Source: Carboxylicivirga marina
Lineage (GTDB): Bacteria > Bacteroidota > Bacteroidia > Bacteroidales > Marinilabiliaceae
Length of the DNA stretch: 40,276 bases
Assembly (NCBI RefSeq): GCF_016612505.1
Contig: NZ_JAENRR010000046.1
Location: forward strand, 1 to 40,276
Reading direction: 5' to 3'
Both the position numbers and the translations under genes were made by a program. Below are positions 1 through 40,276 of the stretch, piece after piece (within the stretch, counting starts at the first letter, position 1; the number at the start of each line of letters is the position of its first letter). The notes below the pieces were generated by a model. That model was not told the origin of the DNA. It did not search any database and worked only from the letters and a program-made list of their open reading frames with translations.

Positions 1-161
1 TTTGGACACCTTGAAAATACTGATATTTCAGAAGATTCAAGGAACACTTATCCCTTTTTTATGAATAATTCAGGTTAATCAAGTTCCATCCAATATTTCC
101 ACCTTTTGAGCATGAAAATTCATGCATCTGTCAAAACAGACGAAACAATTGTAATACTGTT

Positions 162-196
162 AAGTATATTTTACTTATCTTCCGTGTAAAATACTT
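162..196. promoter_or_regulatory. Inverted repeat just upstream of comM
   Basis: Two arms, AAGTATATTTTAC (162-174) and GTAAAATACTT (186-196), form an imperfect inverted repeat that ends seven bases before the comM ATG at 203. It could be a repressor operator or a leader hairpin that controls comM. The right arm also contains TACTTTTA, which resembles the Bacteroidota -7 box TAnnTTTG but lacks its final G. No regulator can be named from this. Confidence 0.35.
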
Positions 197-202
197 TTAA
201 CC

Positions 203-1072
203 ATGCTTGTAAAAACCTTTGGCTCGGCCGTTAGCGGCATTGATGCCTACACCATAACTATTGAGGTGAATATATCTAAAGGCATTCGTTTCTTTTTAGT
301 CGGACTGCCAGATAATGCTGTAAAAGAGAGCCATCAACGCATTGACTCAGCCCTAAAAGTGAGCAACTACAAATGGCCCGGGCATAAAATCGTTATCAAT
401 ATGGCGCCTGCTGATATACGCAAAGAGGGAGCTGCCTATGACCTGCCATTGGCCATTGGTGTATTGGCCGCCTCTTCTCAAATTGTTAATCATAAGCTAA
501 GCGACTACATCATTATGGGGGAATTATCTCTGGATGGTAGCTTACAAGCCATAAAAGGCGTTTTACCCATGGCTCTACGCGCCAAAGAAGAAGGTTTTAA
601 AGGTTGTATTTTGCCCTTGGAGAATGCCCGTGAAGCAGCGGTTGTTAATGACATTGATGCCTATGGCTTTGAAAACATTACGCAAGTCATCCGTTTTCTG
701 GAAGATGAAGACACATATGAACCCGTAAAAGTTGACACCGAACAAGAATTTGAGAGGAGCACACAAGTTGTCGATTTCGATTTCTCGGATGTAAAAGGCC
801 AGGAAAGTGTTAAGCGCTCACTGGAGATTGCAGCTGCAGGTGGCCATAATCTCATAATGATAGGCCCTCCCGGAGCTGGAAAATCCATGTTGGCCAAACG
901 CCTGGCCAGCATTTTACCACCGCTCACTTTAGACGAAGCATTAGAAACCACCAAAATTCATTCGGTAGCCGGAAAAACCGGTAGCGATACCGCATTAATT
1001 ACGCAACGTCCGTTTAGAAGTCCGCACCATACAATATCGGATGACGCACATTGCTTAAAGGCGGTGGTATAA
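203..1072 (+). pseudogene. comM: comM, 5' part, interrupted by an integrated element
   Basis: N-terminal 280 codons of a ComM/YifB-family Mg-chelatase-like AAA+ protein. In naturally transformable bacteria ComM is a hexameric helicase that promotes branch migration during integration of transforming DNA. The start MLVKTFGSAVSGIDA is typical of the family. An N-terminal S5-like fold is followed by the Walker A motif GPPGAGKS (about residues 220-227). True sequence ends at TISD (codon 280 ends at 1042). The last nine codons (DAHCLKAVV) and the stop come from the element. The gene resumes in frame at 8165 with VALVGGG, so Walker A is separated from Walker B, and neither half should be active alone. 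The rejoined product is 280 + 232 = 512 residues, the normal family length, so the gene is probably intact when the element is excised. Confidence 0.93.
1036..1066. other. attL, left attachment site of the comM element
   Basis: Chromosomal comM sequence runs up to the core, and element sequence follows. The shared bases are GATG at 1040-1043. By symmetry of the rebuilt attP, the likely crossover dinucleotide is GA (1040-1041). The element-side arm includes CAC at 1047-1049 and GGCGGTG at 1060-1066. These mirror GTG (8154-8156) and CACCGCC (8137-8143) on the other side. Confidence 0.75.
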
Positions 1073-1558
1073 TTAATCGTCAAAATCAGGGTCTTTTATC
1101 AGTTTTAATAGGTATCTACTTGTTCGTGGAAGGTTGGTTTTAATATAAGCCTCACGTTGGTCTTTGCGCACGCGCCTAATCACCTCAATTGCAATAGCTA
1201 CTAATTCCTTATGTTCGTCGCCCATTTGCTTAGTATAAAGCTGCTTTACAATATTTACGGCTGTTTTTAAATTTTCATTTGCTCCGTCCTCAATCATCTT
1301 TTTCAGCTTTTCATCGTTTTCCAGCATGTTTTGCGCTTTCAACTGGGCACTTTCTTCCTTAATCGCAACATATTTTTTAATCTCATCAAGGTCAAATATT
1401 TCCATAAAGTTCTTAATGGATGCATTTGTTTCCTTTAAGTTTTGCATTTGCGTGGCAAAGGCTTCCTTTTGGTTTTGCATATGGTTACGTTGTATCATAA
1501 AAACAACAACATATGCGGCAGTATAAATTCCAAGTACAACTAAGCTTGTAGTATCCAT
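1073..1558 (-). CDS. Membrane-anchored coiled-coil protein of unknown function
   Basis: A 161-residue protein that I do not recognise. Residues about 5-22 (LVVLGIYTAAYVVVFMIQ) form one hydrophobic N-terminal segment. It is followed by a long charged, heptad-like helical region (about 25-110) and a basic C-terminal part ending in DPDFDD. This suggests a protein anchored in the inner membrane with a cytoplasmic helical bundle. It is the last gene of the element on the minus strand, and its stop codon is about 30 bp from the left crossover point. Small membrane proteins at the edge of an integrated element are often cargo such as exclusion, immunity or defence genes, but nothing in this sequence proves such a role. 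The ATG at 1558 is the only start that keeps the hydrophobic segment intact. Confidence 0.7.
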   Translation of the reverse strand: MDTTSLVVLGIYTAAYVVVFMIQRNHMQNQKEAFATQMQNLKETNASIKNFMEIFDLDEIKKYVAIKEESAQLKAQNMLENDEKLKKMIEDGANENLKTAVNIVKQLYTKQMGDEHKELVAIAIEVIRRVRKDQREAYIKTNLPRTSRYLLKLIKDPDFDD

Positions 1559-1593
1559 AAATATTTGTTTAACATTTATAACAAATATAGCAA

Positions 1594-2187
1594 TTAACTA
1601 TCAAGGCTTAACAGCTTCTTAACCTTAATTACAGTGGGCTTGGTTTTGCCTGTGGTTTCAACCGTTTTAGCCAAGCTCATACCACTGCGGAGGCAGTTGG
1701 CTACATCCTTATACTTGGTAAGCACCTGCTCAGGCGTTTCTGCAGTACCTTGCTTTCTACCTCGGTACACCCCACGCTTCTTGGCTAGTTCAATGCCCTC
1801 TTGCGTTTTCTCTTTTATCTCTTCTCTTTGCTGCTCGGCTATTTGAGCATACAGCCCAGCCATCAGCATAAATGTCTTATTTACCTTTCCACTTTCAAAC
1901 AAGTTTAGGCCCATGCTTTGTATAGTAAGCTGGCACTCGTACTCTTTAAACAATTGGATGGTTTTTAATATGTCCAAAGCATTACGGCCAAGCCTATCAA
2001 GCCTAACAACATAAACGTGGGTAATTCGCCCAATAACGATGTCTTTCAATAACTTGCTGCCCTCAGGCCGTTCTTCAAATGGCGTTATGCCCATTATCCT
2101 ATCAATGTAAACCTTACCAACCTGTTTCAACTCCTGTACCTCGGTGTTTTGCTTTGCGGTGGATACTCTAATGTAAGTAGCTTTCAT
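1594..2187 (-). CDS. Small serine recombinase (resolvase/invertase family)
   Basis: A 197-residue site-specific recombinase. The start MKATYIRVSTAKQNTEVQ holds the nucleophilic serine (S9) in the YxRVST motif, and RLDRLGRNALD is the second catalytic motif of the family. The C-terminal 45 residues look like a helix-turn-helix (KTKPTVIKVKKLL) that binds the crossover site. The length is that of Tn3-type resolvases and DNA invertases, with no zinc-ribbon or recombinase domain, so this enzyme should not be the integrase. Within the element it probably resolves dimers or inverts a segment. The palindrome-rich DNA just upstream of its start (2281-2433) is a plausible res site. It differs clearly from the 550-aa integrase at the other end, so the element carries two serine recombinases of different subfamilies. 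Confidence 0.92.
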   Translation of the reverse strand: MKATYIRVSTAKQNTEVQELKQVGKVYIDRIMGITPFEERPEGSKLLKDIVIGRITHVYVVRLDRLGRNALDILKTIQLFKEYECQLTIQSMGLNLFESGKVNKTFMLMAGLYAQIAEQQREEIKEKTQEGIELAKKRGVYRGRKQGTAETPEQVLTKYKDVANCLRSGMSLAKTVETTGKTKPTVIKVKKLLSLDS

Positions 2188-2379
2188 CTTTGTATATATT
2201 TAAATGTTAAAACTTTACAACTATGGCAGCTAAGTAAATCAAAACCTCAACAAGTAGTAAATATTTAGGCCATATATTTCGTTTACTGGCTAAAATGTCT
2301 TTAAATGGTGGTTTTTGTGGATGCTAGCAGTAAACGGTTAACGGCCAGCCTAAAATTTTACTGCGGGAGGCTATGTCAA

Positions 2380-2433
2380 ATGCCCAAAGGTTCTATTCTA
2401 GACTAGAACCAATGGGCATAAGGTAACATGTTA
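2380..2433. repeat. Long interrupted palindrome plus perfect palindrome, possible res site
   Basis: ATGCCCA (2380-2386), two A, GGTTCTA (2389-2395), an eight-base centre, TAGAACC (2404-2410), two A, and TGGGCAT (2413-2419) form a 40-bp nearly perfect inverted repeat. The palindrome GTAACATGTTAC (2422-2433) follows at once. The block lies about 190 bp upstream of the resolvase start, a position compatible with recombinase binding sites. An RNA hairpin is the alternative reading. Confidence 0.45.
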
Positions 2434-2660
2434 CAATTGTGGAAGGTGTGCACGTTTGCACTTGGTGCAGGTCTCATCCTGCCACGGTTGGCCAAGCTTC
2501 CACATACTTGGCTTTCCGTAATTGTAGTTACATTTTCGTAGGTCTAACACTTCAGCTCTTATTGCTTACTTCGCATTAGTTGGTGTTTCCACCATCTTCT
2601 TAGCACGTCCTACGTGTGCTAACGTACTTACTGATGTGTGTAAGTACAGGAGTTAGATAA

Positions 2661-2684
2661 AAACAAACAAAAAGGGAAACCCTT
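2661..2684 (-). terminator. Terminator-like hairpin, minus strand
   Basis: On the minus strand AAGGG-TTT-CCCTT is followed at once by a T-rich tail (TTTGTTTGTTT). The layout fits Rho-independent termination. No coding gene ends just before it, so it would have to end a non-coding transcript. Confidence 0.5.
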
Positions 2685-3051
2685 CCATTTTACATTAACA
2701 ACCCCAGTTAATAATGGCCACGCGCCGTGACCCAGCCACCCTTGTGGGTGGTTCTTCTTAAAAATTGCCCTGCACCCGCAATAAATCACAAAATGCGGGT
2801 GGATGTTGTTAAGCAAACACAGGGCAATAGAGCCATTAAAATTGGTATTGGTATGGTAATATACCAAAGCAATGGCATAATGGCTTTATAATGTCTTAAA
2901 TCATGGTCATATTAGCATCACCCTCGCGCTCGCGCACTCGCTAGCATTTTTTCAACGTGGGTAATGGCTGTAATTATTGGAATTAGAAATCCTTATTGGT
3001 GCAACCAATGCCCACCCTAATTGGGTAGGCTAGTGGCTGCGGTAACAACAT

Positions 3052-3083
3052 AAAAAAACCAACAATAGAAATATCTTGGTTGG
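3052..3083 (-). terminator. Terminator-like hairpin, minus strand, with seven T
   Basis: On the minus strand CCAAC (3083-3079) pairs with GTTGG (3063-3059) and is followed by seven T (3058-3052). It lies in the gene-free region and is preceded by a CCACCC/GGGTGG hairpin (3091-3115), so a short structured RNA could end here. Confidence 0.5.
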
Positions 3084-3132
3084 CATAAAACCACCCACAT
3101 GGTTAGTGCGGGTGGGAATGGAATGTTAACAA

Positions 3133-3153
3133 ACAAAGAAAACCCCTTGCGGG
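3133..3153 (-). terminator. Terminator-like hairpin with GCAA loop, minus strand
   Basis: On the minus strand CCC-GCAA-GGG is followed by GTTTTCTTTGTTT. The stem is short, so this is the weakest of the three terminator-like sites. The upstream sequence (3155-3200, minus strand) resembles the sequence upstream of the 3052-3083 hairpin: both have a GGGTGG half-stem, then a TATGCCAA motif, then ATATTTC before the final stem. Confidence 0.35.
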
Positions 3154-3387
3154 AAATATTGTTATTGGCATAATGCCACCACCCATTGCGGATGGCAGCT
3201 ACTATGTTACATTTTAAGTATTGGATAATATGTGGGTAGTAAGGTTTGCTATTGGCCTCCACATTGGCAAAAACAAATAAGGCTTTAAATGCCGATGCCG
3301 ATAAATGGAGCCGACCCAATACAGCGGTGTAACCGTTGTTTGGGTTTAAGGCGGTGGGCTGCTTTAGCAGTCCTAAGCAAATTGGTA

Positions 3388-3534
3388 TATTAGGGTATAT
3401 AATATCCTAATACATTTGTATAGTTTAATTTGTATAGTACTTAGTATAGTTATGGGTTCACTACCTGAACCCTAATTGGGGTTCACTACCTGAACCCTAA
3501 ATTAAGGTTTTTAAGGTACGAAAATGAACCCTAA
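3388..3534. repeat. Iteron-like repeats: three GTATAGT copies and two dyads
   Basis: The AT-rich inverted repeat TATTAGG/CCTAATA (3388-3412) is followed by three direct copies of GTATAGT (3418, 3432, 3444). Next come two identical dyads, GGGTTCA-CTACC-TGAACCC (3454-3472 and 3479-3497), 25 bp apart, and a lone half-site TGAACCCTAA at 3525-3534. The block sits directly downstream of the winged-helix gene. Repeats at a fixed spacing next to an initiator-like gene suggest an origin or a multi-dimer operator. Alternatively, tandem RNA hairpins at the 3' end of the operon are possible, but no T run follows them. Confidence 0.55.
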
Positions 3535-3544
3535 ATGGTTTCTA

Positions 3545-3925
3545 TTACCACCAATCTGGCTTGTCAGGAAATTGCGTTACGTACCATTTAGTGCCTGTAC
3601 CTCGGCCAGTACTGCGTATGTAACCTTTCTTTTTAAGGCCTGCCCATACTTCTAATTGGAAAGTCTTAAAGCGTGGGAACTGCTTATCTAATCGCTTGTG
3701 TATTTCTTTTTGGTTCAATTTCCAAGCTTCATCTTGGTTCAATAGGTATGTAAGCAAAACAATTTCATCGCTGCTTAATCCATCTTCCACAAGCTTTGCA
3801 ATATCTATTTGCACAAAATTTGTGGGTGTAGTCTTATCAATGTACTTAGGCTTTCCCGAGTACTTATCTTTGTTAAAGCCATTAGGCTTGCTGTCTTGTT
3901 GTTCTTTCTTCTTTCCCATTGCCAT
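3545..3925 (-). CDS. Winged-helix DNA-binding protein, replication-initiator-like
   Basis: A 126-residue basic protein. After a lysine-rich, disordered-looking N-terminus (1-30), FVQIDIAKLVEDGLSSDEIVLLTYLL and LNQKEIHKRL look like the helices of a winged-helix fold. This is followed by a recognition-like helix and the wing GYIRSTGRGTGTKWYV. The pattern (helices that read like a Rep N-terminal domain, then GYIR and an aromatic wing) resembles the first domain of plasmid initiators and DnaD/RepA-N type proteins. The second domain of a full initiator is missing, so it may be a regulator instead. It overlaps the upstream 66-aa gene by 44 bp, so they are cotranscribed, and the repeats at 3388-3534 lie just beyond its stop. 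Assignment is by pattern only. Confidence 0.65.
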   Translation of the reverse strand: MAMGKKKEQQDSKPNGFNKDKYSGKPKYIDKTTPTNFVQIDIAKLVEDGLSSDEIVLLTYLLNQDEAWKLNQKEIHKRLDKQFPRFKTFQLEVWAGLKKKGYIRSTGRGTGTKWYVTQFPDKPDWW

Positions 3926-4082
3926 TTTGCACTTGGTTGTTAACTGTAATTTTCTTGATAGTGCCTCTCTTTACAAGGTCTTTAAATGTATTGGATGCTT
4001 TGCCCAGGTGCGCACATCCGTCTTTCATATTGTCTACCTTGGTACCGTCGGGCAAAAGGTAGTAATGTTTTTGAACTTTCAT
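3882..4082 (-). CDS. Small basic protein of unknown function
   Basis: A 66-residue ORF that begins MKVQKHYYLLPDGTKV. The first 45 residues look like one folded unit (two short strands, then the helix NMKDGCAHLGKASNTFKDLVKRG, reminiscent of the small DNA-reading modules found beside homing nucleases). The tail is rich in N, K, E and R. The gene starts at an ATG with an A-rich leader typical of this phylum and overlaps the winged-helix gene by 44 bp in another frame. It probably binds nucleic acid, but I do not recognise a family. Confidence 0.5.
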   Translation of the reverse strand: MKVQKHYYLLPDGTKVDNMKDGCAHLGKASNTFKDLVKRGTIKKITVNNQVQNGNGKEERTTRQQA

Positions 4083-4168
4083 GGTCGTTTAATTTGTTTT
4101 AATGTTGTTTAAAATGGCTGACGTAGGCAATACGCCAGCCGTACACAGATAACGAAGCTATTGCCCCT

Positions 4169-4456
4169 TTATAACAATGTGGTGAGCGATTGCTCTTGGT
4201 TGTCGGCTTGGGCATCATTGCAATCAAAGCAATAAATGTCCTTATACCCACGTGCAGCATACTCGCCACTTCCAAAGTGCTCAGCACCTCTAATTCTTCC
4301 ACAGCATACGCACCGTAGCATATTGCGTTTTACACCGCCTTTCTTCGGGTCAGTGCTGCGGGTGGTAGCTTGCGCTCTATTGACAAGCTTTGTGCCTTTG
4401 TCAATAAGTGCAATCATCTTTGCCATTGCTGGCGTTGCGTTATTCTTCGTAATCAT
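4169..4456 (-). CDS. Small zinc-ribbon protein of unknown function
   Basis: A 95-residue protein with two CxxC pairs: CVCC (C49, C52) and CFDC (C76, C79). They are 24 residues apart, which is a zinc ribbon. The N-terminal 45 residues are a basic helix (MAKMIALIDKGTKLVNRAQ). The remaining residues are short and polar. It lies 10 bp downstream of the GIY-YIG gene and is probably cotranscribed with it. Zinc ribbons of this size occur in recombination directionality factors, phage regulators and nuclease partners; nothing here chooses among them. A frame in the same DNA (4099-4302) is a shadow without a motif. Confidence 0.6.
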   Translation of the reverse strand: MITKNNATPAMAKMIALIDKGTKLVNRAQATTRSTDPKKGGVKRNMLRCVCCGRIRGAEHFGSGEYAARGYKDIYCFDCNDAQADNQEQSLTTLL

Positions 4457-4466
4457 TACAATGTAT

Positions 4467-5051
4467 TTAAGAAGAATGGACAGCCTTTTGCCCTTGCTTT
4501 AGGGCTTCGGCTTTTGCCAATGCTTTTAACATGCCCTTGGTGGCCTTTGGCGCACCTTTGCGGTATATGCCACGGCCAACCTTGGTTAGCTTTTCAAATT
4601 TCATTAGAAGCTTAATTACGGCCATTGCTTGGAAGCTCTCCAATTCCCACAATTTAGCCATTGTGGAAATCTGCAACGGTATGCCCTCAGGCAATAGGTC
4701 TAAGGCAAATTCTAAATCAAACCTTGTATAATCTTTATTGTACAATTCTAGGCCTGCATCAATGGCTTCTATAATGTGGTGGCACTCACGCCAAGCAAGT
4801 TCTTTCTTGTCGCTATTATCGGCCATTTCTAACACTTCCACATCAAAGACTTCCATACCATACTTGTCAAAGTCGGCTTGCATTTCTTTGTTGGGGTGTC
4901 TACTTTTCTTAAAGTTGCAACGGTGTGTTCTAAATCTATGTGCTAGGTATATTGTAGAACCTATGTACACCTTGCCATTGGCGGTGTTTGTTATGCGGTA
5001 GAAACCCGCTGTATTCTCGCAATTCTTTGCATTAATTCCATTCAGTAACAT
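4467..5051 (-). CDS. GIY-YIG nuclease, homing-endonuclease-like
   Basis: A 194-residue protein. Residues 16-18 (GFY) and 29-31 (YIG) form the two-strand signature of the GIY-YIG domain. R39/R41 follow in the first helix, E89 is the expected metal-binding glutamate, and ELYNKD (102-107) carries the terminal asparagine. The C-terminal 80 residues include a helical segment (STMAKLWELESFQAMAVIKLL and the following KVGRGIY) that reads like a winged helix, plus a lysine-rich tail, and would give DNA specificity. There is no intron in the element for it to home with, so it may act as a free-standing nuclease in element spread or competition. The gene follows a structured 225-bp spacer. Confidence 0.88.
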   Translation of the reverse strand: MLLNGINAKNCENTAGFYRITNTANGKVYIGSTIYLAHRFRTHRCNFKKSRHPNKEMQADFDKYGMEVFDVEVLEMADNSDKKELAWRECHHIIEAIDAGLELYNKDYTRFDLEFALDLLPEGIPLQISTMAKLWELESFQAMAVIKLLMKFEKLTKVGRGIYRKGAPKATKGMLKALAKAEALKQGQKAVHSS

Positions 5052-5069
5052 GTTTTCTAATTGTTAGTG

Positions 5070-5146
5070 TATAAAATGTGGAGGCAGCTCACAGCCGACT
5101 GCTGGAACACACTCCTCCACAATAAGAATCTGACAGTCAACTGTCA
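5070..5146 (-). terminator. Terminator-like hairpin preceded by a perfect small hairpin
   Basis: On the minus strand, TGACAGT-TG-ACTGTCA (5146-5131) is followed by the stem TGTGGAGG/CCTCCACA (5121-5114 with 5084-5077), which encloses a nested GCAGC-rich hairpin. The T-rich stretch TTTTATA comes next. It occupies the 226-bp gap between the HNH-like gene and the GIY-YIG gene, so it could attenuate transcription into the nuclease or end a small RNA. Confidence 0.45.
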
Positions 5147-5277
5147 AACTCAGCCGTTTCTAGCTACAAGCCCTATAAGGACTGGCTTCAACGGTGAAGA
5201 AACCTAATAAACAATTGCTTGTCACATGGTTGACTAGGCCAACAATGTTCATTGGATTTGCTTCATGGCAGACGCTA

Positions 5278-5613
5278 TTATGCCCACACCGCTCTCCATT
5301 GCAGGTTATCAGCTTTGCAGTTGGTTTTATCACCATCTTTAAAGCCAATAACGTTCAGGCGGTGCGGGTTCGGTAAAAAGTAAAGGGCAACCATGCGGGC
5401 AACCCTCACTTCTCTTGGTACCGATATGTTTTTATAACTTCTCACTCTGGAGGTAAATACAATATGACCGTACTTGTTTGCTCTGGTCGGTTTTGGGCGT
5501 ATCTCGCCACTCTTATACATAAAGTATACATTACCCTCAGGCGTTATGTAATGGGTGCTTAAAAATGCCCCTTTAAAGCATTTTGCCCCTTTTGGTAAAT
5601 CAGCTACGGTCAT
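5278..5613 (-). CDS. HNH-endonuclease-like protein lacking catalytic histidines
   Basis: A 111-residue protein with the layout of a NUMOD4/HNH_3 homing nuclease: YITPEGNVYFMYKSGEI at the N-terminus, then the HNH core VARMVALYFLPNP and NVIGFKDGDKTNCKADNLQW. In the active family the core reads VHRLVA...FLPNP and NHxDGxKxNN...NLxW. Here the first histidine is A72, and the NH pair of the second motif is G90-F91. N103 and the final tryptophan remain. The protein therefore keeps the fold but probably cannot cut DNA, and may have become a DNA-binding regulator. It is followed by the 5070-5146 hairpins and the GIY-YIG gene, and it lies 5 bp downstream of the 231-codon ORF, hence in the same transcript. 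Confidence 0.78.
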   Translation of the reverse strand: MTVADLPKGAKCFKGAFLSTHYITPEGNVYFMYKSGEIRPKPTRANKYGHIVFTSRVRSYKNISVPREVRVARMVALYFLPNPHRLNVIGFKDGDKTNCKADNLQWRAVWA

Positions 5614-5618
5614 AGTCC

Positions 5619-6236
5619 TTAAATTTTGGTCAGGTCGTAAGCAAACCCCCTGTTTATCTTACCATCTGCGTCAAACGCTCGATGCAAGTTCTTACGGTTT
5701 GGATTTGCTGTAAACACCCCTGCGTGGATAGCCTGCGCAATTGCGCTTTCTATCTTTTGCAAGTGTTCTAAGTGTTCGTTTTGGCGTTCGTTAGCAGTGC
5801 GCCAAACTGATGCCTCATAGCAACGTTCTTGCAGGCTTGGCGCATCGTCCGCGTTCCACCATGCAATAGCATTCTGCACACCTTCCGTACGCAATGCGGT
5901 ATCATGGTCAACAGCTACATTGTGGAGGGCGTGTAAGTGTTTTATTGCTTCTTTATCTTGGTTTGTACCAAGCCCAAGCTCGTTAATTAACTTGTCCTGG
6001 TCTACAATGCCAATAAGGTCCTTAATTCTTTCTTTGTACTTTTCTAGCAATAGCTTATCAGCCTTACCACTAAGCACCATGCTTACAGCATCTTCCACGT
6101 TAGCAAATTGCTCCGCAGTTATCACTCCTATTTTAGCAACCGTTTGTTCAAACGCGAGTGCCTTTGCTAATACTCTTCTTTCTCTAGCTTCATCATGGCG
6201 TATCACCATGCTTACAAATGTGTTCTTTTTATCCAT
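5619..6236 (-). CDS. Hypothetical helical protein, element operon first gene
   Basis: I chose the ATG at 6236 (205 residues, starting MDKKNTFVSMVIR) rather than the upstream one at 6314. The upstream choice would translate a perfect 10-bp inverted repeat (6286-6308) and a leader unlike the rest of the protein. The protein is soluble, predicted mostly helical, and rich in alanine, lysine and glutamate. A middle part reads NAIAWWNADDAPSLQERCYEASVWRTANERQN. The C-terminus (HAGVFTANPNRKNLHRAFDADGKI) is polar. I do not recognise a family. It is followed at 5 bp by the HNH-like gene, so it leads the small operon that runs toward 3545. A regulatory or replication role is plausible from position only. 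Confidence 0.65.
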   Translation of the reverse strand: MDKKNTFVSMVIRHDEARERRVLAKALAFEQTVAKIGVITAEQFANVEDAVSMVLSGKADKLLLEKYKERIKDLIGIVDQDKLINELGLGTNQDKEAIKHLHALHNVAVDHDTALRTEGVQNAIAWWNADDAPSLQERCYEASVWRTANERQNEHLEHLQKIESAIAQAIHAGVFTANPNRKNLHRAFDADGKINRGFAYDLTKI

Positions 6237-6285
6237 CTTATTCTTTTTTTTAATGGTGATAATACTTGTTTTGTTAAATGCCATA

Positions 6286-6308
6286 AAGCTACACATTGTG
6301 TGTAGCTT
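6286..6308. promoter_or_regulatory. Perfect inverted repeat upstream of the element operon
   Basis: AAGCTACACA (6286-6295), a three-base centre and TGTGTAGCTT (6299-6308) form a perfect 10-bp dyad about 50 bp upstream of the ATG at 6236. The placement fits an operator for the operon promoter. An RNA hairpin with a three-base loop is the alternative. Confidence 0.45.
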
Positions 6309-6381
6309 ATACATAATGATACGTAATAACTCTGGGTGTTTCCTTTGGGCTGTGGATGAGGTTCTTATGTCATATAAACAA

Positions 6382-6410
6382 GGAGGGCGCTACGTAGCGT
6401 AACACCCTCC
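6382..6410 (-). terminator. Hairpin downstream of the integrase gene
   Basis: GGAGGG (6382-6387) pairs with CCCTCC (6405-6410) around the inner palindrome CGCTACGTAGCG (6388-6399). It lies 35 bp after the integrase stop codon and, on the minus strand, is followed by TTGTTTATATG. It probably ends integrase transcription and separates it from the operon at 6236. Confidence 0.5.
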
Positions 6411-6444
6411 AAATTATCCGTTTTATATGTTGCTTTTGCGGTTA

Positions 6445-8097
6445 TTATAAATCGGGCTTAATAACCTTATCGGCAATGTCAATTACCATATCAAGTGGTA
6501 CACGTTTGCCGTCCTCATTAAATGCTTCTTTTACACGGCTTGGTAAAATGTATACCCTATTGTTACCATCAACCTCAAATATTTTAATAAGGTTGTAATA
6601 TATTGTTTTATCGGTATAGCGTTGCGTTATTTCGCTCGGTACGTCACCAAGTGGTAAGGTAGTTACCCGCACTTCAGATAGGTGTTCATTTGTGTGCTCA
6701 CGCAGTTTGTTAGCTTCTGTGGGTAGTATGCTTGCTGCCTCTTCTCGGCTTATCTGCCCTGCTATTGCTTGGCTAGGTTGATAGCTCTTAATCAGCTTTT
6801 CTAATTTCCTAACAGCGCTTAACTTCCGATATCGGTCGCCTTGCGCCTTATTAATATTTTGCTTTATCTTTTCTTTATCGCTTGTGTACTCTTGCAAGTC
6901 TATATCTTGTATCTTAAATAATATCTTAAGCCTATTTAAAGCCTCTTCTTCATCACGCCACAGCCTTTCCAAATGTGCTTTGGCTTTCTCTAAATCCATT
7001 TTCAACTCTACAAGTTTAACCTTTGCGGCATCCACATCAAAGTTGCGCTGCATATCTATTAAGTGGTAATATACAAGGCAATTTAATGTATCTATATTAA
7101 CGGAACGGTGGTTACAGCTTGGCTTTTCTTTCTTGCTTAAACATAAGTAGTAATTGTCCGTTAAGTAGTCTTTGCCATTTGCAGTCTTTACTTTTCGGCG
7201 CATAGTCATAGCCTTTCCACAACCACATTTTATTATGCCTTCTACAATATTTACATTCTTCCTTTTGCGGAGGCCAGCACGGTTTTTAGCAATCTGCAAC
7301 TGTACCTTTTCCCATACGTCAGGGGCAATTATGGGAGCATAATTTAATGGCCCAAGCCGTTCATCAACTTGCTTAATGCTCAAGCGCCTTTGCCCTTTAT
7401 AAATAGGGTTCTTTAGGATTTCTAAAACAACAGCTTGCTTCCACCGCTTGGTTGTATGCTTTAAACCTCGCATTACTTTAACCGTTGGTCTACGGTCATT
7501 ATTAAGCAATGTTGCTATTGTACCGCTGCCATAGCCTTTAAGGCAATAATCAAATATTTCCTTAACCAACTTCACCTCATCGTCATTCCTTACAAGCACT
7601 TTGTTTTCATTCTTAAACCCAAGCGGAGGGATGCCTTGCCCTGCCCCTTTATCACGCCTGTGCTTTAATGCCGACTTAACACGTGCCTTGGTCTGCGCTG
7701 CTTCCATTTCAGCCAAGGCGGATAGCATAGGCAATTCCATAATCGCAAAGTGGGTTTTCTCACCTTTCTCATTAATGGTATCCCTATTGCCTTGCAATAC
7801 ATGTACATTTATGCCCTTTGCAAATAGCTCTTCCACATGGCTAAGCACATCCGCAACCTTGCGCCCTAATCTGGATAGCTCCCATACTAATACAACATTG
7901 GTTTTATTGGTTTCAATGTGGTCAAGCATCTTCTTAAATTCAGGTCGGGTGTTTGCCTTTGTTGTACCACTAATCTTCTCAGCAAATATTCCAGTTAAGT
8001 TATAACCTTTGCCACTTGCATACTTGGTGCATTCGTCAATTTGGCATTCATAGTCTTGTACTGATGTGGAGACCCTAGAGTATATTACAGCGTTCAT
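6445..8097 (-). CDS. Large serine integrase
   Basis: A 550-residue large serine recombinase, the likely integrase and excisionase core of the comM element. The N-terminal catalytic domain holds the nucleophile S10 (YSRVST) and the SRLGR motif at 75-79. The recombinase DNA-binding domain (about 155-275) includes GIPPLGF and ILKNPIYKG. The zinc ribbon has C291, C293, C319 and C328. A coiled coil (about 350-445) precedes a C-terminal region of about 100 residues. This order is that of phiC31/Bxb1/A118-type integrases. Its start is about 65 bp inside the right end, so attP lies just upstream of the gene. In this class, integration needs no accessory factor, whereas excision needs a directionality factor; one of the small unknown genes of the element is the natural candidate, but which one cannot be told from sequence. 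Confidence 0.95.
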   Translation of the reverse strand: MNAVIYSRVSTSVQDYECQIDECTKYASGKGYNLTGIFAEKISGTTKANTRPEFKKMLDHIETNKTNVVLVWELSRLGRKVADVLSHVEELFAKGINVHVLQGNRDTINEKGEKTHFAIMELPMLSALAEMEAAQTKARVKSALKHRRDKGAGQGIPPLGFKNENKVLVRNDDEVKLVKEIFDYCLKGYGSGTIATLLNNDRRPTVKVMRGLKHTTKRWKQAVVLEILKNPIYKGQRRLSIKQVDERLGPLNYAPIIAPDVWEKVQLQIAKNRAGLRKRKNVNIVEGIIKCGCGKAMTMRRKVKTANGKDYLTDNYYLCLSKKEKPSCNHRSVNIDTLNCLVYYHLIDMQRNFDVDAAKVKLVELKMDLEKAKAHLERLWRDEEEALNRLKILFKIQDIDLQEYTSDKEKIKQNINKAQGDRYRKLSAVRKLEKLIKSYQPSQAIAGQISREEAASILPTEANKLREHTNEHLSEVRVTTLPLGDVPSEITQRYTDKTIYYNLIKIFEVDGNNRVYILPSRVKEAFNEDGKRVPLDMVIDIADKVIKPDL

Positions 8098-8136
8098 ATT
8101 TAAATGTTTATGGCTTAAAGATAATCAAATTTTCTA

Positions 8137-8173
8137 CACCGCCTATATTAAGGGTGTATCTGATGTTGCTTTG
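8137..8173. other. attR, right attachment site of the comM element
   Basis: Element sequence up to about 8162 is followed by comM sequence. GATG at 8162-8165 matches 1040-1043. The element-side arm CACCGCC (8137-8143), with GTG at 8154-8156, is the mirror of GGCGGTG and CAC on the left end when the site is centred between the G and A of the core. Confidence 0.75.
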
Positions 8174-8863
8174 GTCGGAGGAGGCTCTTTTCCGCAACCA
8201 GGCGAAATCTCCTTGTCGCACAATGGTGTTTTGTTTTTAGATGAATTACCTGAATTTAAACGAACCGTGCTTGAAGTAATGCGCCAGCCATTGGAGGATC
8301 GTCGAATCAGCATCTCACGAGCGCGCTTTACCATCGACTACCCGGCCAGTTTTATGTTGGTATCATCTATGAATCCATGCCCTTGCGGCTATTTTAATCA
8401 TCCCGAAAAAAAATGTGTCTGCAGCCCCGGAGTCGTGCAAAAATACCTGAGTAAGATATCTGGCCCATTGCTCGACCGCATTGATTTGCACATTGAGGTG
8501 GTGCCGGTGCCGTTCAATAAACTGGCCGAAGCACCTCCAAGTGAGAACAGCATTGCAGTGCGAGACCGGGTTATAAAAGCCCGAAGAGTTCAAAACGAGC
8601 GATTTAATGGCAATGACAAAGTTCACTGTAATGCACAAATGAGTTCCAGACAACTAGCAAAGTATGCCACTCCTGATGAGGCGGGTATGAATATTCTTAA
8701 AACAGCCATGGAGAAACTGGATCTATCGGCAAGAGCTTATGATCGGATATTGAAAGTATCGCGCACCATTGCCGATCTGGAGGAATGTGAAAAGGTACAA
8801 GCGCATCATGTAGCTGAAGCTGTTCAGTATCGTAGTCTGGATAGAAGTAATTGGGGTGCGTGA
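8165..8863 (+). pseudogene. comM: comM, 3' part, after the integrated element
   Basis: C-terminal 232 codons of the ComM/YifB protein, resuming in frame with VALVGGGSFPQPGEISLSHN directly after the right junction. It contains the Walker B segment GVLFLDELPEF, the FMLVSSMNPCPCGYF region, the arginine-bearing LLDRIDLHIEV and the C-terminal Mg-chelatase domain with SARAYDRILKVSRTIADLE. The reading frame stays open into the element back to a GTG at 8066, which would add 33 foreign residues, but no start signal supports translation. The fragment is unmutated and continuous, which suggests recent insertion or selection for the excised, intact gene. Confidence 0.93.
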
Positions 8864-8899
8864 GCAATTACTTTATTGTTTTTATGCTTGTTAGTTTTT

Positions 8900-8923
8900 G
8901 GCGACGTAGCGAGACGCTACGCC
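8900..8923. repeat. REP-like hairpin after comM
   Basis: GTAGCG (8906-8911), a three-base loop and CGCTAC (8915-8920), flanked by GGC (8900-8902) and GCC (8921-8923), form a GC-rich hairpin in an AT-rich spacer, 37 bp after the comM stop. It may act as a terminator or be a member of a dispersed intergenic repeat family. Confidence 0.45.
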
Positions 8924-9024
8924 GAACGGGAGGCATAAGGGAATATGAATATTTAATCAAACAATTATAAATCGTTCATATCAAACGATATGAACCAGTA
9001 TTAACACTAAAATTAAATTTTAAA

Positions 9025-9411
9025 ATGTCAGTTAACTACAAAGTAGTTGCCAAACGTAACCCTGGCAACAGAGAAGCAGACCCTAAGTATTATGCATCGG
9101 CAAATGCAAAAGGAAAAAGAAATCAACGTTTTATAGCCAAGCAAATAGCTGAACGTTCATCATTAAACGAGATGGATATACTGTCGGTTATTGAAGGTTT
9201 TCTGCAGATTGTACCCGAATGCCTGGCCGATGGATACAGTGTAGGTCTGGGTGATTTTGGTTCATTCTCAATTACCGCTAAATCGGAACCAGCCGATACA
9301 GCAGAGGAATTTAACGCCAGCCTCATCGAAGGCGTCAAACCTAATTTCAGACCCGGTAAGTTATTTAAAAAAGAACTTGGCCAACTTGAATACAAGAAGA
9401 TAAGCGAATAA
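9025..9411 (+). CDS. HU-family DNA-binding protein (HU-HIG type)
   Basis: A 128-residue histone-like protein of the form widespread in Bacteroidota. The N-terminal strand VNYKVVAKRNPGNREADPKYYA is followed by the HU-like helices RFIAKQIAERSSLNEMDILSVIEGFL, the strand region VGLGDFGSFSIT and a C-terminal segment (FRPGKLFKKELGQLEY). HU proteins bend and compact DNA and act as dimers. This subfamily usually lacks or shortens the long DNA-wrapping arm and has the extra N-terminal strand seen here. The gene stands alone: a hairpin precedes it and a strong terminator follows it. The ATG at 9025 has an A-rich leader typical of highly expressed genes of the phylum. Confidence 0.88.
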   Translation: MSVNYKVVAKRNPGNREADPKYYASANAKGKRNQRFIAKQIAERSSLNEMDILSVIEGFLQIVPECLADGYSVGLGDFGSFSITAKSEPADTAEEFNASLIEGVKPNFRPGKLFKKELGQLEYKKISE

Positions 9412-9431
9412 TCAATCGGGAAAGTAAGTGC

Positions 9432-9478
9432 AAAACGTCGGGATATTTTTCAAAAATGTCTCGACGTTTTTATTTTTT
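9432..9478 (+). terminator. Rho-independent terminator of the HU-like gene
   Basis: AAAACGTCG and CGACGTTTT form a long stem extended by ATTTTT/AAAAAT, and the following sequence is T-rich (TTTTTATTTTTT). It starts about 20 bp after the stop codon at 9411. Confidence 0.8.
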
Positions 9479-9631
9479 ATACCTACGTTTTATAGAAACA
9501 TCGAAACCTTCTGACAAAAATGCAAGGACATTCTGAATAAATGGTCGAAGCATTTTTTTAAAAGGTAGGGAGTTTTTTGGGGAAGGTAATGGTTTGGAGC
9601 AAAAAAATATGCGAAGACAGTTTGGAATAGT

Positions 9632-9685
9632 CAAGCTTTGAGATTGTAGTCAGTAAGCACAGATTACAAATCTGCGCTAGCGGGA
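9632..9685 (+). repeat. 54-bp direct repeat, copy 1
   Basis: It begins CAAGCTTTGAGATTGTAGTC and includes the dyad CAGATTACAAATCTG. It matches 10890-10943 with about five mismatches in 54 bases. With copy 2 it brackets the abortive-infection gene. The motif family (GATTACAAATC followed by CGCTAGCGGG) looks like the dispersed intergenic repeats of Bacteroidota, often compared to REP sequences. The rest of 9479-9779 holds only an AATACTT/AAGTATT dyad (9719-9741), which lies 38 bp upstream of the next gene and may be its operator. Confidence 0.7.
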
Positions 9686-9779
9686 GAGGGAGGTACCCTA
9701 TTATTGTTAATAACTCATAATACTTTCCTTATTTAAGTATTGGACATTCCACTATCTTAGAAGTCATAAAGACATTCAA

Positions 9780-10745
9780 ATGGATATTCATAAAGAAATT
9801 GAACAAGCAGAAAAAAAACTCAAGCAGAAGCAGGATAGTTTAACTGGTGAAATTACTTCACTTAATGATAAAATTAGCTTCTATACTGCTTGGGCATGGG
9901 TGTTTGTCATTGTTGGACTTGCTATTACTCTTGCTGCTTTCTTTATATATTTTCAATCTGATAAAGGTGAGTTTTATAGTTTAAACCTCCTTGGTGATTT
10001 TATGGCAGGTGCCGTTGCTTCTCTTTGGTCGTTGGCAGGATTATTTTTTATTTACGTAGCATTCTTAGGTCAGAAACAACAGTTGCTTAATCAACAGCTT
10101 GAAATAAGTTTGAGTCAACTTGAAGTTAAATACACACGTTTGGAGTTAGCAGGTCAAAAGCAAGAAATGCATATTCAAAACGAAACCATGAAGCAACAAA
10201 AATTTGAAAATACATTTTTTCAGATGCTTACTCTGTTTCACTCTATCGTTGATAGTACGGATATATCTATCGATGGTATTGCCGATGCGGAATTATCAGG
10301 TAGGGACTGCTTTATGCAATTTGTAAGAAAATTGGGGCATCATGCATTTAATAAGGAATCAAGAGGAGACATAGATTATGACATAGCAAGGAAAACAAAA
10401 CCTTTGGATATGTATATTAGAGGTTATGATGCATTTTATCAAATATACAAATCTGATTTAAGCCATTATTTTAGAACCTATTACCACATAATAAAACTCA
10501 TCGATAAATCTGATGTTGAAAATAAAAAGCAATACATATCCATTGCACGCGCTCAACTATCAAGCAATGAACAGATACTATTGTTTTATAATTGTCTCCA
10601 TAAAAACGGTAAAGATAAATTCAAACCATTAATAGAAGAATATTGCCTCTTTAAAAATTTGGATGATAATTTACTATTTAACATCGAACACAAAAAGGCA
10701 TATACTGAAAGTGCTTATATCCCGCGAAAAGAAGAGAAAGAGTAA
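9780..10745 (+). CDS. Putative phage abortive infection membrane protein (AbiC-like)
   Basis: A 321-residue protein. An N-terminal coiled coil (1-32) is followed by two membrane helices (about 36-58 and 72-95), a second coiled coil (98-140) and a cytoplasmic domain with FENTFFQMLTLFHSIV (142-157). Later come HYFRTYYHIIKLID and YISIARAQLSSNEQILLFYN, which are the hallmark motifs of the putative phage abortive infection family (putAbiC). Members are thought to stop phage production by killing or arresting the infected cell; the mechanism is not established, so function is by family. The gene is more AT-rich than its neighbours, stands alone between two housekeeping genes and is bracketed by a 54-bp direct repeat, all consistent with acquired defence cargo. 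Confidence 0.8.
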   Translation: MDIHKEIEQAEKKLKQKQDSLTGEITSLNDKISFYTAWAWVFVIVGLAITLAAFFIYFQSDKGEFYSLNLLGDFMAGAVASLWSLAGLFFIYVAFLGQKQQLLNQQLEISLSQLEVKYTRLELAGQKQEMHIQNETMKQQKFENTFFQMLTLFHSIVDSTDISIDGIADAELSGRDCFMQFVRKLGHHAFNKESRGDIDYDIARKTKPLDMYIRGYDAFYQIYKSDLSHYFRTYYHIIKLIDKSDVENKKQYISIARAQLSSNEQILLFYNCLHKNGKDKFKPLIEEYCLFKNLDDNLLFNIEHKKAYTESAYIPRKEEKE

Positions 10746-10758
10746 CTTACTCCTTAAG

Positions 10759-10795
10759 CTCCCCCCGCTGACGCGGATTTGTAATCCGTGCCGCC
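10759..10795 (-). repeat. Inverted relative of the 54-bp repeat
   Basis: On the minus strand this reads GGCGGCACGGATTACAAATC and continues CGCGTCAGCGGGGGGAG, sharing the GATTACAAATC core and the AGCGGG end with the copies at 9632 and 10890. It directly follows the stop codon of the abortive-infection gene and can form a hairpin, so it may also terminate that gene. Confidence 0.6.
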
Positions 10796-10889
10796 TTAAT
10801 TAATAACACACACATTCAAAAATCCCTTTCCTCCACTATAATCAACCGCACTACTATATACATAATCTTCGGCTCTAAACACCAATTGG

Positions 10890-10943
10890 CAAGATTTGAG
10901 ATTGTAGTCTGTAAGCACAGATTACAAAACTGCGTTAGCGAGA
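10890..10943 (+). repeat. 54-bp direct repeat, copy 2
   Basis: It starts CAAGATTTGAGATTGTAGTC and ends with GCGTTAGCGAGA. It is the partner of 9632-9685, 1,258 bp away. The remainder of the 329-bp spacer 10746-11074 (10796-10889 and 10944-11074) shows no gene; it must hold the pyrophosphatase promoter, which I could not place. Confidence 0.7.
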
Positions 10944-11074
10944 TAATTGGGGATCATAATCATGGCATTAAACAATCATCTTTAATACTGACAACAATCA
11001 TACAAGTGGCATAAAACATTCTATTACTTCGCATTGTTGTATAAGCAATCCAAAATCATCAAAAAAAGAATTAT

Positions 11075-11749
11075 ATGACATCAAATAGCATAATGGATCC
11101 TATTGGCCGACTAATGGGTCTTAGATATAAGTCGCATCCCTGGCATGGCGTTGATATTGGTGACAACTCCCCGGAAATCCTTACCACTTTTATAGAGGTA
11201 GTTCCTACAGATACCATCAAATATGAAGTCGATAAAGAGAGTGGTTATTTACGTATCGACCGACCACAGAAATACTCTAATGTTGTACCGGCTCCATACG
11301 GATTTATCCCCCAAACCTATTGTGGTAAGCTGGTTGGCAAGTTTTGTGCTGAAAAATCAGGTAAGAAAGATATCATCGGCGATGGTGATCCCTTGGATAT
11401 TTTGGTACTAACCGAAAAAGATATTCCACACGGTGATGTATTGGCACAGGCTATTCCAATTGGAGGCTTTCGTATGTTAGATGGTAATCAGGCCGATGAT
11501 AAAATTATTTCAGTGTTAAAGAACGATGTGGTTTATGGCGATTATAAAGACATTAGCGACGTACCAGAAATGGTTGTTAAACGACTGAAGCATTATTTCT
11601 TAACCTACAAAGACATGCCGGGTTTAAGCAATGAATCGGAGATTACGCATGTATACAATGCTGAAGAAGCCAAAGAAGTGATTAAGCTATCGATAAAAGA
11701 TTACGAGAGTCGCTTCGAAGGATTAAGAAAAGCACTTTCATCCTACTAG
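11075..11749 (+). CDS. ppa: Inorganic pyrophosphatase (family I, soluble)
   Basis: A 224-residue cytoplasmic enzyme that hydrolyses pyrophosphate to two phosphates and so drives biosynthetic reactions forward. The signature DGDPLDILVL holds the metal-binding aspartates D103, D105 and D108. IDRPQKYSNVVPAPYGFIPQT carries the substrate-binding residues, and DDKI (141-144) and the later YKD segment complete the site. The N-terminal extension of about 35 residues (MDPIGRLMGLRYKSHPWHGV) is longer than in E. coli PPase and typical of the Bacteroidota form. The gene ends 4 bp inside the convergent histidine-kinase gene, so the stops overlap with no room for separate terminators. Confidence 0.95.
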   Translation: MTSNSIMDPIGRLMGLRYKSHPWHGVDIGDNSPEILTTFIEVVPTDTIKYEVDKESGYLRIDRPQKYSNVVPAPYGFIPQTYCGKLVGKFCAEKSGKKDIIGDGDPLDILVLTEKDIPHGDVLAQAIPIGGFRMLDGNQADDKIISVLKNDVVYGDYKDISDVPEMVVKRLKHYFLTYKDMPGLSNESEITHVYNAEEAKEVIKLSIKDYESRFEGLRKALSSY

Positions 11750-12984
11750 AACAAAAGGTTAAAAATGTGCTCGTTTCCTTTTTGCTCATAGCTAATTGAA
11801 ATATCGCAAATATCGCAAATACGCTTTACTATAGACAGGCCAATACCCAATGATTGTGGGTGTTGGCTGTTTTTTTGAAAACGTCCGAACATCTTCTCGG
11901 GCTCATGATTCACTTGCAAGCCACTATTACTAATTTGGATTTTTTGAGCATCAATCATAATTCTAATAAATCCATTATCAATATTATGGCGTATGGCATT
12001 CTTTAATAAGTTCTGAATCAAGGTATGCGCCAGTGAAACATTCATCTTTTTATGCAATTCAGCATTCGCCTGCACCTCAACTTTTAATTTAGCCTCATCT
12101 ATCAGTGGCTCCAGATTCTCTAATTGAATATTAATCAACTTATTAAAATCAACATTAACAGCATCGGCAAATACCCGATTATCCAGCTTCGCTAGAAATA
12201 TTAAGGCCTGATTGGTTTTTGAAAGACGATTAGTTGTTTCAATTAACACGGCAATGGTTTTAATCTGTTCTTCTGTCAGATTATCCGATTGTATGAGTTC
12301 ATCAAGTTTAGTGTTAATGATGGCCAAAGGTGTTTGAAGCTCATGTGATGTATTGCCCGTATATTCCTTCAGGCGGATGTAATCCTCCTTAATTTTCTTG
12401 TCCATGGCATTAAACACATCATTCAATTGCTCAAATTCGTCAATATCAGAGGTCATCAAATCCAGCCTGTTATCTTTATTTACATCAAAGTCCTTGAGCT
12501 TATTGATGGTATCGTAAAAAACAGATAAGGAATACTTGGTCGATGCCCTGTTTACCAGATAGAGAATCAGAAAAAACAAAATGGGAAAGACCGTTAGCAT
12601 TAAGGTAAACTTCATCACCATAAGGTCAGACGGCGCTGTTGAACGAATAATTGTGTAGCGAATAGCTTTATTACCCTCAGGCTTATAATAGCTTAACTTC
12701 CGATAAAATTCATAGTTGGAAGATGTTGTATTATGAATCATTGTGTCGGTAAACGCATAGTTCACCTCATCAATGGCCAACTTTAAAGTATCAATCTCAA
12801 CATCGGCATAACTGATGGCCTCTCCCTCAAATTGCTCAATATGCCGTTGTGTTTCGAGCAGCTCATTATTAAACATTTTATTAACTGCATAACGGATAAA
12901 ATAATATCCTCCGAGGCTCCCTATGAAAAAGAAGAAGATACTGGCTGATATAAAGTTTAATCCTGTTTTGGTTAATAGTTTCAT
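11746..12984 (-). CDS. Sensor histidine kinase
   Basis: A 412-residue membrane sensor kinase. Transmembrane helix 1 is about 11-31. A roughly 95-residue periplasmic sensor follows, without recognisable fold. Helix 2 is about 122-145, followed by a linker. The H-box NTSHELQTPL carries the phosphorylated H214, the N-box is LLKNAIRHN (326-334), the G1 box appears as ISNSG, and the G2 box is GIGLSIVKRI (380-389). The G1 box lacks the usual DxGxG aspartate, as in many kinases of this phylum. It pairs with the response regulator gene just upstream, about 105 bp away. The stimulus is unknown, but the pair lies downstream of hemH-hemG with only short gaps, so a link to heme, oxidant or membrane stress is worth considering. 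Confidence 0.92.
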   Translation of the reverse strand: MKLLTKTGLNFISASIFFFFIGSLGGYYFIRYAVNKMFNNELLETQRHIEQFEGEAISYADVEIDTLKLAIDEVNYAFTDTMIHNTTSSNYEFYRKLSYYKPEGNKAIRYTIIRSTAPSDLMVMKFTLMLTVFPILFFLILYLVNRASTKYSLSVFYDTINKLKDFDVNKDNRLDLMTSDIDEFEQLNDVFNAMDKKIKEDYIRLKEYTGNTSHELQTPLAIINTKLDELIQSDNLTEEQIKTIAVLIETTNRLSKTNQALIFLAKLDNRVFADAVNVDFNKLINIQLENLEPLIDEAKLKVEVQANAELHKKMNVSLAHTLIQNLLKNAIRHNIDNGFIRIMIDAQKIQISNSGLQVNHEPEKMFGRFQKNSQHPQSLGIGLSIVKRICDICDISISYEQKGNEHIFNLLF

Positions 12985-13054
12985 ACTTTAGTTGATGTGT
13001 TTAAGAGTTGATGAGTTCAGGGTTTATGGTTCCAGGTTTTCTGTTTTATTCGTT

Positions 13055-13086
13055 CTAATGATCTAATGATCTAATGACCTAACGAC
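13055..13086. repeat. 8-bp tandem repeat, four units
   Basis: Four consecutive copies of CTAATGAT or a close variant (CTAATGAT, CTAATGAT, CTAATGAC, CTAACGAC) lie between the response regulator stop and the kinase start. Similar repeats are frequent in intergenic DNA of this phylum. Copy number could vary by slippage and change the spacing between the two cistrons. Confidence 0.7.
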
Positions 13087-13089
13087 CTA

Positions 13090-13764
13090 TTATGTGTCGG
13101 TAAACTTATAGCCAACACCATATACATTTTTAATATAATCGTCGCATCCGGCTTTTATCAATTTCTTCCTGAGGTTTTTAATATGCGAATAAATTAAATC
13201 ATCGGTAAAACCATAATCCATGAAATCTTTTGACATGTGCTCACCAATGCCGGTCTTTGTTAATACACGGTTTTTATTGGCGATAAAATACACTAACAGG
13301 TCAAACTCTTTTTTAGTGAGGTCAAGTGGCACATTATTAATCTTCACCAATAATTCTCCTGGCGTTATTTCAAGCTCATTAAACACAATCTTTTCTTCGC
13401 CTTTAAAATGCACCCTACGTACCAATGACTTTAACCGGGCATTCAGTTCGGCCATCTGAAATGGCTTGGTAAGGTAATCATCGGCACCAAGCTCCAGGCC
13501 TTCTATTTTATTTTCCAGGCTATCACGTGCCGAAAGAATGATAACACCAGTTTGCATATTGCCACCTTTTACTTTCTTGACTACCTCAAGACCATTTCCA
13601 TCGGGTAGATTCAAATCAAGAATGATGACATCAAATAAATTATCTACCAGATAAAGTGCAGAAGCTAAATCGACTGCTACCTCACAGTTGTGCCCTTCAG
13701 ACGTAATAAATTGCTGAATGCTTTGCGCCAATTGTGGTTCATCTTCTACTACCAGTATTTTCAT
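13090..13764 (-). CDS. Response regulator, OmpR/PhoB family
   Basis: A 224-residue transcription factor. The receiver domain (1-115) has the acidic pocket EDE (7-9), the phosphoacceptor D50 (IILDLNLPDG) and the conserved lysine in DYLTKPF. The C-terminal winged helix (about 130-222) has the OmpR-type pattern LDLTKKEFDLLVYFIANKNR, the recognition helix SHIKNLRKKL and the wing NVYGVGYKF. It precedes its cognate kinase and starts about 50 bp after the stop of the 147-aa membrane protein, so it may be transcribed from the hemH promoter as well as its own. Confidence 0.94.
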   Translation of the reverse strand: MKILVVEDEPQLAQSIQQFITSEGHNCEVAVDLASALYLVDNLFDVIILDLNLPDGNGLEVVKKVKGGNMQTGVIILSARDSLENKIEGLELGADDYLTKPFQMAELNARLKSLVRRVHFKGEEKIVFNELEITPGELLVKINNVPLDLTKKEFDLLVYFIANKNRVLTKTGIGEHMSKDFMDYGFTDDLIYSHIKNLRKKLIKAGCDDYIKNVYGVGYKFTDT

Positions 13765-13815
13765 TTCTTCAATAATCTGAAGACCAGAAACTGTGTTCCC
13801 AGTCGGATTTAAAAT

Positions 13816-14259
13816 CTAAATAGCATACTTGACAATGTTCATCACCATCGATACCATTATCATTGCACAAGCGATGCCAAAATACAGAAAATTCTTTTTA
13901 AAGATAAGCCTGGGTGTATAGCTGCTCTTGGCAAAAACCCATCCAATATGGCTCACTACCAAGGTAAATACCATTAGTATAAAATGCTCAACTGCCCAAA
14001 AGCGCCCTTTGACTATCTGATTCTGATAAACCTGTATCTCACCACTTGAATACTCGGTCATGTACATGATGAACAATACAGTGCCTAACACAAACTGCAA
14101 ATACAAGAATATGGTGGCCATAAAAGGCAGTTGTACTTCCAGCTTTTTAAAAGTAACCTTATGGTATAATCCACCAATGGCACGAACCACTATTATAGCT
14201 GTTATAATATAAGCCATTACACTAGTGATAATATGTAATATCAGAATCAGTTCTCTCAT
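13816..14259 (-). CDS. Four-helix membrane protein, cytochrome-b-like, in the heme operon
   Basis: A 147-residue integral membrane protein with helices at about 3-27, 43-69, 85-108 and 120-145. Histidines H9, H33, H92 and H104 are present, of which H9, H92 and H104 fall within or beside helices and could ligate heme. The GRFWAVEHFILMVFTLVVSH segment resembles the small membrane proteins of Bacteroidota that are often labelled cytochrome B. It does not match HemJ, whose N-terminal histidine motif is different. Its start overlaps the hemG stop by 4 bp (ATGA), so it is translationally coupled to protoporphyrinogen oxidase. Likely roles are an electron-transfer partner of HemG or a heme-handling protein; the function is inferred from position only. 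Confidence 0.8.
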   Translation of the reverse strand: MRELILILHIITSVMAYIITAIIVVRAIGGLYHKVTFKKLEVQLPFMATIFLYLQFVLGTVLFIMYMTEYSSGEIQVYQNQIVKGRFWAVEHFILMVFTLVVSHIGWVFAKSSYTPRLIFKKNFLYFGIACAMIMVSMVMNIVKYAI

Positions 14260-15632
14260 GATGAAAGCTTATTTGCAATGATGCTGGCTTGCTTAATTCT
14301 ATCAGCCATTCCAATGCCATCGCGCAGGTTACCGGCAATTATTAAGCCGGGATATTGCTCTTGAACGGCATCAATAGTTTCAAATCGTTCATTGGAGTTA
14401 ACACCATATTGTGGAATGGCGTGTGAATAACGCTTTATCTTCACCAATGACGGATTATAATCCGATACTTTCATCAGGTCTTTGAATTCGCGCTCCAATA
14501 CCTTAATCAGGTCCTTGTCATTTAAATCGCACAAGTGCTCATTTCTTATGCCACCCATAAAAATGGTTAGCAAAGCACCTCCTTTGGGCGCCCTGTTTTT
14601 AAACAGCGACGACATAAATAACACACCCAATAAATCTCTTTTTTCTTTGTGCGGAATTAATCCACCAAAGCCATCTAATTCACGTCCTTCCCATTGGTCA
14701 AAGCCTAACGACACTTCTACCACACGCGCGTATTTTAAATTAGTGAGATGTTGCATCTCTTTTGTGGCAATGAATGGCAGTGTATCTTTAAGTCCCACCG
14801 AACCAAAAGTAGTCACCAGCTTATCGCAGTAGATTACATTCATTTCATCACCAAGCTCATAACTCACTTTAAAACCAGCCTCCTGCTTTTCAACAGTGAT
14901 ATTTGCACAAGCAAAATCAAAATGCTTCTCATCTGCACTTTTCAATAAAGCATTGGTTAATCCGCTTAATCCACCTTCAATGGAAAATACTGCGCGGTCG
15001 GTTCGTTTTTCCAATTCTGATTTCGGCTCCTTGGCTTTTTTACGTGCACCGCCAATAAAACTGCCATACTTTTGTTCCAGGTTATAGAGCTTGGGCATGG
15101 CATGACGTGTAACCAACTGAGCCGGATCACCTGCATAAATTCCTAAGATAAAAGGATCAATGGCATAATCGAGAAAGCTGTTACCCATGCGACGCTTCAC
15201 CAACTCGGCCAATGTTTCATCCGGGTTGTTTCCTTTTTTCCGGAATGGTTCGCCCAGAATCCTGAACTTATCCTTAAGAGTGAATAATGGTGTTGATATA
15301 GCCGACAGCGGACTGTGTGGCAAGGCATGCCATTCGCCATTTTTTAATACATAGCGAATTTTAACCAGGTCATTGCCTTTCTCAATTTTGATAGCATCAC
15401 CCAGGTCATCGAACAAAGCCACAACCTCAGGATGCGATATAATGCCTGAGTTAGGGCCTGACTCAAACACAAAACCCTTTTCTGATTGGGTATTGACCAC
15501 ACCTCCATGGCGTTCAAGTTTTTCAAGTACCTTAAAGTTGGCACCTCTTTTATTAAGATGATGCGCCAGTGTTAATCCGGTAACGCCAGCTCCAAGTATC
15601 ACTACCGGATAGTGTTCATTACTCATTAACAA
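14256..15632 (-). CDS. hemG: Protoporphyrinogen IX oxidase, FAD-dependent (HemY type)
   Basis: A 458-residue flavoprotein that oxidises protoporphyrinogen IX to protoporphyrin IX, the step before iron insertion. VVILGAGVTGLTLAHHLNKR (9-28) is the dinucleotide-binding fold for FAD, followed by the EK acidic end of the second strand. The C-terminal region IIAGNLRDGIGMADRIKQAS is the second flavin-binding motif. Length and motifs match the oxygen-dependent HemY/PPOX family, not the flavodoxin-like E. coli HemG or the membrane HemJ; Bacteroidota annotations often use the symbol hemG for it, and hemY would be equally proper. It overlaps ferrochelatase by 14 bp upstream and the 147-aa membrane gene by 4 bp downstream, so the last two enzymes of the pathway are made together. 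Confidence 0.94.
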   Translation of the reverse strand: MLMSNEHYPVVILGAGVTGLTLAHHLNKRGANFKVLEKLERHGGVVNTQSEKGFVFESGPNSGIISHPEVVALFDDLGDAIKIEKGNDLVKIRYVLKNGEWHALPHSPLSAISTPLFTLKDKFRILGEPFRKKGNNPDETLAELVKRRMGNSFLDYAIDPFILGIYAGDPAQLVTRHAMPKLYNLEQKYGSFIGGARKKAKEPKSELEKRTDRAVFSIEGGLSGLTNALLKSADEKHFDFACANITVEKQEAGFKVSYELGDEMNVIYCDKLVTTFGSVGLKDTLPFIATKEMQHLTNLKYARVVEVSLGFDQWEGRELDGFGGLIPHKEKRDLLGVLFMSSLFKNRAPKGGALLTIFMGGIRNEHLCDLNDKDLIKVLEREFKDLMKVSDYNPSLVKIKRYSHAIPQYGVNSNERFETIDAVQEQYPGLIIAGNLRDGIGMADRIKQASIIANKLSS

Positions 15633-16536
15633 TGTTTTTTAAAGTTTCAATAAACAAAGGATGGGCAACCGGAATTTCAACTCGTGAAATGTGTTCCATC
15701 CGATCATCTTTTTTATAAATATCCACCAGTTTAATATTTAAATCATAAACGGTTTCCAGACATTCAGTTGTAAAACTCACCGGAATCAGTACAACGTTCT
15801 TCTCACCTGCACTTACCAATTCCTCAAGGTGTTCATCCGTATCCGGACCTACCCATTTAACAGGTCCCACACGCGACTGAAATGCGACTTCATAAGGCCT
15901 GTTCATAATATCGGCCAAACGTTTTGCCATATGACGCACCGTGTCAGGGTATTTATCGCCTCGCTTAACACCATAAATGGGTATGGCATGTGCGGTAAAC
16001 AATAACAAAGGATTCTCTACTCCTTGCTTAGCGATATGCTCCTCAATCAAAGTTTTCCAGTAATCCAGAAATGTAGGATGTACACTGTAATCGCAAATCT
16101 CACGTATGGAAATACCATTCAATTTTTTACTTGCCTTTTTAACATCAGAAAATACCGATGTAGTAGTCGTGTCGCTGGCCTGCGGGTACATGGTTAGCAC
16201 ATCAATTTCAGTAATGCCATCGTTGTGCATTGCCTGCATTACGTCAGAAATAAAAGGCGGTGTATACGAATAAGCCGTATACACAGGCATCTCAGCACTT
16301 TTAGCTAAGGCTTCTTTTGTAGCCTCGGTATGTTTGATGATGGGTGTTCCACCTATTAACTGGTATTTTTCCCACGAGGCCGGATGACGCTTTTTAGCAA
16401 TCATTCTGGCCACAAATTGCCTTAATCCAAACGGCAAAGGCAAGATATATTTGTCGCTAAACATGTTTTTAAGAAACAGGTGCATCTGACTCAAGGACTG
16501 AGGTCCACCCATATTAACCAATAAAATACCCTTCAT
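15619..16536 (-). CDS. hemH: Ferrochelatase
   Basis: A 305-residue enzyme that inserts ferrous iron into protoporphyrin IX (protoheme synthase). The start KGILLVNMGGPQS is the family signature. TAHAIPI carries the catalytic histidine (H183), and SFTTECLETVYDL has the conserved glutamates (E258, E261). The family usually has SFHGLP at the histidine, so the AHAIP variant is a local difference. The length is near the compact bacterial form. No cysteine cluster for a 2Fe-2S centre is seen at the C-terminus. It is the first gene after the hemN terminator and has its own 358-bp upstream region with an array of palindromes, so it is likely separately regulated. It overlaps hemG by 14 bp. Confidence 0.95.
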   Translation of the reverse strand: MKGILLVNMGGPQSLSQMHLFLKNMFSDKYILPLPFGLRQFVARMIAKKRHPASWEKYQLIGGTPIIKHTEATKEALAKSAEMPVYTAYSYTPPFISDVMQAMHNDGITEIDVLTMYPQASDTTTTSVFSDVKKASKKLNGISIREICDYSVHPTFLDYWKTLIEEHIAKQGVENPLLLFTAHAIPIYGVKRGDKYPDTVRHMAKRLADIMNRPYEVAFQSRVGPVKWVGPDTDEHLEELVSAGEKNVVLIPVSFTTECLETVYDLNIKLVDIYKKDDRMEHISRVEIPVAHPLFIETLKNIVNE

Positions 16537-16738
16537 AAAAAACGTGCGATTTAGTTATTCTTTTTCTTCAAAAGATTAAACACCAAGATAAGCAGAATGG
16601 TTGAGAATTAAGTGAAATAAATTACAGCATTTAACAGGCATACTAATTGAACAAGCGCATCTTCCGCTACAACAATATAGTTACCTGGCATTCACACCAA
16701 TACGAACGAATCACTTTTATTACATATGACCGTCTAAT

Positions 16739-16816
16739 TTGTCATGCATGACAAATCAATTTTACACACGTGACAAATCAGTTTTACACGTGTGACAAAA
16801 CCATCCAACATGCATG
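16739..16816. promoter_or_regulatory. Array of four palindromes upstream of hemH
   Basis: TTGTCATGCATGACAA (16739-16754) is a perfect 16-bp palindrome. Three relatives follow, centred at about 16769, 16789 and 16812: TTACACACGTGACAA, TTTTACACGTGTGACAAAA and ACATGCATGATAA. Centre spacings are 23, 20 and 23 bp, that is about two helical turns, and the linkers repeat ACAAATCA. The TTGTC-N6-GACAA form resembles sites of CRP/FNR-family regulators. The array sits about 200-280 bp upstream of the hemH start and after the hemN terminator, so it is the obvious control region of the hemH-hemG operon. The rest of the gap (16537-16738) shows no gene. Confidence 0.65.
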
Positions 16817-16843
16817 ATAAAATATTACACTCATTTATTCCAA

Positions 16844-16870
16844 CAAAAAAACTCCCCACAAATGGAGAGT
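16844..16870 (-). terminator. Terminator of hemN
   Basis: On the minus strand ACTCTCC (16870-16864), a seven-base loop and GGGGAGT (16857-16851) are followed by a run of T (16850-16844). It lies about 25 bp after the hemN stop codon and separates the hemA-to-hemN operon from hemH. Confidence 0.75.
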
Positions 16871-16894
16871 TCCTTTTATATCTTTCTTAAACAT

Positions 16895-18274
16895 TTAAAC
16901 CGTCTTCGAATACTGTCCTTTACCCTTTTTCAAAGCCGGGTCAAAGGCCATAGCAATATTACGGATAACATAACGTCCCTGCCCCAGCACAGTGAATGCA
17001 TCATTTTCGATATTAAGCAAACCATCATCCATAAAAGACTGAACTTTTTCTTCGGCAAACTCAACGGCTGCATATACTTTATCAACATCAACATTAAAAT
17101 CAGATGCTATTTGCTTAAAGTCAGCGTAGTAATTACACATTAACTCGTTAATAACCTGACGAATAATCTGCTCTTCCTGACTAAGACGATAGCCACGAAC
17201 AACAGCACGCCCACCTGACTCCACACGTTCCATGTATTTTTTTATGGTTTTTTCGTTTTGGCTGTAGGCATTAAAAAGCTGACTAATGCTCGATGTACCA
17301 AAACCATAAACCTGCCCAGTTGTTTCGCGTGTGCAATAGCCCTGGAAGTTGCGGTGCAACTTTTTCTCATCTAAAGCAATGGCAAATTCATCATCAGGAC
17401 GCGCAAAGTGATCCATTCCGATGGCTACATAACCCGCCTCAATGGCCATATTGTAGGCATCTTCCAACATCGATATTTTCTCATCGGGCGTTGGTAAACC
17501 ATATTGCTCTAACATGCGCTGGCGTGAGATGACTTGTGGAATATGGGCATAAGAGAAGGTCACTAATCGATCGGGATTAGCGGCCAAAGCTTCGGCAACT
17601 GTTTCCTTAAAACTTTCCTGTGTCTGGAATGGTAAACCATATACTAAATCAAGGTTGATACCAGTGAATCCTATCTTTCGTAAGTAAACAACCATTTCGT
17701 CAACTGGCACTTTAGCCGGACGACGATTGATGGCCGTTAAAACTTCTTTCTTAAAATCCTGAATACCAAGGCTGATTCGATTAAAGCCCATGTCGCGTAG
17801 CTGGTCAACCATATCGTAATCCAGGTAAGCCGGACTGCATTCCATGGCCATCTCATACTCATCGGCAAAGTTAAAGTTGGCTTTAATGGTATTGGTTACC
17901 TTACGTATTAAATCGGCTGAGATAGCATTTGGTGTTCCTCCACCCCAGTGAACCTGTGTTAATTTGCGTTCTTTAGATACATCTTGCGATACCAATTCAA
18001 TTTCTTCAATCAGTACATCTACATACTTTTCGATGGTGCTTTGTCCCATACCAGTATATGTGGTACATCCACAAAAAGTACATAACTGCGGACAAAAAGG
18101 GATGTGTACATAAACTGACACATTCTCTGGTTTTTCATCATTTGATAGAATCACACTCTCCTTGTAATTCTCATTCCCATACTCCTCATGAAAAAATGTA
18201 GCAGGCGGATAACTGGTGTAGCGTGGCCCGGCAATATTGTATTTTTCCAATAGGTTTCTATCAAATTGTAACAT
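16895..18274 (-). CDS. hemN: Oxygen-independent coproporphyrinogen III dehydrogenase
   Basis: A 459-residue radical-SAM enzyme that decarboxylates coproporphyrinogen III to protoporphyrinogen IX without oxygen. HIPFCPQLCTFCGC supplies C61, C65 and C68 for the 4Fe-4S cluster, and C70 is the extra HemN cysteine. The N-terminal KYNIAGPRYTSYPPA is the HemN-specific lead, which distinguishes it from HemW. VHWGGGTPNAIS is the SAM-binding GGGTP motif, and the C-terminal domain (about 370-459) is the HemN type. Its presence with an oxygen-using HemG type oxidase suits a facultative or microaerobic organism. It is the last gene of the hemA operon, 110 bp after hemE, and is followed by a terminator. 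Confidence 0.96.
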   Translation of the reverse strand: MLQFDRNLLEKYNIAGPRYTSYPPATFFHEEYGNENYKESVILSNDEKPENVSVYVHIPFCPQLCTFCGCTTYTGMGQSTIEKYVDVLIEEIELVSQDVSKERKLTQVHWGGGTPNAISADLIRKVTNTIKANFNFADEYEMAMECSPAYLDYDMVDQLRDMGFNRISLGIQDFKKEVLTAINRRPAKVPVDEMVVYLRKIGFTGINLDLVYGLPFQTQESFKETVAEALAANPDRLVTFSYAHIPQVISRQRMLEQYGLPTPDEKISMLEDAYNMAIEAGYVAIGMDHFARPDDEFAIALDEKKLHRNFQGYCTRETTGQVYGFGTSSISQLFNAYSQNEKTIKKYMERVESGGRAVVRGYRLSQEEQIIRQVINELMCNYYADFKQIASDFNVDVDKVYAAVEFAEEKVQSFMDDGLLNIENDAFTVLGQGRYVIRNIAMAFDPALKKGKGQYSKTV

Positions 18275-18384
18275 AAATCTAAATGATTAATTGTTAATGA
18301 TTAGAGGTTAATTGCTATTAATGAAACAACAAATGAAGTGTTTTGCTCACTCACATTGATAATTTTACCATTAACCATTATTAA

Positions 18385-19419
18385 TTATTTTCTTCCCCAG
18401 TCAACAGATTTAACCCAGTCGATTACAAACTTCACATTTTCAACTGGTAAGTCGGGCAATATGCCATGACCCAGATTAAATATCCACTTCTGGTTATCGC
18501 GACCAAATGGCAGGTATTTCTCATTCAATACCTTTTCAATCTCTGGTTGAGAAGCATACAGTAAACGTGGGTCAAGATTACCCTGTAGCCCCACTTCAGG
18601 GTCAACAATATCGCGTGCATGCTGGAGGCTCATTCGCCAGTCGATGCCCACAAAATCGGCCACTTCTTTATCAATAGCTTTAATGCCATTGCCCAAATCT
18701 TTTGGGAAATAGATGGTTGGCACGCCAGCATCGCGCACCGCATTTAATATCTTTTTAGAAGCCGGTAAGAATAACTCCAAATACAGATCCTCTGGAATCA
18801 AGCCACCATAGGTTTCAAACAACTGGAAAGCCTGCACGCCATGTTTCACCTGCGTTAAAGCATACTCAATGGACACTTCAGCCAAGGCGTCAATAATCTG
18901 CTCACTCGCCTTACGGTTTTTATACAAAAACTCTGTGGCATTCTTAAACGTGATGTCACGCACATTATCACGGAACATAAAACAGAAGGTCGTTAACAAG
19001 CCCCCGCAGAATCCGATTAATGGTTTTCCTTCGGCACGTGTTTCGATGATTTTATCGATGGCCCCATATACATGATCCAACTTGCTCATGTCGCGCTTAA
19101 GCTGAGCGACCGGATCATCAAACGTGTGTAAGGGAGCTCCAAATTCAGGCCCGGCATCGGTAAATTTCAATGACATACCCAATGCCTCAGGCACCACCAA
19201 AATATCAGAAAATAAGATAGCTGCATCAACACCTAAATCATAAATTGGCATCCATGTTACCTCAGCTGCCAGCTTTGGGTCTTCCATCAACTCAGAAAAC
19301 GTGTAATTCTCTTTTAACGCCCTGTAGTTTGGTAAAACTCTTCCTGCCTGACGCATAAACCACACTGGTGGACGTTCAGTTTTTTTCCCGTGTATTGTAT
19401 CTAGAAATATGTTATTCAT
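18385..19419 (-). CDS. hemE: Uroporphyrinogen decarboxylase
   Basis: A 344-residue enzyme that removes four carboxyls from uroporphyrinogen III to give coproporphyrinogen III. RPPVWFMRQAGRVLPNYR (16-33) is the family signature with the substrate-binding arginines R24 and R27 (approximate numbering), and LFSDILVVPEALG (70-82) holds the key aspartate D72. The length is the usual one and no part is missing. About 100 bp separate it from hemL, and the spacer contains a long inverted repeat (19447-19506). Confidence 0.96.
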   Translation of the reverse strand: MNNIFLDTIHGKKTERPPVWFMRQAGRVLPNYRALKENYTFSELMEDPKLAAEVTWMPIYDLGVDAAILFSDILVVPEALGMSLKFTDAGPEFGAPLHTFDDPVAQLKRDMSKLDHVYGAIDKIIETRAEGKPLIGFCGGLLTTFCFMFRDNVRDITFKNATEFLYKNRKASEQIIDALAEVSIEYALTQVKHGVQAFQLFETYGGLIPEDLYLELFLPASKKILNAVRDAGVPTIYFPKDLGNGIKAIDKEVADFVGIDWRMSLQHARDIVDPEVGLQGNLDPRLLYASQPEIEKVLNEKYLPFGRDNQKWIFNLGHGILPDLPVENVKFVIDWVKSVDWGRK

Positions 19420-19446
19420 TTAAATAGTATCAAGAAGTTAGAGATG

Positions 19447-19506
19447 AGTATCAAGACTGATTACTGCTTGCGTAAAGACAGCTATTCTATCTTTTGTCTT
19501 GATACT
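19447..19506. promoter_or_regulatory. Inverted repeat between hemL and hemE
   Basis: AGTATCAAGAC (19447-19457) and GTCTTGATACT (19496-19506) are perfect mirror copies 38 bases apart, and a further AGTATCAAGA-like direct copy lies near 19427. It can form a hairpin in the leader of hemE and may act as a processing or attenuation point in the operon. It may equally be a member of the dispersed intergenic repeats of the phylum. Confidence 0.45.
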
Positions 19507-19519
19507 ATTGTCTTATGTC

Positions 19520-20812
19520 TTATTTAACTGCTTCTAAAGCTTTTCTGTTTCCTTTGATTAATTTCTCCAAATCTTTTTCGGTGTGAGCCATAGAGATAAA
19601 CAAGCACTCAAACTGCGATGGCGCAATGTATAATCCGTTCTCAACCGCATTTTTAAAGTACTCGGCATACTTACCGGTATCCGATGTCATAGCTTCGTCA
19701 AAAGAAGTAACTTGCTCGGATGCTGTAAAGAAAGCCGTCATCATTGAACCAACTCGGTTAAGTACTACATTCATGCCCAATTCCTTAGCATTTAATCGGA
19801 AGCCTGCTTCAACAAAAGCTGCTTTTTTCTCTAAGTCTTCGTAGGCATTTGGTGTCTCATCCAACTTCTTTAAAGCCGTTAGACCAGCTGCCATTGCCAA
19901 TGGATTACCCGACAAGGTACCAGCCTGATAAACGGGACCAAGTGGCGCCAGCATATCCATAATTTCTTTGCGACCACCATATGCTCCTACCGGAAGACCA
20001 CCACCAATGATTTTACCCAAAGTTGTTAAATCGGGCATTACACCAAAATACTCCTGAGCACCACCTTTTGCCAGGCGAAAACCAGTAATCACCTCATCAA
20101 AAATTAATAAGGATCCATTATCTTTTGTTAATTCTCTTAATCCTTCCAGGAATCCTTTTGTTGGTGGCACAACGCCCATATTACCTGCAACAGGCTCAAC
20201 AATGACTGCAGCAATCTGATCTTTGTTTTCGGCAAATAACTTAGCAACAGACTCCAGATTATTGTAATCAGCCGTTAATGTATCCTTAGCCGTGCTTTTT
20301 GTCACACCCGGACTATCAGGCAACCCAAGTGTAATGGCACCTGAACCTGCTTTAATTAAGAAGCTGTCGCCATGGCCATGGTAGCATCCTGCAAATTTGA
20401 TGATAAGTTCACGATTGGTATAACCGCGTGCTAAACGAATGGCGCTCATTGTTGCTTCTGTACCCGAATTCACCATACGTACTTTTTCAACCGATGGCAC
20501 CATCTTAACGATTTGCTCAGCCATTTCGGTTTCAATCTCAGTAGGCGCACCATAGCTTGTGCCATTAGCTGCTGCATCAGCTACAGCCTTTAATACATCA
20601 TCATGAGCATGCCCCAAAATAAGCGGACCCCATGAAGCTACAAAATCGGTGTACTCATTATTATCAATATCCCAAATGGTCGTTCCTTTGGCTTTCTTCA
20701 CAAATATTGGGTCGATGCCTACGCTTTTAAAAGCTCGTACCGGTGAATTAACACCTCCAGGAATCACTTCCTGTGCTTGCTTGAAGGCGCTTTTGCTATT
20801 ATTGTTGTTCAT
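19520..20812 (-). CDS. hemL: Glutamate-1-semialdehyde 2,1-aminomutase
   Basis: A 430-residue PLP enzyme that converts glutamate-1-semialdehyde to 5-aminolevulinate, the second step of the C5 pathway. K267 in [17 protein letters not shown] binds PLP, D239 in [11 protein letters not shown] contacts the cofactor ring, and [15 protein letters not shown] is the phosphate-binding loop. The N-terminal [15 protein letters not shown] is diagnostic for HemL over other class-III aminotransferases. It needs no partner other than the HemA product, and both genes are in the same operon. Confidence 0.97.
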
Positions 20813-20890
20813 TTTTTGTAGATGTAAGATTTACAGACAAAAGACATTAGACGATTTACAGCTTGTAAAAAATCATTTCAAATCTTGTGT

Positions 20891-21871
20891 CTATTTTGTT
20901 CCGTTTAAAATATCTGCAGCATCCAGTGCATGATAAGTGATAATGATATCAGCACCTGCTCTTTTGATAGACAGTAAAACTTCCATCATCACACGCTTTT
21001 CATCAATCCAATCTTTTTCTCCAGCTGCTTTTACCATACTAAACTCACCACTTACATTGTAAGCAGCCGTTGGCATTTCAAATTCGTTTTTGGTACGATA
21101 GATAATATCCAGATAGCTTAATGCTGGTTTTACCATTACGATATCAGCACCTTCTTCAATGTCAGATGCTATCTCGCGCATCGCTTCATCTGAATTAGCT
21201 GGATTCATTTGGTAAGTACTGCGGTCGCCAAACTGCGGTGCACTCTCGGCCGCCTCACGGAAAGGACCATAAAAACCTGATGCATACTTGGCAGCATACG
21301 ACATGATTGGAATCTTCTCATATCCGGCCAAGTCCAATGCTTCACGGATGCGTAACACACGCCCATCCATCATATCGCTCGGCGCAATGATATCGGCACC
21401 TGCTTCGGCTAACGAAACTGACTGATCAGCTAATGTCTTAAGTGTGCTATCGTTATCCACATCATTGTCGATAATGGTGCCACAATGCCCATGAGTAGTA
21501 TATTCACAGTTACACACATCAGCTACAATCATAATGTCATCAACTTCAGATTTAATGGCACGAATAGCCTTTTGAACGATACCATCGCTCTGACAAGCTA
21601 CATGTCCGTGCTCATCTTTACTTTCAGGTATACCAAAAAGCAACACGCTTTTCACGCCTTTAGAAACAGCCAGTTTACATTCTTCAACCAACACATCAAC
21701 CGACATTTGGTAGTTACCCGGCATGGAACTAATGGGATTTTTCACACCCGATCCCGGACAAACAAATAATGGATATACCAAATCTTCAACACGCAAGTGT
21801 GTTTCGGTAACCATATTTCGTAATACTTTATTATATCTTAAACGTCGTAGTCGCGTTTCAGGAAATGCCAT
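20891..21871 (-). CDS. hemB: Porphobilinogen synthase (ALA dehydratase)
   Basis: A 326-residue enzyme that condenses two aminolevulinates to porphobilinogen. The Schiff-base lysines are K195 ([14 protein letters not shown]) and K248 ([11 protein letters not shown]). The cysteines C120, C122 and C130 ([16 protein letters not shown]) form the zinc site, so it belongs to the zinc-dependent class rather than the magnesium-only one. It acts as an octamer in characterised homologues. The gene follows hemD by 17 bp and is 78 bp from hemL. Confidence 0.97.
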
Positions 21872-21888
21872 AATTATTGAATTTTAGA

Positions 21889-22641
21889 TTAACGATATTG
21901 AGGTTTTAATTGTAGTTTAATTTCTTGCCAAAGCCCTTCGTAAGTTGATAAACGAGCCACTACAGCAGGTGTTACCTCTTGTTTTTTCATGGCTTTGGTG
22001 GTGGCTGGTCCTATGGAGGCAAAGCCAACTTCATTGTGCAAGAGTTCAGAATATAAATTCATGAAACCGGTAAAGCACGATGGGCTGGTACAAACCACCA
22101 GCATAGGTTTTCCCGACTTCAGAAGTTCGAGAGTTGTATCATTTTGCTTCTCAGCAATAATGGTACGATATACATTGTAACGACTGTAATGGCAAACATC
22201 TCTTAAGCCATCAGCCAGTGTGTTTTCAGCCAACTCACCAAGCATGCCCACCCACTTCTCACCAGGTCTGACATGTGCTTGCTGTAATTCCTTCACTAAA
22301 TCAGAAGCTGTACGACCCCCAGAAACCCACCAGGGCTTCATGCCATGCTTCTCTAATACTTGCGCTGTTTTTTTTCCAATACAGATAAAGCTTTTATCTA
22401 GTACATCGGCAGGCTTTACTTGCTTAAAAAAGTACTCAACGCCACGTTTGCTTGTAAAGATAATGCGACGACTTTCATACAGATTCTTAAGGCAATCATC
22501 ACCCAAATTAAGTTGTTCTGTATCAATCATGGCATCGCACACCACTTTTACTCCCTCATTCATCAGACCTTGATACAGCAAATCGTCGTTACCCAATGGG
22601 TGGGTTAATACAACTGATGTTTGTCGTGAATAAGGGTCCAT
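21889..22641 (-). CDS. hemD: Uroporphyrinogen III synthase
   Basis: A 250-residue enzyme that closes and inverts ring D of hydroxymethylbilane to make uroporphyrinogen III. HemD sequences vary widely and this one is recognised by its two-domain layout: IIFTSKRGVEYFF and FICIGKKTAQVLEKHG in the first half, and VCTSPSCFTGFM and FASIGPATTKAMKK in the second. It lies 1 bp downstream of hemC, the enzyme that provides its unstable substrate, which strongly supports the call. Confidence 0.9.
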   Translation of the reverse strand: MDPYSRQTSVVLTHPLGNDDLLYQGLMNEGVKVVCDAMIDTEQLNLGDDCLKNLYESRRIIFTSKRGVEYFFKQVKPADVLDKSFICIGKKTAQVLEKHGMKPWWVSGGRTASDLVKELQQAHVRPGEKWVGMLGELAENTLADGLRDVCHYSRYNVYRTIIAEKQNDTTLELLKSGKPMLVVCTSPSCFTGFMNLYSELLHNEVGFASIGPATTKAMKKQEVTPAVVARLSTYEGLWQEIKLQLKPQYR

Positions 22642-22642
22642 A

Positions 22643-23581
22643 CTATTGATTATTTAAATTCCTGACTTGATTTAAAATTTCAACACCACCTGCCTGTGCA
22701 ATTTGTTGAGCCAATTTACGACCAATTCCTTCAGCTTCGCAAGCTTTCCCTTTTAATTCGTTTCGTAATTCTTTTGAGCCATCGGGAAGCGCAACCAGTC
22801 CAAGTAGACTTAGCTCTTCTCCATCAATGGAAGCATAGGCACCAATTGGAATCTGACAGCCACCTTCCAGTTCATTTAAGAAGCTGCGTTCGGCAGTAAT
22901 TTGCTGGTAACTTGTTTCACAGTGTAGTTTCTTAACAACAGCATCTATTTCACTATCATTCTCACGAATCTCAATAGCTATTGCTCCCTGACCACAAGCT
23001 GACACAAAATAATCAGGCTCAAAAAGTGAGGTAATCACATCATTATAACCTAAACGAATAAGTCCTGCTCCAGCCATCACCATGGCATCGCAGTGGCCCT
23101 CATTCATTTTTTTTATGCGCGTATCGACATTACCACGAATATCAACCACTTTAACTTTTGGGTTAATACGATGTACTTGTGCTTTACGTCGAAGACTTGA
23201 GGTTGCAACTACATGCTTTTCAGTCATTTCTTCAAGAGCCAAGCCATCTTTACTCACCCAGGCATCTTTAAACTCGGCACGCTTTAAGATGGCGCCTAAC
23301 TGTGCTCCCTCAGGAAATACGGTTGGTAAATCTTTCAGGCTATGCACGCACAAATCAACTTCGCCATTAAACAGAGCTACTTCAAGCTCCTTTGTAAAAA
23401 GGCCTTTATCGCCAATTTTTGAAAGGGCAACATCTAGTATTTTATCTCCTTTTGTAGAGATAATAACGATTTCAAAAGTCTTATCTGGAAAAGCTTCGCC
23501 AAGTTTGGATTTAACCAGGTTTGCTTGATATAAGGCGAGTTTACTTCCTCGTGTTCCTATTCGGATAGTAGATTTATTCAT
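22643..23581 (-). CDS. hemC: Hydroxymethylbilane synthase (porphobilinogen deaminase)
   Basis: A 312-residue enzyme that joins four porphobilinogens into hydroxymethylbilane. C242 in LEGGCQIPIGAYA attaches the dipyrromethane cofactor, D84 in HSLKDLPT is the catalytic aspartate, and IRIGTRGSKLALYQAN at the N-terminus is the family start. The conserved arginines in ATSSLRRKAQ and DIRGNVDTRI hold the chain. It is followed directly by hemD and preceded by hemA at 56 bp. Confidence 0.97.
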   Translation of the reverse strand: MNKSTIRIGTRGSKLALYQANLVKSKLGEAFPDKTFEIVIISTKGDKILDVALSKIGDKGLFTKELEVALFNGEVDLCVHSLKDLPTVFPEGAQLGAILKRAEFKDAWVSKDGLALEEMTEKHVVATSSLRRKAQVHRINPKVKVVDIRGNVDTRIKKMNEGHCDAMVMAGAGLIRLGYNDVITSLFEPDYFVSACGQGAIAIEIRENDSEIDAVVKKLHCETSYQQITAERSFLNELEGGCQIPIGAYASIDGEELSLLGLVALPDGSKELRNELKGKACEAEGIGRKLAQQIAQAGGVEILNQVRNLNNQ

Positions 23582-23637
23582 ATGATTCTTGGAGCTACTA
23601 AATAAAAATACAGATGCTTAACATCTGTATTAAATCT

Positions 23638-24906
23638 CTATGAGCTAAAGTTAAAAAATTCTTCGAGTAATTTTACTTTTTCAGCATCTCTACCTTCGTT
23701 TGTTACCGTTTTCATTTGTTTGATGATCATGCGGCTAAACTTGGCACTGAGATGCTCTCCATACTCGGTTATTTTTTGCGATGCATCCACATCGTCTTTT
23801 ACTTTTTTATAATTCTGAGCCTCGTTTGAGTTAACGCTTTTAAAGGTTGATGCTATTGTACTAATGGCCGCACTCATGCGACGAACATTTAACCAATCAT
23901 CAAAATCGGCCAATACTTCTTCGATAATTGCTTCGGCAGCTTCAAGCTTACCTTTTCGTTTCTCAAAGTTAGCTTTAACAACATCTTCTAAATGGTCCAA
24001 ATCAAAAATGGATACACCTTCCAATTCTCCAACTTCAGGCTCCACATTACGTGGACTACATAAGTCAAGAATCATAAGTGGTTTTCCATTGCGCTCTTTC
24101 ATAATATCAACCATCATATCTTTGGTTAATAAGACGCGTGATGAACCAGTTGTATAGGTTACCACATCAACTGATGATAGCTTATCGGTATATGAATCAA
24201 ACGGGAAAGCCACACCATGCACTCTATCGGCCAGTTGTTCTGCCTTACCTAGCGTACGGTTAGTAATCCAATTGTTGACACATCCTTTTTTAGAAAGATT
24301 CAGAGCCACAATAGTTCCGGTTTCGCCAGCTCCTACCGTTAGTGCTCGTACATTTGGAAAGGCTGATAATTTATGACTTACCAACTCAACAGCAGCCGAA
24401 CTTACTGAAACAGCGCCTTTGTTAAGAGCCGTTTGGGTACGTACTTGCTTACCTGCTTCAAAAGCTTTATGTACCATTCGGGTTAACTCAGGACCAACCA
24501 TGGCTGTGTTATCAACCCACGAAAAAGCTTCTTTTAACTGCGAAACAATCTGATATTCACCAAGAATTAATGAATCTAAACCCGTAGCAACTCTAAATAA
24601 ATGACGGGCACAGTCAAGTCCCTGATGGCTATACAAATATTGCTTAACGCTTTCGTCCTTCTTAAAATATGCAACGTAAGCGTCAGTAACGGCTACAATA
24701 AAAGCTTCCGGATTATTAACCTGTGCTGAGTTAACTTCGAAATACAACTCAGTACGATTACAAGTACTCAACGCCATGATGCCTTCAACATCACATTTTT
24801 GATTAAGGTACTCATACAAGCCTGTAATCTCCTCCTTGGTAATTACAAGCTGTTCGCGTATTTCAAGTAGTGCAGTTTGGTGACTGATTCCTATAAGTCC
24901 TACCAT
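23638..24906 (-). CDS. hemA: Glutamyl-tRNA reductase
   Basis: A 422-residue NADPH enzyme that reduces glutamate on its tRNA to glutamate-1-semialdehyde, the committed and normally regulated step of the C5 heme pathway. C49 in ALSTCNRTELYFEV is the nucleophile, GLDSLILGEYQIVSQLKEAF is the family signature, and VGAGETGTIVALNL is the NADPH site. The C-terminal dimerisation domain (about 320-422) is present. First gene of the hem operon. A candidate promoter lies about 60 bp upstream. Confidence 0.97.
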   Translation of the reverse strand: MVGLIGISHQTALLEIREQLVITKEEITGLYEYLNQKCDVEGIMALSTCNRTELYFEVNSAQVNNPEAFIVAVTDAYVAYFKKDESVKQYLYSHQGLDCARHLFRVATGLDSLILGEYQIVSQLKEAFSWVDNTAMVGPELTRMVHKAFEAGKQVRTQTALNKGAVSVSSAAVELVSHKLSAFPNVRALTVGAGETGTIVALNLSKKGCVNNWITNRTLGKAEQLADRVHGVAFPFDSYTDKLSSVDVVTYTTGSSRVLLTKDMMVDIMKERNGKPLMILDLCSPRNVEPEVGELEGVSIFDLDHLEDVVKANFEKRKGKLEAAEAIIEEVLADFDDWLNVRRMSAAISTIASTFKSVNSNEAQNYKKVKDDVDASQKITEYGEHLSAKFSRMIIKQMKTVTNEGRDAEKVKLLEEFFNFSS

Positions 24907-24966
24907 GGTTCAATTCAGAATTACTTGTTCATTTGTTAGCCAAAGCCACTTTCGTAGCCTATGAAT

Positions 24967-24974
24967 CAAAAGTA
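24967..24974 (-). promoter_or_regulatory. Candidate -7 box for the hemA operon
   Basis: On the minus strand TACTTTTG fits the Bacteroidota -7 consensus TAnnTTTG and would start transcription about 50 bases before the hemA ATG at 24906. A clear TTTG -33 box at the usual 19-21 bp spacing is not present, so the assignment is tentative. No gene is seen in 24907-25143. Confidence 0.35.
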
Positions 24975-25143
24975 AAAATCAAATCTGTAGGAAATCTGAA
25001 GAAATTACCAAATTCAGTAAAGCGATGCGTGTTTAGATTAATTTTAGATAATCGTTGAAGTTTGAATGCAAAACCACAAACATTAATAACCTCGATGTGC
25101 TATGCTTAAAATACCAAGCACACAAACTGCAACCGAACTCATG

Positions 25144-25671
25144 TTATTTAAGAAGTTGTCCTGATGCTTCAATAATCCGAACAAATCCATCAACCCCAAG
25201 CACATCTCCATCGGCAATAACATTTGCTTTATGGTAAAAGGATTCACGCTCTGATAACTTATCACTTATATACACCTTTAACTCATCACCTGATTTGCCC
25301 GCGACTAATGGCCTCACTTGCTTTGCACCACTAAGTCGCGCTGCCAGTGTTTCAACCGACAGTTTTATGTATATGCTCAGGCCATTCTCATTGATAAGCT
25401 CCATATTATTGAAGAAACATGGAGCTCCACCACCGGTTGCAATAATAATCTTTTCTTTCTGACTGACTTCGGCTAACATTTTTTGCTCAGCCACACGAAA
25501 AGCTTCCTCTCCATGTGATGAGAAATAGTCTTTGATAGTCGTATTGTAACGCATCTCAAAATAATCATCAAGATCGATAAAATCCCAGCCAATCTCTGAT
25601 TTGAGTCGTTTACCAAGCGTGGATTTTCCACTGCCCATAAAACCTATTAGAAAGATGCGTTTTATTACCAT
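25144..25671 (-). CDS. aroK: Shikimate kinase
   Basis: A 175-residue kinase that phosphorylates shikimate at the 3-hydroxyl in the aromatic amino-acid pathway. GFMGSGKSTLGKRL is the P-loop, FIDLDDYFE contains the DxD that binds magnesium and shikimate, ATGGGAP is the substrate glycine loop and VRPL is the lid-side arginine. It follows the topoisomerase IV subunit A gene by 6 bp and is therefore cotranscribed with it, an association of convenience rather than pathway. Confidence 0.94.
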   Translation of the reverse strand: MVIKRIFLIGFMGSGKSTLGKRLKSEIGWDFIDLDDYFEMRYNTTIKDYFSSHGEEAFRVAEQKMLAEVSQKEKIIIATGGGAPCFFNNMELINENGLSIYIKLSVETLAARLSGAKQVRPLVAGKSGDELKVYISDKLSERESFYHKANVIADGDVLGVDGFVRIIEASGQLLK

Positions 25672-25677
25672 TGACTC

Positions 25678-28311
25678 TTACTCAAACAGCGACATCTGAT
25701 TCTTATCATCTTCTCCTACCTCTTCCCCTTCAACAGAAGATTCAACAGGTTTTGGCTCATCTTTTATGATAGGGTCAAGCTCATGAATTTTTGACACCTG
25801 GAAAGTAGTCAGACGCTTACCTTTTGCTTTAAAGCTCTTCACTCCAATAAATTCGGCCACCTCAACAATTAGCTTTTCGCGCAGTTTATCATCACCGCCA
25901 AATTTTACTTCAAGACGAGGATAATCAACATGCATTATTTTCACTAAGTGTGATTTAGGATGTTCTCCGATTATAGATTGCTTCTTAGTCGAACTCTCAA
26001 ACTGGAAGCGTTTGATGTAATAAAAATCCTGATCACCATCAAAATACACAGCTGACCAAACGATATCATTACGGTACTTTTCGATTATAAGAATATTATC
26101 CTCGTAGTGATTACTTAAATCGTAAGTGGTCAAATAATATTGCCCGTCTTTAGTAATGACCAATACCTGATCACCACCATGAAATTCGCCTAAGAACTGA
26201 CCTCTGCCATCGGCATTTAGACGTAATGTTTCGTGTTCAAACCAAATTTTACGACCACCCAGAGTTGACTCACCCTTCTTCTTCAGAGCGATGGACTTCA
26301 CCTCGTATTTGGTAAGAATATTCCCCATAGCAGCACGCCCCTTGATGGCCAGTTCACCCATATCAACGTCAAATACTAAATTGCGAATACGCGCTTTTGG
26401 ACGCAGAACTACCTTTAATATTTCCGATTCACCATTTGGATTCGCACTGAAATACATCAGTTTAGAGCCGGCTGTTTCTTTGGTAATGTGGTATTCTTTA
26501 TCGCGTGTAATTCCGGTTACAGCAAAGCGTTTCATGTATACATTTCCAGCCTTACCATCTCGATAAACAGCATTATATATAGTGCGCTTATCATTCTTTT
26601 TAAACACTGCAATGTGAATGATGTTTTTTCCAACAAATGCTTTGTCTGTGACCTTAGTAACGATGTACTTACCGTCCTTATAGAAGATGATAATATCATC
26701 AATATCAGAGCAATCACACACATATTCATCTTTACGAAGAGAGGTTCCGATAAAACCGTCTTCACGATTGATGAATAGCTTCTCGTTTTTAACAACCACC
26801 TTTGAAGCTTCAATACTGGCAAAACTTCTGATTTCAGTTTTACGTGGGAAGTTTTTGCCAAACTGCTTTTTGATACGCTTGTAATAATCTATCGCATACG
26901 TAATCAAATTGGCGAGGTGATAAACAATTTGCTCCATCTCTTCCTCTAACGACGCAATGTATTCATCGGCTTTTTTAGCATCAAACTTCGAGATACGAAT
27001 CATTCTGATTTGCGTCAGCTTGATAATATCTTCACGCGTAACCTCACGTCGCAATACCTCTTTAAAAGGCTCTAGTCCATGGTCAATGGTTTGAACAACT
27101 GCTTCCATCGTCTCACAATCTTCCATGCGCTGGTAGATTTTGTTTTCGATGAAAATGCGTTCAAGGGAAGACATATGCCAGGCCTCTTCCAACTCACCTT
27201 TACGAATCTCCAGCTCACGCTTAAGTAGCTGAACCGTATTATCCGTGTTTTCTTTCAGAATTTCACTAACCCCAATAAAGTAAGGTTTGTTATCCTGAAT
27301 TACACAAGCATTGGGTGATATTGACACTTCACAATCAGTAAAAGCGTAAAGTGCATCAATCATTTTATCTGGTGATGAACCAGCCGGCAGATATATCATT
27401 ATCTCCACATTTTCGGCTGTGTTATCATCAATCTTCTTAATCTTTATTTTTCCCTTATCATTGGCCTTTAATATCGACTCAATTAATGAGGTAGTATTTT
27501 TTCCAAATGGAATATCTGAAACCATCAGGGTCTTACTGTCAACCTTGCTGATTTTTGCACGCACTTTTACAGCACCTCCACGAATCCCATCATTATATCG
27601 TGATACATCCACCATACCGCCGGTTGGAAAATCGGGGAATATTTCAAATGGTTTCTCTTGCAGATATGCAATTGAGGCATCAATCAACTCATTAAAGTTG
27701 TGCGGCAACAACTTAGATGCTAAGCCCACAGCAATACCTTCAACGCCCTGAGTCAATAACAATGGAAATTTAACTGGTAATGTTACCGGTTCATTATTAC
27801 GTCCGTCATAACTTAACTTCCACTCGGTGGTTTTTGGGTTAAAAACCACTTCCTGAGCAAACTTAGTTAATCGTGCTTCGATATATCGAGGTGCTGCAGC
27901 ACTATCTCCTGTATAAACATTACCCCAGTTACCCTGACAATCAATCAATAAATCTTTTTGACCCAACTGCACCAAGGCATCACCGATGGACGCATCGCCG
28001 TGTGGGTGAAACTGCATGGTGTTACCAATAATATTGGCCACCTTATTGTAACGCCCATCATCCATTCGTCGCATCGAATGAAGAATACGTCGCTGCACAG
28101 GTTTCAGTCCATCATTGATATGCGGCACTGCACGTTCCAAAATTACATAAGAGGCATAATCAAGGAACCACTCGCGGTACATTCCCGGAAGATGGCTTAT
28201 CGATGTAGAGTCAGCATCCCAAAGGTGCTGCTCCTCATTGTGCTGGTTTTCAGATGCCTCCGAAGGCACTTCTTCGGGGGCGTTTGGGGTGTTAGTATCG
28301 TCGAAACTCAT
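25678..28311 (-). CDS. parC: DNA topoisomerase IV subunit A
   Basis: An 877-residue type IIA topoisomerase A subunit that cuts and reseals DNA to unlink daughter chromosomes. Y143 in AAAPRYIEARLT is the catalytic tyrosine. DGLKPVQRRILHSM and HPHGDASIGDALV frame the quinolone region. The C-terminal beta-propeller (about 500-830) lacks an obvious GyrA box, which supports ParC over GyrA. The first 35 residues are an acidic extension. Residues at the resistance positions read HPHGDASIGDALV; the site equivalent to E. coli ParC Ser80 is occupied by Ser-108-like residues. It lies 14 bp after parE. Confidence 0.9.
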   Translation of the reverse strand: MSFDDTNTPNAPEEVPSEASENQHNEEQHLWDADSTSISHLPGMYREWFLDYASYVILERAVPHINDGLKPVQRRILHSMRRMDDGRYNKVANIIGNTMQFHPHGDASIGDALVQLGQKDLLIDCQGNWGNVYTGDSAAAPRYIEARLTKFAQEVVFNPKTTEWKLSYDGRNNEPVTLPVKFPLLLTQGVEGIAVGLASKLLPHNFNELIDASIAYLQEKPFEIFPDFPTGGMVDVSRYNDGIRGGAVKVRAKISKVDSKTLMVSDIPFGKNTTSLIESILKANDKGKIKIKKIDDNTAENVEIMIYLPAGSSPDKMIDALYAFTDCEVSISPNACVIQDNKPYFIGVSEILKENTDNTVQLLKRELEIRKGELEEAWHMSSLERIFIENKIYQRMEDCETMEAVVQTIDHGLEPFKEVLRREVTREDIIKLTQIRMIRISKFDAKKADEYIASLEEEMEQIVYHLANLITYAIDYYKRIKKQFGKNFPRKTEIRSFASIEASKVVVKNEKLFINREDGFIGTSLRKDEYVCDCSDIDDIIIFYKDGKYIVTKVTDKAFVGKNIIHIAVFKKNDKRTIYNAVYRDGKAGNVYMKRFAVTGITRDKEYHITKETAGSKLMYFSANPNGESEILKVVLRPKARIRNLVFDVDMGELAIKGRAAMGNILTKYEVKSIALKKKGESTLGGRKIWFEHETLRLNADGRGQFLGEFHGGDQVLVITKDGQYYLTTYDLSNHYEDNILIIEKYRNDIVWSAVYFDGDQDFYYIKRFQFESSTKKQSIIGEHPKSHLVKIMHVDYPRLEVKFGGDDKLREKLIVEVAEFIGVKSFKAKGKRLTTFQVSKIHELDPIIKDEPKPVESSVEGEEVGEDDKNQMSLFE

Positions 28312-28325
28312 TCTTCCTTAATTAT

Positions 28326-30182
28326 TTATTCTTGAGTAACAAGGTCTTCTTCAATTACCAGATTATCGATAATGAAATTCTGTCGATCGGGGGTGTTTTT
28401 ACCCATATAAAACGACAATAAATCTTTAATCGGCACATCCTTTTTCAATCTCACAGGTTCTAAACGAATGTCCTTACCAATGAAGTGCTTAAATTCATCG
28501 GGCGAAATCTCACCAAGTCCTTTAAATCGTGTTATTTCAGGCTTTGGCCCACACTTTTTCATGGCTGACAACTTCTCTTCATCTGAATAGCAATAAAATG
28601 TCTTCTTTTTATTACGCACCCTAAAAAGAGGTGTTTGTAAAATATATAAGTGACCATTCTTTACTAGCTCAGGGAAAAACTGTAAAAAGAAAGTCAACAG
28701 TAGTAATCGGATGTGCATACCATCCACATCAGCATCAGTAGCAATAATCACATGGTTATAGCGCAAGGTATCCAGGCCATCTTCTATATTTAAAGCCGCC
28801 TGAAGCAAGTTAAATTCCTCATTTTCGTATACCACTTTTCGGGTCAAGCCAAAACTATTAAGCGGCTTACCTTTCAAACTAAATACAGCCTGTGAATTAA
28901 CATTACGCGCTTTAGTTATAGAACCACTGGCCGAATCTCCCTCAGTAATAAAGATGGAACTATCACTATTTTCCTCTTTCTTAATATCAGTATAATGGAT
29001 ACGGCAGTCGCGTAGTTTCTTATTATGCAAACTCACCTTCTTCGCTCGTTCGCGTGCCAGCTTCTTAATTCCTGAAATCGCTTTGCGTTCCTTTTCCGAT
29101 TCAATAATCTTTTTTTGAAGCGCTTCGGCCGTTTCGGTATTCTTATGAAGGAAATTATCCAGATGCTCGGTAACAAAATCTAATATAAAGTTACGAACAG
29201 ATGGTCCGTTTGGCCCTATATCTTTTGAACCTAACTTGGTTTTAGTTTGAGATTCAAAAACCGGCTCTTCTACTTTAATACTGACAGCAGCAATAATGCC
29301 TGTACGTATATCTGACACATCAAAACTTTTATTATAAAAGTCACGAATGGTTTTTACATAAGCCTCGCGAAATGCAACCTGATGCGTTCCACCCTGTGTG
29401 GTGTGCTGACCATTCACAAAGGTGTAGTAATCCTCGCCATATTGGTTACCATGTGTTATGGCAATCTCTAAATCTTCACCTTCTAAATGAATAATTGGAT
29501 ACAAACCTTCGGCATCCATGTTTTCATTTAATAAGTCGAGTAATCCATTTTTACTCTGAAAGGTTTTTCCGTTGTAAACAATGGATAAGCCTTTATTTAA
29601 ATATGTGTAGTTACGCAGTAATGTCTCGATGTATTCGTCACGAAAACGGAAACTATCAAAAATGGCAGGATCAGGTGCAAATTCAATAAACGTTCCGTTC
29701 TTATCGTTACAGCTTATCATTTCATGGTCGGTAACAACTTCGCCTCGACTAAAATCAACACGCTTACTTTCGCCTTCGCGATAAGCTTGCACGATAAATT
29801 CGTTACTTAAAGCATTGACCGCTTTAATACCAACCCCATTTAATCCTACTGATTTTTTAAATGCTTTAGAATCGTATTTAGCACCAGTATTCATTTTTGA
29901 TGCCACATCAATCACTTTTCCGAGAGGTATACCACGCCCATAATCACGCACGGTCACACGTCCTTCCTGCACGGTAACTTCAATCTTTTTACCGTTGCCC
30001 ATCATAAATTCATCGATGGAATTATCCATTACCTCCTTGAGTAACACATAAATACCATCATCAGCAAAAGTTCCATCTCCCAACTTACCTATGTACATAC
30101 CCGGTCGTCGACGGATGTGTTCTTTCCAGTCCAGCGTTCGGATAGCATCTTCGGAATAGTTCTGTGTATTTTGACTACTCAT
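28326..30182 (-). CDS. parE: DNA topoisomerase IV subunit B
   Basis: A 618-residue ATPase subunit of topoisomerase IV. The GHKL ATP site is seen as [10 protein letters not shown], then [10 protein letters not shown] and [15 protein letters not shown]. The Toprim part has [11 protein letters not shown] and [14 protein letters not shown], and the C-terminus ends in the [14 protein letters not shown] region. The length is that of ParE without the insert found in some GyrB proteins. First gene of the parE-parC-aroK operon. The call ParE rather than GyrB rests on pairing with the adjacent A subunit and on length. Confidence 0.9.
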
Positions 30183-30403
30183 ATTTAAAACAGTTCATTT
30201 GCCCCGATATTATTCGGGATTAGTCGAAGTGAATAGGCAAAAATCAAGATTTTAGAAATCAAGAATCCAGACTGATTCACCTGTACTAAAAATTAAAAAA
30301 TCGGAAAAGTGAAGGTTCTCTTCTTGAGGAAAACCATCCAAATATAATTAAAACAAGAATTGTTTCGTAATTTCTTTATTAACAATTGCGGTTCACAACC
30401 TCC

Positions 30404-32239
30404 CTACTTCCTAATGTTCTCACTGGTTATCAGCCCCATTTTAGCCATCAGATATGTTGCATTATGACTTTCGGTAACGCCCGTTGTGAGTTTATAATCA
30501 AAACTTAAACCTTCATCTTTAAAATTTACCTCGAAGCAATTGTTGAAAACTTGCCCGTTGGTTTGTTTTTCGAGCTGACCAAGTTCTAAATCGTGTGTTG
30601 CCACTAAGCCACATCCATTAAATTTTAGCAATTGCTTAATTAGTGCCATGGATCCCTGGTATTTATCCAATGAATTTGTTCCTTTTAAGATCTCATCGAG
30701 AATAAAAAACAATTCACCTTCGCTTTTTAGCCGCTCTAAAATCATTTGCAAGCGACTTAGTTCGGCAAAGAAATAAGACTCGTGTTTGAGTAAATTATCA
30801 ATGGCCCGCATATTGGTTATAAATGGCATTGGTTTATAGTGTAAGCTATCGGCTGCAACCACACAGCCATTACCTGCCAGCACTAATGCTACACCAACCG
30901 TTCTTAAAAAGGTACTTTTTCCGGCCATATTAGCTCCTGTGACAACACAGATTCTGTCTTTAACCCCTAACTGAAAATCATTATTAACACGCTCTCCGCG
31001 TGGAATTAAAGGGTGACCAAGGTTTGTTGCCGTGAATATTTTAGCATCAGACACATGCGGATAGTTAAAATCAGGATTGTTATATGCAAATGTTGCCAAA
31101 CTATTCATTGCCTCGATTTCATGCAGAGCATCCAGCCAATTGACAAGTTCTTTTCCATATTTCTTATACCAGGTATTTAGTTGCAGACAAACAATTAAAT
31201 CCCACAATAAAAACCCATTAAGCACAACCCCCAAGAGCATATTCAAGCGCTGATCAAACCGTTTAATATGACCTGCCAATTCTGACATAACCTCGCTTGC
31301 CGCCTTTCCATCAACCTTCAGCTTACCTTTTAAAGCAATGAGATATTCAGCATTTAGGGGTGTTTGTTCAACATGTTTTATTAAGGCCGAATACCGCTGT
31401 AGATAGTTACCGAGAGAAGCAACCTCAGAATGAACTTTATTAATTTGCTTTAATCGTGCCCCAACTAATGCCAGACCAATAAAAAACAAAACACCTAATA
31501 GCTGTCCACTTGCCAGACCCATACTCACTAAAACAATTGACAGTGCAACAACAGGCAAAAAAACAAACATTACCACTTTTACTGATTTAGTGATAAAACT
31601 TAAATCTGGCAGCTGAGCTAAATCTAGTTTTCGATTACGCTTATTACCTTCGGCAACTTGTGCTCCCATAGCATAAAAATGTTGTCGAAACTCTGTGAGT
31701 GTTGATAACTCATTAATTCCCTCCTGCTTTTGCTTAATATCCTCAGCAGATAGAGAAAGATTCTTGAGTTTATAAACAAGCTGCAAAAGCCCTCCTCGTG
31801 TTGAAGTGCGATTGATGAATTGAAATAATGATCCTTTGCCAAACAGATCCAGATCGTGTGCATAATTATGATCCGGCTCTATAAATTCACTACCATCAAG
31901 CTCATCAACCCAATTTCCATTTAAACACTTAAGTTCCTTCTGCAAAAGTACAATTCGATGCCCAACATAATTTCGTTGGTTGGAGATTTTATTAGCTCGC
32001 CACACCAACCACAGAAACACAGCGAAGCAGACTGTAAAACAGATAAAGAAACTGACAGTCCAATGCTCGAAAACTATAAATGGTAATGAAAAAGCAGAAA
32101 GAAAAGCAGACAGCCTCAACCAGGCATTAAGAATAAATTGCTTTCTTAATTTACTCTCTTGCAACTGCCACTTAGCAAGACTCTTATTGTAGTTGTTAAA
32201 ATCCTGATTTATTCGTTGGCCGCCATTAACTGTTCCCAT
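30404..32239 (-). CDS. Membrane-anchored MutS-like ATPase
   Basis: A 611-residue protein. The N-terminus has two hydrophobic helices (about 40-57 and 62-80) and a second pair at about 220-262. These flank a helical region and precede a MutS-type ATPase: Walker A GANMAGKS (435-442), Walker B FFILDEIL (511-518), the glutamine/aspartate region [10 protein letters not shown], and ATHD (547-550). MutS mismatch-binding and connector domains are absent, so it cannot be assumed to repair mismatches; it resembles the MutS-family proteins without recognition domain that occur in Bacteroidota. Role unknown. It overlaps the obg stop by 31 bp, so the two are translated from one message. Confidence 0.88.
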
Positions 32240-33207
32240 ATCATATCTTTCAATTCTGTAATGCCTTTATTGGCAACCGAAGATATAAAAACATAAGGCA
32301 CATCAGGTAAATCTCTTTCAATTTCCTCAATCAATTCATCATCCAGCATGTCAGATTTAGAAATAGCTAACATACGTCCTTTATCTAACAGTTCAGGATT
32401 ATACTGCTTCAATTCGTTTTGAAGAATCTGATACTCTTTTTTAATATCTTCAGCATCGGCAGGCACCAAAAATAAAAGAATAGAATTTCGTTCGATATGA
32501 CGAAGAAAGCGAATACCTAATCCTTTTCCTTCACTGGCTCCTTCAATAATCCCAGGAATATCGGCCATGGCAAATGATTGATGATCGCGATATGATACGA
32601 TGCCCAAATTAGGCACCAAGGTCGTAAAGGGATAATCAGCTATCTCTGGCTTAGCGGCCGACACAACAGATAACAATGTGGACTTACCAGCATTTGGAAA
32701 ACCAACCAAACCTACATCGGCCAAAACTTTTAGCTCAAGGATGGCAGCCATTTCAATACCGTCTTCACCCGGTTGTGCATAACGAGGTGTTTGATTAGTT
32801 GACGATTTGAAGTTCCAGTTACCTAATCCACCACGTCCACCTTTAACCAGAACCAGCTCCTGATCGTGTTCGGTAATTTCAAATAACACTTCACCTGTTT
32901 CTGCATCCTTGGCAATGGTTCCCAATGGCACTTCAATCACACGGTCTTCACCATCGCCACCGCTTGAGCGCTGCTTACTACCATTGCCTCCATGACCAGC
33001 AAATACGTGGCGTTTGTATTTCAAGTGCAATAAAGTCCAGGTATTCCGATTTCCTCGTACGATGATATGACCACCACGTCCGCCATCACCACCATCAGGT
33101 CCTCCAAAGGCCTCAAATTTTTCACGACGCAAATGCGTTGATCCAGCTCCTCCTTTACCAGAGCGACAGAATATCTTTACGTAATCAACAAAATTTGAAC
33201 TTGCCAT
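32209..33207 (-). CDS. obg: GTPase Obg/CgtA
   Basis: A 332-residue GTPase that binds the 50S ribosomal subunit and links ribosome maturation to growth and stress. I chose the ATG at 33207 ([17 protein letters not shown]), where the Obg fold begins; an upstream ATG at 33228 adds seven unrelated residues. The glycine-rich Obg domain ([13 protein letters not shown]) is followed by G1 [10 protein letters not shown]2 [10 protein letters not shown]3 [10 protein letters not shown] and an unusual G4, ISKSD, in place of NKxD. No C-terminal OCT domain is present. It is preceded by a hairpin in the gap from adk. Confidence 0.95.
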
Positions 33208-33230
33208 ACCTAATTCTTTATAACACAATA

Positions 33231-33257
33231 AGCCACGGCAATAAACTTACCGTGGCT
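33231..33257 (-). terminator. Hairpin between adk and obg
   Basis: AGCCACGG (33231-33238) and CCGTGGCT (33250-33257) form a perfect 8-bp stem with an 11-base loop. On the minus strand it is followed by TTATTGTGTTAT, a weak T tract. It lies 20 bp after the adk stop and about 24 bp before the obg start and may partly end transcription. Confidence 0.55.
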
Positions 33258-33276
33258 CTAATATCGTCAATTTATA

Positions 33277-33849
33277 CTACTTAAGACTATTTAACACCTC
33301 AGAAATACGACTAAAAATATCATCAATATTTCCAATACCTTTTATAGGCTTGTACAAACGCTTCTTTCTATAAAACTCAATCACTGGCAGTGTTTGTTTT
33401 TCATAAACCTCCAGGCGCTTCTTAATCGTTTCCATATTATCATCGGAACGATCCTCTGTCTCGGCACGCTTTAATAAACGAGCTAATAACTCGTCTCTTT
33501 CAACTTCCAGATTTAGTAAGACCTTAACCTTGGTACCGTGCTCTTTCATAATCTCAATCAGCGCTTCTGCCTGGGCTACAGTACGTGGGAATCCATCAAA
33601 GATAATGCCTTTATCAATAGGTAGCTTTTCTAAGAATGAATCCAACATATCAATGATGGTTTCATCCGGCACTAACTCACCTTTATCGATGTAGCTTTTT
33701 GCTATGACGCCTTCGTGCGTGTTATTATGAATAGCTCGTCTACACAATTCCCCTGTAGAAACATGAGCTAAATTAAATTTTTCTGCTATTAATTTGCTTT
33801 GCGTACCCTTCCCGGATCCAGGTGCGCCAAAGATGACAACATTGAGCAT
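33277..33849 (-). CDS. adk: Adenylate kinase
   Basis: A 190-residue enzyme that interconverts AMP, ADP and ATP. GAPGSGKGTQS is the P-loop and FDGFPRTVAQAEAL is the AMP/ATP signature. The LID is short (LLKRAETEDRSDDN), with no long zinc-binding or beta insert, so it is the short-type Adk common in this phylum. It is followed by a hairpin and obg, and preceded by hpt at 30 bp. Confidence 0.96.
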   Translation of the reverse strand: MLNVVIFGAPGSGKGTQSKLIAEKFNLAHVSTGELCRRAIHNNTHEGVIAKSYIDKGELVPDETIIDMLDSFLEKLPIDKGIIFDGFPRTVAQAEALIEIMKEHGTKVKVLLNLEVERDELLARLLKRAETEDRSDDNMETIKKRLEVYEKQTLPVIEFYRKKRLYKPIKGIGNIDDIFSRISEVLNSLK

Positions 33850-33879
33850 GTTCGTTACTCCTTATTAAATAAATAGATG

Positions 33880-34416
33880 TTATTCTACTACTGTATATAT
33901 GTCTTTCAGATTTCTTCCATAACCATCGTAGTCTAAACCATAACCTACGATAAAATCATTTGGTATATCCATTCCAACGTAATCTAGTGTTACATCGCGC
34001 TTGCAAGCATCTGGTTTAAACAACATGGTAGCTACTTTAACATCAGCAGGGCCCATTTGTTTCACCTGTTCAACTGTATTTATAATTGTCAAACCAGTAT
34101 CTACGATATCTTCCAATAAAACAACGGTACGACCTTCGATATTTTCATTTAAGCCGATTAGTTCTTTTACCTTACCAGTCGAACCTGTTCCTGAGTACGA
34201 CGATAATTTCACAAAACTTATCTCACAAGGGATGGTTAGTCGCTTCATCAAGTCAGAAGCAAACATAAATGAGCCATTCAACACACAAACCATTAAAGGA
34301 TTCTTACCTTCAAGGTCTTTATTCATCTGTTCAGCCACCTTTTCAACAGCCGCTAATAGCTTCTCCTCAGGAATGGACAACTCAAATTCTAAATCTTTCA
34401 CCTTAACTCGGCTCAT
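33880..34416 (-). CDS. hpt: Hypoxanthine phosphoribosyltransferase
   Basis: A 178-residue purine salvage enzyme that makes IMP (and usually GMP) from the base and PRPP. VVLLEDIVDTGLTI is the PRPP-binding loop, SSYSGTGS is the flexible loop over the active site, and PNDFIVGYGLDYDG is the C-terminal signature. It diverges from purE, so purine salvage and purine synthesis genes share one intergenic region (34417-34649). Confidence 0.94.
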   Translation of the reverse strand: MSRVKVKDLEFELSIPEEKLLAAVEKVAEQMNKDLEGKNPLMVCVLNGSFMFASDLMKRLTIPCEISFVKLSSYSGTGSTGKVKELIGLNENIEGRTVVLLEDIVDTGLTIINTVEQVKQMGPADVKVATMLFKPDACKRDVTLDYVGMDIPNDFIVGYGLDYDGYGRNLKDIYTVVE

Positions 34417-34584
34417 CGCTTCTTTTTTTTATTTTGGTTTAAAAAATACCAATCACCAATGTTACCATCTGATATGAAGACAATTACATTCGTGAATTTT
34501 TCAATAATTAAATAAAAGTCTGGATTTTAAGCTGCAAAAGTATAAAAAATAAAGATAACCACATGATTATAATGCTTTCTTAAT

Positions 34585-34592
34585 TATTTTTG
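34585..34592 (+). promoter_or_regulatory. Candidate -7 box for purE
   Basis: TATTTTTG fits TAnnTTTG. A start near 34598 would give a leader of about 50 bases to the ATG at 34650. This argues against the alternative TTG start at 34590, which overlaps the box. No good -33 TTTG is seen. Confidence 0.4.
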
Positions 34593-34649
34593 TGGCGGGA
34601 AAAATTAACGAAAGGTTCTTACAGAGAATTTTTAACAACAAATAAATTG

Positions 34650-35162
34650 ATGATTATGCAACCAAAAGTTAGTATTATTATGGGGAGCACGTCTGACCTT
34701 CCGGTGATGAAGAAGGCGGCTGATTTTTTAAATGATCTGAAGATTCCATTCGAAATCAATGCTCTTTCGGCTCACAGAACACCTGCTCAAGTTGAAACTT
34801 TTGCAAAAGGTGCGGAAGATCGCGGTATTAAAGTGATTATTGCGGCAGCTGGAATGGCAGCTCACTTACCGGGCGTAATTGCTTCGATGGTTAAGATCCC
34901 TGTAATTGGTGTACCTATCAATGCCAGCCTTGATGGTATGGATGCTTTATTATCTATTGCTCAAATGCCTCCGGGAATTCCTGTAGCAACAGTAGGTATT
35001 AATGGTGCTCAGAACGCAGGTATTTTAGCTGCTCAAATGATTGCAACGGGTGATGCTGAAACATCGCAGAAGTTAGCTAACTTCAAAGAAAGCCTGAAAG
35101 ATAAGATTGTGAAGGCCAATGAAGATTTAAAAGAAGTAAAATATGAGTTCAAAACGAACTAA
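34650..35162 (+). CDS. purE: N5-carboxyaminoimidazole ribonucleotide mutase (class I PurE)
   Basis: A 170-residue enzyme of de novo purine synthesis that moves the carboxyl of N5-CAIR to form CAIR. VSIIMGSTSDLPVM and ALSAHRTP are the substrate phosphate and catalytic histidine motifs, and AAAGMAAHLPGVIAS is the third. I start at ATG 34650 (MIMQPKVSII); a longer frame from TTG 34590 adds residues without family match and overlaps the putative promoter. A second ATG at 34656 is equally possible. Its usual partner purK is not in this window. A strong terminator follows. Confidence 0.95.
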   Translation: MIMQPKVSIIMGSTSDLPVMKKAADFLNDLKIPFEINALSAHRTPAQVETFAKGAEDRGIKVIIAAAGMAAHLPGVIASMVKIPVIGVPINASLDGMDALLSIAQMPPGIPVATVGINGAQNAGILAAQMIATGDAETSQKLANFKESLKDKIVKANEDLKEVKYEFKTN

Positions 35163-35177
35163 TATTTAAACTGGAAG

Positions 35178-35214
35178 AAAAAAAAAGAGCTTGCTGCAGC
35201 AAGCTCTTTTTTTT
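35178..35214. terminator. Strong bidirectional terminator
   Basis: GAGCTTGCTGCAGCAAGCTC (35187-35206) is a perfect 20-bp palindrome with an A run before it and a T run after it. It serves purE on the plus strand and the SPOR lipoprotein gene on the minus strand. Confidence 0.92.
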
Positions 35215-35226
35215 GTATCTATACTT

Positions 35227-35658
35227 TTACTTTTTAACTAATAACCATACATCATCGCGTCCTTCATTATTTCTGGCCGACCGCAACTCACTATATGCTT
35301 CTTTACGATCGTAAAAGGATTTATATGATACTTTGTAAAACTCACCATTTGGACCACCAGGACGCTCAATCACCTGAGCATTAAAACCATCGGCCATTAG
35401 TTTGCTTTTAAAAACATCTGCATTATGTCGCTTAGCAAAACTGCCAGCAATTAAGAAATACTTATCGGCTGGCTTTGGCGGCTCTGGCTCTACCTCTTTT
35501 ATCTCAGGCTTTACCTCTTTTTTAACAGTATCTTTCTCAACCTTCTTTTGAACAACAGCCGTTTTAACTGGTTTTTTAGCCTTTTCAGCAGGCTTATCCT
35601 TACATCCTGCCCCAATTAACAAAGCAACAATGGCAAGACTTGTTATTATCTTTCTCAT
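35227..35658 (-). CDS. SPOR-domain lipoprotein
   Basis: A 143-residue exported protein. I start at the ATG at 35658 because MRKIITSLAIVALLIGAGC is a complete lipoprotein signal peptide with lipobox IGAGC; the longer frame to 35688 adds MFFLKRNQTS in front. After the cysteine there is a lysine, proline, valine and glutamate-rich linker (about 20-60), then a SPOR domain (KYFLIAGSFAKRHNADVFKS to the end). SPOR domains bind denuded septal peptidoglycan, so a role at division or in the envelope is likely. It is a single-gene unit on the minus strand, ended by the shared terminator. Confidence 0.9.
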   Translation of the reverse strand: MRKIITSLAIVALLIGAGCKDKPAEKAKKPVKTAVVQKKVEKDTVKKEVKPEIKEVEPEPPKPADKYFLIAGSFAKRHNADVFKSKLMADGFNAQVIERPGGPNGEFYKVSYKSFYDRKEAYSELRSARNNEGRDDVWLLVKK

Positions 35659-35788
35659 ACTTGTTTGATTGCGTTTTAAAAAGAACATCTATATGTTCAA
35701 CAAATTCAATGCAAGCATAAAAGTAAGGAAATTGGTATTGCTTCGCAATTTTTATAACAAGTATATGTTCTGGTTTCAACTGGCTTTG

Positions 35789-36487
35789 CTAAATCACATA
35801 TTTATAACCGACTCCTTTTATAGTTTTAATGTGATCCTGACCAATTTTCTCCCGCAATTTACGAATGTGTACATCAATGGTACGGTCGCCAACAATGATG
35901 TTATCACCCCAAACTGAATTATATATCTCATCACGGGTAAACACCTTTTCGGGTTTCGAGGCCAATAACACTAACAATTCAAATTCTTTTTTTGGCAGTA
36001 TGAGCTCTTCGCCTGAATTTATAATCAGGTAACGCTCACGATCAATAACTAGTTCTCCAATTTTTATAACATCACCATCTTCAGGCTCGGCCACCGCATC
36101 ACCCAAACGATACCTCTTTAGTAGTGCCTTGGCACGAGATATCAATACCTTTGGTTTTATTGGCTTAGTGATGTAATCGTCAGCTCCGGCTTCAAACCCC
36201 GCAATTTGGGAGTAATCCTCACCCCGTGCAGTTAAAAAAGCAACAATTGAATTCTTTAGTGCCGGTATTTTCTTTATCTCTTCGCAGGTTTCAATGCCAT
36301 CCATCTCTGGCATCATCACATCTAAGATGATTAATTCCGGAATTTCTGCTTCAGCAATAGCTATAGCTTCCTGACCATTTGAGGCCGTAAGTACCTGAAA
36401 ACCTTCCTTACGCATATTATAACTAATAAACTCCACTATATCAGGCTCATCATCAACCAGAAGAACTTTGTAATTTTCTACATTCAT
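35789..36487 (-). CDS. phoB: Response regulator, PhoB/OmpR family
   Basis: A 232-residue transcription factor. The receiver domain has DDE (12-14), the phosphoacceptor D56 (LIILDVMMPEMDG) and the lysine of DYITKPIKP. The C-terminal winged helix has LILPKKEFELLVLLASKPEK, the recognition helix VDVHIRKLREKIG-like segment and the wing IKGVGYKYVI. It pairs with the PhoR-like kinase upstream (79-bp gap) and lies near a phosphate transporter. The PhoB label is an inference from that context. Confidence 0.85.
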   Translation of the reverse strand: MNVENYKVLLVDDEPDIVEFISYNMRKEGFQVLTASNGQEAIAIAEAEIPELIILDVMMPEMDGIETCEEIKKIPALKNSIVAFLTARGEDYSQIAGFEAGADDYITKPIKPKVLISRAKALLKRYRLGDAVAEPEDGDVIKIGELVIDRERYLIINSGEELILPKKEFELLVLLASKPEKVFTRDEIYNSVWGDNIIVGDRTIDVHIRKLREKIGQDHIKTIKGVGYKYVI

Positions 36488-36566
36488 TATAAAAAAGTTT
36501 CATACGAAAGTAAGTATTGAGTTTAACAAATAGTTTCGTATAGGTTATGGTTCTATTATCTTAATC

Positions 36567-37604
36567 TTAATTTGCTTTTTCCAGGGTAAAGGAAAATACC
36601 GTGCCCTGGCCTATTGTACTTCTTACATTTATTCGTTGTCCGTGTGCTTCAATCAGGTGCTTAACTATCGCCAGTCCTAAACCGGTACCACCTTCTTCGC
36701 GACTTCGACTCTTATCGGCCCGATAGAATCGTTCAAAAATACGTGGCAGACTTTCTTCTGCTATTCCAATGCCAGTATCTTTCACCTCTACTAATATCCG
36801 ATTATCCATATTAAAGAAGCTCACTTCAGTAGTGCCTCCGTTTCGTCCATAGTTAATCGAGTTAACTACTAAATTACTAACAACTTGAAAGATGCGTTGT
36901 TTATCCGCCATCACAAAATGCTGATTACCACCTCCTTCGCCATAACTCAATTTAATACGACGTTTACTGGCTCGTATCTCCTGCAATTCAAACACATCAT
37001 CTATCAACTGATGTAAATTAAACACCTCGGGATGCAGTTCCAGTTCGCCGGCTTCAAGTTTTGAAATTGATTCTAAATCCTCGATTATACCAATCATTCG
37101 ATCGATACTTTTTTCGGTACGCGTGAGATAGCGCATATTAATATTTGGGTCTTCAATACCGCCATCGAGCAAAGTCAGAATATAGCCCTGGATGTTAAAT
37201 ATTGGTGTTTTCAACTCATGCGATACATTGCCAAGAAACTCCTTCCGGTATTTCTCCATTTGCTTTAACTCTTGAATTTCCAGGGTTCTATCGTGCATCC
37301 AGTTCACTACTTCACGATTAACAGTTGATAAAATATCATCAGACCCGGATGATTCAATAACTTCTTCTTCCTTATTATCACGTCCATAAATAGTCTGATA
37401 CAATGGCTTTATTTTACTATAAATAAATGAGTTGATAAAATAATTAACCAAAGCAAATGATACCGCAAAGAATACCGGAACCGAAATAGCTAATGAGTAA
37501 TACAAATTTGGGCTGAAGTAATTAACACCGAAAAACACAAAAGCCAATATTAGAAAACCGATAGCTACAAAGCCGGCTATTTTTTGTGGTTCAAGAGATT
37601 TCAT
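36567..37604 (-). CDS. phoR: Sensor histidine kinase, PhoR-like
   Basis: I start at the ATG at 37604 (345 residues, MKSLEPQKIAGFVAIGF); the frame continues to 37631, adding nine residues. Two membrane helices (about 9-27 and 39-62 of the shorter protein) have only a short loop between them, as in PhoR. Then come a linker, the H-box NVSHELKTPIFNIQGY (H138 in the longer numbering), the N-box VSNLVVNSINYG, DTGIGI and GGTGLGLAIVKHL, followed by QGTVFSFTL. The sequence FNIQGY after the H-box is typical of PhoR and ResE-like kinases. Adjacent to the PhoB-like regulator and divergent from the phosphate transporter. Confidence 0.88.
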   Translation of the reverse strand: MKSLEPQKIAGFVAIGFLILAFVFFGVNYFSPNLYYSLAISVPVFFAVSFALVNYFINSFIYSKIKPLYQTIYGRDNKEEEVIESSGSDDILSTVNREVVNWMHDRTLEIQELKQMEKYRKEFLGNVSHELKTPIFNIQGYILTLLDGGIEDPNINMRYLTRTEKSIDRMIGIIEDLESISKLEAGELELHPEVFNLHQLIDDVFELQEIRASKRRIKLSYGEGGGNQHFVMADKQRIFQVVSNLVVNSINYGRNGGTTEVSFFNMDNRILVEVKDTGIGIAEESLPRIFERFYRADKSRSREEGGTGLGLAIVKHLIEAHGQRINVRSTIGQGTVFSFTLEKAN

Positions 37605-37750
37605 AATTATACGACATTTTATCAAAAGCACATGTAAGCATTAGTTTCGTGTAAATAATACCAACGCACATCAACAAAGTTATAGGAATTATTGCCTTAT
37701 TAACCCTATTACAAGAATATTGCGCATGTTAAAACAATGTTAAGCGTACA

Positions 37751-37782
37751 TTTCATTACATGACTGATATTAGATACATTTG
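37751..37782 (+). promoter_or_regulatory. Promoter of the phosphate transporter gene
   Basis: TTTC (37751-37754), a 20-bp spacer and TACATTTG (37775-37782) closely match the Bacteroidota consensus TTTG-N19-21-TAnnTTTG. The predicted start is about 90 bases before the ATG at 37881. On the other strand TAACTTTG (37682-37675) could be the -7 box for the kinase gene, without a clear -33 box. Confidence 0.55.
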
Positions 37783-37880
37783 CAATAAGCCATACAAAAG
37801 AGATAGTAACGTAAACTTAACATTCACTTTCTCGTCACGAGTGAGTATCCGCCTATCTTTGGCATTAAACAATAGTAATT

Positions 37881-40169
37881 ATGACATTAATTTGGATAGC
37901 AGTTATACTTCTTGGACTTTTAGCGGTGGTCGATTTAGTTGTTGGTGTTTCTAACGATGCTGTTAACTTTTTAAATGCGGCTATTGGCTCGCGAGCCGCT
38001 CGCCGACGATTAGTGTACTGGGTTGCTGCTATTGGCTTACTGATTGGCTCTTTGTTATCGGCCAACATGATGGAAGTGGCCAGAAAGGGGGTAATTTACC
38101 CCTCCAGTTTTGCTTTTACAGAACTTATGATTGTGTTTGTGGCTGTTATGCTGGTCGATGTCATTCTCATTGACAGTTTCAATACACTTGGTTTCCCTAC
38201 CTCAACAACCATAGCTATTGTATTTGAATTACTTGGAGGCGCCATGGCGCTTTCGATCATTAAGAAACAAGAGGCTCGTATTGATGGCATCACCGTTGAG
38301 CAAATGATCAATACCGATAAGGCCTTTGTGATATTAGCCGGTATTTTACTATCCATTTTCCTGGCTTTTGTGGTAGGTATTATTGTGCAATTTATTACAC
38401 GTACCATTTTCAGCTTTAATTATCAGCGTCGATTTAAATACCTGTTTGCACTGGTTGGTGGTTTAGCCATCACGGTTATTGTATTTATGATACTAAAAAA
38501 GGGATTGGGCAACACCAGTATTTTCGACACTTACGACTGGTACGAACATGTGGTTTATTTTCAAACTGAAATCTTATTTGGTGTTTTTGCCTTTTCAACA
38601 TTTATCTTTTTATTCCTCAGCTTATCGTTTAATATCGATGTGCCTCGCATCGTTGTACTATTTGGCACCTTCGCATTGGCCATGTCCTTTGCTGCCAACG
38701 ACTTGGTTAATTTCATAGGCATCCCATTATCGGCTATTGAGAGCTTCAAAGAATACATAGCATCAGGGCATTCATCACCCGACACCTTCTCGATGGCCTT
38801 TATTAATGACAATGTCGTGAGGAAAGATATATTTAATGATTATACCTATACGGGCATCTTTACACTCTCAGCTATAATCATGACCATTACGCTTTTTAAA
38901 TCTAAAAAAGCCAGAAGTGTAACCGAAACCGAAGTATACCTGGGCAGACAAACTACAGGTTATGAACGCTTTGAGCCCTCTCATCTATCGCGTGTTATTG
39001 TGCGAAACTTTTTACATTTCCATAGCCTGGTTATTAGTATTCTTCCAAAGAAAGCTGTTAACTTCTTTGATTCACGTTATCAAAAAGACGACACCATGGA
39101 AGCCAGTACAGTGGATGGCGTTATTTATTTTGATAATGTTAGAGCTGCAGTAAATCTGGTTGTAGCCAGTATCCTTATTTCTTTAGGTACCTATATGCAG
39201 TTCCCATTATCTACAACTTTTGTGGTGTTTATGGTGGCCATGGGAACATCCTTGGCTGATCAGGCCTGGGGGCGCGAAAGTGCAGTGTATCGGGTATCGG
39301 GTGTTTTATCCATATTAGGCGGATGGTTTTTCACAGCATGCCTGGCTTTTATAGGCGCTTTTATATTTACATACATCATTTGGTATGGTGGATGGTTAGC
39401 TGCCATCGGCTTAAGTATAATTGCCGGTGTAACACTATTTTTAACCCGTAAGTACCATTCGCGAAAACAAGAAGAAAAGCGCTTACTAAAAGAAGAATTT
39501 CAGGATGAAGCAGACAACAACCTCGACCATTTAAAAGAGTCAGGCAGTGAGCAGATACGCAGAAACCTGCAGGAAGCATCTAAAATATTCTACCTCAGCT
39601 TGCAAGGATTTATCGACGAAGATGTAAGGCAACTGCATGAAGCACACAACAAAGCGCTTCTGTTAGACAAATATACAAGAAGCAGTAAGTCAAAATTCTT
39701 CTATGCATACGCCAAAGTAACCGAAGAAGGCATCGACTCAGGTCAGTATTTCATTCAGGCATTTGATTACCTGACCGAATTAATTGGCTGCTTAACAAAT
39801 ATTACGCAACCACTATACGAACACATCGAAAACCAACACAAAGGGATGACCAAATCGCAACGTATCGATTTGCAAGAGTTATTGGATGAGATGTCGGGTT
39901 ATTTTAATCACATCATCCATGTTGAAAAAGAGCAGAAGTTTGAGTTGGTAAATGAAATGATTAGCAAGCAAAACTTCTTAATCAGTTTCCAGGATAGTTT
40001 GCGTCGTAACCAGATTAAACGCATTCAAAAAGGCGAAGGAAAAACACGTGTTAGCATCTTATTTATGGATGTACTTGCCGAAATAAAGAATATCTTATTG
40101 TACTCAATAAATCTTCTTAAAGCACATCGCGACTTTACCATATCATATCGCTCTTCAAATTCAGGGTAA
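37881..40169 (+). CDS. PiT-family inorganic phosphate transporter with PhoU-like tail
   Basis: A 762-residue membrane protein. The two inverted PiT signatures are seen as LVVGVSNDAVNFLNAAIGS (about 20-40) and AMSFAANDLVNFIGIPLSA, with about ten membrane helices through roughly residue 530. The C-terminal 220 residues are soluble, helical and charged (starting about HSRKQEEKRLLKEEF) and resemble PhoU-like domains of Bacteroidota transporters of about 750 residues. PiT proteins import metal-phosphate with protons. The tail probably gates or senses transport, a role inferred from PhoU. The neighbouring PhoBR-like pair, read divergently, probably controls it. The gene ends about 100 bp before the window edge, where nothing else is seen. 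Confidence 0.92.
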   Translation: MTLIWIAVILLGLLAVVDLVVGVSNDAVNFLNAAIGSRAARRRLVYWVAAIGLLIGSLLSANMMEVARKGVIYPSSFAFTELMIVFVAVMLVDVILIDSFNTLGFPTSTTIAIVFELLGGAMALSIIKKQEARIDGITVEQMINTDKAFVILAGILLSIFLAFVVGIIVQFITRTIFSFNYQRRFKYLFALVGGLAITVIVFMILKKGLGNTSIFDTYDWYEHVVYFQTEILFGVFAFSTFIFLFLSLSFNIDVPRIVVLFGTFALAMSFAANDLVNFIGIPLSAIESFKEYIASGHSSPDTFSMAFINDNVVRKDIFNDYTYTGIFTLSAIIMTITLFKSKKARSVTETEVYLGRQTTGYERFEPSHLSRVIVRNFLHFHSLVISILPKKAVNFFDSRYQKDDTMEASTVDGVIYFDNVRAAVNLVVASILISLGTYMQFPLSTTFVVFMVAMGTSLADQAWGRESAVYRVSGVLSILGGWFFTACLAFIGAFIFTYIIWYGGWLAAIGLSIIAGVTLFLTRKYHSRKQEEKRLLKEEFQDEADNNLDHLKESGSEQIRRNLQEASKIFYLSLQGFIDEDVRQLHEAHNKALLLDKYTRSSKSKFFYAYAKVTEEGIDSGQYFIQAFDYLTELIGCLTNITQPLYEHIENQHKGMTKSQRIDLQELLDEMSGYFNHIIHVEKEQKFELVNEMISKQNFLISFQDSLRRNQIKRIQKGEGKTRVSILFMDVLAEIKNILLYSINLLKAHRDFTISYRSSNSG

Positions 40170-40276
40170 TAATGATTGGCAATATTAAGTTTTAAATAAT
40201 TGGAGTTACCCCATTTTTTTAAGTAAATCCAAAAGTTAGCTGAGATTCCTTTCTTTGCTTATATGCCTTGGGTTTA

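Follow-up and report, generated by a model that had tools for sequence, protein, structure and literature searches.

The comM gene of Carboxylicivirga marina is split at codon 280 by a small element which was probably placed there by its own large serine integrase. While the element stays in place ComM would be inactive, and excision would rebuild the gene exactly. For this explanation as a whole we estimate a probability of about 0.85. The same two bases of comM are occupied by insertions in twelve other genomes, and the ends of these elements, taken together, form a dyad centred on them. The features described here lie in the window, that is, the whole stretch of 40,276 nucleotides that was analysed (NCBI RefSeq assembly GCF_016612505.1, contig NZ_JAENRR010000046.1), and their coordinates are collected in Table 1.

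Table 1. The split comM gene, its attachment sites and the inserted element in the window.
Feature	Position	Strand	Details
comM, whole span including insert	203-8863	+	cut in codon 280
comM 5′ part, to base 2 of codon 280	203..1041	+	TIGR00368/YifB E 1.6e-101; PF13541
attL, comM side + element arm	1010..1071	+	crossover dinucleotide GA at 1040-1041
Inserted element	1042..8161		7,120 bp; 7,122 bp with one core GA
ORF, 161 aa	1073..1558	-	one marginal NCBIfam match, E 0.039; otherwise no match in profile scans
Small serine recombinase (invertase/resolvase type), 197 aa	1594..2187	-	PF00239 1e-23; phrog_125 7.9e-29
Two identical 22-bp repeats, GGGTTCACTACCTGAACCCTAA	3454..3500		each with inverted ends
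DNA-binding-like protein, 126 aa, adjoining the repeats	3545..3925	-	weak phrog_1456 7.2e-4; phrog_27492 4.8e-4
GIY-YIG endonuclease, homing-endonuclease-like	4467..5051	-	PF01541 1.1e-8; TIGR01453 3.3e-15
HNH endonuclease-like ORF	5278..5613	-	phrog_959 6e-14
ORF, 231 aa	5619..6314	-	no phrog or NCBIfam match; none in phage collection
Large serine integrase, 550 aa	6445..8097	-	PF00239 9.1e-33; PF07508 1.6e-14; PF13408 2.7e-7; phrog_95 integrase 4e-80
attR, element arm + comM side	8132..8193	+	crossover dinucleotide GA at 8162-8163
comM 3′ part, rest of codon 280 to stop	8164..8863	+	TIGR00368 1.2e-88; PF01078; PF13335

The interrupted comM gene

In the comM reading frames homology ends after TISD (codon 280) and restarts with VALVGGG after position 8164. 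The interrupted 5′ frame reads nine codons of element DNA before its stop at 1072 (289 aa), and the 3′ part belongs to a frame opened by the GTG at 8066 (265 aa). On the TIGR00368 (YifB/ComM) model the 5′ part covers positions 4-278 and the 3′ part positions 274-499. The tetranucleotide GATG stands at both junctions, at 1040-1043 and 8162-8165, and the flanks joined with one copy of it give 1,539 nt, coding for 512 aa and a stop, without an internal stop or a lost base. A sequence-only reading of this DNA had described such a lossless split of a 512-codon gene, and its coordinates hold. It had also placed the cut between Walker A and Walker B. The joined translation confirms this, with GPPGAGKS, which we take to be Walker A, on the 5′ side and VLFLDE, presumably Walker B, on the 3′ side.

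No second full comM was found in the host genome, a draft of 206 contigs, where the other two PF13541 matches, at C129 and C55, are weak and probably represent RadA and Lon.

The crossover site and the attP dyad

In all 13 insertions compared (the window and 12 others) attL and attR agree at bases 1-2 of codon 280, and the joined comM flanks read TIS(D/N)VALVGGG. The core dinucleotide is GA in seven insertions and AA in six. The crossover is pinned to these bases, in the window as elsewhere the first two of codon 280, because in G314, G367 and G369 the sequence shared at the two junctions shrinks to the dinucleotide itself.

When the ends of the window element are joined, 15 of 25 positions are paired about the GA of GATG, which is the best centre of that stretch. 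However, chance dyads elsewhere along the circularised element reach 17 of 24, against 15 at the core, so the dyad of a single element is only suggestive and the case rests on comparison. Summed over the 13 elements, 169 of 286 positions are paired at the crossover, whereas none of 16 other offsets exceeds 102. Exchange of arms between elements gave 126 ± 8.5 and shuffling of the left arm 88 ± 7.4, and in neither control did any of 2000 trials reach 169. The core was the best dyad centre in 11 of the 13 elements, with a tie in G370, and G314 has no dyad there (6 of 22 paired). For attB a dyad peak at the core is absent, with 96 at the core versus up to 114 elsewhere. Some elements carry the integrase gene next to the 5′ junction; others, the window element included, have it next to the 3′ junction.

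Can such a junction arise by chance or by faulty assembly? A shared 4-mer alone could be due to chance, and the host genome is a draft. However, both junctions lie within one contig, the same two-base site recurs in 12 other assemblies, the dyad is centred there and same-genus genomes have an intact comM; for the last three reasons we take the junction to be real, and an artefact or accidental 4-bp match has a practically negligible probability. The proposal that a serine integrase made this site-specific split likewise gains support from the integrase domains, the dyad and the 12 further insertions at the same site.

State of the comM halves

The sequence-only reading had called the split precise and reversible. 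Precise it is, and excision would restore comM exactly at all 13 joined junctions; reversibility we infer for the window element. When the host's own assembly was checked for the excised junction, attL and attR were the only forms present and a rejoined comM was not. This would suit a defective relic which can no longer leave and has simply cost the host its comM, as would the lack of a recognised directionality factor among the element proteins scanned with PF, phrog and NCBIfam models. The integrase frame, however, is open over 550 aa, and both att sites are present. The comM of the window also shows 0 changes of its own across 327 columns that are invariant in 14 relatives, which speaks against a relic too, though a recent dead insertion would look alike. 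A dead insertion is therefore, in our judgement, rather improbable.

By the same count three of six intact relatives score 0 and the others 1, 2 and 4. The undecayed halves fit a recent and a reversible insertion alike and do not separate the two. We did not rely on dN/dS for comM, because dS was saturated for nearly all pairs.

comM in related genomes

How common are such insertions among relatives? In the family survey comM was detected in 69 of 71 genomes. Two of these genomes carry it in two pieces with a large serine integrase next to the break: the window genome and G052, which belongs to another genus. Genomes of the same genus have comM unbroken across the junction position, and in four of these a full-length comM is accompanied by an integrase match elsewhere. 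Four more of the 71 have a comM interrupted elsewhere, near residues 167, 320-339, 430 and 443, by frame breaks or a stop, with no insert seen; thus the gene is sometimes simply lost.

In the order sample at least 282 of 295 genomes have comM. We re-searched 27 genomes (26 of this sample plus G052), picked for partial, double or low-scoring comM matches, and among them G350 and G314 also had comM split with an integrase. As the 27 were a chosen set, these finds do not amount to a frequency for the order. Two others were set apart from the 13. G266 carries a Tn7-like element in comM, with TnsA, TniB and TniQ matches, a cut 18 bp further downstream, GGAGG on both sides and a stop in the 3′ half. 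In G240 comM is intact and a further, displaced copy of the 3′ half starts at the same GATG; no serine recombinase was found in the stretch examined.

Named genomes were scanned with a profile built from four comM integrases; 80 of 96 relatives were retained, and these 80 loci favour comM kin because they were gathered with that profile. Eleven of the 80 have, close to the integrase, a comM half interrupted at residues 271-284. G052 and G350 account for two of these, and both comM halves were found in all nine new ones: Marinifilum sp. D737, four Flavobacterium genomes, Salegentibacter tibetensis, a Psychroserpens MAG and two further Bacteroidota MAGs. Together with the window, G052, G350 and G314 they make up the 13 insertions. 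Both halves lie on one contig in nine of the 13, where the insert of the window measures 7.1 kb and the remaining eight range from about 13 to 51 kb. In G052, G367, G368 and G370 the halves lie on different contigs, and a single element probably joins them. The survey found both filled and intact sites, as well as comM halves that are damaged, in G365, whose 3′ half lacks its normal end, and in the Tn7-like case, G266.

Two candidates were left uncounted. G014, of the same genus, has comM on two contigs; it was rejected as a second insertion because its contig ends share 23 bp, of which a 20-bp stretch is found nowhere else in the assembly. In G321 the contig ends at the site and no element is seen.

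Relationships of the integrases

On an integrase tree of 31 rows the comM label requires 3 changes versus a mean of 10.2 after shuffling, and none of 500 shuffles was as low; with four viral rows added it requires 4. No branch separated the comM integrases from the rest in any of 200 bootstrap trees, and the label cannot be explained with fewer than 2 changes. On these trees they are clustered without forming one clade, being interspersed with integrases from other sites. Among the latter, the L102 (Flavivirga) integrase is placed inside a comM group, sits elsewhere in its genome and leaves comM there intact. The window integrase groups with those of Marinifilum, G052 and G350 at moderate support (80/87 with 31 rows, 86/65 and 91/85 with viral rows added), being at most 32-33% identical to any other row of the tree. 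This pattern may reflect one old origin with changes of site or several gains.

With the window integrase alone as query no close relative was found among viral contigs. The four-sequence profile recovered five loci there; two of these are the circle described below, and at the remaining three no comM piece was seen in the shorter stretches examined. In the plasmid and phage collections all integrases are under 60% identity, with about 25-27% for the best of those listed.

A free circular relative

One 7,212-bp circle was recovered from two IMG/VR datasets as a pair of permuted contigs, with terminal overlaps of 127 and 115 bp and otherwise identical. Its assembly in both shows that an element of this kind occurs in free form. 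Its large serine integrase is 44% identical to that of Psychroserpens and groups at 99/99 with the comM integrases of Psychroserpens and BB35. Where the integrase gene begins, 18 of 24 positions are paired about an AA core, and by eye the arms resemble those of Flavobacteriaceae comM elements. The circle shows the unintegrated form of a related element, distinct from that of the window, and its probable target is comM.

The circle also encodes a second serine recombinase. This protein and the small recombinase of the window element are 22% identical across 79 aa (E 0.013), a likeness that goes no further than both being serine recombinases, and a common family of the two elements beyond their integrases is unsupported.

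Gene content of the window element

The integrase combines Resolvase, Recombinase and zinc ribbon domains, and its gene adjoins the right junction. It shares the minus strand with the genes of the small recombinase, the GIY-YIG and HNH-like proteins and the 126-aa protein. The features that might bear on replication are the weak DNA-binding match of the latter and the paired 22-bp repeats, around which (3390-3560) the DNA fold has a z of -3.07. The repeats may be iteron- or operator-like, and the 126-aa protein beside them may serve in replication or control.

Among the element proteins scanned (eight with PF/NCBIfam models, nine with phrog) no tns/tni transposition genes were recognised. Neither terminase, capsid and tail genes (PF and phrog profiles) nor conjugation genes were recognised among the proteins scanned. 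The element may be a small integrative plasmid or satellite. Rfam gave nothing above gathering scores in window positions 1-10000, no tRNA that could serve as an attachment site lies within the window, and promoter and terminator scans returned nothing decisive.

Proposed mechanism and possible effect on the host

We propose that the small integrative element enters comM by conservative recombination, in which its own large serine integrase would join attP, with the dyad centred on GA, to attB, codon 280 of comM. In the integrated state ComM, cut between its Walker motifs, would be inactive. Excision, for which a directionality factor is probably needed, would rebuild the gene exactly. The mechanism of insertion is well supported, and at the level of sequence so is the exact restorability of comM; a physiological comM switch is possible. 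The primary trait would be the precise and conserved landing site. That foreign DNA would recombine less, and the element hence be cured less often, may be a by-product of this site and not a switch built for the purpose.

In Gram-negative bacteria ComM is regarded as the canonical helicase for branch migration during transformation (PMC11612176). According to PMC11472951, comM is hit by unrelated mobile elements in several bacterial groups and the reason is an open question; for Acinetobacter the anti-curing idea has been published there. Inactivation may be selected in the interest of the element itself, if loss of comM lowers heterologous recombination and hence removal of the element by transformation. 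We regard this reading as less likely than not. It can draw on two A. baumannii strains in which removal of AbaR from comM raised transformation about 1000- and 300-fold (PMC7508600), and on the meeting of unrelated machineries at comM, namely serine integrases, the Tn7-like element of G266 and, as reported in PMC10293859, Tn6022 and the tyrosine-recombinase element Tsy. However, a conserved ATPase sequence suits any element of wide host range without selection for the effect, and an intact comM beside a displaced second 3′ half, as in G240, would remove it.

A dedicated switch would go further: the cell would time excision so as to restore ComM when recombination is useful, as with the comK prophages. 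The exact restoration at 13 of 13 joined junctions, the free circle of a related element and the intact comM sequence of the window agree with this. In addition, Mageeney et al. 2020 (NAR 48:4052) are said to list yifB, which is comM, among candidates for regulated gene integrity, split by an integrative element and restorable by its excision. But comM is damaged in G365 and, beside the Tn7-like element, in G266, and in four family genomes it is broken at other places, with no such element seen. ComEC and DprA families are present in the host; this says little for or against a switch, because E. coli and other control genomes have them too. On balance we think a dedicated switch unlikely.

Comparison with known systems

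In the comK prophages of Listeria (active lysogeny) a large serine integrase element splits a com gene, and excision restores it. The target there is a regulator in another phylum, whereas here it is a helicase gene and the element has no recognised virion genes. Tn6022/AbaR elements share with the window element the target gene comM and the expected effect on transformation (PMC10293859, PMC7508600). They use TnsF-guided transposition at the Walker B region, according to PMC10293859, while the window element has a serine integrase, sits at codon 280 between Walker A and B and has no recognised tni/tns genes. Tsy elements are also non-Tn7 residents of comM, with a GIY-YIG gene in one branch, but use tyrosine recombinases instead of a serine integrase (PMC10293859).

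The role of comM as a target and the reduced transformation upon its disruption are already published for Tn7-like elements; here the enzyme class is another. In the literature searched, which covered few subscription papers, we found no paper on serine integrases in comM. With the present set, serine integrases join the enzymes that use comM, with the target fixed to two bases, and the matched attB and attP sequences are now open to direct testing. The pairs with GA and AA cores offer a natural series for the study of site choice by serine integrases. Candidate hosts in which to seek excision are the Salegentibacter and Marinifilum strains and those of Flavobacterium, with F. hibisci and F. 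nitrogenifigens among them. The coming and going of related elements at one comM spot may turn the gene off and on. It is conceivable, although doubtful at present, that an old group of Bacteroidota serine integrases keeps to this one comM dinucleotide on small circles, prophages and defence islands alike, and that throughout the phylum integration would switch off the recombination of foreign DNA and excision would switch it on again, to the benefit of the elements.

Cargo of comM inserts

Terminase, tape-measure and antirepressor matches in G052 and a terminase match in G314 mark these two inserts as prophages. The insert of G350 matches DarT, DarG and, in part, E1-E2, and the Tn7-like element of G266 has E1-E2 and Old/GajA-like matches. 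Defence genes are also reported from comM inserts of Acinetobacter (PMC11472951), and prophage proteins of Paenibacillus larvae include a YifB protein (PMC9341999).

Variation at the comM locus in other genomes

It is useful to consider what else occupies comM. In a genome of the same order (G266, L057-L058) the gene holds a Tn7-like element, with GGAGG at both sides and a defence-like cargo. The comM element of G350 (L059) carries a DarT/DarG pair. In Salegentibacter tibetensis (L086) the 813-aa integrase frame crosses attR, the junction between element and gene, into the comM 3′ half without a stop. Given this continuity, the C-terminus of the integrase would differ after integration or excision.

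In G240, from the same order, comM is intact, but 15 kb downstream there is a second 3′ half that starts at the GATG core; two shorter comM 3′ fragments occupy the interval. The extra 3′ half beside an intact gene perhaps reflects repair by recombination, or carriage by an element. The uninterrupted target site, attB, coincides with a contig end in the same-genus genome G014 (L044/L045, pieces overlapping there by 23 bp) and in G321 (L064). Such ends could reflect a mixture of filled and empty sites, or chance.

Related circle and features of the window's genome

The IMG/VR contigs L176 and L177, from two datasets, represent a single 7,212-bp circle. Its products include two serine recombinases; another is a DUF285 repeat protein with a Por secretion tail.

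In the window element, a 22-bp repeat with inverted ends occurs as two identical copies. Together with an AT-rich hairpin they adjoin a DNA-binding-like gene; the repeats and hairpin are a possible origin of replication. Elsewhere, the window's genome encodes another large serine integrase (29% identical).

Coordinates of the features described
Feature	Genome	Position
DarT/DarG pair	G350	L059:9318-10939
Integrase frame across attR	S. tibetensis	L086:3836-6277
Intact comM and extra 3′ half	G240	L063 (G240:C6:153800-172200)
Repeats and hairpin	G000, in the window	3390-3560
Second large serine integrase	G000	L013 (G000:C196:11800-13005)
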